This document shows positions 1-64,000 of a stretch of 64,000 nt of DNA, piece by piece. A model generated the notes under the pieces. The model ran no database searches, was not told the origin of the DNA, and saw only the letters and a list, made by a program, of their open reading frames with translations. Both the position numbers and the translations under genes were made by a program. This DNA is from Nitrosospira briensis C-128 (GTDB lineage: Bacteria > Pseudomonadota > Gammaproteobacteria > Burkholderiales > Nitrosomonadaceae): positions 1,736,001 to 1,800,000 of the forward strand of contig NZ_CP012371.1 of the NCBI RefSeq assembly GCF_000619905.2. Reading direction: 5' to 3'. Each line of letters begins with the position of its first letter. Position 1 is the stretch's first letter.

Positions 1-953
1 GCGTTATCGTATTCTTTGAGATTGGCATAGGCAACACCCAGGCTATGCCAGGCGTCGCCATATTCGGTCTCGTTGTGTATGGCTTCTCGATAGGCTTGAA
101 TCGCCTGGTCATATTGCTTGAGGTTGGCAAAAGCAGTCCCTACGCTGAACCACGCCGCTGCATTTGCGGGATTGCGCTTGACCTCCTGCCGGGAGAGTTT
201 CAGGAGCCCGTGCCAGTCAGCTTTCTTTTCCAGTGCCAAGGCATGGCTAAGCCAGTTTATTCCATTATTTTTTGCTGGTGCCGAGCTGGTCGGCTCCTCC
301 TTTGCCAATTCACTTATCCAATCCACTGGTAGTGCGAAAGTGAGATGCTGACCTTCTATAAACTGGCGCGAGAGGATTCCGATCAATCGCCCCTGATCGT
401 CGAACAGCCCGCCGCCACTGGACGCCGGGGAAACGAGGGCAGATATCTCGATGTATTGCGAGCCCTGATACGGCCGCAAGCTGGATATCACCCCTTCGCT
501 CAGGATCGGTTCCCGTCCCTCCCGTGCTCCTTGCGTACCGATCGCATAGACGCGCTGGCCGGCTCTGAGCTTTTTAGCTGTACCCAGGACGATGGGCACA
601 GCTTGCATCCGGGACACTCTCAACTGGCAAAGATCAAGGTCTGGCCGGGCGTATTGCAGCATGGCCTTGAAGGTGCTGCCGGGTTTTCGCACCTCTCCTT
701 GCTTCCCTTCCTTGACTACCTGGCAAGTGGTTATCACCTCGTCCTCCCCGATCAACACGCCGCTGCCCGGGCCAATGCGATTACCGCCGGCGTCAACCAT
801 GTCCACGGCAACGACGGAGGGCCACACCCGCAAGAAGATCTGATCAGGGGTCTCGGAGGCATGGCGTGCTTTGGCGGGGGCATTAGCCACGGCAAGGGGC
901 GAAATCATGCCAGACAGGAAGGCCCCAAGCACGACGGGGTGTATGAATATCAT
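1..953 (-). CDS. Trypsin/HtrA-like protease-fold protein with C-terminal TPRs (partial, probably inactive)
   Basis: The reading frame starts at ATG 953 behind an AAGAAG ribosome site and stays open to the left window edge, so the C-terminus is missing (317 codons seen). Residues 1-25 look like a signal peptide ending in AVANA. Residues 40-215 follow the chymotrypsin/DegP fold: GSGVLIG at 63-69, the Asp position at 107 and the Ser position at 179 in ASSGGGL. The catalytic His of the usual TNxHVV motif is replaced: the sequence reads TTCQVV with Gln78. From about residue 240 there are tetratricopeptide repeats. Family knowledge suggests a periplasmic or exported protein. With the His gone it is more likely a binding or scaffold protein than an active protease (inference). 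Confidence 0.8.
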   Translation of the reverse strand, partial: MIFIHPVVLGAFLSGMISPLAVANAPAKARHASETPDQIFLRVWPSVVAVDMVDAGGNRIGPGSGVLIGEDEVITTCQVVKEGKQGEVRKPGSTFKAMLQYARPDLDLCQLRVSRMQAVPIVLGTAKKLRAGQRVYAIGTQGAREGREPILSEGVISSLRPYQGSQYIEISALVSPASSGGGLFDDQGRLIGILSRQFIEGQHLTFALPVDWISELAKEEPTSSAPAKNNGINWLSHALALEKKADWHGLLKLSRQEVKRNPANAAAWFSVGTAFANLKQYDQAIQAYREAIHNETEYGDAWHSLGVAYANLKEYDN

Positions 954-1116
954 GATTCTTCTTTTTTAATTCAGATTCACGACGGCATCTCACAATGTAC
1001 TGGCTGGGTGCATTATCGATGCGTGAATGTTGTGGAGCGATGCTAACAATGTGCACAGCAAAGCTCAGCAGTGTAAAATAATTAAATCACTTCTTCACCG
1101 CAAACCGCGGAAGCTT

Positions 1117-1755
1117 ATGAATAACAACGGGGATTCCGACGGCTCTCGTTCGGGCGCACACTCGAGGAGAATTCAACCGCTGGCATATTTTATTTTTGCT
1201 ACACGTTGGCTTCAGTTGCCGTTGTACCTTGGGCTGATTCTCGCGCAATGTGTGTACGTGTATCACTTCTGGGTCGAACTGGTTGATCTGATCGGCGCTG
1301 TGATGGGTAACCAGACAGCGTTACAGCACATTTTAGATGCAGTGGCTATCGAAGGCGCGGTCCGGCCTACCAAGACCAGTGAAACCACCATTATGCTGGT
1401 GGTGCTGGGTTTGATTGACGTGGTGATGATCTCCAATCTGCTGATCATGGTGATCATCGGAGGTTATGAAACTTTCGTTTCTCGCATGAATCTCGATGGT
1501 CATCCCGATCAACCGGAGTGGCTATCGCATGTCAATGCATCAGTGCTGAAAGTCAAACTTGCCACAGCCATTATCGGTATTTCGTCCATTCATTTGCTCA
1601 AGACTTTCATCAATGCCAAGGCGTACGATGAGAAAACCATTTTGGCCCAGACCGGGATTCATCTGGTTTTCCTGCTCTCTGCGATTGCGATCGCCTATAG
1701 TGATCGCCTCATGAGCGGCAACACCTCACATAAGGAAGCCAGGAATTCCCACTGA
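1117..1755 (+). CDS. YqhA / UPF0114 family inner-membrane protein
   Basis: This 212-residue protein has about four hydrophobic segments. Conserved family features are the [11 protein letters not shown] motif near the first segment, [22 protein letters not shown] in the middle and [10 protein letters not shown] towards the end. These match the YqhA (UPF0114) family, whose role is unknown. I chose ATG 1117, with GGAAG just upstream, over the in-frame ATG at 1027, because the extra 30 residues are not hydrophobic and not family-like. The gene converges on pncC with a 12-bp gap. Membrane location is predicted from composition only. Confidence 0.85.
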
Positions 1756-1767
1756 ACAATAACCGGT

Positions 1768-2277
1768 TTACGCGACTTTGGGAGGGATGCTGTGTAATAG
1801 GTCTATTACGCCTTGCAGCGCCCCGCCCACCGATTGGCGTCTTATCTCCTCGCGGTTGCCGCTGAAATATCGCGTTTCGGTGAGTGCCATTCCTTCTTTC
1901 ATTATCCAGGCAAAACATACTGTTCCTACCGGTTTTTCCGGTGTGCCACCCTCGGGACCGGCAATGCCGGTAATGGACACCGCGACCTGGGCGTGGCTTC
2001 GCGCAATGGCACCCGCCGCCATTTCGGATGCGGCCTGCTCCGATACCGCGCCATATTGCTCGAGAGTCGCATCGCTCACACCCAGCATTTCATGTTTTGA
2101 GCGGACAGCATAGGTGATAAAACCGCGTTCATACCAGGCTGAGCTTCCGGCTATCGATGTGATGACCTGGCCCAGCCATCCTCCGGTACACGATTCGGCT
2201 GTCGCCAGCAGCAACTCCTCCTGGGCTAGCGCTATCCCTGCTTGTCTGGCGAGATCCTGAAGTATCATGTCATCCAT
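1768..2277 (-). CDS. pncC: Nicotinamide-nucleotide amidohydrolase (CinA C-terminal domain type)
   Basis: This protein of 169 residues matches the stand-alone CinA C-terminal domain, which deamidates NMN to nicotinic acid mononucleotide in pyridine nucleotide salvage. Visible motifs are TAESCTGG at 26-33, with Ser29 at the position of the catalytic serine, and SITGIAGPEGGTPEKPVGTV near residues 100-120. Length is typical (about 160-170). It is the last gene of a leftward run that starts at ribE; 51 bp separate it from pgpA upstream. Cytoplasmic enzyme. Confidence 0.92.
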   Translation of the reverse strand: MDDMILQDLARQAGIALAQEELLLATAESCTGGWLGQVITSIAGSSAWYERGFITYAVRSKHEMLGVSDATLEQYGAVSEQAASEMAAGAIARSHAQVAVSITGIAGPEGGTPEKPVGTVCFAWIMKEGMALTETRYFSGNREEIRRQSVGGALQGVIDLLHSIPPKVA

Positions 2278-2328
2278 GTCATCAACCCCTTCCGAATTTA
2301 CTCCTTACAATGATCCGTATCAGATGGC

Positions 2329-2961
2329 CTATATGACAAACGCCTTCCATGCAGCCAGGCAAAGCAGCGTCAGGAACGCAGCCAGCAAGTCATCGAACAT
2401 CACGCCGAAGCCGCCACGCAATGTTCTATCGTAATATCGGATCGGCGGCGGCTTGATTATATCGAACAAACGAAAAAGCAGAAATGCGGATGCCTGCCAT
2501 CGCAGGTCATGAGGCGTAAAAAGCAGTATCAGCAGAAAAGCGGTGATCTCGTCCCAGACCATGCCCCCATGATCGTGATTACCGAGTGCCTTTCCGGTAA
2601 CGCTGCACGCCCAGATGCCAATGATAAATAAGGCAACAATCAGCAGGAGAAATTCAACCGGATCGAGAAAGAGAGCCAAAATCCAGAACAAAGGGAATGC
2701 AACCAGCGTTCCCACCGTACCGGGCGCAACCGGGCTCAAGCCGGCGCCGCCGCCAAATGCGATGAAATGCGCAGTATGGCGCCGCACAAAATCCTTATTG
2801 GGACGCGGCCGGGCGGGTTCGGATTGTGCTAAAAGCTCGGGCCCTTCAGATTTTGGGATTGGCTCGACCTCCGGCTCAGGCGCTGGCCGGCCATCGATTT
2901 GGCCACCTATCCGCTTATCATCGCCGTTGTCAGAGTGACTGCTCGACATGGAAGTGGTCAT
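2329..2961 (-). CDS. pgpA: Phosphatidylglycerophosphatase A
   Basis: PgpA dephosphorylates phosphatidylglycerophosphate to phosphatidylglycerol at the inner membrane. The core from about residue 60 shows GLSPVAPGTVGTL, then KALGNHDHGGMVWDE with the conserved acidic residues and the FRLFDIIKPPPI motif, with several membrane segments between. The protein is 210 residues, longer than the usual 160-170, because of a Pro/Glu-rich hydrophilic N-terminal tail of about 55 residues. Its start overlaps the end of thiL by 32 bp; a GAGGT site lies about 8 bases before ATG 2961. An alternative ATG at 2949 is possible. The overlap suggests translational coupling. Confidence 0.92.
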   Translation of the reverse strand: MTTSMSSSHSDNGDDKRIGGQIDGRPAPEPEVEPIPKSEGPELLAQSEPARPRPNKDFVRRHTAHFIAFGGGAGLSPVAPGTVGTLVAFPLFWILALFLDPVEFLLLIVALFIIGIWACSVTGKALGNHDHGGMVWDEITAFLLILLFTPHDLRWQASAFLLFRLFDIIKPPPIRYYDRTLRGGFGVMFDDLLAAFLTLLCLAAWKAFVI

Positions 2962-3916
2962 ACCCTTTTACCTCGACCTTGACTGCCCCGCCTGCCGCAT
3001 CCAGCACGACCAGACCCGCGCCTTCGCCGATTCTGCCGATGCGGGTGAGTTGAATCCCCTCTTCGCGGGAGAGCATTTCGATTTTTGCGCGCGCAGTCCG
3101 GGGGGCGGTAAAGCAGAGTTCGTAATCATCGCCGCCAGCCAGCAAACACTTCTTGACCAATGGATGAGGGAGGCGTTTTTTGATTGATGCCGAGCAATTT
3201 ATCTCATCCATATGAATGATAGCCGCGACGTTTGAATTTTGCAGAATATGCCCCAGATCGGCCAACAACCCGTCAGAAATATCGATGGCGCTGTGGGCAA
3301 GACCAATCAGTCGCTGTCCCAGGGCGACCCGGGGCGTGGGGCTGTGCAGCGCGGAAAGACACTCGTCGACTTCGCCGGCTTCAAGCACGATGCGTTGCTG
3401 CTGATGAGCGAGCCCCAGCGCAGCATCGCCCAGATGGCCCGATACCCAGATATCGTCGTCCGGCCTGGCACCGCTGCGACGCAATGCTTTTCCTTTGGCC
3501 ACTTCACCCATGATGGTAACGCAGATATTGAGCGGTCCCTTTGTGGTATCGCCACCGATAAGCTCTACCTGATGCGTGTGGGCAAGCCCGAAAAATCCAC
3601 TGGAGAATGCTTGAAGCCATTCCTCATCCCCCGCCGTTTTTTCGGGAAGTGCCAGCGAAAGGGTGGCCCAGCGCGGCGTTGCCCCCATCGCTGCCATGTC
3701 TGAGAGATTCACCGCCAACGATTTGTGGCCCAGCTTGCATGGATCGGCATTCGCGAAAAAATGCTGGCCAGATACCAGCATATCGGTGGAAACCGCCAGC
3801 TCCATATCTGTCGCCGGCTTGATGAGTGCCGCATCGTCGCCTATCCCTAACACCGCGCTGGGCGCCGGCCGGGAAAAGTATTGCTGGATGATTTCGAATT
3901 CGGAATGCACTTTCAA
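2930..3916 (-). CDS. thiL: Thiamine-monophosphate kinase
   Basis: ThiL phosphorylates thiamine monophosphate to thiamine pyrophosphate, the last step of thiamine cofactor synthesis. Family marks are GIGDDAALI at 24-32 (Mg-ATP binding), ISTDM-like VSTDMLV, the SDMAAMGATPRW motif and GGDTTKGP in the middle, and DISDGLLADLGHI plus GGDDYELCFT in the C-terminal half. Length 328 is normal. The frame opens with a TTG codon at 3916; a GTG six bases later is an equal alternative, and neither has a clear ribosome site. It lies 5 bp after nusB, so nusB and thiL are probably cotranscribed, as in many proteobacteria. Confidence 0.95.
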   Translation of the reverse strand: MKVHSEFEIIQQYFSRPAPSAVLGIGDDAALIKPATDMELAVSTDMLVSGQHFFANADPCKLGHKSLAVNLSDMAAMGATPRWATLSLALPEKTAGDEEWLQAFSSGFFGLAHTHQVELIGGDTTKGPLNICVTIMGEVAKGKALRRSGARPDDDIWVSGHLGDAALGLAHQQQRIVLEAGEVDECLSALHSPTPRVALGQRLIGLAHSAIDISDGLLADLGHILQNSNVAAIIHMDEINCSASIKKRLPHPLVKKCLLAGGDDYELCFTAPRTARAKIEMLSREEGIQLTRIGRIGEGAGLVVLDAAGGAVKVEVKGYDHFHVEQSL

Positions 3917-3921
3917 GGAGA

Positions 3922-4437
3922 TCAGGCCCTTGCATTGACCTCGACCACACGGAGCTTGGCTGCCAATTTATCCAATACACCGTTCACATATCGATGTCCA
4001 TCGGTGCCGCCGTAGCTTTTGGCGAGCTCCACCGCTTCATTGATGACTGCTCGATAGGGTATTTCAGGATGACTTTCCAGCTCGTGGGTACCGAGGAGCA
4101 GTATGGCAATCTCCACTGGACTGAGTTCCTTGAAAGGCCGGTCGAGATAAGGCTGAATATGCTTCTCCAGTTCCGCAGCATTCGCCAGAACGCCTCGCAG
4201 CAAACCTGAAAAATATTTCTCGTCTGTCCTTGGAAATTCTTTGGTCTCGCGCAGTTGCGTTTCGATGGCCTCAAGGGTTCCACCCGCCACGCACCATTGA
4301 TAAAGTCCTTGCAAAGCCAGTTCACGGGCTAGCCGGCGCCGGGTTTTCCGACCCGGCCTGATTGTGGCTGCTCCCGAATCTCCCACGTGTTCTGACGACG
4401 GGGTTGTCTGTTTGGCGACCGGTTTTGTCTGTGTCAT
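3922..4437 (-). CDS. nusB: Transcription antitermination protein NusB
   Basis: NusB binds boxA RNA with S10 (NusE) in rRNA antitermination complexes. The RRLARELALQGLYQW motif (about 34-48), then PYLDRPFKELSPVEIAILLL and the AVELAKSYGGTDGHRYVNGVLDKLA tail are diagnostic. At 171 residues it carries about 30 extra N-terminal residues, Thr/Lys-rich and probably disordered. The gene follows ribH by 10 bp, giving the widespread ribH-nusB pair, and precedes thiL by 5 bp. Start ATG 4437 is used. Confidence 0.95.
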   Translation of the reverse strand: MTQTKPVAKQTTPSSEHVGDSGAATIRPGRKTRRRLARELALQGLYQWCVAGGTLEAIETQLRETKEFPRTDEKYFSGLLRGVLANAAELEKHIQPYLDRPFKELSPVEIAILLLGTHELESHPEIPYRAVINEAVELAKSYGGTDGHRYVNGVLDKLAAKLRVVEVNARA

Positions 4438-4447
4438 TGGATAATGC

Positions 4448-4930
4448 TTATTGGGTCACTTCGTCGAGGTCTCGCATCAGATTAGCCATCTCTATCGCGA
4501 CCAAGGCTGCCTCGGTTCCTTTATGGCTCATACGCGCCAATGCCTGGTCATCGGTATCGGTGGTGAGGATGCCGTTGGCGATAGGGATGCCGGTGTCCAA
4601 TTGCACCGCGGCCACGCCGCTGGTGGATTGATTGGATACGACCTCGAAATGATAGGTGTCGCCGCGTATCACCGCGCCTAAGGCTATCAGCGCATCAAAC
4701 TGGTCGGTCAAAGCCATCTTTTGCAGCGCCATGGGAATTTCCAGCGCGCCGGGAACCGTCACCAGCAGCATGCCCGATTCCTCCACGCCGCGCTTCACCA
4801 GCTCCGCAGTGCAAGCACTAAGCAATCCGTCGCTCACATCGATGTTAAAACGACTCATAACGATGCCGATACGTAACTCTCCGCCGTTAAGATCGGGCTC
4901 AAGTTCAAGAATGTTTTCGTAACGCGCCAT
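4448..4930 (-). CDS. ribH: 6,7-dimethyl-8-ribityllumazine synthase
   Basis: RibH condenses 5-amino-6-ribitylaminouracil with 3,4-dihydroxy-2-butanone 4-phosphate, the penultimate step of riboflavin synthesis. Residues 18-30 carry IGIVMSRFN, then [31 protein letters not shown] (the His of this motif is the proposed catalytic base) and [10 protein letters not shown]. Length 160 is typical of the icosahedral or pentameric family. A gap of 149 bp separates it from ribB upstream; I see no riboswitch in that gap. Confidence 0.96.
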
Positions 4931-5079
4931 GTTTTACTCCTTTAAACAAATCTGACAGCAACAGATAAACGTGCCAACCGGTCATTAAACAATCGGCCAC
5001 CAGGCGCATTCACCCGAATTTTCCCAGCTGCTCCGGATATCCTTTGACAATATTTCCCGACCCGTGCCGATGCATTGCG

Positions 5080-6210
5080 CTAGTTCGACTTTAGCGGCTT
5101 GGTAACCGGCTTTTTTTCCTCCGGCTCCAGATATCCGGTTACTTCGAGTCCAAAACCCGCCATGCTCGGCATTTTTCGCGGGACGGCCAGCAACCGCATC
5201 TTGCCCACACCAAGATCCTTGAGTATCTGTGCGCCAATACCATAATCGCGCAGGTCTGTCCTGGCGGCAACGCGATGTGTGGATTTTGCCGGCATCACGC
5301 GTTCCATCAGCTCAGCCGCGCTTTCCCTGCAATGCAGCAGGACGATCACGCCGCTACTCGCGCCCGCGATTACCTGAAGCGTATCATTTACGTTCCAGGA
5401 ATGCGTCTCGTCACTGATATCAAGCAGATCCATGACGGAAAGCGGCTCATGCACTCGCACCAGCGTTTCAGTAACGGGATTGATCGTGCCTTTCACTAAC
5501 GCCAGATGGGTGGCGTTAACCGTTTTATCGAGATAGGCAACGAGGCGGAATTCACCATGAACTGTCTGGATGGGACGCTCGGCCACCCGCTTAACAAGAC
5601 TTTCGGTACGACTGCGGTAATGAATGAGGTCTGCGATCGCGCCAATTTTGAGCTGATGCTTTGCGGCAAATTCGACCAGATCCGGCAGACGCGCCATACT
5701 GCCATCGTCCTTCAGGATTTCGCAGATGACGGAGGCGGAACTCAACCCCGCCAAATTTGCCAGGTCACAGCCGGCCTCGGTGTGGCCGGCACGCACGAGC
5801 ACCCCCCCGGTTTGCGCCATCAACGGAAAAATGTGCCCTGGCTGGACAACATCATCGGGCTTCGCATCCGGATTTACCGCTGCCTGCACAGTGCGTGCGC
5901 GATCGCCCGCTGAAATGCCGGTGGTAACGCCGCTGGCCGCCTCGATGGAAACCGTGAAATTCGTACCCAGCGGCGAGCGATTGGCCACCACCATCAGCGG
6001 CAGATTCAGTTTGCGGCAGCGCTCCTCGGTCAGCGTCAGGCAGATCAGGCCCCGCCCATGCGTCGCCATGAAATTGATCGCTGCCGGGGTGACGAAATCG
6101 GCGGCCAGGATCAGGTCTCCTTCATTTTCACGGTTTTCCTCATCCACGAGGATTACCATCTTGCCGGCCTTGATGTCGGCAATTATTTCCTGAATCGAGC
6201 TGATTATCAT
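5080..6210 (-). CDS. ribB: 3,4-dihydroxy-2-butanone 4-phosphate synthase with degenerate GTP cyclohydrolase II-like domain
   Basis: Residues 1-200 are a complete DHBP synthase: [12 protein letters not shown] near residue 23 (acidic metal-binding loop), THGRGLICL, then [13 protein letters not shown] and [12 protein letters not shown]. It converts ribulose 5-phosphate to the four-carbon riboflavin precursor. Residues 205-365 align with RibA, keeping [19 protein letters not shown] near the end. However, the zinc-binding Cys cluster (RCDCG region) is absent: after [15 protein letters not shown] no Cys triplet follows. GTP cyclohydrolase II activity is therefore unlikely, and a separate RibA should exist elsewhere (inference). 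The gene lies 18 bp after ribE in the same direction. Confidence 0.93.
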
Positions 6211-6228
6211 GTCAAATTTCAGTCATTC

Positions 6229-6819
6229 TCATGCAATTCCCATCAATCGCTCTACATATCGCGCCAACATATCCACTTCCAGGTTTACTTTCGCGCCCAT
6301 CTTCAGATTCTTCAATGTCGTAACGGCCAGGGTGTGAGGGATGAGATTGATCTCCAACTCGTTTCCCGCTACCCGGTTCACCGTCAGGCTGACGCCGTTC
6401 ACACAGATTGAACCCTTTCTGGCAATATACTTTAATAATGCGTCCGGCGCGTTGATCACCAGGGTATAACTTTCGCCTGCGGGCTCCAGCTTGATGACTT
6501 CGCCGCTTGCGTCCACATGGCCGCTCACTAAATGACCGTCAAGCCTGTCGGACAACAGTAGTGCCCTTTCGAGGTTGACTTGCCCGCCAGGCTTATCCAG
6601 GCCTTCGGTACAATCCAATGTCTCGCGTGAGACATCTACAGAAAACATGTCGTTTGCTATACCGGTAACCGTAAGGCATACACCATTTACTGCAATGCTA
6701 TCTCCCGTTTCCACATCTTCCAGGTTCAGCATACCTGGCGCAATACTCAAGTTTATGCCGCCCTCCATGGAACGGACTTGCTTTATCTCGCCGACAGCTT
6801 CGACAATTCCGGTGAACAT
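6229..6819 (-). CDS. ribE: Riboflavin synthase alpha subunit
   Basis: This enzyme dismutates two molecules of 6,7-dimethyl-8-ribityllumazine into riboflavin. It shows the two tandem lumazine-binding halves of the family: MFTGIVEAVG at the N-terminus and NGVCLTV about residue 46 in the first half, then GHVDASGEV and NGVSLTVN in the second. Length 196 is normal. ATG 6819 is preferred over an upstream TTG because GGAGAG lies 6 bases before it. First gene of the leftward rib-nusB-thiL run. The gene symbol follows the E. coli ribC/ribE ambiguity. Confidence 0.95.
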   Translation of the reverse strand: MFTGIVEAVGEIKQVRSMEGGINLSIAPGMLNLEDVETGDSIAVNGVCLTVTGIANDMFSVDVSRETLDCTEGLDKPGGQVNLERALLLSDRLDGHLVSGHVDASGEVIKLEPAGESYTLVINAPDALLKYIARKGSICVNGVSLTVNRVAGNELEINLIPHTLAVTTLKNLKMGAKVNLEVDMLARYVERLMGIA

Positions 6820-7111
6820 CAAGCGCTCTCCGCTCTTGAATACAATAATCTCATTGCCTGCATCTGCTCATATGAGGTGTGCGGCAATTTGCCGCATGGT
6901 CGTGGGTGGCAATATACGCTAATGTTCGGGGTATCCAGAACAAATCATGCCTGAAGCGCCCGGTTGGCAACCCAGCTGATAAAATAAGCATGAACAGACA
7001 CACGGCTATGCTCGTAGCCGTAGCCTGACCTACGGTGCAAACCGGGAGCTCCCCTGTTGTTCCAGAAACTACATCATACACAAAGACACCGCACACAGCC
7101 CAGCAACAGAA
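6820..7111. promoter_or_regulatory. Divergent promoter region between ribE and regB
   Basis: This 292-bp non-coding stretch separates the leftward ribE run from the rightward regBA pair, so it must hold promoters for both. There is a palindromic GGCAATTTGCC at about 6891 and imperfect dyads near 7000. I looked for an FMN riboswitch on the ribE side and did not recognise one. No promoter can be assigned with confidence. Confidence 0.4.
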
Positions 7112-8377
7112 ATGTTCAGTGATCTCAGCCAGTCGCCCTTAAGCAAGAATTTGCAGCGCTTGTTCCTGCTCAGGAATATCGTGATTGCCGCGCAGTGCAT
7201 GACTTTTGCCCTGGCGCACTGGGTGCTCAACATGCAGTTGCCCTGGGCGGAAATGGTAGCGGTAACAGTGATGCTGGCCGTGTTGAATCTGGCGACATGG
7301 ATACGCCTGCGCCGCAAATGGCCGGTCTCGAGCATCGAGTTTTTCGCTCAGCTGCTGGTTGACGTTTTTGCATTGAGCGCACTGCTGTATTTCAGCGGCG
7401 GGTCGACAAACCCGTTTATATCGCTGTATCTCCTGCCGCTGACGATAGCCGCCGCCGCGCTGCCCTGGGCCTACACGTGGGTGATGGCTGCCGTTACAAT
7501 AAGCTGCTATACGCTGATGCTGTTTTATTACCTGCCGCTGCCGCATGATCATGAGGAACACAACAGCGAGTTTAACCTGCATGTGTCGGGCATGTGGTTG
7601 GCCTTCGTATTAAGCACCATGTTGATCGCCTGGTTTGTTGTCAAGATGGGCATATCCATTCGCGAGCGCGACAAGGATCTGGCACTGGCACGCGAACAGG
7701 CGCTGCGTAACGAACAGATCATTGCATTGGGCACGCTGGCGGCCGGCGCCGCACATGAGCTCGGTACGCCGCTGGCGACGATGGCGGTTGTCACCGGGGA
7801 ACTGCAGGACGAATATAAAGAGAACCGTGAATTTCAAGACAATATCAGGATACTGCGCGATCAGATCACCCAGTGTAAACATACGCTGACACAATTATTG
7901 GCCGATGCCGGACAAGCACGGGCCGAGGAGGGCAGCGGCCAGGCTGTCGACTCCTTTTTGCGACAAGTGCTGGATAAATGGCAATTGATGCGACCTTCCG
8001 TCCAATTTACTTATCATGACAGCGGCGTACAACCTGCTCCACAGATACTCAATACGCAATTGCTGAGCCAGTCGATTTTAAATCTGTTGAACAACGCGGC
8101 GGATGCGTCCCTGAAGCATATCGAGATCGAAGTCAGCTGGAATTATCAGGAACTGCATCTTCAGATTCTCGATTATGGCGACGGATTAACCGGGGAAGCC
8201 GTGCAGCGCGCAGGCCAGCCATTCTTTACGAGCAAAGCCTCAGGGCAGGGTTTCGGGATAGGTTTATTTCTGGCAAATGCGAATATCGAGCGGTTTGGCG
8301 GCAGGGTACGCCTGACCAATCGGGTAGGCGGCGCCTGTACTCAAGTTACATTACCCCTGATACGGCAATCGATATGA
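7112..8377 (+). CDS. regB: RegB/PrrB-type redox sensor histidine kinase
   Basis: The protein has 421 residues and an N-terminal block of about six membrane helices (20-178), then a HisKA domain with AAHELGTPLATM (phosphoacceptor His215) and a HATPase domain (NLLNNAADAS N-box, GFGIGLFLAN G2 box). Two marks point to the RegB/PrrB/ActS family: GGSTNPF at 96-102, the ubiquinone-sensing loop, and Cys255 in QITQCKHTL, at the position of the redox-active Cys of the dimerisation helix. In relatives it senses electron-transport redox state. It overlaps regA by 4 bp (ATGA), so the two are cotranslated. Confidence 0.9.
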   Translation: MFSDLSQSPLSKNLQRLFLLRNIVIAAQCMTFALAHWVLNMQLPWAEMVAVTVMLAVLNLATWIRLRRKWPVSSIEFFAQLLVDVFALSALLYFSGGSTNPFISLYLLPLTIAAAALPWAYTWVMAAVTISCYTLMLFYYLPLPHDHEEHNSEFNLHVSGMWLAFVLSTMLIAWFVVKMGISIRERDKDLALAREQALRNEQIIALGTLAAGAAHELGTPLATMAVVTGELQDEYKENREFQDNIRILRDQITQCKHTLTQLLADAGQARAEEGSGQAVDSFLRQVLDKWQLMRPSVQFTYHDSGVQPAPQILNTQLLSQSILNLLNNAADASLKHIEIEVSWNYQELHLQILDYGDGLTGEAVQRAGQPFFTSKASGQGFGIGLFLANANIERFGGRVRLTNRVGGACTQVTLPLIRQSI

Positions 8378-8934
8378 CAACATTATCGACAACGGAAGTG
8401 GATGATCGCCCCGCGTTACTCATTGTCGACGACGACTCGACTTTTTGTACGGTACTTGCGAACGCAATGACTAAACGCGGATTCAACGTTACCTGTGCAC
8501 ATACCGTCGAGCAGGCCCTGGAGTGCGCGGAGGCTTGTACGCCGGAGTATGCCGTTATCGACCTCAGACTGCCCGGCATTTCAGGATTGACCCTGGTTGA
8601 AAAATTGAATGCGCTTGACCCCGGTACCCGGATTGTCATGTTGACTGGTTATGCCAGCATTGCCACCGCGGTGGAAGCAATCAAACTCGGGGCAATGCAT
8701 TATCTTGCCAAACCGGTCGACGTCAATGAAATCATGATGGCGTTCGAGCGCACCACAGGGGATGCGGATGTTCAGATCAGCGCGCATCCGTTATCCGTCG
8801 GCCGCCTTGAATGGGAGTATATCCAGCGTGTGTTGAATGAGAATAAGGGCAATGTTTCCGTAACGGCAAGAGCACTGAATATGCATCGGCGCACCTTGCA
8901 ACGAAAGCTCACCAAGAACCCTGCCAAAACATAA
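8374..8934 (+). CDS. regA: RegA/PrrA-type response regulator
   Basis: This 186-residue regulator has a receiver domain (IVDDDST at 17-23; phosphoacceptor Asp63 in VIDLRLPG; MLTGYAS; AKPVD) and a short C-terminal Fis-type helix-turn-helix (VSVTARALNMHRRTLQRKL). That layout with a short linker is the RegA/PrrA/ActR pattern. In other proteobacteria the pair controls respiration, nitrogen and carbon fixation genes according to redox state; targets here are unknown. It is the partner of regB and converges on ribD, with 27 bp between stops. Confidence 0.92.
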   Translation: MTTLSTTEVDDRPALLIVDDDSTFCTVLANAMTKRGFNVTCAHTVEQALECAEACTPEYAVIDLRLPGISGLTLVEKLNALDPGTRIVMLTGYASIATAVEAIKLGAMHYLAKPVDVNEIMMAFERTTGDADVQISAHPLSVGRLEWEYIQRVLNENKGNVSVTARALNMHRRTLQRKLTKNPAKT

Positions 8935-8961
8935 AATATGGCCGAATGGTTCTCAAGCGAC

Positions 8962-10050
8962 TTATGAAAAACTGCCGGTGAGCCGTATATCCGTTCCCAC
9001 CATCCGCACATCGTTTATCTTGAGCGCGCGCTTATCCGCAAGATTCGCCAGTTCGGGCAATTTCATCATACCGCGCGCCGCATCACCTATCAGACACGGT
9101 GCGAGATAAATTACCAGCTCATCCACCAGCCCCGCATTGATGAGAGAACCATTCAGTTTGAAGCCTGCCTCGATCAGCACTTCATTTATTTCAAAGTCGG
9201 CAAGCTGTCGCATCATGCCGGCGAGATCAACACTGCCATCTTCTCCCGGCAATACGATGACACGAGCGCCCACCTCACGCAATGCCATGATTTTTCCCTC
9301 GCTGGCGGTCGCGGTAAAAATCAGTTCTCCGCCGCCACGCAGCAGCCCGGCATCCACCGGAATATCGAGCCGGCTGTCGACTACCACCCGCAATGGCTGC
9401 CTGGAGGTGTTTACGTGACGTACCGTGAGTTGCGGATCGTCCGCCAGGACCGTGCCGATACCGGTGAGAACAGCGCAAGAGAGGGCGCGAAGACGATGAC
9501 CGTCGCGTCGCGCCGCTTCACCGGTTATCCATTGGCTAGCGCCATTGTTGAGCGCGGTTTTTCCGTCGAGGCTCGCGGCAATTTTCATCCTGATCCACGG
9601 ACGATTGCGTGCCATGCGCGAGATAAAACCGATATTGAGCGCCCTTGCTTCCGTTTCCATCAGCCCGGCTTGCACCTCTATCCCTGCCGCTTTCAGGGAT
9701 GCGCACCCTCTGCCTGATACCAGGGGGTTCGGATCTTCCATGGCTATTATCAGTTTCGCAATGCCCGCCTTGATCAATGCTTCGGTGCAAGGGGGAGTTC
9801 GTCCGTGATGACTGCAGGGCTCCAGCGTGAGATAAGCGGTCGCGCCTTGTGCTGCACCGGTAGCGGCAGCAGCGAGCGCATTTATCTCAGCGTGATGCCC
9901 GCCTGCACGTTCATGCCAGCCGCTGCCAATGACCTGGCCGTCGCGCACCAGCACACAACCCACGCGGGGATTAGGGCTTGTGCTATAGAGTCCTTTTTCC
10001 GCAAGCCGCAAAGCTTGGGCCATAAATCTGTAATCGGTTGACGAGAACAT
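8962..10050 (-). CDS. ribD: Bifunctional riboflavin deaminase-reductase
   Basis: RibD deaminates and then reduces the pyrimidine intermediate of riboflavin synthesis. The N-terminal deaminase has the zinc motif H53-A54-E55 with Cys79 and Cys88 (PCSHHGRTPPC). The C-terminal reductase starts about residue 147 with RPWIRMKIAASLDGKTA and ends with an EAGFKLNGSLI block. The family usually has GG or GA before the substrate loop, and EAG fits. Length 362 is typical. It is separated from ribE by the regBA pair, so the riboflavin genes form two transcription units here. Confidence 0.95.
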   Translation of the reverse strand: MFSSTDYRFMAQALRLAEKGLYSTSPNPRVGCVLVRDGQVIGSGWHERAGGHHAEINALAAAATGAAQGATAYLTLEPCSHHGRTPPCTEALIKAGIAKLIIAMEDPNPLVSGRGCASLKAAGIEVQAGLMETEARALNIGFISRMARNRPWIRMKIAASLDGKTALNNGASQWITGEAARRDGHRLRALSCAVLTGIGTVLADDPQLTVRHVNTSRQPLRVVVDSRLDIPVDAGLLRGGGELIFTATASEGKIMALREVGARVIVLPGEDGSVDLAGMMRQLADFEINEVLIEAGFKLNGSLINAGLVDELVIYLAPCLIGDAARGMMKLPELANLADKRALKINDVRMVGTDIRLTGSFS

Positions 10051-10162
10051 AGGCGGTCCATAATTTCAATTGATCGAAATTGCGGAAAGATTTACGGCTC
10101 CGTCCGATTATTTTTTTATCCCAGCGAAGATCAAAAAAATAACGGATGTGCTGGCGTTACCC

Positions 10163-10642
10163 TCAGGATTTTTTTTCTTCTCTTTTTTTCTGTGGTTTTT
10201 GCAGTTCTTTGATCGCATTGTGAAAATCATCTGCGTCCTGAAAACTTCTGTAAACCGATGCAAAGCGGATATAAGCGACTTTGTCCAGCTTGAAGAGTTC
10301 CTCCATCACCATCTCGCCAATCCTGCGCGTGGGGATCTCGCGTTCGCCCAGGTTTAAAAGTTTTTGCACAATGCGATCCATCGCTCCGTCCACATCCGCG
10401 GTCGGGACCGGGCGCTTGTGTAAAGCTCGCACGAAGCTCGTCAGCAATTTTTTGCGATCGAACTCAGCGCGATTACCGTCCTGTTTTACCACTTGAGGTA
10501 AACGCAATTCCACCGTCTCGTAAGTGGTAAACCGTTTGTCGCAGGTGAGACAACGGCGACGACGACGTATCTTGTCGCCTTCCTCGCTGACGCGGGAATC
10601 TATCACGCTTGTGTCATCTGCGTTGCAAAACGGGCATTTCAT
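10163..10642 (-). CDS. nrdR: Transcriptional repressor NrdR
   Basis: NrdR is the ATP/dATP-sensing repressor of ribonucleotide reductase genes. The zinc ribbon is complete (C3, C6, C31, C34, with RRRRRCLTC), followed by an ATP-cone domain from about residue 50 ([16 protein letters not shown]). Length 159 is slightly over the usual 150 because of a basic Lys/Arg-rich tail. The gene lies between glyA and ribD, an order common in betaproteobacteria; 112 bp separate it from ribD. Confidence 0.96.
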
Positions 10643-10731
10643 GACACAAATTCAGAGAGTGAATAGATGCGACCCGCCGATCGAAGGTGCTCAGCGGACA
10701 TGGGTCGATATAATGCGTGCATGTAACGCAA

Positions 10732-11988
10732 TCAGCAGTTTGTTCCGTATACCGGGAATTTTGCACAGAGTGCTTTTGCCTTTTCCGCCACTTGCGAAAT
10801 CACCGCGACATCCGTAGGCGCGTCCAGCACATCGGCGATCAGATTTGCCAATTGTTCCGCTTCTATTTCCGTAAAACCGCGCGTGGTGATCGCAGGCGAA
10901 CCAATACGGATTCCGCTGGTGACAAAAGGTTTCTGCGGATCGTTGGGGATGGCATTCTTGTTGACGGTAATGTGCGCCCGCTCCAAAGATTCCGCCGCCA
11001 GCTTGCCTGTAATATACTTGGCACGAAGGTCCACCAGAAACATGTGGCAGTCGGTGCGTCCCGATACGATGCGCAGTCCGCGCTCCTGCAACACCTTGGC
11101 CATTACGCGCGCGTTGTCGATCACCTGTTCCTGGTAATCCTTGAACTCTTTACTCGCGGCTTCTTTAAACGCTACCGCCTTGGCCGCAATCACGTGCATT
11201 AACGGCCCCCCTTGAGTCTGGGGAAAAATTGCGGAATTCAGCGCTTTCTCGTGCTCCGGCCTGGCCAGGATCACACCGCCGCGCGGCCCGCGTAACGTCT
11301 TGTGCGTAGTGCTGGTGACAAAATCGGCAATACCGACGGGATTAGGATAAAACCCTGCCGCCACCAACCCGGCGTAGTGAGCCATGTCTACGAACAGGTA
11401 AGCGCCTACTTCATCGGCAATTTTACGAAAGCGTTTCCAATCTATAACCAGCGCATAGGCGGAAGCCCCCGCTACAATCATTTTGGGCTTGTGTTCGTGC
11501 GCCAGGCGGGCCACCTCGTCGTAATCGAGCTCTTCGGTTTTAGGATCGAGTCCGTATGAAACAGCGTTGAAAATTTTTCCGCTGAGGTTGACTGAGGCGC
11601 CATGCGTCAAATGACCGCCATGGGCGAGCGACATGCCGAGCAGCGTATCCCCGGGCTTCAATGCCGTTAAATATACTGCGGCATTGGCCTGTGAACCGGA
11701 ATGCGGCTGAACGTTGACGTACTCCGCACCAAACAATTCTTTCAGTCGGTCTATCGCAAGCTGCTCCACAACGTCTACATATTCACAGCCGCCGTAGTAC
11801 CGCTTGCCGGGATAACCCTCAGCATATTTATTCGTCAGCACCGATCCCTGCGCTTGCATCACTGCGGGGCTGGCATAATTTTCCGAGGCGATCAACTCGA
11901 TATATTCTTCCTGGCGTTGTACTTCACCTTTTATTGCTTGCCAGAGATCGGGGTCGACCTTTTCCAGGGTCAGTTTCGGGGACAGCAT
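10732..11988 (-). CDS. glyA: Serine hydroxymethyltransferase
   Basis: GlyA interconverts serine and glycine with tetrahydrofolate, supplying one-carbon units. The PLP-binding Lys is K230 in [14 protein letters not shown]. The N-terminal ELIASENY motif (31-38) and HSGSQAN (96-102) are present. Length 418 is standard. It is followed by nrdR after an 89-bp gap and preceded by 78 bp of AT-rich sequence after gyrB, which may hold its promoter. Cytoplasmic. Confidence 0.97.
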
Positions 11989-12066
11989 GTCGATTAAGTC
12001 CTTGATATTATTTTAATAAAATATGTATAGATAATTATCTTGCCGAATTTTCCATCGTTATTACGA

Positions 12067-14505
<2,439 letters not shown>

Positions 14506-14517
14506 TCAGTTGTCTTC

Positions 14518-14533
14518 AGTTTCACGTGAAACG
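14518..14533. promoter_or_regulatory. parS site (14-bp core perfect)
   Basis: The 14-bp palindrome GTTTCACGTGAAAC (14519-14532) matches the bacterial parS core exactly; only the outermost base pair (A...G) differs from TGTTTCACGTGAAACA. It lies 25 bp before gyrB. Chromosomal parS sites are the ParB loading sites, clustered near the origin. parA and parB are in this window, which supports the call. Confidence 0.88.
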
Positions 14534-14628
14534 TGGACCGGCTTCCATTCCACCTGTCCGGCAAGAATACCTCCGCAAAACTGGTTTTAAATAGCCGGTC
14601 GGCGCAGTTGACGGGGTTGCTCTGCCGT

Positions 14629-15738
14629 TCATATCCGCATCGGCATCACGACATACTTGAAATCATTGTTGCCGGGGATGGAAATAAGCGCACTGCTGTT
14701 GGCGTCGCCGAATGCGCATCGTACCGTCTCGCAATTCAGATGGTTCAATACATCGAGAAGGTAGGTGATATTGAAGCCTATATCCAGCGCTTCGCCTTCA
14801 TACTGAAGCTCCAGCTCTTCCTGTGCTTCTTCCTGCTCACTGTTATTACACACAATACGAAGATTACCTGACGTCAATATCAGACGGACGCCGCGAAATT
14901 TTTCATTGGATAAAATCGATGCACGCTGCAGCGTCTGCAGGAGCAGCAGCCGATTTATATCAAACTGTTTCTCGTAGCCTTCCGGGATAACACGGTTGTA
15001 GTCGGGAAATTTGCCATCCACAACTTTGGATACCAGTATCACATTTGAAAAGGTGAAGCGGACCTGATTTTGCAGGAATTCCACTGTGACAGGCTCATCA
15101 ACGTCATTCAACAGCCTGGAAAGCTCCAGCACCACCTTGCGCGGCAGGATGACTTCTTTTTTTTCCTGAGGTGCTGCCAGCAACATCAAGGCAAATGCCA
15201 GGCGGTGTCCATCGGTAGCGACAACTTTCAGGTAATTGTCCTCCATCAGTAAAAGGAGGCCGTTCAAATAGTAACGGATGTCCTGCTGCGCCATCGCATA
15301 TTGAACCATGGACAGGATATGTTTCAGCTCTTTCTGCTGTACTGTTATTTTTGCCTGGGGTTCCGTACTTTCGGGAAATTTAGGGAAATCCTCGACAGGC
15401 AGGGTTTGTAAATTAAAACGGCTTTTTCCCGCTTTGGCATGAAGCCTGTTCTCACCGGTTTCCAGCGTTACTTGAACCTTATCTGGAAGGGCACGCAATA
15501 TGTCCTGGAGTTTTTTCGCCGGTACTGTAACCGAGCGTTCTTCACCTGCCGGATTAGCGTCTTCTACGGAGGTGGTTATCTGAATTTCCAGATCAGTTGC
15601 AATAAACGAAATTTTCTCCTGCTTTCGCTCTATCAGCACGTTGGAAAGTATCGGTAACGTATGGCGACGCTCGACAATACCAGTAACCGTTTGCAACGGT
15701 TTAAGCAAAGTATCCCGATCTGTTTCTATTAGTTTCAT
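14629..15738 (-). CDS. dnaN: DNA polymerase III beta sliding clamp
   Basis: DnaN encircles DNA and tethers the replicative polymerase. At 369 residues it has the expected three clamp domains; marks are TVTGIVERRHTLPILSNVL near the start, VEDFPKFPE, VATDGHRLAFA in the middle, and YVVMPMRI at the C-terminus (the hydrophobic clamp-binding pocket end). It follows dnaA by about 200 bp, a gap with origin-like features, and precedes gyrB by 135 bp. Confidence 0.97.
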   Translation of the reverse strand: MKLIETDRDTLLKPLQTVTGIVERRHTLPILSNVLIERKQEKISFIATDLEIQITTSVEDANPAGEERSVTVPAKKLQDILRALPDKVQVTLETGENRLHAKAGKSRFNLQTLPVEDFPKFPESTEPQAKITVQQKELKHILSMVQYAMAQQDIRYYLNGLLLLMEDNYLKVVATDGHRLAFALMLLAAPQEKKEVILPRKVVLELSRLLNDVDEPVTVEFLQNQVRFTFSNVILVSKVVDGKFPDYNRVIPEGYEKQFDINRLLLLQTLQRASILSNEKFRGVRLILTSGNLRIVCNNSEQEEAQEELELQYEGEALDIGFNITYLLDVLNHLNCETVRCAFGDANSSALISIPGNNDFKYVVMPMRI

Positions 15739-15940
15739 TGTATTAAAAACCTAAATAATAGTTAATAAAAGCGGGGTAAGTCCGGTATTAATAAAAAAAA
15801 TTGAATTGCATCAGCCGGTTACCCTTTATTTTTTTCCGGTATCAAGCCGGTATGGTCTGTGGGTGGTTTGTGGATAGAATTGCCGCCTCGAAAAAAAAAC
15901 GAGTTATCCCCAAATCATCCTCTTGCTGTCCTCGCTGTTA
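15739..15940. other. Candidate oriC segment between dnaA and dnaN
   Basis: The 202-bp gap has an AT-rich tract (about 15740-15835, with TATTAATAAAAAAAATTG) and DnaA-box-like 9-mers. These are TGTGGATAG at 15869-15877 (reverse of CTATCCACA) and TTATCCCCA at 15904-15912, each one mismatch from TTATCCACA. Position between dnaA and dnaN, with parS sites nearby, fits an origin element or dnaA-controlled dnaN promoter. Strand asymmetry was not computed. Confidence 0.5.
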
Positions 15941-17377
15941 TTAACCGCGCAGAATGTGCAGCAACGCATTAAAGTCTCGATTGATCGCTGGGTCCGATGC
16001 GCGTAATTCGGCAATTTTCCGATATCCGTGCAGTACGGTAGTGTGATCCCTGCCACCAAAGGCTTCACCTATATCAGGCAGGCTCAGCGGGGTCAGTTCC
16101 TTGGCCATGGCCATGGCCATTTGTCGTGGTCTCGCAACGATGCGTGAACGTTTTTTTGAATACATTTCAGCCACTTTGATTTTATAGTAGTCCGCAACCG
16201 TCTTCTGTATATTTTCAATGGAAATTTGACGATTCTGTACCGCTAGCAGATCTTTCAATGCTTCTCTCGCCAAGTCCAGCGATAACGAATGGCCGGTAAA
16301 ACGGGAGTAGGCCAGTACTCGTTTCAGTGCGCCTTCGAGTTCACGCACATTGGAACGGATATGCTTGGCTATGAAAAAAGCGACGTTTTCATCCAGAACG
16401 ATGTTTTCCATCAACGCTTTTTTTAGCAGGATGGCGACACGCATCTCCAGCTCCGGCGGCTCGACCGCCACTGTCAAGCCCCACCCAAAACGGGAAATCA
16501 ATCGTTCCTCCATACCCGAAATTTCTTTTGGGTAAGAGTCGCAGGTGATGATTACCTGTCTATGTGCTTCGATCAGCGCATTGAACGCATAGAAAAATTC
16601 TTCTTGCGTACGGTTCTTGCCACCGAAAAACTGAATGTCGTCTATTAGCAGTACATCAAGGGAATGGTAGTATCGTTTGAAATCATCAAAGGCTTTATGT
16701 TGGTAAGCCCTTACTACATCGGAAACATACTGTTCTGAATGAATGTACCTGACCTTGGCCGTGCTGTTGTGTTCCAGTACAAAATTACCGATAGCCTGGA
16801 TCAGGTGCGTTTTTCCCAGCCCGACGCCACCGTAGATAAAAAATGGGTTGTAAGCGGTGCCTGGACGTTCAGCAACCTGAATGGCACCTGCGCGCGCCAG
16901 TTGATTTGCTTTTCCGGTAACGAAATTATTGAAAGTGAAAGATGGATTCAGACGGCTCGGATTTTTTTCACGTTTTTCTCTTGCATCCATGGCAAATTTT
17001 TGCACCGATACCACAGGTACGCCAAACGCGGCAGAATTTGAAGATGGCGTTGCAGACGGCAATGCCGCATCAGCATTTTCAACAGCCCGAACAGTTGTTT
17101 TTACCGAAATCGGGTCAGCAAGCTTCAATTGAAAACGAATAGCTTGAGGAAAATGCAGTCCCGCCATTTGTTCGATGCGGGACAAGAAATTGTCCTTGAC
17201 CCATTGCATGACGAAGCGGTTGGGAGCGATGACGACGGCGGTTGACTCGTGAGTATTATGCGATACCTCCAGGCGCAACGGCTTGATCCAGGTATTGAAT
17301 TGCTGGGCACTCAGCTCTTTCTCAAAATGTTCAAGACAGGAAAGCCAAAAGGTATCCATTGCAGGCATGATTGTCAT
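15941..17377 (-). CDS. dnaA: Chromosomal replication initiator DnaA
   Basis: DnaA binds DnaA boxes at oriC and melts DNA. Domain I is N-terminal ([17 protein letters not shown]), domain II an Ala/Ser/Pro linker (about 95-150), and the AAA+ core carries Walker [11 protein letters not shown] and Walker [10 protein letters not shown]. Domain IV ends with the DnaA signature [15 protein letters not shown]. Length 478 is typical. The start is uncertain among ATG 17377, 17368 and 17359; MDTFW at 17359 is the usual family N-terminus. It is divergent from rpmH. Confidence 0.97.
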
Positions 17378-17554
17378 TGCTGATTGGGGAAGAAGCGGAA
17401 ATCGGGAGTCTAAAGCGAAAGCGCAGGTGAGGAGTCCATTTTAGACCGTTCCTCCCGACTTATCCACAGGGTAAGGAAAAAATATTGGTTGACACCAATG
17501 TACGTAAAGAGTTGTAATGCCGAGTTTTATTGATTATCAGGCTCAGGGGACATC
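17378..17554. promoter_or_regulatory. dnaA-rpmH divergent region with a DnaA box
   Basis: This 177-bp region contains a perfect DnaA box TTATCCACA at 17460-17468. Both dnaA (leftward) and rpmH (rightward) must be transcribed from it, and the box allows DnaA autoregulation or origin function. A TTGACA-like TTGACACC at 17489 could be the -35 of the rpmH operon promoter, with GTTGTAATG as a weak -10. Confidence 0.6.
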
Positions 17555-17689
17555 ATGAAACGCACTTATCAACCGTCCGTGACACGGAGGAAACGAACCC
17601 ATGGTTTTCGAGTTCGCATGAAAACCACGGGGGGTGCGGCTGTTATCAGAGCTCGCCGCGCCAAGGGACGAGCCCGTTTGGCAGTATAG
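17555..17689 (+). CDS. rpmH: 50S ribosomal protein L34
   Basis: This 44-residue gene reads [18 protein letters not shown] and ends [10 protein letters not shown], the conserved L34 sequence of proteobacteria. L34 is a small basic protein of the large ribosomal subunit. AGGGGA lies 5 bases before ATG 17555. It heads the rpmH-rnpA-yidD-yidC-mnmE run found beside many bacterial origins, here divergent from dnaA. Confidence 0.97.
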
Positions 17690-17710
17690 CTGCTGGCGCC
17701 AGATTCAAAA

Positions 17711-18070
17711 TTGAGGGATTGTATTATTCGCTTTCAAAAAAATAAGCGGTTGCATAAAGCAGAAGAATTTTCCTCAGTTATCCGGTGCAAGTGTTCTGCA
17801 CGCAGCGAATTTCTTCAAGTTTTCGCTAAGCCCAATGGCTTATTGCACCCAAGACTGGGGTTGATCATCGCTGGTAAAATCGAGCGGTTGGCCGTAAATC
17901 GAAACAGGGTCAAACGCGTGCTGCGCGAGGCGTTTCGAGCGCGGCAGCAAGATCTGGCCGGCCTTGATCTCGTGGTGCGTTTACGATGTAGAGTTAGCCA
18001 CGACAATTCATCACGGATAGCGGGGGAAGCGGAAAAGCTCATGATTCAACTGCAGCGATGTCGCGGATAA
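17711..18070 (+). CDS. rnpA: Ribonuclease P protein component
   Basis: RnpA is the protein subunit that helps RNase P RNA mature tRNA 5' ends. The family marks are FQKNKRLHKAEEF near the start and the RNR-type motif LAVNRNRVKRVLREAFR at about 60-77. Length 119 is normal. There is no ATG or GTG before the conserved part: the only usual start codon between the in-frame rpmH stop and the domain is TTG at 17711, so a TTG start is inferred. The end overlaps yidD by 13 bp. Confidence 0.93.
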   Translation: MRDCIIRFQKNKRLHKAEEFSSVIRCKCSARSEFLQVFAKPNGLLHPRLGLIIAGKIERLAVNRNRVKRVLREAFRARQQDLAGLDLVVRLRCRVSHDNSSRIAGEAEKLMIQLQRCRG

Positions 18071-18267
18071 TCATCGGTTTTATCAAGATCTACCAATATT
18101 GCCTGAGCCCCTTTTTTGGACCCTCGTGCCGGTTCAGTCCATCCTGCTCAAACTATGCATGCGAGGCGCTCACCAAGCATGGGGTGCTTCGGGGAATATT
18201 TCTGAGTGTCTGGCGAATAATGCGCTGCAATCCTTGGGCCCGTGGCGGACATGACCCCGTTCCGTAG
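18058..18267 (+). CDS. yidD: Membrane protein insertion efficiency factor YidD
   Basis: YidD is a small inner-membrane-associated protein that aids YidC-dependent insertion. The 69-residue sequence has the signature YQYCLSPFFGPSCRFSPSCS followed by ALTKHG and RIMRCNPWARGGHDPVP. Three Cys in the central motif are conserved in the family. It overlaps the end of rnpA and precedes yidC by 83 bp in the standard order. Confidence 0.95.
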   Translation: MSRIIIGFIKIYQYCLSPFFGPSCRFSPSCSNYACEALTKHGVLRGIFLSVWRIMRCNPWARGGHDPVP

Positions 18268-18350
18268 GACTTATCACATAGGGCTTATCAAGGTTTGAAT
18301 AATTCATGCCTCGATTATCCATATCGTAAAATATAAAATCGCGAAGCAAG

Positions 18351-20069
18351 ATGGATACACAAAAACTAGTACTCTTCCTGATTTTTGCCACGTCAATGCT
18401 GTTTCTGTGGGAGGCGTGGCAGAAGGAACAACTTCCGCCACCCTCAGCCGCATCTGTGTCTGCAACCCAAGGTGGGGCAAATCAGACTGAAAAAAACAGC
18501 CAGAACGAGACTCCCATACCCGGAGATAAACTTGTCTCGGCACAACCGGGCAAGGACGGGGCCGCCGTTGAAAACTCTGTCCCGGTCAAGGTCACTGGCA
18601 AACTGGGAACAGGCGAAAAAATTGTCGTCAAGACCGATATGGTCGTTGCGGAAATCGATACTGCGGGAGGCGATTTACGACGCCTCGAGTTACTCCAATA
18701 CCCTGATACCGCAGATAAACACAAATCCTTCGCACTGTTGCAAAGCCAAGACGAGCACGTTTATGTGGCCCAGTCGGGGCTGATTGGAGAAGGCCTGCCC
18801 AGCCACAAGACAACTTATACGGCGGACCAGAGTATGTATGAGCTGGTAGCCGGGGCGGATAAAATCGAGGTACGTCTCCTGGCACCCGAAGCCGATGGTG
18901 TGCGCGTAGTCAAGATATACACATTCCATCGTGGAACTTATCTCATCGATGTCAGTTTCGAGGTTACCAATCAGGGAACTGCCGCGATCCAGCCATTCTC
19001 TTATTTCCAGATGTTGCGCGACAGCCAGCCTCCAGTGGGTTCGGTATTCATGATTCCCACTTATACGGGCGCCGCGCTTTACACGGAGCAGGATAAGTTC
19101 AAGAAAATCGAGTTTTCGGCTCTGGATAAAGGCAAGGCAACCTATCCTAAAACGGCTGACAATGGCTGGATTGCCATGCTGGAGCATTATTTTCTCACCG
19201 CCTGGCTTCCTAAGGACAAAACCCCCCGCGAGTATTACGCGAAGCCTTTGGGCGACAATGAGTATACGGCCGGTGTCATTGTGCCGGTGGGCATGATCGA
19301 GCCTGGCGCTACGGCTACCGTTACGGTGCCGCTCTACGCGGGTCCAGAGGAACAAAGCAAGCTCGCAGCGGTTGCGCCCGGGCTTGACCTTACGGTGGAC
19401 TATGGCTGGCTGACAGTGATCGGAGCACCGCTGTTCTGGTTGTTGTCGTTCTATCATTCATGGACGGGAAATTGGGGGGTCGCCATTATCCTTCTGACCA
19501 TGTCGGTCAAGCTGGTGTTTTTCCCGTTATCCGCGGCGGGCTATCGGTCGATGGCGAAGATGCGGCTGGTTACGCCCAAGCTGCAGCGTTTGCGTGAACA
19601 GCACGGGAACGATCGTCAGCGCATGCATCAGGCGATGATGGATTTTTACAAGTCCGAAAAAATCAACCCAATGGGAGGCTGTTTTCCCATCCTGGTTCAG
19701 ATCCCGGTGTTTATCTCGTTGTACTGGGTATTGCTCGCGAGCGTGGAGTTGCGTTACGCGCCCTTTGCATTGTGGATAGAGGATATGTCCTCTCCCGACC
19801 CTTATTATGTACTGCCCATACTCATGGGTATTTCGATGTTCGTACAATCAAAGCTAAGCCCGCCGTCCGCAGATCCGATCCAGGCGAAAGTGATGCAGAT
19901 CATGCCTTTCGCTTTCAGTATCTTCTTCTTCTTCTTTCCTGCTGGACTGGTGCTATATTCGTTGGTCAATAACGTGCTTTCTATCCTCCAGCAATGGCAA
20001 ATCACGCGCATGATCGAGGGTTCCGCCGCCGCTACTGCTGCGGGAAAACAGAAAAAGCAGAACGGCTGA
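18351..20069 (+). CDS. yidC: Membrane protein insertase YidC
   Basis: YidC inserts and folds inner-membrane proteins, alone or with Sec. It has an N-terminal membrane anchor (about 5-21), a large periplasmic beta domain to about residue 350, then the conserved five-helix core. Core motifs are GNWGVAIILLTMSVKLVFFPLS, the cytoplasmic hairpin KLQRLREQHGNDRQRMHQAMM and NPMGGCFPILVQIPVFISLYW. A Phe-rich helix (FSIFFFFFPAGLVLYS) follows, with a basic tail. Length 572 is typical of Gram-negative YidC. Confidence 0.97.
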   Translation: MDTQKLVLFLIFATSMLFLWEAWQKEQLPPPSAASVSATQGGANQTEKNSQNETPIPGDKLVSAQPGKDGAAVENSVPVKVTGKLGTGEKIVVKTDMVVAEIDTAGGDLRRLELLQYPDTADKHKSFALLQSQDEHVYVAQSGLIGEGLPSHKTTYTADQSMYELVAGADKIEVRLLAPEADGVRVVKIYTFHRGTYLIDVSFEVTNQGTAAIQPFSYFQMLRDSQPPVGSVFMIPTYTGAALYTEQDKFKKIEFSALDKGKATYPKTADNGWIAMLEHYFLTAWLPKDKTPREYYAKPLGDNEYTAGVIVPVGMIEPGATATVTVPLYAGPEEQSKLAAVAPGLDLTVDYGWLTVIGAPLFWLLSFYHSWTGNWGVAIILLTMSVKLVFFPLSAAGYRSMAKMRLVTPKLQRLREQHGNDRQRMHQAMMDFYKSEKINPMGGCFPILVQIPVFISLYWVLLASVELRYAPFALWIEDMSSPDPYYVLPILMGISMFVQSKLSPPSADPIQAKVMQIMPFAFSIFFFFFPAGLVLYSLVNNVLSILQQWQITRMIEGSAAATAAGKQKKQNG

Positions 20070-20172
20070 TATCGCCGAGCGCTTTCTATTCGAAATCGAG
20101 CGGGCTCTGCTGGAAATATTCGGGTGAGGTGAGGGGCCACTGGTTGGCTGACTCACTTCGGCCCATTACCTG

Positions 20173-21528
20173 ATGGAAAATGCTGACACTATTGCCGCGG
20201 TTGCTACGCCGCCCGGACGAGGCGGCATCGGTGTAGTGCGTGTTTCCGGCAAAGGCATAAAATCCTTGGCGCTGAAGGTTATCGGCTATGTGCCTGAACC
20301 GCGCTATGCCAGCCTGAGCAAATTTTTCGATGAAGATGGACAGGTCATCGATCAAGGAATCGTTCTTTTTTTCCCCGCTCCTCATTCCTATACCGGCGAA
20401 GACGTTCTCGAACTGCAGGGTCACGGCGGCCCGGCGGTGATGAATCTACTATTATCCAGTTGTCTCTCGGCGGGTGCCCGAATGGCGCAGCCCGGAGAAT
20501 TCACCCTTCGCGCCTATCTTAACAACAAGCTGGATCTCGCTCAGGCTGAAAGCGTAGCGGACATCATAGACGCCAGTACGAGCGAAGCCGCACGTTGTGC
20601 CGTGCGCTCTCTGCAAGGGGAATTTTCCGATGCCGTACATATCGCTGTGCAAGCGCTCACTGATCTCCGCATATCGGTTGAAGCATCGCTGGATTTTTCC
20701 GAGGAAGAAATAGACCATGCCCATCATGCTGATGTCAGCCACAGGCTGAAGGGCATTCAGGCGCACCTGGAGCATGTGCTTGCATCAGCGCGGCAGGGCA
20801 GCATACTACGGGAAGGGATATGGATCGTTCTGATTGGACAGCCTAACGTCGGAAAATCAAGCCTGCTGAACCTGCTGGCGGGGGAAGAGGCGGCCATTGT
20901 CACGGAGATACCGGGCACTACGCGTGATACGATTCGCCGGACCATTGAAATTGAAGGTGTTCCGCTACATTTACTGGATACCGCCGGGCTGCGGGAAACG
21001 GACGACGCTGTCGAAAAAATGGGTATCGCCCGCACGCGCTCTACCCTCGAAAAAGCGAATTTCGTGCTGCTCGTAATGGACAGCCGATGGGGTGTCACCC
21101 CGGCGGATCAGGTGATACTCGACAGCCTTCCTGCGGGATTGCCGGTAATATACGTGTATAACAAGATCGATCTGCTGGACGAGCGCTCCCTTGCGAGAGT
21201 GGGAAAAGGCGGATCGGAGATTTACGTTTCCGCGATAACAGGCGCCGGGATCGAAACACTTCGGCAGAGGCTGCTGAAAATGGCCGGCTGGCAGCCACGC
21301 TCGATGGGTGAGGGTGTATTCATGGCGCGTCAGCGCCATCTACAGGCGCTGACGGCTGCTCGCGAATACCTGGAAAACGCGGCCGAACTGGACAGGGGAG
21401 CGTTTCAGCCCGAGTTGCTCGCCGAAGAGTTACGGCTTGCTCAGCAAGCGTTATCGGCCATCACCGGCGAGTTCGGAGCCGACGATTTGCTGGGGGAGAT
21501 ATTTTCGCGATTCTGTATTGGCAAGTAA
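20173..21528 (+). CDS. mnmE: tRNA modification GTPase MnmE
   Basis: MnmE with MnmG makes the 5-carboxymethylaminomethyl group at U34 of some tRNAs. The N-terminal folate-binding domain (TIAAVATPPGRGGIGVVR), helical domain and G domain are in order. G1 is GQPNVGKSSLLN, G2 TTRDT, G3 DTAGLRE, G4 NKID. The C-terminus FCIGK carries the catalytic Cys. Length 451 is normal. It precedes mnmG, its partner, with a perfect parS site in the gap. Confidence 0.97.
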   Translation: MENADTIAAVATPPGRGGIGVVRVSGKGIKSLALKVIGYVPEPRYASLSKFFDEDGQVIDQGIVLFFPAPHSYTGEDVLELQGHGGPAVMNLLLSSCLSAGARMAQPGEFTLRAYLNNKLDLAQAESVADIIDASTSEAARCAVRSLQGEFSDAVHIAVQALTDLRISVEASLDFSEEEIDHAHHADVSHRLKGIQAHLEHVLASARQGSILREGIWIVLIGQPNVGKSSLLNLLAGEEAAIVTEIPGTTRDTIRRTIEIEGVPLHLLDTAGLRETDDAVEKMGIARTRSTLEKANFVLLVMDSRWGVTPADQVILDSLPAGLPVIYVYNKIDLLDERSLARVGKGGSEIYVSAITGAGIETLRQRLLKMAGWQPRSMGEGVFMARQRHLQALTAAREYLENAAELDRGAFQPELLAEELRLAQQALSAITGEFGADDLLGEIFSRFCIGK

Positions 21529-21588
21529 GCGCCTCCCGGCCAATCCGGCTTCAAGCCACTTATCGGCTCCCAGGAATTTCAGGAAAAA

Positions 21589-21604
21589 TGTTTCACGTGA
21601 AACA
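21589..21604. promoter_or_regulatory. parS site (perfect 16-bp)
   Basis: TGTTTCACGTGAAACA at 21589-21604 is a perfect 16-bp palindrome and the canonical parS sequence. It lies between mnmE and mnmG, about 2.7 kb from parA. ParB should bind here and spread, seeding origin segregation. Confidence 0.95.
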
Positions 21605-21708
21605 TGCGCGTGGATAATCGTGTTTTGCCCCTCCGAAGGACCCCGCCTTACATAGCCCCCCGTTTTACCGTAGAATGCCACCTCTTTAGCGAATGCGACG
21701 GTAGCGTA

Positions 21709-23619
21709 GTGAACTGCTCTGAAAATTTCGATGTAATAGTCATTGGCGGTGGACATGCCGGTACCGAGGCAGCCCTCGCGGCTGCACGCATGGGGAAAAA
21801 AACACTCCTGTTATCGCACAATATCGAAACCCTGGGGCAGATGTCCTGTAATCCCTCCATTGGAGGTATCGGCAAGGGGCACCTGGTAAAAGAGGTTGAT
21901 GCGCTTGGCGGGGCAATGGCTGCCGCCGCTGATGAAGCCGGCATCCAGTTTCGCATACTCAATTCGAGCAAGGGACCGGCGGTACGGGCAACGCGTGCCC
22001 AGGCGGACAGGATGCTCTATCGCCAGGCAATCCGGCGTCGTCTCGAGAATCAGCCCAACCTGTGGCTGTTCCAGCAGGGAGTGGACGATCTCACGCTCGA
22101 GGGGGAGTGCGTCACAGGCGTCGTAACCCAATTGGGAATCAGGTTTGCTGCTCGAGCGGTGGTCCTGACGGCAGGAACGTTTCTTGGGGGGCTTGCACAT
22201 GTCGGTTCAGCCAATTTCCAGGCCGGCCGGGCTGGCGACCCACCCTCCATCAGCCTGGCTGCCCGCCTGCGGGAGATGGAGCTGCCCGTGGGTCGATTGA
22301 AAACCGGTACCCCGCCGCGCATAGACGGCCGTAGCATCGATTACTCGGCGGTTATCGAGCAGCCGGGCGACAGCCCTGTGCCGGTCTTCTCCTTTATGGG
22401 TGACGCCGCCCGGCACCCACGGCAGTTGCCCTGCTGGATGACACATACCAATAGGCGGACTCATGACATCATTCGCGGCGGTCTGGATCGATCTCCACTG
22501 TTTACCGGCGTAATCGAGGGAACAGGGCCACGATATTGTCCTTCCATCGAGGACAAGGTCGTGCGATTTTCAGCGAAGGAATCGCACCAGATCTTTCTGG
22601 AACCGGAAGGTCTCGGCACTCATGAGGTATACCCCAACGGAATCTCGACCAGCCTGCCATTCGACATGCAGGTCAAGTTGGTGCAGTCCATCAAGGGGCT
22701 TGAAAACGCACATATTACCCGTCCCGGCTACGCTATCGAATACGACTTTTTCGACCCGCGGGCATTAAAAAGTTCGCTTGAAACAAAAGCAATCGAAGGT
22801 CTGTTTTTTGCCGGGCAGATCAATGGGACGACGGGTTATGAAGAGGCTGCGGCCCAGGGATTGCTGGCGGGGATTAACGCGGCGCGCAAGATACAAGACC
22901 GGGAAGCATGGTGCCCGCGCCGCGACGAAGCTTACCTGGGCGTTTTGGTAGACGATCTTGTCACCCGAGGCGTTACCGAACCCTACCGCATGTTTACCAG
23001 CCGTGCCGAATATCGCCTGCAACTTCGGGAAGACAACGCTGATTTGCGTCTGACCGCGATAGGCCGGGAGCTCGGGGTGGTCGATGATGTACGCTGGGCT
23101 TCATTCGAAGCCAAGCGCGAAGCGATTGTTCGAGAGCAAGGCAGATTAAAAGCGACATGGCTCAGTCCAAATACCAGTTTGAATGCGTTACCCGAAGCGG
23201 ACGTGTTGCGAGTGCTGGGTAAGACCATTGGGCATGATTATTCGCTATACGAATTGTTGCGGCGCCCGGACGTATCCTATGCTGCTCTGATGACGCTGCC
23301 CGGTGCAGGGGAGTGTGTCACTGATCCCGTGGTTGCGGAACAAGTTGAAATCCAGGCGAAATATCACGGTTACATTGAACGTCAGAAGGATGAAGTGGCG
23401 CGTAATGCCGGCTATGAGGACATTCGCCTGCCGCTCGATCTTGATTACACCACCGTGCGTGGCCTCTCCGCCGAGGCGCAGCAAAAACTGAATCAATTCA
23501 AGCCGGAAACAGCAGGACAGGCGGCCAGGATTTCCGGCATAACGCCGGCGGCAATTTCATTATTGCTGGTACACGTGAAACGTGGATTTTCCGGCCAGAA
23601 AAAAAAGAAGAGCGCATGA
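21709..23619 (+). CDS. mnmG: tRNA uridine-5-carboxymethylaminomethyl modification enzyme MnmG (GidA)
   Basis: MnmG is the FAD enzyme that works with MnmE on wobble uridine. The FAD-binding motif [16 protein letters not shown] starts 6 residues after my chosen GTG 21709; then [17 protein letters not shown] and the [21 protein letters not shown] motif follow. The frame extends upstream to an ATG at 21604, but the 35 extra residues are unlike the family and overlap parS, so I prefer the GTG, giving 636 residues. There is no strong ribosome site for either. It overlaps rsmG by 4 bp. Confidence 0.93.
23567..23582. promoter_or_regulatory. Degenerate parS-like site
   Basis: TGGTACACGTGAAACG differs from canonical parS at three of 16 positions, with one arm (ACGTGAAAC) intact. 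It lies inside the last codons of mnmG. ParB may bind weakly; this is only a suggestion, given two better sites close by. Confidence 0.4.
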
Positions 23620-24248
23620 GTCTCACGGCGCAACTTACTGGCGGAATCGAAGCCCTGGGATTGACGCTCCCGCACGAAACCCAAGTGCGCTTGCTGCAAT
23701 ACCTTGCGCTGATCCGGAAGTGGAACCAGGTGCATAACCTGACCGCGGTGCGTGAGCCGGAAGCAATGCTGGTTCGTCATTTGCTCGATAGCCTGGCGGT
23801 TTTACCGCACGTCACCGGATCGCGTATTGCCGACATCGGCAGTGGCGCTGGCTTGCCGGGGATTCCCCTGGCTTTGGCGCGGCCCGAGTGGCATGTGACC
23901 CTGGTCGAAATCAATCACAAAAAAGCCGCATTTCTGCAACAGGCGCAAATCGAGCTGAATTTAAAAAATATCGAGGTGATGGTAGAGCGCGTCGAAAATT
24001 TTCGACCGGCAGATGGGTTTGATATCGTCATTTCACGTGCTTTTTCCGATCTGACTGATTTTGCCAGCCTGGCGGGGCATTTGTGTGCGCCAGGAAACGT
24101 TGGCGGCAGACTTGTGGCGATGAAAGGAGTGTATCCTCACGAAGAACTGGCACAGCTCCCAGCACAGTTCATGGTCGAAAAAATATTACCGGTTACAGTC
24201 CCCGGCCTTGAGGCGGAGCGACATCTTGTCTGGATCAAGCAGGCATAG
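23616..24248 (+). CDS. rsmG: 16S rRNA (guanine-N7) methyltransferase RsmG (GidB)
   Basis: RsmG methylates G527 of 16S rRNA. At 210 residues it shows the family N-terminus ([26 protein letters not shown]) and the SAM-binding loop [16 protein letters not shown] near 70-85, followed by [10 protein letters not shown]. The start overlaps the mnmG stop (ATGA), showing coupling. It is followed by parA after about 90 bp, the usual gidA-gidB-parA-parB order. Confidence 0.96.
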
Positions 24249-24341
24249 CGGGTGACGGTTTGGCGACCACGGTGGTTTTAGCGGATGGCCCGCGATTTGA
24301 CAGCCGGGTTAGCCGGAGATGCCCGGTTCGGAGAGGACAAG

Positions 24342-25151
24342 ATGGCGAAAATTCTGGCAATAACCAATCAGAAAGGCGGGGTAGGAAAAACCACCACGAG
24401 TGTTAATCTGGCGGCGAGTCTCGAAGCCGCCGGACGTCGTGTCTTATTGATCGATCTCGATCCCCAGGGTAATGCCACGATGGGAAGTGGTGTGGACAAA
24501 CGTGTCTTGCGGCATACGGTATATCAGGTATTGTTGGGTAGCCGAAGTATTGCGGATGTACGTGTAACCTCTACCAGTGGCAAGTATGACCTCGTCCCCG
24601 CCAACCGTGACTTGGCCGGTGCTGAAATAGAAATGGTGGATCTGCCCCAGCGGGAAACACGATTGAAGGCGGCGCTGCAAGAGGTGGAAAAGGAATACGA
24701 TTTCATTCTCATCGATTGCCCGCCCGCACTTAACCTGCTGACACTCAACGGCTTATGCGCAGCGCATGCGGTGATGATTCCGATGCAATGCGAGTATTAC
24801 GCCCTGGAGGGGTTGAGCGATCTTGTCAATACTGTAAAAAAGGTACGGGCAAATCTCAACCCGGTGCTCGAGATCGAAGGATTGCTGCGTACCATGTTCG
24901 ATCCCCGCAATATACTGGCGCAACAGGTATCCGAACAACTGCAGCAGCACTTCGGGGACAAGGTTTACCGCACTGTAATCCCACGTAACGTACGGCTGGC
25001 CGAAGCGCCGAGCTTCGGCATACCGGCGTTATATCACGACAAATTATCCAAAGGCACCCAGGCCTATCTGGCGCTGGCGGGGGAAATGCTGAACAGATAC
25101 TCATCCGTCGCGCCGGTCCAACAGGATCACGAACAGAAGCTTGAAGCGTAA
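24342..25151 (+). CDS. parA: Chromosome partitioning ATPase ParA (Soj)
   Basis: ParA is the deviant Walker ATPase that moves ParB-parS complexes. The N-terminus reads MAKILAITNQKGGVGKTT, with the KGGVGKTT deviant Walker A. Walker A-prime and B follow (VLLIDLDPQGNAT; FILIDCPPAL). Length 269 is typical. I chose ATG 24342, with GAGAGGAC just before, over an in-frame upstream start at 24285 whose 19 residues lack similarity. parB follows after 30 bp. Confidence 0.96.
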   Translation: MAKILAITNQKGGVGKTTTSVNLAASLEAAGRRVLLIDLDPQGNATMGSGVDKRVLRHTVYQVLLGSRSIADVRVTSTSGKYDLVPANRDLAGAEIEMVDLPQRETRLKAALQEVEKEYDFILIDCPPALNLLTLNGLCAAHAVMIPMQCEYYALEGLSDLVNTVKKVRANLNPVLEIEGLLRTMFDPRNILAQQVSEQLQQHFGDKVYRTVIPRNVRLAEAPSFGIPALYHDKLSKGTQAYLALAGEMLNRYSSVAPVQQDHEQKLEA

Positions 25152-25181
25152 CGGGATAAAGACCAGGAAGGGAAAAAGCAG

Positions 25182-26018
25182 ATGAAATTGAAGGGGTTGG
25201 GGAGGGGATTGGATGCGTTGTTGGCAGGTGACAGCGATGGCCGCAGGGCAGAGGAATCGCTACAGAACCTGAAAACTTCACTGCTACAGCCGGGCAAGTA
25301 TCAGCCGCGCACCCACATGGATAAAGTATCTTTGGCGGAGCTGGCGGAATCCATCAAAGCCCAGGGGGTAATGCAGCCGATCCTGGTTCGACCTGTTTCG
25401 CCGGGAAGCTACGAAATCATAGCCGGCGAGCGGCGCTGGCGCGCAGCACAACTGGCGGGGCTTGCTGAAGTGCCTGCGCTCATCCGTGAAGTACCGGATG
25501 AGGCAGCGCTGGCCATGTCGTTGATCGAGAACATTCAGCGCGAGAACTTGAATCCGCTAGAAGAAGCTATGGGAATTCAAAGGCTTATCCGAGAATTCGG
25601 AATGACTCATCAGGCTGCCAGCCAGGCTTTGGGTAGTTCGCGCAGCGCCGTTTCCAACCTCCTCCGATTGCTTAATCTGCCGCCCGCCGTACAGGAATTG
25701 CTGATGCAGGGAAAGATCGACATGGGGCACAGCCGCGCGCTGCTCTCGCTTCCCGCGTCGAAGCAGATAGAAACTGCGAATCTGGTGGTGCATAAACAGC
25801 TTTCGGTACGCGAGACCGAAAGGCTGGTGCATCGGATAGAGCATCCGGTAGAAAAAAAACACCCTAAACGCGACCGCGATTTGTTGCGTTTGCAGGAAAA
25901 CATCTCTTTGAAACTCGGCGCGCAAGTCGTCATCAATTCCGGAAAAAACGGCAAGGGAAGCGTGGTGATTCATTACGACAGCCTTGAGCAATTGGACGGA
26001 ATATTGTCTCGGTGGTGA
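25182..26018 (+). CDS. parB: Chromosome partitioning protein ParB (Spo0J)
   Basis: ParB binds parS, clamps DNA with CTP and recruits ParA and SMC. The N-terminal ParA-interacting peptide LKGLGRGLDALL is present, then LQPGKYQPRTH, the CTP-binding GERRWRAAQ motif, MSLIENIQRENLNPLEEA and a helix-turn-helix (THQAASQALGSSRSAVSNLLRLL). The C-terminal dimer domain is complete. Length 278 is normal. It ends just before a hairpin terminator, the border to the amo cluster. Confidence 0.96.
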   Translation: MKLKGLGRGLDALLAGDSDGRRAEESLQNLKTSLLQPGKYQPRTHMDKVSLAELAESIKAQGVMQPILVRPVSPGSYEIIAGERRWRAAQLAGLAEVPALIREVPDEAALAMSLIENIQRENLNPLEEAMGIQRLIREFGMTHQAASQALGSSRSAVSNLLRLLNLPPAVQELLMQGKIDMGHSRALLSLPASKQIETANLVVHKQLSVRETERLVHRIEHPVEKKHPKRDRDLLRLQENISLKLGAQVVINSGKNGKGSVVIHYDSLEQLDGILSRW

Positions 26019-26025
26019 TCTGGAA

Positions 26026-26061
26026 TTTAAACCCTTGCACTTTCCTAGCCCAGGGTTTTAA
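26026..26061 (+). terminator. Hairpin terminator after parB
   Basis: TTTAAACCCT (5' arm) and AGGGTTTTAAA (3' arm) form a stem of about 9-10 pairs around a 15-base loop, directly after the parB stop. The 3' arm contains a T run. It separates the parAB transcript from the amo region. Confidence 0.65.
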
Positions 26062-27198
<1,137 letters not shown>

Positions 27199-27202
27199 CC
27201 TG

Positions 27203-27238
27203 AAAGACCGGCTGAACCCAAGTTCAGCCGGTCTTTTT
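27203..27238 (+). terminator. 15-bp perfect hairpin between amoC and amoA
   Basis: AAAGACCGGCTGAAC (27203-27217) pairs perfectly with GTTCAGCCGGTCTTT (27222-27236) around a 4-base loop (CCAA), followed by two more T bases. It starts 5 bp after the amoC stop. It is a strong intrinsic terminator or processing stem. It would make amoC mRNA more abundant or stable than amoAB mRNA (inference). Confidence 0.9.
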
Positions 27239-27449
27239 GATTCGGCACCACCCGGACTCGAGGAACCCTGAGGAACCTTGGGCCGCCCTGCCGCCGCAAC
27301 CCGACAGCAGAGCGGCCCGCCGCTACCGCCGCTGCGGCGAACAAAGACCCAGCCCAAAAAAAACAAGCTGGGGCGGAAAGAGGACAAGCAGCACCAAGCA
27401 ACACGCAACAGCAACACATCATTCACGTATTAAGATCGTAGACATTTGA

Positions 27450-29536
<2,087 letters not shown>

Positions 29537-29579
29537 GCCGCATGGGACACAAGGCCTAGCCCCGTCCCGCAAGGCATTG

Positions 29580-29628
29580 ACACCGGTCCGCCGCCGTCGC
29601 CAGACGGAAAGGTGGATCGGTGTTTTTT
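29580..29628 (+). terminator. Terminator after amoB
   Basis: ACACCGGTCC (29580-29589) pairs with GGATCGGTGT (29614-29623), ten pairs with one G-T, enclosing a smaller GC-rich stem and followed by a T run. It lies 44 bp after the amoB stop and separates amoCAB from amoE. amoE therefore likely depends on readthrough or its own promoter in 29629-29790. Confidence 0.8.
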
Positions 29629-29790
29629 ATGCAGCATAAAAATAGTAGAATTAGCAAAGCAGCATCGGCATGACGACAGCCCACAGGCCTCCCGCCCGCG
29701 GACGAACGGCAAGCCCGCCCAAGTGGCGATTAGCTGAAACAGTGGATCCTGTAACTTCGTAACAACGAACAACGCGGAGAGAACCCGTTT

Positions 29791-30357
29791 GTGATTAGGC
29801 AAGTAACACAGGCAATGCTCATCCTGACCGCGGCGCTCTATGCCGGCGCGGCAGGCGCGCACGGAAAAGTCTCGCTGGAAGAAGACAGCTGCGTGCGCCG
29901 CATTGGCGAGAACATGGTGCACTTAAGCGCCTACCAGCCGCAATTTGAGCCCAGCGCCCAATACTGCACCGAAATCCCCAAGAGCGGAGACACCTACTTG
30001 GTAGTCGACCTGATCGACCCGGCCCTGCGCGAAATGCCCATCGGCATGCGCGTCGTCAGAGGCACCAGCGAAACCGACGACGAGACCGTAAGCTACCTGC
30101 GGCCAAGCTACCACCCCGACGGCGTGATCAAGGGCGAGACCAGCCTGGACCAGGGCCTCTATACCATCATCATCACCGCCGAAGGCCTGCCTCCCCTGCG
30201 CTACCAGTACCCCTTGCGGGTACAGATGATCAACTACGCGAACATATTCCGCACCGCGGTCGGGCCGCTGATCGCCCTGCTGCTTTTGATCCTGCTGGGA
30301 TACAAGCTCATGAAATCCAAGCGCATGCAGCGCTGGCGTGCCTCGCGCCGCCCGTAG
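29791..30357 (+). CDS. amoE: PmoD/AmoD-family protein, first copy (orf4, AmoE)
   Basis: This 188-residue protein has a signal peptide ending near GAAGA, a periplasmic domain and one C-terminal membrane helix (about 152-172) with a basic tail. It belongs to the PmoD/AmoD family found only with ammonia or methane monooxygenase clusters and linked to copper handling. Conserved points shared with the next gene are the HG after cleavage, an acidic-x-C pair, YQP, and C-x-(D/E)-IP. The start is GTG 29791, with GGAGAG about 10 bases upstream. The function in nitrifiers is not proven. Confidence 0.9.
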   Translation: MIRQVTQAMLILTAALYAGAAGAHGKVSLEEDSCVRRIGENMVHLSAYQPQFEPSAQYCTEIPKSGDTYLVVDLIDPALREMPIGMRVVRGTSETDDETVSYLRPSYHPDGVIKGETSLDQGLYTIIITAEGLPPLRYQYPLRVQMINYANIFRTAVGPLIALLLLILLGYKLMKSKRMQRWRASRRP

Positions 30358-30481
30358 ACCACGAAAACGACAAAACGAAACGAAACAAAGACAACCCGGA
30401 CAACCCGGGCAGCCCCGGCGGCAACCTGAGTATCGGGCCGTAGGATCGACGATTCATCATTTCTTATAGGTGACCTTGATA

Positions 30482-31063
30482 ATGTCCTTACCCTCTCTCA
30501 AACCCGCCCTCCTGGGCCTGATGCTGGGCCTGGCCCTGCCGCTGTCCACCCAAGTGCACGCCCACGGCGGACTCTCCCTGGCCGACGACATCTGCAAACT
30601 CACCATCGGCCCCTATACCATGCACTTTACCGGCTACCAGCCGGAAAGCACCCAGGAGAAAGAATTCTGCGAAGACATCCCGGCCGTCGGCCGCACCGTC
30701 GTCGCCCTCGACTACATTGAAGAAGCGTTGCGGCCCCTGCCCACCGAAGTGCGCATCATCCGCGATACCGGTGCGGCCGCAGGCGCGGAGGGAAACCTGG
30801 ACGCCATCACCCTGCTGCATATCCCGGCCAAGGTCTACCCCAACGGCTCCATCAACTTCGAATACGACTTTCACCAGCCCGGCAAATTCGTAGGCCTGGT
30901 CACCGTCGCCGGCAAGGAGGAGTACGTCTCGCGCTTCCCCTTCTCCGTGGGCGAACCCAAAGGCACCTCGCCCTATCTCATCGGCGCCATCGCCGTCATT
31001 GTGGTCGGTGCCGGCGTCTTCTTCCTGCGCGGGCGTAAATCCACCACTGCCGGTGCCGCCTGA
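30482..31063 (+). CDS. amoD: PmoD/AmoD-family protein, second copy (orf5, AmoD)
   Basis: This 193-residue protein has the same plan as the preceding gene: signal peptide ending in VHA, mature start HGGLSLADDIC, YQPES, FCEDIP, one C-terminal membrane helix (YLIGAIAVIVVGAGVFF) and a short basic tail. ATG 30482 is chosen because AGGTGA lies 8 bases before it; an in-frame GTG at 30470 is less likely. PmoD homologues form a copper site at a membrane-anchored dimer in methanotrophs, so a copper delivery role is plausible (family inference). Confidence 0.92.
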   Translation: MSLPSLKPALLGLMLGLALPLSTQVHAHGGLSLADDICKLTIGPYTMHFTGYQPESTQEKEFCEDIPAVGRTVVALDYIEEALRPLPTEVRIIRDTGAAAGAEGNLDAITLLHIPAKVYPNGSINFEYDFHQPGKFVGLVTVAGKEEYVSRFPFSVGEPKGTSPYLIGAIAVIVVGAGVFFLRGRKSTTAGAA

Positions 31064-31259
31064 GAAGCAGCCAACCGGCGGCATGACCATGACCGGCGGC
31101 GATTGCCGCCGGGGCAGCGCCCGAACCAAACCGCAGCCATACAGTCCAAGTAACAGGTTCAGATAACAATAATATGGTCCGGATAAAAAGCCAAAAAAGA
31201 CAGAAAAGATCAATCTGCCCACCCACCCTCGTGGCGTGGCACACGAAGAGGAGCCAAGA

Positions 31260-31670
31260 ATGCAATCGATCATGATTTCCTCCCTCAAACAGGTCATGAT
31301 GGGCAGTATCCTGCTCATGGCACTGGGGGCAGGGCTGCACAGCACCCCCGTCCTGGCGCACGCCATGCTGGTCAAGGCCGAACCGCCGCGCCGGGCGCAG
31401 CTCACCCAGACCCCCACGCAGGTACGGCTCTGGTTCAACGAAGAAATCGAAAAGGACTATGCCTCGCTTACCGTGCTGGACGCAGCCAAGGCTCCGGTCA
31501 CCGACATCCGGCCGCACATCGCCGAGGACGACCGCAGAGCCATCGTATTGCCCTTGTCGCAACTCGCGCCCGGCAAATACACGGTAAAGTTCCGGGTGCT
31601 GTCGGTGGACGGCCACGTGGTTGACTCGTCCTACGACTTCACCGTAAAGAGCAAAACACCCGCCAAATGA
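31260..31670 (+). CDS. copC: Periplasmic copper-binding protein CopC
   Basis: CopC binds Cu(II) in the periplasm. The 136-residue precursor has a signal peptide ending in PVLA, so the mature protein starts HAMLVKAEPP with the His that coordinates Cu(II) through its N-terminus. The second part of the site, SVDGH in VLSVDGHVVDSS, supplies Asp and His. ATG 31260 has GAGGAG 6 bases upstream; an earlier GTG in frame (31236) is not needed. It overlaps copD by 4 bp (ATGA). Confidence 0.95.
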   Translation: MQSIMISSLKQVMMGSILLMALGAGLHSTPVLAHAMLVKAEPPRRAQLTQTPTQVRLWFNEEIEKDYASLTVLDAAKAPVTDIRPHIAEDDRRAIVLPLSQLAPGKYTVKFRVLSVDGHVVDSSYDFTVKSKTPAK

Positions 31671-33754
31671 TCGAGGTCATCGCGACGCTGCTGCGCTGGT
31701 CACAGCTTGCGTCCAACATGATCCTGGTCGGAAGCTGCGTCTTCCTGGCCATTGCCGGCTCCATCCATTCCCCCTGGGTGGGCCGCCTGGAGCGGGCGCT
31801 GCCTTGGCTTGCGCTCATCCTCCTGGCCGGTTTGATGGGCATCCTCGCCACCACCACGGCCCAGGCCACCGGCATCGACGCCAACGCCTGGCATCCGCAG
31901 GCCTGGCTCGCACTCGTGCAGAATACCCACATGGGACACGTCTGGGCAGGACGCGCCGCCTGCGCCGCGCTCGTCTGCGCCATCGCCCTCTATATCCGCG
32001 TCTCCCCCCCGGCAAGATGGCAATACATCCTGTGCGCCACCGTCGCTTCCGCCACCTTGACCGTGGGCGCACTCGCCAGCCATGCCGCCGCCGAAGACCT
32101 GTCCTTCCTGTCCGTATTGCCCTACGCCTTGCACATCATCATGGCCAGCGTCTGGTTCGGCGCCCTGCCGGCCTTCCTGGTAGTCTGTTTCAGTTGCACC
32201 GAAGTGCCGCCCGGGCAGGAAAGCGGCGGGCGCGCCGGCATCCAGACAGCCGCCATCCAGCGCATCCACGCCGTGTTCCACGCGCGCGAAGCGTCGGCCA
32301 CAGCCGACGCGCTCGCCTTGAAGCGCTTCTCCACCATGGCCCTGCCGGTCATGCTGACGGTGATCGCCACCGGCATCTTCATTACCTACCGCATGGTCGA
32401 CAGCAGCTACAGCGCCCTGGTCGCCACCGAATACGGCTGGCTGCTCAACGGCAAGATCGCCCTGCTGCTGGTGGTGCTCGTCATCGCTGCGCGCGCGCGC
32501 AGCTGGCTGCCGCTGCTGGCCCAGCACGCCGATGGCCTGGCCGCGGCCGGTGGGCACCGGCTGCGCAAGTGGGTCAGCTTCGAATTCGTCATCGCGCTGG
32601 GCATCGTACTGCTGGCCACCATCGTGGCCAATACCGTTCCGGCCAAGCACGCCATCATCCAGAACTGGCCCTACTCCTTCCGCTTCTCCCTGGCCGCCAC
32701 CTGGGGCGATCCGAGCGTGATGCTGCGCGTCTGGAGCGGCCTGGCGCTGCTGGCCGCCGCCGGCGCGGCGATCGCGTTCGGGCGTAGCCGAAAGTGGGAC
32801 ATGAAGCGCCGCCTGGGCATTCCGCTCCTGCTGGCTGCCGTGGCTCTGGGCGTGGGCCTGCCGCCCCTGGCGGTGGACGCCTACCCGGAAACCTACCGCA
32901 AGACGCCGGTGCCGTTCGATACCATTTCCATCGCCAACGGCTCGGCCCACTTTGCCGAGAACTGCGTGCCCTGCCACGGCGCCCAGGGCAAGGGCAACGG
33001 CGTGATGGCCAAGAGCTTCGCCAAGCCGCCGGTGGACATGCTCACCGAGCCGCACACCGCCAAGCATACCGCCGGCGACTTCTTCCACTGGCTCTCCTTC
33101 GGCATTCCCGGCACCGGCATGCCCGAATTCGCCGACAGGCTCTCGGAGGAGGACCGCTGGGACGTGGTCAATTTCCTGCACGCCATGTCGCGCGGCTACC
33201 AGGCACGCCTGATGAGCCCGCAGGTCAAGCCGGAACAGCCGCAGCCCGGCATGGGCCCGCCCAATTTCTCCTATACCGCGCAGGATGGTTCCAGCGGTAC
33301 CCTGAAGGATTTCCGCGGCAAGAAGAATGTGCTGCTGGTGCTGTTCTCGTGGCCGCAGTCGCGTGAGCGGCTGGCGCAGCTGCGCGATTTCGATGCCAGG
33401 CTGGCCGCGGCCAATACGGTGTTGCTGGTGGTGCCGGAGGATGACCCGGATTCGCACGAGCTGGAGCAGATCAAGGATAATGTGTCCTTACCGCTGGTGA
33501 TCGACGGCGCGCACGAGATCGTGCAGAGCTATAAGCTGTTTCGGCGTACGTTGAACAAGGCTGATCTGCTGGGGGAGGGCACGCTGCCGCCGCACATGGA
33601 GTTCCTGGTGGACCGCTTCGGTTATCTGCGTGCGCGCTGGATTCCGGATGCGGATGGCCCGGGCTGGTCCAGCACCGATATGCTGATGCAGCAGGTCGCT
33701 CAGCTTAATCGGGAAAAGGAAATATTGCCTCCGCCGGGGGATCATGTGCATTGA
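31667..33754 (+). CDS. copD: CopD copper-transport domain fused to cytochrome c and thioredoxin-like domains
   Basis: The 695-residue protein has three parts. Residues 1-400 have about eight to nine membrane helices and match CopD, the inner-membrane copper importer that partners CopC. Residues about 415-510 are a class I cytochrome c: C433-V-P-C436-H437 heme site and a GTGMPEF Met ligand region. Residues about 525-690 have a thioredoxin/AhpC-like fold (PPNFSYTAQDG, DFRGKKNVLLVLFSWPQS) ending in HMEFLVDRFGYLRARW. The usual Cys pair is absent: the sequence reads WPQS. Plain CopD is about 300 residues, so this is a fusion. A role in redox-coupled copper uptake for AMO is inferred. Confidence 0.93.
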   Translation: MIEVIATLLRWSQLASNMILVGSCVFLAIAGSIHSPWVGRLERALPWLALILLAGLMGILATTTAQATGIDANAWHPQAWLALVQNTHMGHVWAGRAACAALVCAIALYIRVSPPARWQYILCATVASATLTVGALASHAAAEDLSFLSVLPYALHIIMASVWFGALPAFLVVCFSCTEVPPGQESGGRAGIQTAAIQRIHAVFHAREASATADALALKRFSTMALPVMLTVIATGIFITYRMVDSSYSALVATEYGWLLNGKIALLLVVLVIAARARSWLPLLAQHADGLAAAGGHRLRKWVSFEFVIALGIVLLATIVANTVPAKHAIIQNWPYSFRFSLAATWGDPSVMLRVWSGLALLAAAGAAIAFGRSRKWDMKRRLGIPLLLAAVALGVGLPPLAVDAYPETYRKTPVPFDTISIANGSAHFAENCVPCHGAQGKGNGVMAKSFAKPPVDMLTEPHTAKHTAGDFFHWLSFGIPGTGMPEFADRLSEEDRWDVVNFLHAMSRGYQARLMSPQVKPEQPQPGMGPPNFSYTAQDGSSGTLKDFRGKKNVLLVLFSWPQSRERLAQLRDFDARLAAANTVLLVVPEDDPDSHELEQIKDNVSLPLVIDGAHEIVQSYKLFRRTLNKADLLGEGTLPPHMEFLVDRFGYLRARWIPDADGPGWSSTDMLMQQVAQLNREKEILPPPGDHVH

Positions 33755-33853
33755 GTTGAGTAGTCAACCGCAAGAGGGAGCAACCGAGAAACATAGAGCC
33801 CCGTATGAGGCTTTCCAACAAAGTTTTTTTAATAATCGTTCAAGGAGATAAAT

Positions 33854-34336
33854 ATGATTAAATCGATGGCCACGGTCTTGATTAGTGCTGCGTTGGTCGT
33901 GTCAGCGCCCGCGTCAGCGCATACCGAAGAGCATTTCGACGCCATTGATACGCCACACGGGGGCCAGATGCGTATGGCAGGTCCCTATCATCTGGAGCTT
34001 GTTGCACAAGAGAAAGACATCGTCATCTACGTAACGGATCATGGGGATAATAAAGTCAGCACCGACGGTGGGGTGGGTAAAGCAAGTTTTCAGGTAGGCA
34101 AGGCCAAGCCCAAGGATTCGATAAAACTGGAACCTGCAGGGGATAACATTCTCAAGGGCACCGGAGATTTCAAGCTCACGCCCGAAACCACGATCGTCGT
34201 GTTCGTCAAATTACCGGACCAGGAACCGCAATCAACCCGTTTTACTCCGCTCAAGCCCAAGGCGTCCCAAAAAGCCCCGGAAAAAAAGCCTGCAGGATCC
34301 TCCAGTGGGCATGAGCATCATCACATGCACCATTGA
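33854..34336 (+). CDS. Periplasmic metal-binding-like protein with His-rich tail
   Basis: This 160-residue protein has a signal peptide ending in ASA, then HTEEHFDAIDTPHGGQ and YHLELVAQEKDIVIYVTDHG. That stretch resembles the small metal-binding domain seen at the start of some cation-efflux adaptor proteins (HGG...YH-ELV...IYV-D). The C-terminus is Lys/Pro-rich and ends with a His cluster, GHEHHHMHH. AAGGAG lies just before ATG 33854. It lies 100 bp after copD in the same direction, so it probably works with the amo/cop copper genes as a buffer or chaperone (inference). I cannot name a family with certainty. Confidence 0.8.
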   Translation: MIKSMATVLISAALVVSAPASAHTEEHFDAIDTPHGGQMRMAGPYHLELVAQEKDIVIYVTDHGDNKVSTDGGVGKASFQVGKAKPKDSIKLEPAGDNILKGTGDFKLTPETTIVVFVKLPDQEPQSTRFTPLKPKASQKAPEKKPAGSSSGHEHHHMHH

Positions 34337-34477
34337 ACGCCACGAGAAAAAGAGCCCGTAACCGATAGGGCGGATGTTACAAAACCGTGGGGCGGCAGCA
34401 ACTATCAATACTCTCACTGGACAGCGCCAACTGAAGTACCACGACGTCTTGCCATTTTTAGCAATTCACCGCGGTTT

Positions 34478-35779
34478 TTACGTTTGCAGCGCAGCCTGCC
34501 GCCCCCTCTTGATATCGATGTTCAGCAGTATCAGTAAACCAATAACAAAATAAACCCCGGTGATCAGCATGGCAAGCCGATGATCGCCTCGAGAAATCCA
34601 GCTTACCAATCCATACGTCACTGGACCCAGTATGGACGACAGCTTGACTGCCAGTCCCCACAGCCCGAAAAATTCGGCACGTCTGGCGTCGGGGCTGAAA
34701 TATCCTACCAGTGCCCGGCCTGCCGACTGAGAAGCCCCCAGGCACAGGCCGGCGACGTTGGCGGCCAGCCAGAACATCGCCCGGGTTTCAGCCATCCAGG
34801 CCAGCAATATCATGACAATCCAGCCAACAAGCGTCAGCGCTATCGTGGGAATATGCCCGATCCTGTCCTGTATACTGCCGAAAGCGAACGCGCCCGCTGA
34901 TGCAGTGATGTTAACCACCAGGACCAGAAACATGGTGTCGCTGGTGTTAAAGCCCATTACCTGCTGCGCGTATATTGCAGCCAGTGTAATTACGGTCTGG
35001 ATACCCGCCTGGTAAAATACGATGCAGACAAGAAAGCGCACCAGGTCGCGATAATCCCGCACGCGATGAAACGTCTCGCCCAACCGCGAAAATGCCTCGA
35101 TTACCACAGTATGTCCGGCAAGATGCAATTGAGGTACGGCGCGTTCCTTCAGGAAAAGAAAGGTGGGAATACTCGACAGCGCAAAGAAACCAGCCGTTAT
35201 CAACATTGTAACGGGGACAAAGTGCTCAGCCGGCTTGCCCTGTTCCTGCGCCCAGGTGACATACGCCAGCGATAAGCCCAGACTGACCAGGCCGCCAATA
35301 TAACCCAGACTCCAGCCCCAGCCCGAAACCTTTCCCAACGCCTTGCTCTGCGCCAGTTCCGGTAAAAACGCGGCAATCAGATTTTCGCCGCAACCAAAGA
35401 AGAAATTGGTGAGGATTATCAGCACAACCGCCAGCCACAGATCGCCTGGGCCGACAAAGTAGAGCAATCCCGTAAACAGGACACAGCCTACCGCACTCAG
35501 GAATAATAGACGCTTCTTCGCCGCATACGCGTCGGCATATGCGCCTAGCGCAGGCGCGGTCAGGATAATAAGGGCATAGGAAACCGCCAGCGCTGCTGTC
35601 CATGCAAACGTCGCCCATTCCGCATTCCCAGCCACGACCGCAACGAAATAAGCATTGAAAATCGCAGTAATTACAACGGTGGTATAGCCTGAATTGGCGA
35701 AATCAAACATCGCCCAAGACCACACCTCCCGCCGACTCACCCCTGTCGCCAGATATTGTGGCTTATCCTGTGTTTGCAT
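34478..35779 (-). CDS. MFS transporter, UMF1 (Atg22-like) family
   Basis: This protein of about 433 residues has 12 predicted membrane segments. Its N-terminus, WSWAMFDFANSGYTTVVITAIF, and APALGAYADAYAAKKRLL between helices 2 and 3 are the UMF1/Atg22-like MFS signature. Substrate is unknown. The frame reaches upstream to 35875, but ATG 35779 is preferred because the family motif follows about 17 residues later. Transcribed towards the His-tail copper gene, converging on it. It marks the change from the amo cluster to the accessory region. Confidence 0.88.
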   Translation of the reverse strand: MQTQDKPQYLATGVSRREVWSWAMFDFANSGYTTVVITAIFNAYFVAVVAGNAEWATFAWTAALAVSYALIILTAPALGAYADAYAAKKRLLFLSAVGCVLFTGLLYFVGPGDLWLAVVLIILTNFFFGCGENLIAAFLPELAQSKALGKVSGWGWSLGYIGGLVSLGLSLAYVTWAQEQGKPAEHFVPVTMLITAGFFALSSIPTFLFLKERAVPQLHLAGHTVVIEAFSRLGETFHRVRDYRDLVRFLVCIVFYQAGIQTVITLAAIYAQQVMGFNTSDTMFLVLVVNITASAGAFAFGSIQDRIGHIPTIALTLVGWIVMILLAWMAETRAMFWLAANVAGLCLGASQSAGRALVGYFSPDARRAEFFGLWGLAVKLSSILGPVTYGLVSWISRGDHRLAMLITGVYFVIGLLILLNIDIKRGRQAALQT

Positions 35780-36116
35780 GGAATGCAGCGATATCCTGAT
35801 TAACGCTAACAACAACTTATGATTAATTTGGGGCTGTCCGCGGCAATAAAGGCCGTAACAGGTCGATGAGATCATTTATTACGACAAATAGATCCTGTCG
35901 CCTCGACTTCGGCTGTAAGCACTCACTCCATAAGAGGCGTTTGTAGAATCCGGGGTAATTACAATAGGCCAGTGCCACTCCGGCTATTCTCCAGTCATCC
36001 AAAGGGCTTGTCCGAAATTCCGACCTCAGCCTCTGATCACAACCGAAAAATACACGTGATTGCAGCGTGATTATGGACTAGCTGCACTCTGTCTCAGGAA
36101 AACCGCAATCCTGATA
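35780..36116. other. Non-coding stretch at the left side of the accessory region
   Basis: I see no gene, RNA or repeat in these 337 bp. The sequence is more AT-rich than the amo region. It contains the probable promoter of the leftward MFS gene. Confidence 0.4.
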
Positions 36117-36395
36117 TCAATGCTTCACATGTCTTACGTCGCCGCAGACATTCACCAGCACCCCTATCAGGTTTAACATACCTTCCATCAATAAATTCAA
36201 ATGCTCCTCGCTCCACTCGAACGAACGCAATGATGCCAAGGTTTGGTCAACCGGGATCTCTTCATGATTTATCTGCTGATGCGCAAGACTCAAAGCAAGC
36301 AGTCGCGCGCATTCGGCCAGTTGATCCTTCGTTGCCTTCTTGATCAGCATATTCGCCAAGTCATATGTCTGATCAAAGGTTAATAGTTGGGTCAC
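36117..36395 (-). CDS. Hypothetical small protein (92 residues)
   Basis: The frame starts at GTG 36395 and encodes a mostly helical, Leu-rich protein with acidic residues (MTQLLTFDQTYDLANMLIKK start; WSEEHLNLLMEGMLNLIGVL near the end). No signal peptide or membrane segment is clear. The composition looks like a real soluble protein but I recognise no family. It stands alone between the MFS gene and the IS element. Confidence 0.5.
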   Translation of the reverse strand: MTQLLTFDQTYDLANMLIKKATKDQLAECARLLALSLAHQQINHEEIPVDQTLASLRSFEWSEEHLNLLMEGMLNLIGVLVNVCGDVRHVKH

Positions 36396-36477
36396 GATAT
36401 TTGCCTATTTGCCTATTGTAATTTTATCAGTCTTTATTCTTCTGCAATAGCGCACCATAAACCCACCAAATATTCAG

Positions 36478-36777
36478 TCATCCAAATATTACTGTGTCGG
36501 TTCCATTAGTTACTCGCATCTGGCAGAACTCAACGCTATTCCCAACAGGAAAGCAGGTTGTTCGCATAATAACCGTATCGTCCGGCTTTGCAATTGGACT
36601 TAAGTACACGTGCTCACCAATCCAGAATATGGGCAAGTTGCGGCAGCTTTGAAGTGCCACCAGCTCCATATGCAAGCATGCCGAGAGTAATGAAATATCA
36701 GCTATCGTATTAGAACCATGATGCACGGAATACGCGACGTCCACGTCGAAACGTATCAAGCTTGAAGCTATATTCAC
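36478..36777 (-). CDS. Doubtful small ORF (99 residues)
   Basis: An open frame from GTG 36777 with some beta-like composition (DDTVIMRTTCFPVGNSVEF). It has no clear ribosome site and no recognised family. It may be a remnant or chance ORF in decayed DNA next to the IS element. Confidence 0.2.
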   Translation of the reverse strand: MNIASSLIRFDVDVAYSVHHGSNTIADISLLSACLHMELVALQSCRNLPIFWIGEHVYLSPIAKPDDTVIMRTTCFPVGNSVEFCQMRVTNGTDTVIFG

Positions 36778-36940
36778 GACAACCGAGCCATACCTTGCGT
36801 TCGCTGGCGGTATGCGTCACACCAACATGGATAAACAGAAACCTATATTGGTAACAGGGCCATTAAGAAGTCTAAATACTCGACAGGTTCCTGTACGGTA
36901 CAGAAGGATTAGCATCCCTAACGGGCTCAACTAGGGCCTG

Positions 36941-37327
36941 TTAACACAATCTAAGTGCTTCGACGATCAAAGCGAAGTGGATGAAGCCAGTGAACATTAC
37001 ATCCAGTTTCTCGAAGCGGGAGAAGATACGGCGGAATCCTTTCAGCCTCCTGAACAGTCGCTCGATCTCGTTACGCCGCCGGTACATAACCTTGTCGTAT
37101 TCCCAAGGCCCAACCCGGTTGGCCTTGGGCGGGACTACCGGAATGAAACCAAGGTCCAACGCCAGTTGCCGTGTTTCATTCCCCTCGTAGGCGCGATCCA
37201 TTACCAGATGAACTGGCCAACGGGGCTTGCCCAGGCTGCCGAGCAGCTTGCGCCCCTCCGCCGCATCGTGAGCCTGCCTCGGGGACAGCGCAAACGTTAT
37301 AGCCGTTCGAGCATCCGCGGCAACCAT
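36941..37327 (-). CDS. IS5-family transposase, C-terminal frame (OrfB)
   Basis: OrfB supplies the rest of the DDE nuclease: second Asp in HLVMDRAYEG and the Glu in RRRNEIERLFRRLKGFRR. The frame is open upstream beyond the ATG at 37327; the joined product would pass GRSRGGWTTKIH in this frame after the slip at the A8 run. It is therefore probably made as an OrfAB fusion by -1 frameshifting rather than from its own start. Confidence 0.85.
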   Translation of the reverse strand: MVAADARTAITFALSPRQAHDAAEGRKLLGSLGKPRWPVHLVMDRAYEGNETRQLALDLGFIPVVPPKANRVGPWEYDKVMYRRRNEIERLFRRLKGFRRIFSRFEKLDVMFTGFIHFALIVEALRLC

Positions 37328-37704
37328 ATGAATCTTGGTGGTCCACCCACCTCTGGATCTGCCGATGGATTGGGGACCGTTTTTTTTAATGCCCCGGTGC
37401 CGTCCGGATGAACCTTCACAATGGTGCTGTCCAGGGAAACGGCCTCGATCTTGACGCGAACGATCTGTGCGCGCTGCAACTGCTCAAACACCTGGTCCAA
37501 CACACCGCTTTTGCTCCAGCGATTCATGCGCGTGTAGATGGTATGCCAATTACCGAAGCGTTTGGGCAGACCGCGCCACTTGCAGCCGTGCTCGGCCACG
37601 TACAAAATGGCGTTCAATACATTCAGATTACTGAGACTGACATTGCCCCGCTGAAGCGGCAGACAGTGTACGATTCGCTCGTACTGGGCTTGAGTGATTT
37701 CCAT
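37297..37704 (-). CDS. IS5-family transposase, N-terminal frame (OrfA)
   Basis: OrfA has MEITQAQYERI at the start, then RGNVSLSNLNVLNAILYV and GCKWRGLPKRFGNWHTIYTR, typical of IS427-group transposases. It holds the first catalytic Asp (LDSTIVKVH, about residue 103). ATG 37704 is used; an upstream in-frame start at 37728 is less likely. The frame runs past the A8 run at 37380-37387, and at that run a -1 shift would pass into OrfB. Confidence 0.85.
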   Translation of the reverse strand: MEITQAQYERIVHCLPLQRGNVSLSNLNVLNAILYVAEHGCKWRGLPKRFGNWHTIYTRMNRWSKSGVLDQVFEQLQRAQIVRVKIEAVSLDSTIVKVHPDGTGALKKTVPNPSADPEVGGPPRFIWLPRMLERL

Positions 37705-37757
37705 GCCCGCAAGTATACCTGAATACATGCAATATGGCTATTAGAGTTAACAGGACA

Positions 37758-38504
37758 TAGCTCATTTGAGCCTGTATCCGTAACAACGCGAAATGTCCGA
37801 ACTATCCCTGTGACGGTAACAGGAAAGAACTATCCTCTCGTTCCTGTAACAGAAATAATTACGCTCGCTGATCCTGTAATGCTCCCATCCAATACCCCTA
37901 CTCAGTAATAGGTGTACCAAAGTCCAATGGTTATAACTACTGTAGGCCGTAAGATGGCGTGCTGAGGCTGGTCGAATTGACAAGGCCGCACTAGCAGATC
38001 CATGGGAAAGTCTCATGACTAAAAAGGAAAGGCCGATTTTGTGTATCGTAACTGTCTTTAACGTTGCGGTTTGTGGGGACGAGATTAGTTTTGAACGAAG
38101 AAAGAGGGTTATTCTCACTCAAGATTCGTTTCAACAGACGCTGATATACAGGGAGAAGATTGGGAATAGGATAAATAAAGCTACTGGGAGTTCTCCGGCA
38201 GCGTCACGCTCCACGCTTTCAAGAATAACGTTGAATATGAAAAGATAACGTCTACTAATTGCTAGAGGTTTTAATCGCTTTCCAGCTTCCGATTATTAAC
38301 GGATCCTGCAATATTAGTGGTCTGATCATAATATTCCTGATAGAAGTTATGGCAGAGGTGCAATGAATAATGATAGGTTATCCAAATCAATCGTTAGTAA
38401 TAAAAATGACCATGGCGGGTACGTAGCGTGCGTGACAGAATAAAGCGGCTTTCCATGCATAGAATAACAATCAGCGTCCGCATCAAGCGCGGTTAGAGAG
38501 TCAA
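37758..38504. other. Gene-poor stretch upstream of the ATPase operon
   Basis: 747 bp without a convincing gene. A plus-strand frame ending with a stop at about 37903 reads like a beta-rich, Val/Thr-Pro repeat (PVSVTTRN, IPVTVTGKN, VPVTEII), with related CCTGTAAC/GTAACAGG words on both sides of the IS, so it may be the end of a decayed gene hit by the IS. The 38015-38248 frame is weak. The last 250 bp should hold the promoter of the ATPase operon. Confidence 0.35.
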
Positions 38505-40574
38505 ATGATTAATTTTCCAATTTTTGACCGAATTTCGGTACAGGATTATGCGCTCTACGTCGGGAAGCCCGAGGCGCCTGGCCTGCATCATGACTTCCGT
38601 CCTGGCGTAAATGTCATCGTTGGTATCAATGGCTTGGGCAAGACGACGCTATTAAATATACTGCTGCGGGTTTTGACTGGGCCGTTTGATCTGCCGCAGG
38701 GCGAGGAGCTTGGGGAAAAGAAGCGCAGGCTTGTCTCAGCAGATCGTCACTGGTTTCGTCGGCGCGTACCCGATGATGCTGTCAATGCACGGGTTACAGC
38801 CACGTTTAGTATCGGTGAGCACTACTTCGAGGTGGAGCGGTCGCTAGCGAATTTGGACATCGTTGCGCTGTCTGTTGATCAGCAGCCTGTTCCGCTAGTC
38901 CGCGCGCAAGAACTTGAGGCGTCCTATCAGCGTCACGTGATTGAGGCGTCGGGGCTCTCGTCATTCGGCGATTTTGTTTTCCTGCTGCGCTACATCGTTT
39001 TCTTCTTGGAAGACCGGCGAAGTTTGGTATGGGACGCAGCTGCACAGGGCGACATCCTTGGTATCCTTTTCGGCGAGCAGGGCGATAACCGTAGGGAATA
39101 TGTTGAACTCTACAACGACCTTCTTAGCAAAGACAGCGAATACCGGAACGTGCTGGCAGTTGTTAACAAGCGGAAGAAGGAATACGCCAAACAAGCAAGT
39201 ACCATCGAAGGTGGTCAAATTGACATGCTGATCAAGCAACTCGACCAATGTCGCAAAGATATCCAAGTGATTGGGAATCGGAAAGCTAATCTAGCAGAGG
39301 AGCGAGACTCTCTACGTAACAAAATCGAAAATCGTCGCCGCGATATCCATGATCACCGCGCTTCGCTCGCGACTAACTTGAACGACTTCTATCAGTCTTT
39401 CTTCCCTCAGGTGGATGCCGCCGGCAGATACCTGCTGTCGTATTTCGAAGCGGAGACAGGATGCCTGGTGTGCGGTAGTCGCACTCCTGAGGCGATCGCG
39501 AAGGTCAACGCGAAATTGGTCATGAATATGTGCCCGATATGCGAAAGTCCCGTTGAACACCCGGAACAGTCCGCCAATGATCCTCACGCGGGAGAAGCCA
39601 TTGAGCGCCAACGTGCGGTCATTGAACAACTCGAGTCTCAACTACAATCCATGTTTGAACCGCTCATAAAAGCCGAAGAGGAGTACGCACAAGCGGCAGC
39701 CGATCTCGTAGGCGCCGTGAGCAACGCGGGCGTGCTGGAACAACAGCTGACTGCCCTTGGGCGGTCGGTGCCAAATGCCACCAAGCGGCGTGATGAGATT
39801 CAATCGTATATTATGTCATTCGAAGCCACTCTGAATGAGATCGAAGTTGAGCGAATACGATTGACCGAGCAGTTTCGTGGAATAGCTAAGATGATCGACA
39901 GCGAGGTAAAAGCTGTATCTACTCGCATCGAGAATTCATTTAAACGTTTCATCGGCGGCTTTCTTGCGGAAGACTGCACAATCGCGTATACCGCCCGTCA
40001 AAGCCGAATCGGCCAACGCGCTGCAAGTGAAAGCTTTCCGTTTCCCCACTTTATACCTGCGCTCACCTCCGGTGTATATCGAAACAGCGCCACCCCGCGT
40101 GAGTATGGGCAGTCAGTCTCAGAATCGCAAAAGGAATTTATTGATCTTGCTTTTCGGATGGCGCTATTGGAAATTGTTGCGCCTGAAGCCTCAGCTATGC
40201 TGATACTGGAAACGCCGGAAGCGAGCCTCGATTCTGTATTTGTCCCACGTGCAGCGGACCTATTACGCCGGTTTGCCATACGTAGCGGCGGCGGTGCCGC
40301 TACACGTCTGATTGCATCGTCGAACGTAAATCGGGAACAGATGATTCCAGCACTGTTTGGAGCTTATCCAGATCAACGTTTTCACGGCCAAGTGATGGAC
40401 GAGCCGCTACAATCTTCTCCGCCAACCGTTCCGATAGCAGAACGAGCGAACCACGTCTTGGATCTACTTGAAATCGCAGCGCCGACTAAGGCACTTGATC
40501 GGTTTCGCGCACCCTATGAAGAAGAGCGCAATCGGGCTATTTATCCGGAGCGATTTGTAGGCAACGCCACATGA
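38505..40574 (+). CDS. SMC/ABC-like ATPase with central zinc ribbon (defence-type)
   Basis: A 689-residue protein. Walker A GINGLGKT is at 40-47. Charged helical stretches at about 215-315 and 347-455 flank a four-Cys zinc ribbon (C320-x2-C323 and C343-x2-C346) where SMC and Rad50 have their hinge or hook. The ABC signature reads SVSESQ (537-542). The Walker B/D-loop region is ETPEASLD (569-576), with Glu for the usual Asp and Thr for the usual catalytic Glu. It begins a tight operon (ATGA overlaps) with an unknown protein and a nuclease. The layout resembles Lamassu/ABC three-component defence systems, but I cannot assign a known subtype. Confidence 0.85.
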   Translation: MINFPIFDRISVQDYALYVGKPEAPGLHHDFRPGVNVIVGINGLGKTTLLNILLRVLTGPFDLPQGEELGEKKRRLVSADRHWFRRRVPDDAVNARVTATFSIGEHYFEVERSLANLDIVALSVDQQPVPLVRAQELEASYQRHVIEASGLSSFGDFVFLLRYIVFFLEDRRSLVWDAAAQGDILGILFGEQGDNRREYVELYNDLLSKDSEYRNVLAVVNKRKKEYAKQASTIEGGQIDMLIKQLDQCRKDIQVIGNRKANLAEERDSLRNKIENRRRDIHDHRASLATNLNDFYQSFFPQVDAAGRYLLSYFEAETGCLVCGSRTPEAIAKVNAKLVMNMCPICESPVEHPEQSANDPHAGEAIERQRAVIEQLESQLQSMFEPLIKAEEEYAQAAADLVGAVSNAGVLEQQLTALGRSVPNATKRRDEIQSYIMSFEATLNEIEVERIRLTEQFRGIAKMIDSEVKAVSTRIENSFKRFIGGFLAEDCTIAYTARQSRIGQRAASESFPFPHFIPALTSGVYRNSATPREYGQSVSESQKEFIDLAFRMALLEIVAPEASAMLILETPEASLDSVFVPRAADLLRRFAIRSGGGAATRLIASSNVNREQMIPALFGAYPDQRFHGQVMDEPLQSSPPTVPIAERANHVLDLLEIAAPTKALDRFRAPYEEERNRAIYPERFVGNAT

Positions 40575-41221
40575 GTCAATTATCACGCGAGGCGATGCTT
40601 GCAGATGTCGGCATCTGGAAAGCCTGGGCCTTGATCTGCTTGGCCGAAGCGTCTCGCATGGGATTCGCGCCGCTTGCATCCACGCAAATTCACGTCCTAC
40701 TCTACTTGGCCAACACCTTGGCACCTCTTTTTGAGGTGGCTCCAGTTCGGGGCCGTATTCTCAAACGTGGCGCATATCCGTTCTACCCTGACGTTCAACG
40801 AGAGCTTGATCGACTCGCTTTTAGTGGTATTTTTTTTATTGAACGCGTCGATTTTGGACCACACAGACATCTCACAGCACACTATGGTCTAGGCCCTCGC
40901 GGCTCATCGGTATGTACAGCGCTGGTCGCGCATTCCAAGGAAGCGGAACGTACGGCACGGCTGTTTCGCGAACTGGTCTCCGCATGTTTTGGCAAGTTCA
41001 TTGGTACGCAGACGGCAATCGGGTCAATCGACGCGAACTACGGTAACGATGATGTGTTGGAGGGGGAGGTAGTCGATTTCTCAGAATGGCAAGATGAAAA
41101 CAAGAACATGGAAGTTGCCCGCTATCTTGTCGATAAAATGCGAGCCTTGCGTCCGCATGCCGATCGAGACGGCATGAGGCTCTATTGTGACTACCTGGAC
41201 CAAGCGCTGGCGATATCATGA
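40571..41221 (+). CDS. Unknown protein, probable middle component of the ATPase-nuclease system
   Basis: A 216-residue soluble protein, overlapping its neighbours by 4 bp at both ends. The N-terminal half resembles small adaptor proteins that bind SMC-like ATPases: a helical start (MLADVGIWKAWALICLAEAS), a FAPLASTQIHVLLYLANTLAP segment, and a repeated aromatic pattern (YPFYPDVQRELDRLAFSGIFFI). The size and position match the middle component of ABC three-component systems. No catalytic motif is seen. Function is inferred only from context. Confidence 0.65.
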   Translation: MSQLSREAMLADVGIWKAWALICLAEASRMGFAPLASTQIHVLLYLANTLAPLFEVAPVRGRILKRGAYPFYPDVQRELDRLAFSGIFFIERVDFGPHRHLTAHYGLGPRGSSVCTALVAHSKEAERTARLFRELVSACFGKFIGTQTAIGSIDANYGNDDVLEGEVVDFSEWQDENKNMEVARYLVDKMRALRPHADRDGMRLYCDYLDQALAIS

Positions 41222-42291
41222 ACACAACACCAAAGAATCGTTTCGGGGGTGCGCGGAACGTCGCTCTAAAAAGGGTTACTGAGTCAGCTGCTCCCTACAT
41301 TTCTATCGCAGACGCAGGTACGCGGGAGGCTTTTCTCGACGCGTGGGCACGGACACTAAGTGACCATGCCAGGTACCTTCGGTCGAGCTCGATGACTTTG
41401 AAGGCACCCGTGGTTGTCGTCTACGTTCCGGATACGGGCACGTTTGGAAAACAGAACCAGTGGGAACGACGCTCAATGCTGGGTGCGTCGCATCATGACA
41501 ATTTAGCGGGTGTCCTGGCCGCCGGCACGAGCGAAGTCGGCGCCTGCGTACACCGTATCCGACTTACCGACACGGAGGCATTTGAACGTGAGATTCGACA
41601 CGTTGGTCTGCAATCAGCCCCAACGATCGCCCTTATGACCGAGTCGAAGCTGGTAGTCTGGCCTGACGGTATTGAGGGGGAGTTGTCGTCCTTCGACAAC
41701 AATCTCGATGACGGCGCTGTCATTATTGATCTAGCGGCAATCAATCATGCCTTGAATGACTTCTACGAGGGGGTGGGGCGTCAGACAAAGAAATGGTGGA
41801 AGAACGCTAAGTTGCGCATAACGGTGGAGAACCCGGAAACGACCGTACAGTTCGCTCTCTGGGTCTTCCTTAGGGGCAGGTACGGTCGAGTAGCGCGCAT
41901 AAAGACTGAGGAGACTATCGGCAACGGTCGAGCGGATATCACCGTCGTGCCAATCTACCCGGGTCCTAAGGATCAAAGCTCAGTGTTAGAGTTAAAGGCT
42001 TTGCGCGACGTTCGTACACCTCGGACAGACGAGGCGCAGCTCATCAAAATATCGCCACGAGCGAACATCGATTGGGCTTGCTCCGGTATTCAGCAAACAG
42101 CGGCATACCGTGACGACAACGATATGGACGGCGCCTTTTTGTGCCTCTACGACTTTTGCGAAAAGGACTCCACTGATGTCGATGAAGCCGTGAAACCGCA
42201 CGCTTTGCAATATAACGTACAGCACCGTCGCTACTGGATCACCGCCTCACACGAAGAACATCGGAAAGACCGATATCCGCTGCCAGAATGA
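41218..42291 (+). CDS. Probable PD-(D/E)XK nuclease effector
   Basis: A 357-residue protein. The C-terminal half carries a PD-(D/E)XK site: GNGRADITVVP with D240, then LELKAL with E258 and K260, and a downstream IQQTAAYRD (Q-x3-Y) motif and a core strand AFLCLYDF. The N-terminal 200 residues have no motif I recognise; they may bind the ATPase or DNA. Last gene of the operon; its stop is 4 bp from the stop of the convergent methyltransferase. Cutting of foreign DNA or of host DNA on infection are both possible (inference). Confidence 0.75.
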   Translation: MNTTPKNRFGGARNVALKRVTESAAPYISIADAGTREAFLDAWARTLSDHARYLRSSSMTLKAPVVVVYVPDTGTFGKQNQWERRSMLGASHHDNLAGVLAAGTSEVGACVHRIRLTDTEAFEREIRHVGLQSAPTIALMTESKLVVWPDGIEGELSSFDNNLDDGAVIIDLAAINHALNDFYEGVGRQTKKWWKNAKLRITVENPETTVQFALWVFLRGRYGRVARIKTEETIGNGRADITVVPIYPGPKDQSSVLELKALRDVRTPRTDEAQLIKISPRANIDWACSGIQQTAAYRDDNDMDGAFLCLYDFCEKDSTDVDEAVKPHALQYNVQHRRYWITASHEEHRKDRYPLPE

Positions 42292-42295
42292 AAGC

Positions 42296-43636
42296 TTAGT
42301 GGGCCAGTTCCACGATACTCTCTGCCAACTGAAACCGACCACCTTGCTGTGCGCTCGCCCGCATCTGCCGCACTTCTCGCGTTGCTACCGCGCCGAAACC
42401 AATGGATTTTGCAATCTCAGCGATGATGGTTGCCACTTCGATACGCACGTTGGCATAGCGCGAGTCGCCAACAACCATTATGACCTTTCCCCTATTAACC
42501 AGTAGCCGATGGCACTGTGTCAGCACCATCTCGATATCACAAAAATAGGCGCCTACCATGGCGGGAATGTTGGTATCCCACAGCTGGTCGCGCTGCTGAT
42601 GCAGGGCCGCGAACGTGGTCTCCAAGTGCGCTGACGGATGGTGAGGCATTTCGTATGGACGACGGATCTGGACGTGTGAACGTAATGTATCGCGGCGCAA
42701 GCGAAGATTATCCTGGCTGCATCCGAGGTAGCCAAGTACCCAAAGCTCAACGTTATAGATGTCGGTATAGTCGAAAGAGTTAGGATACGGTGGGGAAAAA
42801 ACGACCAGGTCTACTGGCTGGGTAACCTGCTTAAGCGCAGTCCGAGCATCACCGTGTATGACATCGATCCGCGAACGTGGACGATCTTCGAAATGCAGGA
42901 TATCTTCAAAAGCGATATTGAATCGCGTTCCAAACATTTCGTCCAGCATCTTCGAGGTTGGCTGATTGCTCTTCCACGAACTGCGATAACGGCGACCCTT
43001 TCCATTGACATATACGTTACTGCAGTCAATAAGTACCGCTCCGAGGACGACCTTAAAGAATCGCTGGATATCCGGTTCCCCAATCGCATCAATACATGTT
43101 AAGTATTGGGAAAGTCGCTTGGCGACCTGAAGCGGGAATATCCAGCGTTGCTTATCTTTGGTCTCAATAAACGTAGGTGGCAGATGGTTCAAGCAAGCGA
43201 GATCGTTATGGGTTCGGGCTAGACGAGCCTGAAATTCCGCAGCATGGCAACGTAGAGCTTCCGCTGACAGGTGATTCACCTTCGATTTAATCACATCGGC
43301 CAGGAACGGATTCACCTCAACCGTGGTTGCATCAATTGCAAGCAGCTGCGATGTGATGGCGCTGGTTCCTGACCCTCCGAATGGGTCGGCGATATGTTTA
43401 GGTCTGTACCCTAGAGATTCGATCGCAGCAGTGACAAAGGCTGGCGAAAATGCCTCTTTAAAGTGGAACCAGCGCTGGAAGGCCGTTCCCTTGCCATCCT
43501 GATTAGTCGTTAGAGGTGCAGTCCGCAATGTGCTTCGTTCTGCTATCGGGATAGTAGCATCTCCAGAAAACCACGTCGGAACCTGAGCGAAATGTTCTTG
43601 CAATGTCTGTAGGTAGCGTTCAGGAGGGTTTCGCAT
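42296..43636 (-). CDS. DNA methyltransferase (amino-methylating, N4-C or N6-A type)
   Basis: A 446-residue methyltransferase. Motif I is DPFGGSGTS at 84-92 (SAM binding) and motif IV is SPPY at 281-284 within VVFSPPYPNSFDY. SPPY is usual for amino-group DNA methylases. Motif I comes before motif IV. The N-terminus has no extra DNA-binding domain that I recognise, so the target recognition region is probably the stretch between the two motifs. It converges on the nuclease gene with a 4-bp gap. It could protect host DNA from that nuclease. Confidence 0.85.
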   Translation of the reverse strand: MRNPPERYLQTLQEHFAQVPTWFSGDATIPIAERSTLRTAPLTTNQDGKGTAFQRWFHFKEAFSPAFVTAAIESLGYRPKHIADPFGGSGTSAITSQLLAIDATTVEVNPFLADVIKSKVNHLSAEALRCHAAEFQARLARTHNDLACLNHLPPTFIETKDKQRWIFPLQVAKRLSQYLTCIDAIGEPDIQRFFKVVLGAVLIDCSNVYVNGKGRRYRSSWKSNQPTSKMLDEMFGTRFNIAFEDILHFEDRPRSRIDVIHGDARTALKQVTQPVDLVVFSPPYPNSFDYTDIYNVELWVLGYLGCSQDNLRLRRDTLRSHVQIRRPYEMPHHPSAHLETTFAALHQQRDQLWDTNIPAMVGAYFCDIEMVLTQCHRLLVNRGKVIMVVGDSRYANVRIEVATIIAEIAKSIGFGAVATREVRQMRASAQQGGRFQLAESIVELAH

Positions 43637-43741
43637 TTGTTTTCTTCAACTGCCCTATCTTGAGAGCTTACTCACTCAGCTTTTATCTTTCCGCCAAGAA
43701 TGAATAAAGATTCCAAATCTAATCGTGAGTCACTGAAATAT

Positions 43742-43785
43742 GCCGGGTCTGGGTGGGATCGAACCAACAACCAAGGGACTATGAG
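43742..43785 (-). other. tRNA 3'-half remnant (possible att relic)
   Basis: On the minus strand this stretch reads from an anticodon loop CTCATAG, anticodon CAT, through TCCCTTGG, a T-arm with TTCGATC loop and an acceptor 3' side ending in GGCA. This is the 3' half of a tRNA-Ile2/Met-type gene. The expected 5' half is absent beyond 43785. Half-tRNAs cut at the anticodon loop are what tyrosine-recombinase integration leaves behind, but a decayed tRNA gene is also possible. Confidence 0.55.
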
Positions 43786-43869
43786 TTCACGTCGATATCG
43801 CTCCAGCATCTATATATCGTCTATACAAATAGAGAGCCGGGAGTGGTATTCTATATACCCATATTTTTA

Positions 43870-43945
<76 letters not shown>

Positions 43946-44218
43946 ACGAAGGGAAATACAGCATTGTGGATTATAGAGGTTTGGCAAACGACGAGCAATG
44001 CAAGGGTCGAGCATAAAGAGCGGCTTTTTCCAGGGGAAACGTCAAAAATGTTCGTAATAAACTGTTAGCAGTCTGAAAGCTTATAATTACAGCCGCTAAA
44101 AATCGTCAATGGCGTTTGCTCTACCGTATCCAGATAAAACTATCTCTAATTTCCCTTATTTTCGTCGATGTCCTCCAATAACTAGACTTTTTTGCAAGTA
44201 TGCGTCAAACTTGCGTGC

Positions 44219-44701
44219 ATGGAAAATGACGCGTCCAAAATAAAAAAAGTCCTCGTTCTTCATGGGCCTAATCTAAATCTTCTGGGAACACGCGAGCCGG
44301 AGCTCTACGGAACACTCACGTTAGGCGAAATTAACAGAAAATTAGCGATTTTAGCGGATCACGCGGGTGTCGGATTAATTCACTTTCAAAGTAACGCCGA
44401 GGGTGATCTGATAGATCGAGTTCAACGCGCGATGAGCGAAGGGATAGCATTTATCATCATCAATCCCGCAGCCTATACACATACCAGCATTGCTTTACGT
44501 GATGCCCTCGCCGCAACCAGAATACCGTTCATCGAAGTGCATCTCTCCAATGTTTTTGCTCGTGAGTCTTTCCGCAGGAGGTCATATTTCTCCGACTTGG
44601 CGGTGGGCGTGATCAGCGGCTTGGGACCTAAAGGATACGAACTTGCCTTGGAATACGCTTTAGAGATATTGGCAGGCGGGAAGTTCGATCGCCTCACCTG
44701 A
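44219..44701 (+). CDS. aroQ: 3-dehydroquinate dehydratase, type II
   Basis: AroQ dehydrates 3-dehydroquinate in the shikimate pathway. [21 protein letters not shown] has the conserved Asn/Arg and catalytic Tyr, [16 protein letters not shown] the substrate loop, and [16 protein letters not shown] the catalytic His. Length 160 from ATG 44219; an upstream TTG frame start is unlikely. The next genes are accB and accC, a very common order aroQ-accB-accC in proteobacteria. Confidence 0.96.
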
Positions 44702-44856
44702 CCTTGTTGATATTTATAAGGCCTGGAACGAGGAGCAGGACAGGGAAGAGGCACTTCACGGAATAGAAAGCAGACATGCGTCAGCGCGCTGAAAGATGGC
44801 GCAGCAATGGCGGCGTGTAATTAAGACGTAAAGGGGAACCGCCCCGGGGGTTTATT

Positions 44857-45321
44857 ATGGATTTAAGAAAACTGAAGAAACTGATTGATCTGGTCGAGGA
44901 GTCGGGCATTGCCGAACTGGAAATTACCGAAGGGGAGGAGAAGGTGCGCATCAGCAGATCGACCTCATCCGTGCAAACCCAGGTAGCCCCAATCGGAGCA
45001 TCACCTCCACAGGCGGCGATGCCGGGCGCCGTTTCTCCATCTGCGGCACTCACTGCAGCTAACGCGGTAGCCGAGATCCTGCCGGAGGGCCATGTGGTGA
45101 AATCACCCATGGTAGGAACGTTCTACCGTAGCTCCACTCCCGGTTCCAATCCATTCGTCGAGGTAGGGCAGACGGTCAAGGAGGGGGAAACGCTATGCAT
45201 CATCGAGGCGATGAAGCTGCTCAACGAAATAGAATCCGATAAGAGCGGCGTGATAAAGGCAGTCCTGGTGGAAAATGGCCAACCAGTAGAGTATGGCGAG
45301 CCGCTATTCGTGATCGGGTGA
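44857..45321 (+). CDS. accB: Biotin carboxyl carrier protein of acetyl-CoA carboxylase
   Basis: AccB carries biotin for the first step of fatty-acid synthesis. The 154-residue protein has the usual N-terminal helical region ([17 protein letters not shown]), a Pro/Ala linker and the biotinyl domain. The lysine of [10 protein letters not shown] is the biotin site (family EAMK); [14 protein letters not shown] is the domain start. Preceded by aroQ, followed by accC 78 bp later. Confidence 0.97.
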
Positions 45322-45399
45322 TTCTGTGCCAAACGCGCTTATAACGCGCGGAAAAGACGGTTAACAGCTCCCATTTTCGGGAAACATTCTCCAGTAAAC

Positions 45400-46755
45400 A
45401 TGTTCGAAAAAATTCTTATAGCCAACCGTGGCGAAATCGCCCTGCGAATACAACGCGCATGCCGTGAGATGGGCATCAAAACAGTCGCAGTGCATTCCCA
45501 GGCGGATGCCGACGCCAAATATGTGAAGCTCGCCGATGAGTCCGTGTGTATCGGGCCAGCCCCATCGGCCCAAAGTTATCTTAATATTCCTGCCATCATC
45601 AGTGCAGCGGAGGTAACCGACGCGGAGGCTATTCATCCGGGCTACGGGTTTCTTTCTGAAAACGCCGATTTCGCCGAGCGTGTCGAAAGCAGTGGTTTTG
45701 TCTTTATCGGCCCTCGCCCCGAAACCATTCGCCTGATGGGCGACAAGATCAGTGCCAAGAACGCCATGAGAAAAGCAGGCGTGCCTTGTGTTCCCGGATC
45801 CAACGGCGGGCTCCCGGAGTCGCCTGAAGAGATCCGCGCGATTGTCCGCGCCATAGGTTATCCGATAATCATCAAGGCGGCAGCTGGCGGCGGCGGCCGT
45901 GGAATGCGGGTGGTGCATACCGAAGCCGCTTTGTCGAACGCCGTTATAATAACTCGCAACGAAGCGCAGGCGGCGTTCGGCAACCCGACGGTCTATGCGG
46001 AAAGATATCTCGAAAATCCGCGCCATATCGAGTTCCAGGTTCTGGCTGACGAACACGGGAATGCTATCTTCCTTGGCGAACGGGAATGTTCAATGCAGCG
46101 CCGACATCAGAAAATCCTCGAGGAAGCCCCCGCCTTGGGCATCCCTCCCAGGTTGCGCGACAAGATGGGCGCGCGCTGCGCGGACGCATGCCGCCGTATC
46201 GGTTATCGCGGCGTAGGCACGTTCGAGTTCCTGTATGAGAAAAATGAATTTTATTTCATCGAAATGAATACGCGCCTGCAAGTGGAACATCCGGTTACTG
46301 AAGCGATTACCGGGATCGATCTGGTACAAGCGCAAATTCGTGTTGCCGCAGGTGAAAAACTCAACATTCGCCAGCGCGATGTCGTATTGAAAGGGCATGC
46401 CATCGAGTGCCGCATTAACGCTGAGGACCCTTATAAGCTCACACCCTCCGCCGGACGTATTACGCAATACCATGCTCCGGGCGGCCCCGGCATTCGCGTG
46501 GACTCTCATATATATCATAATTATCTGGTGCCGCCTTATTACGATTCCATGATCGGTAAAGTCATTGCCTATGGTGACAACCGCGACCAGGCAATTGCAC
46601 GGATGCGCATCGCGTTGTCCGAAATGGTGATAGAAGGCATTAAAACAAATATGCCGCTACACCTCGACCTGTTATCCGACGCCGCTTTTCTGAATGGCGG
46701 CACCAGTATCCATTACCTGGAGCAAAAGCTTGCCAATTATAATAAGCCAGGCTAA
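45400..46755 (+). CDS. accC: Acetyl-CoA carboxylase, biotin carboxylase subunit
   Basis: AccC carboxylates biotin using ATP and bicarbonate. It starts [20 protein letters not shown], contains the ATP-grasp glycine loop [11 protein letters not shown], and the catalytic region [16 protein letters not shown] with the conserved Glu, Asn and Arg. Length 451 is standard. It forms the accBC operon with accB, and prmA follows after 92 bp. Confidence 0.97.
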
Positions 46756-46847
46756 AACGCGACCCATTTCGCGCTGCCTGAGCTATTTCAGGACGGATGA
46801 GTCAGCATTGGACCGGATAGCCAGTTTGCGGTTACCCATTTCTTGAT

Positions 46848-47765
46848 ATGGCCTGGATTTCGCTCGCTATAGAAACCGATAGCGCGCACGCCGAAGCCCT
46901 GGGTGACGCGTTGCTTGAACTGGGCGCGCTGTCAACAGACATACATGATGCGGGCAGCGGCACGGACCGAGAGCAACTCTTGTTCGATGAGCCGGGTGAG
47001 CCTTCCGAGAAAATCTGGTTCGCATCCGAGCTCACCGCCCTATTCAACGAGGATGTCGACATTGCTTCCATTGTGCAGGCCGCGGCGAGCGCAGCCCAGC
47101 TTCCCTGTCATCCCAGCTATCGCGTTACGCATGTGGAGGAGCAGGACTGGGTTCGGATGACACAATCGCAATTCGCCCCGATCCGGATATCGTCCCGCCT
47201 GTGGATCGTTCCCAGTTGGCATCAAATACCCGATACCGCGGCGGTCAACCTGATACTCGATCCAGGGTTGGCTTTCGGTACGGGTAGCCACCCCTCTACG
47301 CAATTGTGTCTTGGCTGGCTTGACGAAACGCTGCGAGGGGGTGAAGATGTTTTAGATTATGGTTGCGGCTCGGGCATACTTGCTATTGCCGCTTTGAAAT
47401 TGGGTGCGGGTCACGTAGTGGGAATTGATATCGACCCGCAAGCCGTTGCTGCAAGTCGCGCAAATGCAGCACTCAACCAGTGTGATGAAACCAAAGCAGA
47501 ATTTTTTGAGACGCACATGGCGGATCGGGCAGGGCCCGGAAATGGCGCCTGGGTGGATGTGGTCGTTGCTAATATCCTTGCCAACCCGCTAATCGTACTG
47601 GCTCCATTATTGATGCGCGCGACGCGCAAAGGTGGACAAATAGCGCTTTCCGGCATCCTCATGGAACAGGCGGAAGATGTGATGCAGATCTATCGGCAAT
47701 GGTTTGATATTCGTATTACACGCGAGCAGGCGGGATGGGCTCTGCTCACCGGGACGAGAAAGTGA
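46848..47765 (+). CDS. prmA: Ribosomal protein L11 methyltransferase
   Basis: PrmA trimethylates ribosomal protein L11. The N-terminal substrate-recognition domain starts MAWISLAIETDS; the SAM domain has LDPGLAFGTGSHPSTQLCL and VLDYGCGSGILAIAAL, then VVANILANPL, the NPPF-like motif of the family (here NILANPL). Length 305 is normal. It follows accC and is followed 22 bp later by a zinc-ribbon protein gene, the betaproteobacterial order. Confidence 0.95.
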   Translation: MAWISLAIETDSAHAEALGDALLELGALSTDIHDAGSGTDREQLLFDEPGEPSEKIWFASELTALFNEDVDIASIVQAAASAAQLPCHPSYRVTHVEEQDWVRMTQSQFAPIRISSRLWIVPSWHQIPDTAAVNLILDPGLAFGTGSHPSTQLCLGWLDETLRGGEDVLDYGCGSGILAIAALKLGAGHVVGIDIDPQAVAASRANAALNQCDETKAEFFETHMADRAGPGNGAWVDVVVANILANPLIVLAPLLMRATRKGGQIALSGILMEQAEDVMQIYRQWFDIRITREQAGWALLTGTRK

Positions 47766-47787
47766 ATTTGTTATAAAACCTACGGCT

Positions 47788-48798
47788 ATGGCGCTCGTAA
47801 CCCGCTGTCCTAACTGCGCGGCTGCTTTCCGCGTAACCCCTTTGCATCTGCAGGCGCATGGTGGTGACGTGCGCTGTGGACAATGTGCACAGGTATTCAA
47901 CGGCTTTGCCACCTTGGCAACGGTGCAGGAACCGGAAGACCGGGATGAAGCTGGGCCAGAAGCCAAGGAAATGCCGGAAACGGAGGCAGCGCCAGAAGGC
48001 GAATCGGGAATTCCGCCTCAAAATGATCCGGATACCCTGGCGGTATCGAATGAAGAGAATTCACCTTCAGCGCCAGCTCAAGAAACAACTCGGGATCAAT
48101 TCGGTTCGGGCATGACAGCGCGGGCAGCGCCCGCTTCGAGCGCGCCACCGATTGCAGAAGAATCGGCGCCGCAGAGAGAAGGCGAGACGGGCAGCAGTAC
48201 TGCGGCCAGCAGCGCAGATGGGGAAACACGATTCCCGCACAGGCCGAACGCGGCCATTCCGCCGCCGGAAAATTATGCATGGAACAACTATGCTTTCGAT
48301 GAGGTTCGGTTGCCCAAGGCATCCCTGGCGTGGGGTGTCGGCAGTCTTTTTTTGATTGCCATGCTGGTGGCCCAGGCCATTTATATTTATCGCGCCGAGC
48401 TATCTGTCAACGCACCTGCCACCAGGCCTTATCTTCAACGATATTGCGAGTTGTTGGGATGCACTATTCCCTCGCCACAATACGCGAAGTTGCTGAATAT
48501 CGAATCGTCCGATATGCAACCGGATACGCAGCAACCCGGCGTCATCACCCTGAGCGCAACGATACGCAATCATGCGCCCAATCCCCAGGCATTTCCGTCG
48601 TTTCAATTAACCCTGATCGACCGCCAGGATCGACCCCTCGCCAGCCGTAACTTTCCTCCCGAAGCCTATCTTGAAGACGCCGCCAGCCGCGGGAAGGTCA
48701 TTGCGCCCAATGCCGAATTCAACGTCAGGCTTCACCTCGATAGCGGGACATTGAACGTGGCCGGATATCGGCTGTTGTTACTTAATCCTCGTTCTTAG
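47788..48798 (+). CDS. Zinc-ribbon plus DUF3426 membrane protein
   Basis: This 336-residue protein begins MALVTRCPNCAAAFRV with an MJ0042-type zinc ribbon (CPNC ... CGQC, with a Cys pair about residues 7-10 and 31-34). A low-complexity acidic region follows to about 170, then one membrane helix (about 187-206) and a C-terminal DUF3426 domain (ending GYRLLLLNPRS). The role is unknown. ATG 47788 is chosen over an upstream frame start at 47704. The stop TAG lies within the TTAG duplication of the element that follows. Confidence 0.88.
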   Translation: MALVTRCPNCAAAFRVTPLHLQAHGGDVRCGQCAQVFNGFATLATVQEPEDRDEAGPEAKEMPETEAAPEGESGIPPQNDPDTLAVSNEENSPSAPAQETTRDQFGSGMTARAAPASSAPPIAEESAPQREGETGSSTAASSADGETRFPHRPNAAIPPPENYAWNNYAFDEVRLPKASLAWGVGSLFLIAMLVAQAIYIYRAELSVNAPATRPYLQRYCELLGCTIPSPQYAKLLNIESSDMQPDTQQPGVITLSATIRNHAPNPQAFPSFQLTLIDRQDRPLASRNFPPEAYLEDAASRGKVIAPNAEFNVRLHLDSGTLNVAGYRLLLLNPRS

Positions 48799-48964
48799 GC
48801 CGGATGTTTCATAAATTGACGCGCGCTCTTGCTGGTCTTTTGTTTCGTATGAAAATTTCGTTCAGTCGGGCGTATGAATAACTACGCCACTTCTTCACAA
48901 AACAAAATCTCCCTACAAAACAAAAGCCTGTGCAATCATCACGCGAATTTATGAAACATCCGGG
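48799..48964. mobile_element. MITE-like element, copy 1
   Basis: 166 bp. Ends are inverted repeats GCCGGATGTTTCATAAATT and AATTTATGAAACATCCGGG. The flanks are TTAG on both sides (48795-48798 and 48965-48968), a 4-bp duplication. It carries no ORF. A near-identical copy in the same orientation lies at 61273-61433. This is the structure of a non-autonomous transposable element; the transposase must be elsewhere. Confidence 0.85.
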
Positions 48965-48968
48965 TTAG

Positions 48969-49211
48969 GAACATCGCACGAAGAGGTCTCGCGAAAAGGA
49001 TCGGGCGGCTTAGGCGACGTAGACGAGCCCGTTTCATGCCATTCTCGGCTACTGCGGGGCAGAACTCCGAAGATACTGCTTAGCCCAGAACGATCCGCCA
49101 TTTCATGTCACCGCTTTTCACCGTGCCCTGACCGAACACTCCACCCTGTCCAACTGCCGGATTTAGGTTAAAATCAGAATCCCGTCAAATCAATCTCCAT
49201 CCCCTGGCAGA
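48969..49211. promoter_or_regulatory. Gap before the mla operon
   Basis: 243 bp with no ORF of interest; together with the MITE it makes a 413-bp gene-free gap. The mla promoter should be in the right part; GGTTAAAATCAG at about 49165-49176 has a TAAAAT -10-like hexamer, with a weak -35. Confidence 0.35.
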
Positions 49212-50024
49212 ATGACATCTGAAGCTTTGATCGAAACCAAGGACCTGAGTTTTTCCTATGGAGATCGTTCCATTCTCAAAGGGATCGACATCACCATGTC
49301 GCGCGGCAAAGTCATCGCCATCATGGGCGGCAGCGGCAGCGGCAAGACCACCCTGTTGCGCCTTATCGGCGGTGCGATTCGTCCATCTGCCGGTTATGTC
49401 AAGTTTGCCGGCAAGGTAGTGCATGAGCTAAAAAGAGATGAGCTTTTCCAGATGCGCCGGAAGATGAGCATGTTATTTCAGTTTGGCGCTCTGTTTACCG
49501 ATTTGTCGGTATTCGATAATGTAGCTTTCCAGATGCGCGAGCATACCGATTTACCGGAATCCATGATCCGCGACCTGGTGTTGATGAAACTTCAGGCTGT
49601 CGGCCTGCGCGGTGCGCACGACCTGATGCCGGCGGAACTTTCGGGAGGAATGGCCCGGCGCGTGGCGTTGGCCCGTTCGATTGCGCTGGATCCGGTACTC
49701 ATCATGTATGATGAGCCATTTACCGGTCTTGACCCCATTTCGCTAACCGTCATCGGTAATCTGATCCGTCGTTTGACTGACGCGTTAGGCATGACTTCAA
49801 TCGTCGTGACGCACGACGTGCAGGAGTCGCTGAAAATCGTGGACTACGTATACTTTGTCGCAGACGGGGTGATTGCAGCACATGGCACCCCGGATGAAGT
49901 GCGCGGATCGATCGCTCCTTTCGTGCATCAGTTCGTGCATGGCGAGGAGGACGGTCCCGTCTCGTTTCACTACCCGTCTCAAGCCTATGCGCGCGATCTG
50001 AAACTGGAGGGCAGTTTTGCCTAG
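49212..50024 (+). CDS. mlaF: Phospholipid ABC transporter ATPase MlaF
   Basis: MlaF powers the Mla system that moves phospholipids between the outer and inner membranes. Walker A GGSGSGKTTLLRL (about 38-50), signature LSGGMARRVALARS and Walker B LIMYDEPFTGLD are present. The 270-residue length is typical. First of mlaF-E-D-C-B. The start of mlaE overlaps its end by 8 bp. Confidence 0.96.
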   Translation: MTSEALIETKDLSFSYGDRSILKGIDITMSRGKVIAIMGGSGSGKTTLLRLIGGAIRPSAGYVKFAGKVVHELKRDELFQMRRKMSMLFQFGALFTDLSVFDNVAFQMREHTDLPESMIRDLVLMKLQAVGLRGAHDLMPAELSGGMARRVALARSIALDPVLIMYDEPFTGLDPISLTVIGNLIRRLTDALGMTSIVVTHDVQESLKIVDYVYFVADGVIAAHGTPDEVRGSIAPFVHQFVHGEEDGPVSFHYPSQAYARDLKLEGSFA

Positions 50025-50814
50025 GCGCATCGTTATCGGCATCCGGGGCATGGGTCACCGCGTGATAGATAGCGTCTGGCGGCTGGGCTACGCCAGCCGC
50101 TTTTTCCTGCTGACCCTGCTGAAGTCGGGTACCAGCTTTCGGCGCTTCGGCCTGATTATCCGGGAGCTTTATTTTACGGGCGTATTGTCGCTCATCATTA
50201 TCATCGTATCGGGGTTGTTTGTCGGCATGGTGCTGGGTTTGCAGGGTTATGAAACATTACAGCGGTTCGGGGCCGAATCCGCCGTGGGTACAATGGTTGC
50301 ACTGTCGCTCGTTCGAGAACTGGGACCCGTGGTGGCGGCATTGCTGTTTGCCAGTCGCGCCGGTTCCGCCATCACTGCTGAAATCGGCTTGATGAAAGCC
50401 ACCGATCAGCTGGCAGCGATGGAAATGATGGCGGTGGATCCGATCGCACGGGTGGTCGCTCCCCGGTTCTGGGCGGGCGTGATTTCAATGCCGTTACTTG
50501 CGGCAATGTTTTCCATCGTCGGAGTCTTTGGCGGTTATTTGGTGGCCGTAGTGCTTATCGGTGTGGATGAAGGATCGTTCTGGTCACAAATGCAGGATGC
50601 GGTGGACTTCAGATACGACATCGTCAACGGTATCATCAAGACCTGTGTTTTCGGTGTGGCGGTGACGGCAATTGCCGTGTTCGAGGGTTACGATGCGGCG
50701 CCGACGGCTGAGGGAGTGTCTGGCGCGACCACCCGCACCGTGGTGACTTCCGCGCTGGCGATACTGGGACTGGATTTTGTTTTAACCTCGGTCATGTTCA
50801 GGGGAATGAGCTGA
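50017..50814 (+). CDS. mlaE: Phospholipid ABC transporter permease MlaE
   Basis: MlaE is the membrane core of the Mla transporter. The 265-residue protein shows MlaE motifs (FVGMVLGLQGYETLQRFGAE; LVRELGPVVAALLFASRAGSAITAEIG) and several helices. The start is TTG 50017, supported by GGAGG 6 bases upstream; ATG 50050 is the alternative. TGATG overlap links it to mlaD. Confidence 0.95.
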   Translation: MPRRIVIGIRGMGHRVIDSVWRLGYASRFFLLTLLKSGTSFRRFGLIIRELYFTGVLSLIIIIVSGLFVGMVLGLQGYETLQRFGAESAVGTMVALSLVRELGPVVAALLFASRAGSAITAEIGLMKATDQLAAMEMMAVDPIARVVAPRFWAGVISMPLLAAMFSIVGVFGGYLVAVVLIGVDEGSFWSQMQDAVDFRYDIVNGIIKTCVFGVAVTAIAVFEGYDAAPTAEGVSGATTRTVVTSALAILGLDFVLTSVMFRGMS

Positions 50815-51308
50815 TGCAGCGGACGACGATGGATCTGTGGGTAGGCGTATTTGTCTTGGCCGGAATAGGCGCGTTGCTGTTGCTGGCATTGAAGGTTGGG
50901 AACCTTGGCACTTATAGCTCGGCAGAGAGTTATACATTGACCGGAAGTTTCGAGAATATCGGCGGTTTGAAAGTCAAGGCGCCGGTAAAAGGTGCTGGCG
51001 TGGTAGTGGGGCGTGTAACGAATATTCAGTTCAATACGAAGACTTATGATGCCGTAGTAACCCTTAGCATTGACAACCGCTATCAATTTCCCAAGGACAC
51101 TTTCGCCAGCATTCTCACATCAGGCCTTTTAGGGGAGCAGTATATCGGTATGGCGGCGGGCGGCGACGAGACAATGCTGAAGAATGGAGATAAAATCATG
51201 AAAACCAATTCCGCCATGGTCCTGGAAGAAATGATCGGCCGCTTCCTGTTCGACAAAGCATCAGAGAATAAGACGCCGGAGGAAGACGAGAGCAATAAGG
51301 GTGATTGA
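50814..51308 (+). CDS. mlaD: Outer-membrane lipid asymmetry protein MlaD
   Basis: MlaD is the periplasmic hexameric lipid-binding subunit, anchored by one N-terminal helix (about 9-28: LWVGVFVLAGIGALLLLALK) with an MCE domain after it (KVKAPVKGAGVVVGRVTNI and LTSGLLGEQYIGM). Length 164 is normal. The start ATG 50814 overlaps the mlaE stop. Confidence 0.95.
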   Translation: MQRTTMDLWVGVFVLAGIGALLLLALKVGNLGTYSSAESYTLTGSFENIGGLKVKAPVKGAGVVVGRVTNIQFNTKTYDAVVTLSIDNRYQFPKDTFASILTSGLLGEQYIGMAAGGDETMLKNGDKIMKTNSAMVLEEMIGRFLFDKASENKTPEEDESNKGD

Positions 51309-51370
51309 AAATAGTCGTAATTTCACGATGCGTCCGGCATTGTGGTTAAATAAATTCTTGCGAGGAAATC

Positions 51371-52009
51371 ATGAAGAAATACTTTAATACGTCTTTGTTA
51401 TTGGCGACCTGGCTGGTTACGCTCCCCGCATGGGCCATGGCGACCAGCCCCGATACCCTAGTGGATAACACGGCCCAGGAGGTGCTTGCAATCGTTCGGC
51501 AAGACAAGGACTTGCGTGCAGGCAATACCACCAAGATTCTGGATCTGGTGGAAGCCAAGATATTGCCTCATTTCGACTTTACCCGGATGACCCGGTTGGC
51601 GATGGGCAAGAATTGGTCCAAGGCGACGCCCGAACAACAGCAGGTATTGGTAAAGGAATTTCGTACGTTACTGGTACGCACCTATTCCAACGCACTGAGC
51701 AGCTACAGCGACCATACCATTACGGTTGAGCCGATGAAGGATAAGGCAGGTGATACCGATACCACAGTCAAGACAAAAGTGATAAATCAGGGTCAGCAGC
51801 CGATCCCCATCGACTACAGTATGGAAAAAACCGGTGACGACTGGAAAGTCTACGATGTGACAGTGGCCGGGGTAAGCCTGGTAACCAATTATCGCAGCAC
51901 CTTCAATAATCAGGTACGTGACGGTGGCGTAGAAAAATTGATTCAAACGCTCGTGGACAAAAATCGCGCCCTGGTTGCTGCCGATAATAAGGCAGCGTCA
52001 GCGAAATAG
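51371..52009 (+). CDS. mlaC: Periplasmic phospholipid-binding protein MlaC
   Basis: MlaC shuttles lipid between the OmpC-MlaA complex and MlaD. It has a signal peptide ending in AWAMA, and the mature domain has LDLVEAKILPHFDFTRMTRLAMGKNW and VLVKEFRTLLVRTYSNAL, both family signatures. The 212-residue length is usual. Between mlaD and mlaB there is 62 bp then 16 bp spacing. Confidence 0.95.
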   Translation: MKKYFNTSLLLATWLVTLPAWAMATSPDTLVDNTAQEVLAIVRQDKDLRAGNTTKILDLVEAKILPHFDFTRMTRLAMGKNWSKATPEQQQVLVKEFRTLLVRTYSNALSSYSDHTITVEPMKDKAGDTDTTVKTKVINQGQQPIPIDYSMEKTGDDWKVYDVTVAGVSLVTNYRSTFNNQVRDGGVEKLIQTLVDKNRALVAADNKAASAK

Positions 52010-52025
52010 GTCAGCGAAATAATCG

Positions 52026-52328
52026 ATGACTGAAGATGCGGCTAAATTGGTTTTGCGTGAGGGCGGCGAACTGAGCGTTGAAGGCTCGATAACCATCAAT
52101 AATGTTGTGGCGATGGTTGCGCAAGGCATCGCTTTGTTTGATCGCGATGATATGGTAATCGACCTGGCGCGTGTAACTGAGGTGGATTCTTCCGCCGTCA
52201 GCATGTTGCTGGAGTGGCAGCGCGAGGCGGGTCGTCGCAATCGCCCTGTGCGCTTTGCCAATATACCGCTTAATCTGCGAAGCCTCGTGCAGTTATATGG
52301 CCTTTCCGAATTAATGCACGTGGCTTGA
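52026..52328 (+). CDS. mlaB: STAS-domain protein MlaB
   Basis: MlaB is a small cytoplasmic STAS-domain protein that stabilises MlaF. The 100-residue sequence contains MVIDLARVTEVDSSAVSML, in which the conserved Ser follows Asp-Ser, and the RPVRFANIPLNLRSLV block. It closes the core mlaFEDCB operon, but two more ABC genes and ibaG follow in the same direction. Confidence 0.93.
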   Translation: MTEDAAKLVLREGGELSVEGSITINNVVAMVAQGIALFDRDDMVIDLARVTEVDSSAVSMLLEWQREAGRRNRPVRFANIPLNLRSLVQLYGLSELMHVA

Positions 52329-52461
52329 CCGGTATAACCGATCCTTGTCGGACGCAGGGTATCTTGTATATAGATGCTTACCCGTCGCCAACCGGCAATC
52401 CGTATCCCATATCCGGCCCATGTGCCCCATGCGTCGGGCCATTACCTTATTCAACTCCTCG

Positions 52462-53394
52462 ATGACCCCGGCAATCGAAGTCAAACAGATGTACAAACGC
52501 TTCGGCAGGCTGCAAGCGTTGGCGGGTATTGACCTTGAAATAAGAACCGGGGAATTTTTTGCCTTGCTCGGCCCCAACGGCGCAGGCAAGACAACGCTTA
52601 TCAACATCATTGCCGGACTCACCCGCGCCACCAGCGGCAGCGCCAGGGTAATGGGTCACGATGTCGTTGCGGACTACCGTGAAGCTCGGCGCATGCTGGG
52701 CGTGGTGCCACAAGAACTGGTGTTCGATCCCTTTTTTACCGTTCGTGAAACGCTCGCAATTCAATCCGGATATTACGGCTTAAAAAACAATAAATCCTGG
52801 ATAGACGAAATAATTCACCATCTGGATCTCACGGACAAGGCGGATGCCAACATGCGCACGCTTTCCGGTGGCATGAAGCGACGCGTGCTGGTGGCTCAGG
52901 CATTGGTGCATAAGCCACCGGTCATCGTACTGGACGAGCCTACCGCAGGGGTTGACGTCGAGTTGCGCCAAGGCCTTTGGCGTTTTATCAAAGAATTGAA
53001 TCGTGATGGTCATACCATCGTGCTCACCACCCATTACCTTGACGAAGCAGAAGCCTTATGCAGCCGTGTCGCAATGCTGAAGCAAGGCAATATCGTGGCG
53101 CTCGATAGCATCAGAAACCTCATTAATGGAATTTCCGGATGCTCTGTGCGGCTGCGGTTATCGCCCGATACGCTGCCTCCTGCGCTGCAGCCATTGCTGA
53201 GCCGCCGTGAAGAGGAATATTACATTCTGGCGCTTGAAGAATATTCCCAGCTTGAGCATGTCATGGCGGTGCTGCGTATAGCAGGATCGCAAGTGCTGGA
53301 GATGCAGGTATTTCAGCCCGATCTCGAAGAGGTATTCGTAAAAATCATGGGGGACGTTGAAATCAGGGACGCGGCAGCCGTTCCCATCACATGA
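52462..53394 (+). CDS. ABC transporter ATPase (YadG-like)
   Basis: A 310-residue export-type ATPase: Walker A LGPNGAGKTTLIN, signature LSGGMKRRVLVAQ, Walker B VIVLDEPTAGVD, and H-loop TTHYLDEAEAL. The C-terminal extension (about 70 residues) is typical of YadG/NatA-type exporters. ATG 52462 is used; the upstream frame start at 52345 lacks similarity. It overlaps its permease by 4 bp (ATGA). The substrate is unknown; this gene pair follows the mla genes in many betaproteobacteria. Confidence 0.93.
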   Translation: MTPAIEVKQMYKRFGRLQALAGIDLEIRTGEFFALLGPNGAGKTTLINIIAGLTRATSGSARVMGHDVVADYREARRMLGVVPQELVFDPFFTVRETLAIQSGYYGLKNNKSWIDEIIHHLDLTDKADANMRTLSGGMKRRVLVAQALVHKPPVIVLDEPTAGVDVELRQGLWRFIKELNRDGHTIVLTTHYLDEAEALCSRVAMLKQGNIVALDSIRNLINGISGCSVRLRLSPDTLPPALQPLLSRREEEYYILALEEYSQLEHVMAVLRIAGSQVLEMQVFQPDLEEVFVKIMGDVEIRDAAAVPIT

Positions 53395-54146
53395 CCGGAT
53401 TTTTGACGCTGTTCCATAAGGAATTGCTGCGATTCTGGAAGGTTGGATTTCAAACCGTATTTGCGCCTATGGTGTCCACCCTACTTTATCTCATGATTTT
53501 TTCTCATGTCCTGGACGCCCATGTGCAGGCTTATCCAGGTGTCGCCTACACTGTTTTTATGATTCCGGGCCTGATAATGATGTCGGTGCTCCAAAACGCT
53601 TTCGCCAACTCATCATCCAGCCTGATCCAATCCAAAATCACCGGAAATCTGGTATTTGTGCTGTTATCGCCGCTATCCTACCGGGAAATATTCCTTGCTT
53701 ATGTGCTGGCATCGGTAGTGCGTGGCTTGACAGTGGGACTGGGCGTTTATCTGATAACGTACGGATTTTTCGACGTATCCTTATCCTCCTTTCCATGGAT
53801 ATTCATATTTGCCTTGACGGGTAGCGCATTGCTGGGCGCGCTAGGTCTCATTGCCGGTATCTGGGCGGAAAAATTTGATCAGCTTGCCACATTTCAAAAC
53901 TTCGTCATTCTGCCGCTGACTTTCTTGTCGGGGGTATTCTACACAATCCACTCGCTACCGCCTTTCTGGCGAGGGCTCTCCCATTTGAATCCGTTTTTCT
54001 ACATAATCGATGGTTTTCGCTACGGCTTCTTCAGTACGTCGGATATTTCGCCCTATGTCAGCCTTGGGATTGTAGCAACATGCTTCCTGGCGGTATCATG
54101 GTTGACATTGCAGATGTTGAGGACGGGTTACAAGATCCGGCAGTAG
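53391..54146 (+). CDS. ABC transporter permease (YadH-like)
   Basis: A 251-residue ABC-2 type permease with six hydrophobic segments. Motifs include RFWKVGFQTVFAPMVSTLLYL near the start, and TFLSGVFYTIHSLPPFWR with FNP-like HLNPFFYIIDGFRYGFF near the end, all typical of YadH. It is coupled to the ATPase by an ATGA overlap. A 96-bp gap leads to the BolA-like gene. Confidence 0.93.
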   Translation: MTGFLTLFHKELLRFWKVGFQTVFAPMVSTLLYLMIFSHVLDAHVQAYPGVAYTVFMIPGLIMMSVLQNAFANSSSSLIQSKITGNLVFVLLSPLSYREIFLAYVLASVVRGLTVGLGVYLITYGFFDVSLSSFPWIFIFALTGSALLGALGLIAGIWAEKFDQLATFQNFVILPLTFLSGVFYTIHSLPPFWRGLSHLNPFFYIIDGFRYGFFSTSDISPYVSLGIVATCFLAVSWLTLQMLRTGYKIRQ

Positions 54147-54242
54147 CTCTGCCCAAGGTTCTGCGGTAGGGATCTGCATGGTAAATCCAGGCGTTTATCT
54201 ATCAGGAATCTCAAGAGAATCATTTATATAAGGAAGAGAAGG

Positions 54243-54491
54243 ATGGTTACACCAGAAAGCATCAAAAATCACATCGAAAGTTCCTTGCCATGCGAACTGG
54301 TGCATGTGGAAGGGGATGACGGACATCATTTCAGCGCCATCATTGTGAGTGCTGAATTCCGGGGGAAAAATATGGTGCAGCAGCATCAGCTTGTTTACCG
54401 CGCGCTCGGCGACAGGATGAAGCAGGAGATTCATGCGTTATCCATGAAAACCCACACACCCGAACAATGGGCGGAAATAAACCCGGGCTAG
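54243..54491 (+). CDS. ibaG: BolA-family protein (IbaG/YrbA type)
   Basis: An 82-residue BolA protein, which acts with monothiol glutaredoxin in iron-sulfur or acid-stress handling. The signatures are VEGDDGHHFSAIIVS and FRGKNMVQQHQLVYRAL, with the conserved HQxVY. It is of the short IbaG type that follows mla genes in proteobacteria. murA, the usual next gene, is not here: an inverted-repeat element follows instead. Confidence 0.88.
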   Translation: MVTPESIKNHIESSLPCELVHVEGDDGHHFSAIIVSAEFRGKNMVQQHQLVYRALGDRMKQEIHALSMKTHTPEQWAEINPG

Positions 54492-54645
54492 AGCCTGTCG
54501 GGCTTGAAGAATCGCAGCGAAAAAGTGGCTGGGTGAGGGTGGATTTTGAGGATTTTGAAGGCCAATAGTTATTCTATTGGCCTGAAAGGGCCGAAAACAG
54601 CGAGATATGAACGGGCCAGTCGATTTTCTTTAAATCCGACAGACT
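54492..54645. repeat. Inverted-repeat-bounded element (MITE or IS relic)
   Basis: A stretch of about 154 bp bounded by imperfect inverted repeats of about 25 bp: AGCCTGTCGGGCTTGAAGAA on the left and, read from the right, AGTCTGTCGGATTTAAAGAA. Inside is a perfect 9-bp stem, GGCCAATAG/CTATTGGCC (54560-54582). No clear ORF or target duplication. It starts right at the ibaG stop. The remaining 54646-54806 shows nothing else. Confidence 0.5.
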
Positions 54646-54806
54646 GCCAAGCCCCATCAATATCTGGATCTGGAGGGGTTGCGCAGTGCGTGCCAACCGC
54701 GGGCGCGTCAACACAAAGCGAGAAGCGGAAGGAATCCCTAAACAGAAGCGCCGCGTTTATAAAACAGTGATGTCTTTTGCAGGATGCTGAGGCTTAGCCC
54801 CTGCAA

Positions 54807-55652
54807 TTACGTGCCAGGGGCCAAGGCGGCACGCATTTTCTGCATGGCTTTGGCTTCAATCTGGCGGATTCGCTCCGCAGACACGCCCAATTCGCCAGCA
54901 AGATCATGCAGGGTCGCGGGGTCTTTTTCCCGCAGCCAGCGGGCTTCAATGATGCGCCGGCTGCGAGCGTCCAGGCCGGATAGCGCCTGCTCCAGGCCTT
55001 CCCCGCGCAGACGCGTGTTTTCTTCAGCTTCCAGCAATTGCCGAGGTTCTGAGCCATCAGTAAGATAAGCGATGGGGCTGAATGCTTCATCGTCATCGTC
55101 ATCGGATAAAGGCTCAAGCGAAATATCTCTTCCGCTGAAGCGGGTCTCCATTTCCACCACTTCCTCGACCTTGACCCCCAATTGCTTGGCCATTGCATTG
55201 ACCTCGTCCGGATTCATGGTGTCCAGTACCGACTTCATGCTGCGCAGGTTAAAGAACAGTTTACGCTGCGCTTTCGTGGTGGCAATTCTTACCAACCGCC
55301 AGTTACGCAGTATGAATTCGTGGATTTCAGCCTTGATCCAGTGCACTGCAAACGATACCAGTCTCACGCCGCGTTCGGGATCATAGCGTTTTACCGCTTT
55401 CATGAGACCAATGTTGCCTTCTTGAATCAGATCGGCCTGGGGCAAGCCATACCCTTTATAGCCGCGAGCGATGGCGACCACGACGCGCAAGTGCGACAGC
55501 ACCAGTTGGCGAGCAGCGTCGATGTTATCTTCATCCCTCAGGGATCGCGCCAAGCGAATCTCTTCTTCCTGAGAAAGAATTCCGAAGCGATTGGCAGACT
55601 GGATGTAGCTTTCGATGCTGCCGGTTGAAGGTATGGCTAAAGCGAAATTCAT
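54807..55652 (-). CDS. rpoH: RNA polymerase sigma factor RpoH (sigma-32)
   Basis: RpoH directs transcription of heat-shock genes. The 281-residue protein has region 2 (LVLSHLRVVVAIARGYKGYG; QADLIQEGNIGLMKAVKRYDP), the RpoH box QRKLFFNLR and region 4 (LGVSAERIRQIEAKAM). Transcribed leftward and followed by the IR element. It lies 90 bp from ftsX, the usual ftsYEX-rpoH order. Confidence 0.96.
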   Translation of the reverse strand: MNFALAIPSTGSIESYIQSANRFGILSQEEEIRLARSLRDEDNIDAARQLVLSHLRVVVAIARGYKGYGLPQADLIQEGNIGLMKAVKRYDPERGVRLVSFAVHWIKAEIHEFILRNWRLVRIATTKAQRKLFFNLRSMKSVLDTMNPDEVNAMAKQLGVKVEEVVEMETRFSGRDISLEPLSDDDDDEAFSPIAYLTDGSEPRQLLEAEENTRLRGEGLEQALSGLDARSRRIIEARWLREKDPATLHDLAGELGVSAERIRQIEAKAMQKMRAALAPGT

Positions 55653-55742
55653 GTATCCCCCGTTTTCGTCAAAGTTACCCTATTCCTATAAGAGCGTCAA
55701 CAGTTTGGAAAGTTCCATTGTGGACCCGCTTAAGCCCATGAA

Positions 55743-56651
55743 TTATCTCGGTTCTACTTGCGAGAGATGATTCGCGACCGACAACCACGCCCCCGCCCAC
55801 CCGAGCCCCGTCGAGAAAAGCAACAGGCTCAGGCTATCCTCCAGGGAGAGATGATAGAGACGAAAATTCACCTCATACAGCTGCAACAAATCCTTCAGTT
55901 GTCCATCCGTGAGATAAATTCCAGCAGAAATGATAAGCCATGCTGCAGCACCGCCTACCATTCCTTGCAAGGCGCCAAAATACAGAAAAGGGCGCCGAAC
56001 GAAACCTGTGGTTGCGCCGATCAGCTTCGCAACCTCTATTTCATCTCGCATCGTCAGGATTTGCAAACGTATCGTATTGAATGCTACGGCTATCAGCGAA
56101 AAGCTCAGTAGCGCGCCAAGCATTAACACCGCCAGATGGCCCAGCTTGAGCAAGGCATCAAGCCGTTTGGCCCAGGCCGAGTCAACCTGTGCATGTTCGA
56201 CTTGCGGCAACTGCCCCAGTTCCGTGCGCAATGCTTCCAGCCTTTCAGGCGTAAGCGCTCTGGTGCTGATGACGAAAGCGTCCGGGAGCGGATTCCGCTC
56301 GAGACCGCTCATTACATCGGACAATCCACTGTCCTGCTTGAATTGATCAAGGGCACTATCTTTGGAAACGAACCTGAAGCTCGCCACCGGAGGGTGCTGT
56401 TCCAGAAACGATTCGATTTTCGCCACGTCGTCCTTGTCCGCATCCAGCTTCAGGAACAGGCTCAGTTGCGGCGCTCCCGAAAATTGACCGGAGAGGGCCT
56501 GGAGGTTTTCGAGCAGCACGTAAATTCCGGCGGGAAGACTGAAAGCGATCCCGATCACGGCAATGCTGAGCAGGCTTCCGAGTGGCGCACGCCCCAGCCG
56601 TTTGAATGCCAGAGCAAGCGCATGCAAGTGATGGGAAAGCCAAACGTTCAT
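55743..56651 (-). CDS. ftsX: Cell division protein FtsX
   Basis: FtsX is the membrane partner of FtsE; it links the divisome to peptidoglycan amidases. The 302-residue protein has one N-terminal helix, a periplasmic domain and three C-terminal helices, with IQILTMRDEIEVAKLIGAT-type motif present as RLQILTMRDEIEVAKLIGAT. Its ATG overlaps the end of ftsE by 4 bp. Confidence 0.94.
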   Translation of the reverse strand: MNVWLSHHLHALALAFKRLGRAPLGSLLSIAVIGIAFSLPAGIYVLLENLQALSGQFSGAPQLSLFLKLDADKDDVAKIESFLEQHPPVASFRFVSKDSALDQFKQDSGLSDVMSGLERNPLPDAFVISTRALTPERLEALRTELGQLPQVEHAQVDSAWAKRLDALLKLGHLAVLMLGALLSFSLIAVAFNTIRLQILTMRDEIEVAKLIGATTGFVRRPFLYFGALQGMVGGAAAWLIISAGIYLTDGQLKDLLQLYEVNFRLYHLSLEDSLSLLLFSTGLGWAGAWLSVANHLSQVEPR

Positions 56652-57301
56652 GCTGCCAGTTCGCCATGATTGAGTGTCAAAATGCGCTGCTGCATGCTGC
56701 CCAGCAACTCGACGTCATGGGTGGCGATCAGTATCGCCACGCCCACCTGATTGAACGACACGAACATGTCCATGATATCTCTTGCATAATCGGCGTCAAG
56801 GTTGCTGGTTGGCTCATCCGCGATAAGGATGGAGGGCCTGTTGACGATGGCACGGGCAATGCACAGGCGTTGTTGCTCACCCCCGGAAAGCGTAATGGGC
56901 CAGGCTTTTTCCCTGTTCAGCAAGCCTACCTTGTCGAGCGCCGCGCGTACTCGCCGGGTCGCCGCCTTGGAACCAAACCCGCTTATTTGCAGGGGCAGCA
57001 GTACATTCTGGAAGACATTGCGGTCGAACAGGATTTTTTGATCCTGGAACACCAATCCGAGATTGCGCCGCAGAAAAGGAATTGCACCGCTCTTGAGCGT
57101 GCTGACATTCTGGCCGTTGACGATTATGCTGCCCGAGGTAGGGCGCTCGATGGCGGCAATAAGCCTCAGCAGCGTCGTCTTGCCCGCGCCCGAATGGCCG
57201 GTAATCAGGGCCATTTCGCCTGCTTCGAGGCTAAAACTGATGTTCCTGAGTGCCTCGTAGCCGTTCGGATAACGTTTATAGACCTGGCTGAAGCTTATCA
57301 T
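56648..57301 (-). CDS. ftsE: Cell division ATP-binding protein FtsE
   Basis: FtsE is the ATPase of the FtsEX complex. It starts MISFSQVYKRYPNGYEAL and has Walker A GHSGAGKTTLLRL, signature LSGGEQQRLCIAR and Walker B ILIADEPTSNLD. Length 217 is typical. It lies 51 bp after ftsY in the same direction. Confidence 0.96.
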   Translation of the reverse strand: MISFSQVYKRYPNGYEALRNISFSLEAGEMALITGHSGAGKTTLLRLIAAIERPTSGSIIVNGQNVSTLKSGAIPFLRRNLGLVFQDQKILFDRNVFQNVLLPLQISGFGSKAATRRVRAALDKVGLLNREKAWPITLSGGEQQRLCIARAIVNRPSILIADEPTSNLDADYARDIMDMFVSFNQVGVAILIATHDVELLGSMQQRILTLNHGELAA

Positions 57302-57352
57302 CGATTGCCGGGGTTATGCCATTGATTCCGAATTTCCACTCGCTTGATTCTC

Positions 57353-58339
57353 TCAATCAAAAAGTGCCTCGACAAACTCACTTGCGGCGAACGGCCTTAA
57401 ATCATCGAGGCCCTCGCCCACGCCGATAAAACGGATGGGTAGCGGCGTTTTCTTCTGGCGTTGTCTGGCGATAGCGGCGATTACCCCCCCTTTTGCCGTA
57501 CCATCGAGCTTGGTGACGATGAGTCCGGTGAGACCCAGCGCATCGTCAAAGGCTTGCACCTGAGCAACCGCATTCTGGCCGGTGTTGGCGTCGAGCACCA
57601 GCAGCGTTTCATGGGGTGCGCCCGGCTCGGCCTTGGCGATGACGCGCTTGACCTTCTTGATTTCCTCCATGAGATGCAGTTGGGTAGCGAGCCGTCCGGC
57701 GGTATCTGCGAGTACGATATCGATGCCACGTGCTTTCGCAGCATTAACCGCATCGAATATCACCGCCGCAGGATCGCCCTTTTGCTGGCCGCTATTCTCC
57801 TGTGCGATGACGGCGACATTGTTGCGCTCGCCCCAGGCCATCAGTTGTTCACGTGCGGCGGCACGAAATGTATCGCCGGCGGCAAGCAGGACGGTCTTCC
57901 GCTGTAACTGAAAATAATGGGCAAGTTTTCCGATAGAGGTCGTTTTCCCCGCGCCGTTCACGCCGGCAAGCATAATGATAAAGGGCTTGCTCGTATCCGT
58001 GTCGAGAGGCTGCACCAGTGGCTCAAGTAAAGCAGCGAGGGCTTCCTGCAACGCGCCCTTGAGTTGCGCCGCATCGGTAAGGCCTTTGCGTTTGACTTCG
58101 CTTCGCAGTTCGCCAAGCAGCCACGTCGTCGCATTTACGCCAGCATCCGCGGTGAGCAGGATCGTTTCCAATTCCTCATAGAGCGCTTCGTCTATTTTAC
58201 CACCGCCGAACAGGCCGGACAGGCGCCTACCCAGGTTATCCCGGGTACGGGAGAGTCCCTGCCTGACGCGCGCTGACCAATTCGTGGACGCGGGTTCCGC
58301 AGGGGCGGCGCTATTTTTGGATTTAAAGAAACCTGGCAT
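57353..58339 (-). CDS. ftsY: Signal recognition particle receptor FtsY
   Basis: FtsY is the membrane-associated GTPase that receives SRP-ribosome complexes. The NG domain has MLAGVNGAGKTTSIGKLA, DTFRAAAREQL, DTAGRL and TKLDGTAKGG. At 328 residues the acidic A domain is short. The gene is divergent from the M16 peptidase pair (94 bp), a common arrangement. Confidence 0.96.
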   Translation of the reverse strand: MPGFFKSKNSAAPAEPASTNWSARVRQGLSRTRDNLGRRLSGLFGGGKIDEALYEELETILLTADAGVNATTWLLGELRSEVKRKGLTDAAQLKGALQEALAALLEPLVQPLDTDTSKPFIIMLAGVNGAGKTTSIGKLAHYFQLQRKTVLLAAGDTFRAAAREQLMAWGERNNVAVIAQENSGQQKGDPAAVIFDAVNAAKARGIDIVLADTAGRLATQLHLMEEIKKVKRVIAKAEPGAPHETLLVLDANTGQNAVAQVQAFDDALGLTGLIVTKLDGTAKGGVIAAIARQRQKKTPLPIRFIGVGEGLDDLRPFAASEFVEALFD

Positions 58340-58433
58340 TCTGGTAGGCTGTCAGTATGAGTCGAAATTAATGTTTGGAAATGGCACTGTTCCCAATTTT
58401 ATTCCGTTTACCCGGACTTAGGTTATTAAAAAA

Positions 58434-59849
58434 ATGATGCTTTATCGTCGTGTTACTGTTCTTTCATCCGCTTTGCGGGCTATTGCGATGGTATTCATTT
58501 CGCTGGTTTCGGCAAGCGCCATGGCTGCCACGCAGGCGGCCACTACGCATGAGTACAAGCTCGCCAACGGCCTCAAGCTGGTCGTCAAGGAAGATCATCG
58601 CTCACCGGTGGTAATCTCGCAAATCTGGTACAAGGCGGGAAGCATTGATGAAGTGAATGGCGTTACCGGCGTGGCCCATGTGTTGGAACATATGATGTTC
58701 AAGGGCACGAAGAAATTTCCAGGTAGCGAATTTTCGACACTGATCGCAGCGGCCGGTGGACGCGAGAATGCTTTCACCAGCCGTGATTACACCGCCTATT
58801 TCCAGCAATTGCATAAGTCCAGGCTGCCGCTGGCGATGCAACTGGAGTCCGACCGGATGCGCAACCTGGTGCTGACAAAAGAGGAGTTCGCCAAGGAAAT
58901 CGAAGTGGTCATGGAGGAGCGGCGACTCCGCACCGATGACCAGCCACGCGCGCTGGTACATGAAAAAATGACCGCGACTGCTATCCAGTCGCATCCATAC
59001 CGGCGTCCCGTAATAGGCTGGATGAACGATCTGGAGAACATGAATGTCGGCGACGCGCAGGAGTGGTACGACCGCTGGTACGCGCCCAACAACGCCATCC
59101 TGGTCGTGGTGGGCGACGTAAATCCGGGGGAAGTCTTTGCTTTGGCACAAAAGTATTATGGACATATCAAGTCGCGCACGCTATTGCCGCTGGATAAACG
59201 CAAGCCCCAGATCGAGCCGAAGCAGCTGGGCACCAAGCGGCTCACGGTAAAGGCGCCGGCACGGCTGCCATACCTCGCGATGAGTTATCACACGCCGGTA
59301 TTACGCAATCCCGCCACCGATTGGGAGCCTTATGCGCTGGAAATGCTGGCCGGCGTGCTGGATGGCAACGAATCGGCGCGGCTCAACAAGGAGTTGGTGC
59401 GCGAACAGCGCATAGCGAGTTCGGCTGGTGCAGGTTACGACTCAACCGGGCGCGGTCCCGGCATGTTTTATATCGATGGCACGCCGAGTGAAGGTAAAAC
59501 GGTGGCCGACCTGGAAGCGGCCTTGCGCGGAGAAATGGAAAAACTTGTGCGCGACGGCGTAACCGCCGAGGAACTCGCGCGGGTCAAGGCGCAGGTCGTT
59601 GCCAGCCACGTCTTTCAGCTCGATTCGATGTTTGCTCAGGCGATGCAGATCGGTCAGCTGGAAAGCATCGGATTGTCATATCGTGACGTGGATACGATGT
59701 TGAAAAAGCTGCAAGCCGTTACCGCCGAGCAGGTGCGTGAAGTGGCAAAAAAATATTTGGTGGATGACAGTCTGACGGTTGCCGTACTCGACCCCCAGCC
59801 ACTGGAACAGAAAGCTCCCTCTGCCGCACCCGCCGGGTTGCGGCATTGA
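58434..59849 (+). CDS. Zinc metallopeptidase, M16 family (catalytic subunit)
   Basis: A 471-residue secreted protein with a signal sequence ending near AMAA. The inverted zinc motif HVLEH is at 82-86 (H82, E85, H86), with the third ligand in the VVMEERR region (about 161-162). The rest has the two pitrilysin-type halves. It pairs with the next gene, which lacks the zinc motif, as in M16B heterodimers such as PqqL-like pairs. The substrates are unknown. Confidence 0.92.
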   Translation: MMLYRRVTVLSSALRAIAMVFISLVSASAMAATQAATTHEYKLANGLKLVVKEDHRSPVVISQIWYKAGSIDEVNGVTGVAHVLEHMMFKGTKKFPGSEFSTLIAAAGGRENAFTSRDYTAYFQQLHKSRLPLAMQLESDRMRNLVLTKEEFAKEIEVVMEERRLRTDDQPRALVHEKMTATAIQSHPYRRPVIGWMNDLENMNVGDAQEWYDRWYAPNNAILVVVGDVNPGEVFALAQKYYGHIKSRTLLPLDKRKPQIEPKQLGTKRLTVKAPARLPYLAMSYHTPVLRNPATDWEPYALEMLAGVLDGNESARLNKELVREQRIASSAGAGYDSTGRGPGMFYIDGTPSEGKTVADLEAALRGEMEKLVRDGVTAEELARVKAQVVASHVFQLDSMFAQAMQIGQLESIGLSYRDVDTMLKKLQAVTAEQVREVAKKYLVDDSLTVAVLDPQPLEQKAPSAAPAGLRH

Positions 59850-59915
59850 TGCTATAACCTTGATCTGTTTATTTCTTGCCTTGAATTCAAAAAGCGCTTT
59901 TTTAGAGAGGCCGCG

Positions 59916-61226
59916 ATGCATGTGATGCGCTTGATATTTTTCCTGTTTTTGGGTGCATTTTCCCAATGGGCTTTTGCCGCTCTGCCGATCCAGCACTGGC
60001 AGACGCCTTCCGGTGCGCGGGTATATTTCATCGAAAGCCGTGATTTACCGATACTCGACATCAGCATCGATTTCAGCGCGGGCAGCAGTACCGATACCCG
60101 CGAAAAATCCGGCCGCGCTGCCATGACTCTGCATCTGCTGGATCTTGGCGCAGGTGGGTTGAGCGAAGACCAGATCGCAAAAGCGTTGGCCGATATCGGC
60201 GCTCAGCTCAATAGTCATTTTGACCAGGATCGCGCGGGCATTGCATTACGCACGCTAAGCAGTGCGCGTGAGCGCGAGCAGGCGCTGGATATATTCCGTC
60301 GAGTCATACAGCATCCCGAATTCGACGCGAAAGTGATGGAGAGGGAAAAAGCCCGGGCGATTGCGGGATTGAGTGAAGCCGACACCAAACCGGGAAATAT
60401 CGCCGACCGCACGTTGATGAAAATGCTCTACGGCAGCCACCCATACGGACTGCGCGGTTCGGGTGAAATCGATAGCGTGAGCGCGCTGCAGCGTGAAGAT
60501 CTGGTGAATCTATACCGGTCTCTCTATTCCGCTCCAGACGCCGTGGTGTCCATCATGGGAGACGTGAGCCGCGCGGAAGCGGAAGCCATTGCCGAATCGC
60601 TGACGAAAGCGCTTGCGCAAGAAAAGTCAGCGTATAGTCTGCCGGACGTGGCAGCGCCGATTGCGGATACCAAGAGAATTGCTCATCCGGCCACTCAAAG
60701 CCATATCCTGATCGCCTATCCGGGACTCCGCCGCGACGATCCCGATTATTTTCCACTGCTCGTGGGTAACCACATCCTTGGCGGCGGCGCATTCACCTCG
60801 CGCCTGATGGAAGAAATTCGCCAAAAGCGTGGGTTGGCTTACAGTGTTCATAGCCAACTTATACCGCTGAGAAAAAAGGGACCATTCGAAATCGGCTTGC
60901 AAACCAGGAAAGATCAGTCGGAAGACGCGCTCGCGCTGACGCGGAAAGTTCTGGCGGATTTTGTCGCCGGCGGACCGACGGAAAAAGAGCTTACCGCAGC
61001 CAAACAGAACATTATTGGCAGTTTTCCGCTACGCATAGACAGCAACAAGAAAATTATCGGTTACCTGGCAATGATCGGTTTCTATAATCTGCCGCTAACC
61101 TATCTGGATGATTACGTTAAATCAGTGGAAAAAGTAACCGTTCCCCGGATCAAGGAAGCCTTTCAGCGCCGCATTAATCCAGCGGGAATGGTAACCGTGG
61201 TGGTGGGGGCCGAGGATAAAAAATAG
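59916..61226 (+). CDS. M16-family peptidase-like protein (no zinc motif)
   Basis: A 436-residue protein with a signal peptide ending in AFA, fold-related to the preceding gene. It lacks the HxxEH motif at the expected place (it reads TLHLLDLGAGG instead), but keeps the family C-terminal loop GGGAFTSRLMEEIRQKRGLAYSV, which helps bind substrate. It is probably the inactive partner that completes the heterodimer. The gap to the catalytic gene is 66 bp. Confidence 0.9.
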   Translation: MHVMRLIFFLFLGAFSQWAFAALPIQHWQTPSGARVYFIESRDLPILDISIDFSAGSSTDTREKSGRAAMTLHLLDLGAGGLSEDQIAKALADIGAQLNSHFDQDRAGIALRTLSSAREREQALDIFRRVIQHPEFDAKVMEREKARAIAGLSEADTKPGNIADRTLMKMLYGSHPYGLRGSGEIDSVSALQREDLVNLYRSLYSAPDAVVSIMGDVSRAEAEAIAESLTKALAQEKSAYSLPDVAAPIADTKRIAHPATQSHILIAYPGLRRDDPDYFPLLVGNHILGGGAFTSRLMEEIRQKRGLAYSVHSQLIPLRKKGPFEIGLQTRKDQSEDALALTRKVLADFVAGGPTEKELTAAKQNIIGSFPLRIDSNKKIIGYLAMIGFYNLPLTYLDDYVKSVEKVTVPRIKEAFQRRINPAGMVTVVVGAEDKK

Positions 61227-61272
61227 GAAAATTTCTATAGGAAACCGGTAATTTGCTCTTGCGACGGTTTAG

Positions 61273-61433
61273 CCCGGATGTTTCATAAATTGACGCGCGC
61301 CCTCGCTGGTCTTTTGTTTCGTATGAAAATTTCGTTCAGTCGGGCGTATGAATAACTACGCCACTCTTTCACGAAATCTCCCTACAAAACAAAATCCTGC
61401 GCAATCATCATGCGAATTTATGAAACATCCGGG
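61273..61433. mobile_element. MITE-like element, copy 2
   Basis: 161 bp, nearly identical to the element at 48799-48964 and in the same orientation, differing by a few substitutions and a short deletion (near the CTCTTTCACGAAAT stretch). The ends CCCGGATGTTTCATAAATT / AATTTATGAAACATCCGGG are perfect inverted repeats, flanked by TTAG at 61269-61272 and 61434-61437. It lies between the M16 gene and rsmD, ending 21 bp before rsmD. Confidence 0.88.
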
Positions 61434-61454
61434 TTAGCTATTTTTCAGAACCGG

Positions 61455-63456
<2,002 letters not shown>

Positions 63457-63859
63457 TCTGACTTTTTATTTACCGGTTGCTCTGGGCGATTGACCCATGA
63501 GAATTTAAAAAATGATTTGAGAAAGCACGAGCATAGTAGAACTACTCATCTTTACGGTCAAGCCGCCAGGCGCGCAAGAGCCACGGGTTTTCAGGGGCAC
63601 CGCGCTTGCCAGGCAAGAGGCATTGCACTCAGTTCACCGGCGAGTGGCTGAACCAGGCCGATCCCGGCGTTTGGGAAATCGCTGTTCAACTGGGTCTGTA
63701 AGCAGCTGTCGACGTCTTTTCATGGTTTTACCGCTCTGGATTGCTGAAGGCGCCGGGATGGCAACAGGTAACAGCCACCGCCAAGTTATCAAAAAATCCC
63801 CCATGCGGGATTTTTGCGTTAGCCATCAAGAGAGTCGGGATATTCGCCCAATCCGCTCG
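63457..63859. other. Gap with terminator between yggS and vapC
   Basis: 403 bp without a clear gene. A hairpin, AAAAATCCC...GGGATTTTT at about 63792-63815, with a T run on one side and an A run on the other, can end transcripts from either side and lies after the leftward toxin gene. A short plus-strand reading near 63637-63702 (FTGEWLNQADPGVWEIAVQ) looks like a fragment of a gene, but no start or family is seen. Confidence 0.4.
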
Positions 63860-64000
63860 TTATTCCTCTTCAGTATTCCACGTCCACGGGTTGAGCAATT
63901 GAACCCCGCTCGGCTCAAAATCGGCCAGGTTTCGCGTGACGATAGTCATTCCATGTACCAGCGCAGTGGCCGCTATCAGTCCATCTCGGACCGGTCGAGG
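63860..64000 (-). CDS. VapC-type PIN-domain toxin (3' part only)
   Basis: The last 46 codons of a gene entering from the right edge; the stop is at 63860-63862. The visible end RDGLIAATALVHGMTIVTRN followed by ADFEPSGVQLLNPW is the conserved C-terminus of VapC toxins, with the D-x-x-I-A-A and V-T-R-N blocks holding the acidic and phosphate-contacting residues of the PIN nuclease. VapC cleaves RNA and needs a VapB antitoxin, expected just to the right and outside the window. Confidence 0.85.
   Translation of the reverse strand, partial: PRPVRDGLIAATALVHGMTIVTRNLADFEPSGVQLLNPWTWNTEEE

Follow-up and report, generated by a model that had tools for sequence, protein, structure and literature searches.

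A CopD-cytochrome c-thioredoxin-like fusion protein encoded with copper membrane monooxygenase genes in Nitrosospira briensis and other bacteria

The gene that follows copC in the amo cluster of Nitrosospira briensis C-128 encodes a single polypeptide joining a CopD membrane part, a cytochrome c domain and a thioredoxin-like domain (Table 1; the window is the whole 64,000-nucleotide stretch analysed). As expected of an accessory protein of copper membrane monooxygenase (CuMMO) operons, such fusions are encoded with amo or pmo genes in several lineages, with exceptions. We tentatively read the protein as a factor for copper delivery and redox chemistry that is anchored in the membrane, coupled to heme, dedicated to CuMMO and partnered with CopC. 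The source and redox state of the copper in AMO and pMMO is an unsettled question, and copper loading and electron supply have been named as possible roles of the neighbouring PmoD (PMC6189053). Published accounts, in their accessible text, treat the gene as a plain copD or copper transporter, and a literature search over titles and the starts of abstracts, covering few subscription journals, returned no description of the fusion. A fused heme domain and a copper-binding-like domain alter the possible reading of copCD mutants and of the copper limitation of nitrification, and makes the fusion a concrete target for purification and deletion.

Table 1. Features of the amo cluster and of the fusion gene, in window coordinates
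Feature	Position	Strand	Basis or remark
amoC	26389..27198	+	NCBIfam AmoC_BACT above cut-off
amoA	27462..28286	+	NCBIfam AmoA_BACT above cut-off
amoB	28283..29536	+	NCBIfam AmoB_BACT above cut-off
amoE-like gene	29791..30357	+	Named by position and similarity to amoD; 30% identical to next gene; no Pfam or NCBIfam match above cut-off; PmoD/AmoD family as in PMC6189053
amoD-like gene	30470..31063	+	Position, relatives, published family description (accessible text)
copC, periplasmic copper protein	31260..31670	+	Pfam CopC, E 7e-23; stop overlaps fusion start
CopD-cytochrome c-thioredoxin-like fusion gene	31667..33754	+	695 aa; ORF and domain searches
CopD membrane part, residues 1-345	31667..32701	+	8 predicted helices
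Two further predicted membrane helices, within residues 346-400	32702..32866	+	AF2 helices 349-375 and 379-397
Cytochrome c domain, residues 422-507	32930..33187	+	Pfam Cytochrom_C
Heme c motif C433-V-P-C436-H437	32963..32977	+	Sequence
Met485, presumed axial heme ligand	33119..33121	+	Alignment
Thioredoxin-fold domain, residues 524-686	33236..33724	+	AF2 mean pLDDT 79; ResA/TlpA/AhpE fold
Ser565, aligned with AhpE Cys	33359..33361	+	Alignment
His643	33593..33595	+	Invariant in 83/83 AOB, comammox, gamma and short sequences
C-terminal tail PPPGDHVH with H-x-H	33725..33751	+	Alignment
Small His-rich, presumably secreted protein	33854..34336	+	Accompanies the fusion at some loci; no Pfam match above cut-off

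The reading frame of the fusion runs from ATG to TGA, and its start lies inside the copC stop codon in an ATGA overlap. Three Pfam families match above their curated cut-offs, namely CopD (residues 217-318, E 8e-19), Cytochrom_C (E 9e-16) and AhpC-TSA (residues 532-655, E 2e-9). These matches and the sequence itself agree with the original prediction of one polypeptide composed of CopD, a cytochrome c with C433-x2-C436-H437 and a Cys-less thioredoxin-like domain, and the gene order it described, with amoC, amoA and amoB (by NCBIfam), an amoE/amoD-like pair and copC preceding the fusion, was likewise found. A second copy of the gene, encoding a 100% identical protein, is present in the same genome at G000:C1:2359580, within a duplicated 7,447-bp block that extends from upstream of amoC to the stop codon of the fusion and whose copies are 99.99% identical. 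A homologous protein was found at 111 of the 115 loci examined, and all 111, among which some genes appear twice, carry exactly one CxxCH; the remaining four loci are weaker matches from the window genome. Chance and an assembly or frame artefact are ruled out by the second identical copy and by conservation across phyla.

The membrane part scores 68.4 bits against Pfam CopD (PF05425; gathering score 32.1), and this family is matched in all 54 aligned members (E <= 0.001); the score against the CopD equivalog NF033808 of NCBIfam is 90.6 bits, below its cut-off of 195. H156 and H328 are invariant in 83/83 aligned sequences (AOB, comammox, gamma and short) and in 23/23 alpha forms. Like CopD/PcoD/YebZ, the fusion has the Pfam match, a copC gene directly upstream and conserved His predicted to be periplasmic; unlike them, it adds two helices, a cytochrome c and a thioredoxin-fold domain. 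Eleven CopD-only loci were examined, and no CxxCH was found in their ORFs across the match; 3 other such matches came without a locus. The notion that CopD proteins are normally the membrane part only does not hold strictly, since Bacillus subtilis YcnJ is a CopC-CopD-YtkA protein (PMC13344008). The two extra helices are predicted to place the C-terminal domains in the periplasm, a topology that rests on the AF2 helices and on the charge bias of the loops. In the predicted fold of residues 1-328, CydA of cytochrome bd takes ranks 1-10 (Z 18.9-21.2; 278-300 residues superposed in the model at rmsd 3.3-3.8), with ActC of alternative complex III and PsrC ranking lower. Despite this likeness of predicted fold, no sequence similarity to CydA was found by hhalign of the CopD part with one single CydA sequence (probability 0.6%, not significant). 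Of 7 CopD parts, one matched HemJ/UPF0093 weakly (E 0.017).

In the cytochrome domain, C433, C436, H437 and M485 are present in 69/69 AOB/comammox and 23/23 alpha sequences, and CxxCH together with H463 is invariant in the 83 aligned sequences and the 23 alpha forms. Met485 is kept in 6/6 short and only 4/8 gamma sequences. By its residues, CxxCH with a putative axial Met C-terminal of it, the domain qualifies as a class I cytochrome c, and heme is probably attached to the CxxCH. The AF2 pLDDT of this domain lies in the 30s to 50s, and the domain geometry was therefore left unused.

The last domain matches the AhpC/TSA family at 37.9 bits (cut-off 26), and a fold search with residues 524-686 retrieved ResA/TlpA and AhpE/Bcp structures with Z up to 14.7 (AhpE entries, 13.3-13.7), which points to a predicted thioredoxin fold; AhpE is its best sequence relative among solved structures. 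The Cys of AhpE at the position of Ser565 is the peroxidatic Cys. Ser565 is invariant in 69/69 AOB/comammox sequences and is not conserved in the gamma and alpha forms. There is no Cys downstream of residue 436 in the window protein and none past residue 520 in the 69 AOB/comammox sequences, and the fusion domain thus differs from ResA/TlpA and AhpE/Bcp, with which it shares its fold, in lacking both the CxxC motif and the AhpE Cys. An active peroxidase or thiol oxidoreductase is therefore ruled out for the AOB form. Most alpha forms keep two Cys, so that the term "Cys-less" is accurate for the window protein and the AOB/comammox sequences and is lineage-dependent beyond them. Sco copper chaperones, which combine a thioredoxin fold with a copper task, offer a proposed analogy; the likeness lies in the fold and the proposed task, whereas the CxxxC of Sco is absent from the fusion domain. 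No Sco chain appears as a match of its own among the best 50 rows of either fold list, an absence that carries no evidential weight, and the 4txo rows in these lists are TlpA-Sco complexes.

His643 is present in 3/23 alpha forms, 19 others having His at 645 and one (L197) having neither. An H-x-H forms the very end of 65/69 AOB/comammox sequences (of the four exceptions, one is truncated at a contig end) and of 30/31 more distant proteins, the exception (L199) ending in HSQH. Because of the invariant His and the H-x-H tail, the alignments suggest a candidate copper site. Short Nitrospira paralogs begin near residue 154 and retain the second half of CopD, the heme and the thioredoxin-like domain; their tail is Met/His-rich instead.

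Proteins with this architecture are encoded in beta-AOB, in comammox Nitrospira, in alphaproteobacteria and in some gammaproteobacteria. The order amoE-amoD-copC-fusion is shared by beta-AOB and comammox loci, and in alphaproteobacteria the context is a pmoCAB-pmoD-copC-copD-PCuAC operon; pmoD-copC-fusion-PCuAC is found in 18/18 g455/g545 genomes, with upstream pmoCAB visible in 10. In a class sample of 369 genomes the full fusion is present in four, the window genome included, all of them among the 11 genomes with an AmoA/PmoA gene and none among the 358 without. This split and the lineages that carry the fusion tie it to CuMMO and not to nitrification. The original prediction hinted at nitrifier specificity; a nitrifier-only trait is ruled out by the pmo-type alphaproteobacterial operons and by gammaproteobacteria with CuMMO genes. 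It had also held that a fusion common in non-nitrifiers in unrelated context would speak against its proposal, and non-nitrifiers do carry the fusion, but often in a CuMMO context. Among 175 genomes of the Nitrospira family, 53 have both a full-type fusion and AmoA and 98 have neither. Comammox copies nest within the beta-AOB copies in a midpoint-rooted tree, and the protein therefore appears to travel with amo.

The association has exceptions in both directions. The fusion is missing from 7/11 AmoA/PmoA genomes of the class sample (E <= 1e-15), from 12/125 Nitrosomonadaceae genomes (E <= 1e-10) and, in its full form, from 8/61 AmoA-bearing Nitrospira genomes, one of which has the short form; it is thus non-obligatory or sometimes unassembled. 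AmoA is missing from sixteen fusion-bearing Nitrospira genomes; six of them have AmoB, and in the other ten neither was found. In 4 g543 genomes and at 7 gamma loci the fusion adjoins copC and the stretches examined contain no complete pmoCAB; PmoA is present in G649, the sole genome searched among those without a visible complete pmoCAB. The amo- or pmo-linked copD genes retrieved by querying with the fusion encode three-domain proteins that carry the heme c motif; because all loci came from this query, a plain CopD encoded next to amo or pmo would escape detection. A match in Burkholderia multivorans (L166) falls in an ORF that carries no annotation; this ORF contains a cytochrome c, its C-terminal part is weakly similar, and no CopD-like ORF was seen alongside it by eye.

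Copper or redox-linked loading of AMO, as originally proposed, remains a reasonable idea because the fusion is conserved, amo-linked and equipped with redox and potential metal sites. We infer that CopC, encoded by the overlapping upstream gene, would hand over Cu(II) to the CopD part at its periplasmic face, that the tethered cytochrome c would swap an electron with the copper, most likely reducing Cu(II) to Cu(I), and that the redox-dead thioredoxin-like domain would hold copper via His643 and the H-x-H tail and pass it to AmoD/AmoE or AMO. YcnJ is likewise CopD with extracytoplasmic domains and supports copper oxidases. When copper is low, oxidase function requires a His of its CopD part as well as the Cu(II) site of its CopC part, with the YtkA domain at the C-terminus also contributing to Cta; YcnJ differs in its fused CopC and its YtkA domain, and on that paper's account no reductase is known to act with it (PMC13344008). 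AOB CopD makes up 0.02-0.03% of the proteome in two species, a low abundance that fits a maturation factor (PMC5960693). Points against the copper-factor reading are the absence of the fusion from some CuMMO genomes, the loci without a complete pmoCAB and the Nitrospira genomes without AmoA noted above, the variable Met485 and His643, the non-detection of CopD in N. ureae (PMC5960693), and a copCD mutant of M. trichosporium OB3b, whose copD type may differ: according to a review, neither copper uptake nor the copper switch depended critically on these genes (PMC7558416). The predicted CydA-like fold may leave room for a quinol-heme-copper path. An unlikely variant would make the protein a cupric reductase and metallochaperone that is coupled to quinol or heme and dedicated to CuMMO. 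Electrons would pass from a site for heme b or quinol, possibly present close to H156 and H328, through heme c to CopC-delivered Cu(II), and the redox-dead, His-tailed domain would insert Cu(I) into AMO/pMMO.

An ordinary CopD importer that takes copper to the cytoplasm, with extra domains that only tether or regulate, is consistent with the Pfam CopD match of all 54 aligned members, the coupling to CopC and the CopD/YcnJ import model (PMC7558416, PMC13344008). We regard it as rather unlikely: it leaves the invariant CxxCH and His set unexplained, the review reports no clear uptake defect in the OB3b mutant, and the short Nitrospira paralogs imply that the C-terminal module can work without a full CopD. 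The operon position and the CydA-like predicted fold, with ActC and PsrC behind it, would also suit an electron-transfer subunit of AMO, in which quinol electrons would reach the monooxygenase by way of the membrane part and heme c. Such a subunit is very improbable given the scarcity of the protein, while ammonia-oxidation proteins are listed among the most abundant (PMC5960693), the non-significant hhalign result and the seven fusion-free CuMMO genomes of the class sample. The heme c might conversely take electrons from Cu(I) into the chain, which would make the protein a cuprous oxidase of the periplasm or a device against copper stress that shields the cell in the vicinity of AMO. CopD does belong to copper resistance operons (review PMC7558416), and the cytochrome c/FTR1 iron permeases have a similar permease-plus-cytochrome layout by annotation, their metal being iron. 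The amo/pmo linkage at many loci argues against this reading, and plasmids, on which one might look for resistance genes, yielded no match covering at least 80% of the fusion in 72,556 records; we therefore consider it improbable. The cytochrome c/FTR1 permease itself matches the fusion weakly, within residues 405-607.

The complete genome of N. briensis C-128 (one contig, 3.21 Mb) carries three amoA genes, and the full set from amoCAB through the fusion gene is present in two of the three amo copies. In this set amoC, amoA and amoB (NCBIfam equivalogs above cut-off), an amoE/amoD-like pair and copC lie 5' of the fusion, the start codon of which overlaps the copC stop as ATGA. The two blocks are 99.99% identical over 7,447 bp, and the duplication ends at the fusion stop codon. 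The third copy shares 3,392 bp with them, comprising amoCAB only; amoED-copC-fusion is absent from the fetched stretch around it. The anatomy of the fusion and its genomic linkage are directly observed. Among named relatives, the protein is closest to one from Nitrosospira sp. Nsp11 (92% identity). An antisense ORF spanning the fusion is presumably a by-product of high GC.

Coordinates of the features discussed (window positions unless a record is named; domains in residues of the fusion protein)
Feature	Position	Strand	Remark
Fusion ORF	31667-33754	+	695 aa
CopD (Pfam)	residues 217-318		above cut-off
Cytochrome c (Pfam)	residues 422-507		above cut-off
AhpC/TSA (Pfam)	residues 532-655		above cut-off
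CopD part used in fold comparison	31667-32650 (residues 1-328)		
Duplicated amo block	26308-33754		
Second copy of block	G000:C1:2354221-2361667		own genome
Antisense ORF	31700-33457	-	585 aa
Small secreted-looking protein	33854-34336		160 aa
Burkholderia multivorans ORF	L166:3104-4831		unannotated in PLSDB

Among 125 genomes of the family, 113 match the fusion at E <= 1e-10 and 110 of them at E <= 1e-118; contig ends may have broken the other three, which match more weakly. A scan of named contigs (the best 80 of 91 loci) returned titles of Nitrosospira, Nitrosovibrio, Nitrosomonas and Nitrospira(ceae), with a few MAGs labelled otherwise. A homolog is present at 111 of 115 loci in total, and each has a single CxxCH. 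Because the fusion was the query for every nitrifier locus, a plain CopD beside amo would escape notice. The gene order is amoCAB-amoE-amoD-copC-fusion in beta-proteobacterial ammonia oxidisers (AOB) and usually amoE-amoD-amoD-copC-fusion in comammox Nitrospira, where amoC, A or B lies near the fusion at some loci (many contigs stop there); at three Nitrosomonas loci (L059, L063 and L068), which have 8 kb of upstream sequence, copC-fusion occurs without amo genes. One copy from a MAG labelled Actinomycetota (L108) matches that of Nitrosomonas europaea in length and in identity to the query, and is probably a binning error.

We also compared the fusion with AmoA across 175 genomes of the Nitrospira family, taking as full-type those with a best E <= 1e-50, minus three with a short paralog only (G201, G221 and G243). 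Both are present in 53 genomes, the fusion only in 16, AmoA only in 8 and neither in 98 (69 with fusion, 61 with AmoA; P = 7e-22, Fisher's exact test, kinship not corrected for). Matches end early in four of the 69 (G206, G211, G273 and G284) and one (G269) has an internal stop; G242 shows a partial CopD match. Six of the 16 genomes with the fusion but without AmoA possess AmoB. The short Nitrospira paralogs (L127-L132) are about 540 aa long, start near residue 154, leaving half a CopD before the heme and thioredoxin-like domains, and keep H156, H328, the heme motif, S565 and H643 in all six; a Met/His-rich tail forms their C-terminus, and this swap may point to copper binding. One of them (L129) has an amoC match nearby, and no operon-gene matches were found near the other five. 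In a midpoint-rooted tree of 46 selected proteins, the alpha-proteobacterial group and the short group are each set apart by a strongly supported branch, and comammox and short copies fall together, nested inside the beta-AOB copies. Such nesting fits a transfer in which the fusion moved along with the amo cluster.

Outside the nitrifiers, 15 of 369 genomes sampled from the class show any match (E <= 1e-15) and four a full fusion: this genome, a further member of its family, G649 and G518. All four are among the 11 genomes with AmoA/PmoA (E <= 1e-10), compared with none of the 358 without; the fusion is absent in the other seven of the 11. In G518, a divergent copper membrane monooxygenase operon lies directly 5' of copC and the fusion. 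The order of G649 (151 genomes) yields 15 matches, including seven full fusions, all adjoining copC; no pmoCAB was found in the fetched stretches of these seven loci, and a PmoA search in G649, the one tested of the seven genomes, gave two matches. Among 398 genomes sampled from the phylum, five match (E <= 1e-25) and three carry the full fusion, two of which had been found before; the third, G990, has pmoCAB-pmoD-copC-fusion-PCuAC. In its family (199 genomes), the 27 matches comprise 22 fusions (g455, 10; g545, 8; g543, 4) and five CopD only. pmoD-copC-fusion-PCuAC occurs in 18 of 18 g455 and g545 genomes, with pmoCAB visible in 10. The four g543 genomes have copC-fusion with pmoCAB absent within the fetched stretch, and one of their loci (L196) has amoC-like and amoD-like matches a few kb off. 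No CxxCH was found in the longest ORFs across the match at 11 CopD-only loci (three further matches had no locus). Among 72,556 plasmid records, 44 match, none covering at least 80% of the protein. The Burkholderia multivorans ORF combines a cytochrome c with a C-terminal part weakly like the thioredoxin-like domain.

The AOB/comammox alignment (108 rows including the query after removal of two window-protein copies and two truncated rows; 69 at <93% identity) is invariant at the heme motif (C433-x2-C436-H437), the presumed axial ligand Met485, H139, H156, H328, H463, S565 and H643. Among aligned members, Pfam assigns CopD and cytochrome c to 54 of 54 and AhpC-TSA to 47 of 54. The original prediction of a Cys-less thioredoxin-like domain holds for AOB and comammox (no Cys C-terminal to residue 520 in the 69 rows), short and G649-order forms, but not for 21 of 23 alpha proteins, which have at least two Cys there, nor for a gamma form (L151) with two. 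The alpha proteins keep H139, H156, H328, H463, CxxCH and Met485 in 23 of 23, do not keep Ser565, and have their key His at 645 (19 of 23) or 643 (3 of 23). Met485 is missing in four of eight gamma forms (L135, L155, L156 and L157), where by eye Phe or Tyr is followed by His. The last three residues read H-x-H in 65 of the 69 AOB/comammox rows, with a contig end truncating one of the remaining four, and in 30 of the 31 more distant proteins; the exception, L199, ends in HSQH.

AF2 gave the whole protein a mean pLDDT of 70, with ten membrane helices mostly at 70-96 and a poor cytochrome part. The predicted topology puts the N-terminus, the heme and the C-terminal domain on the periplasmic side, because the loops carry eight K/R on the presumed inner side and four on the outer (two of the four within 25 residues past the last helix; helix borders set by us). 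The last domain alone (pLDDT 79) has the ResA/TlpA and AhpE fold (Z up to 14.7), and its profile puts Ser565 opposite an AhpE Cys that we take to be peroxidatic. For the predicted CopD part, cytochrome bd CydA takes ranks 1-10 (Z 18.9-21.2), above alternative complex III subunit C (up to 15.6) and PsrC (13.4); under about 13, helical bundles may merely share a common arrangement, a level that CydA exceeds. In contrast, the 50 best matches that Foldseek itself listed are all thioredoxin-fold or related chains, and hhalign found no sequence link between the CopD part and CydA. The CydA sequence has an FVHT motif, presumably in its fifth helix with the His as ligand; in the fusion, the predicted fifth helix begins close to H156. 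This CydA-like predicted fold may bear on CopD proteins generally.

In published work, CopC is the Cu(II)-binding partner and CopD the presumed recipient of that copper; YcnJ requires a His in its CopD and the CopC site, and the need for a local cupric reductase is discussed, YcnJ being without a known one (PMC13344008). Such a role could come from a CopD carrying its own heme c. Proteomic shares of CopD are 0.02% in N. europaea and 0.03% in N. multiformis, with none detected in N. ureae, and those of CopC are 0.18%, 0.70% and 0.093%, respectively (PMC5960693, in part). If, as we infer, these CopD entries are the fusion, from loci such as L110 of N. europaea, their low share points to a function in catalysis or assembly and not to a stoichiometric subunit. 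The negative copCD result in OB3b (PMC7558416, in part) speaks against simple bulk uptake, provided that its CopD is of the fusion type.

The amo/pmo-linked gene is described as CopD, for copper transport or resistance, in the available parts of PMC6189053, PMC13374858, PMC5960693 and PMC7558416, which make no mention of a heme or thioredoxin-like part; the papers on archaeal CopC/D fusions (PMC7785015, in part) and on YcnJ (PMC13344008) deal with other CopD proteins. Since fusion sequences are already public, this is apparently an overlooked architecture of a known gene. The small secreted-looking protein encoded 3' of the fusion has a His-rich end and no Pfam match above cut-off; its type follows the fusion in 19 of the 80 named loci (the best 80 of 91) and lies near copC in four gamma loci, and it is likely an unrecognised partner.
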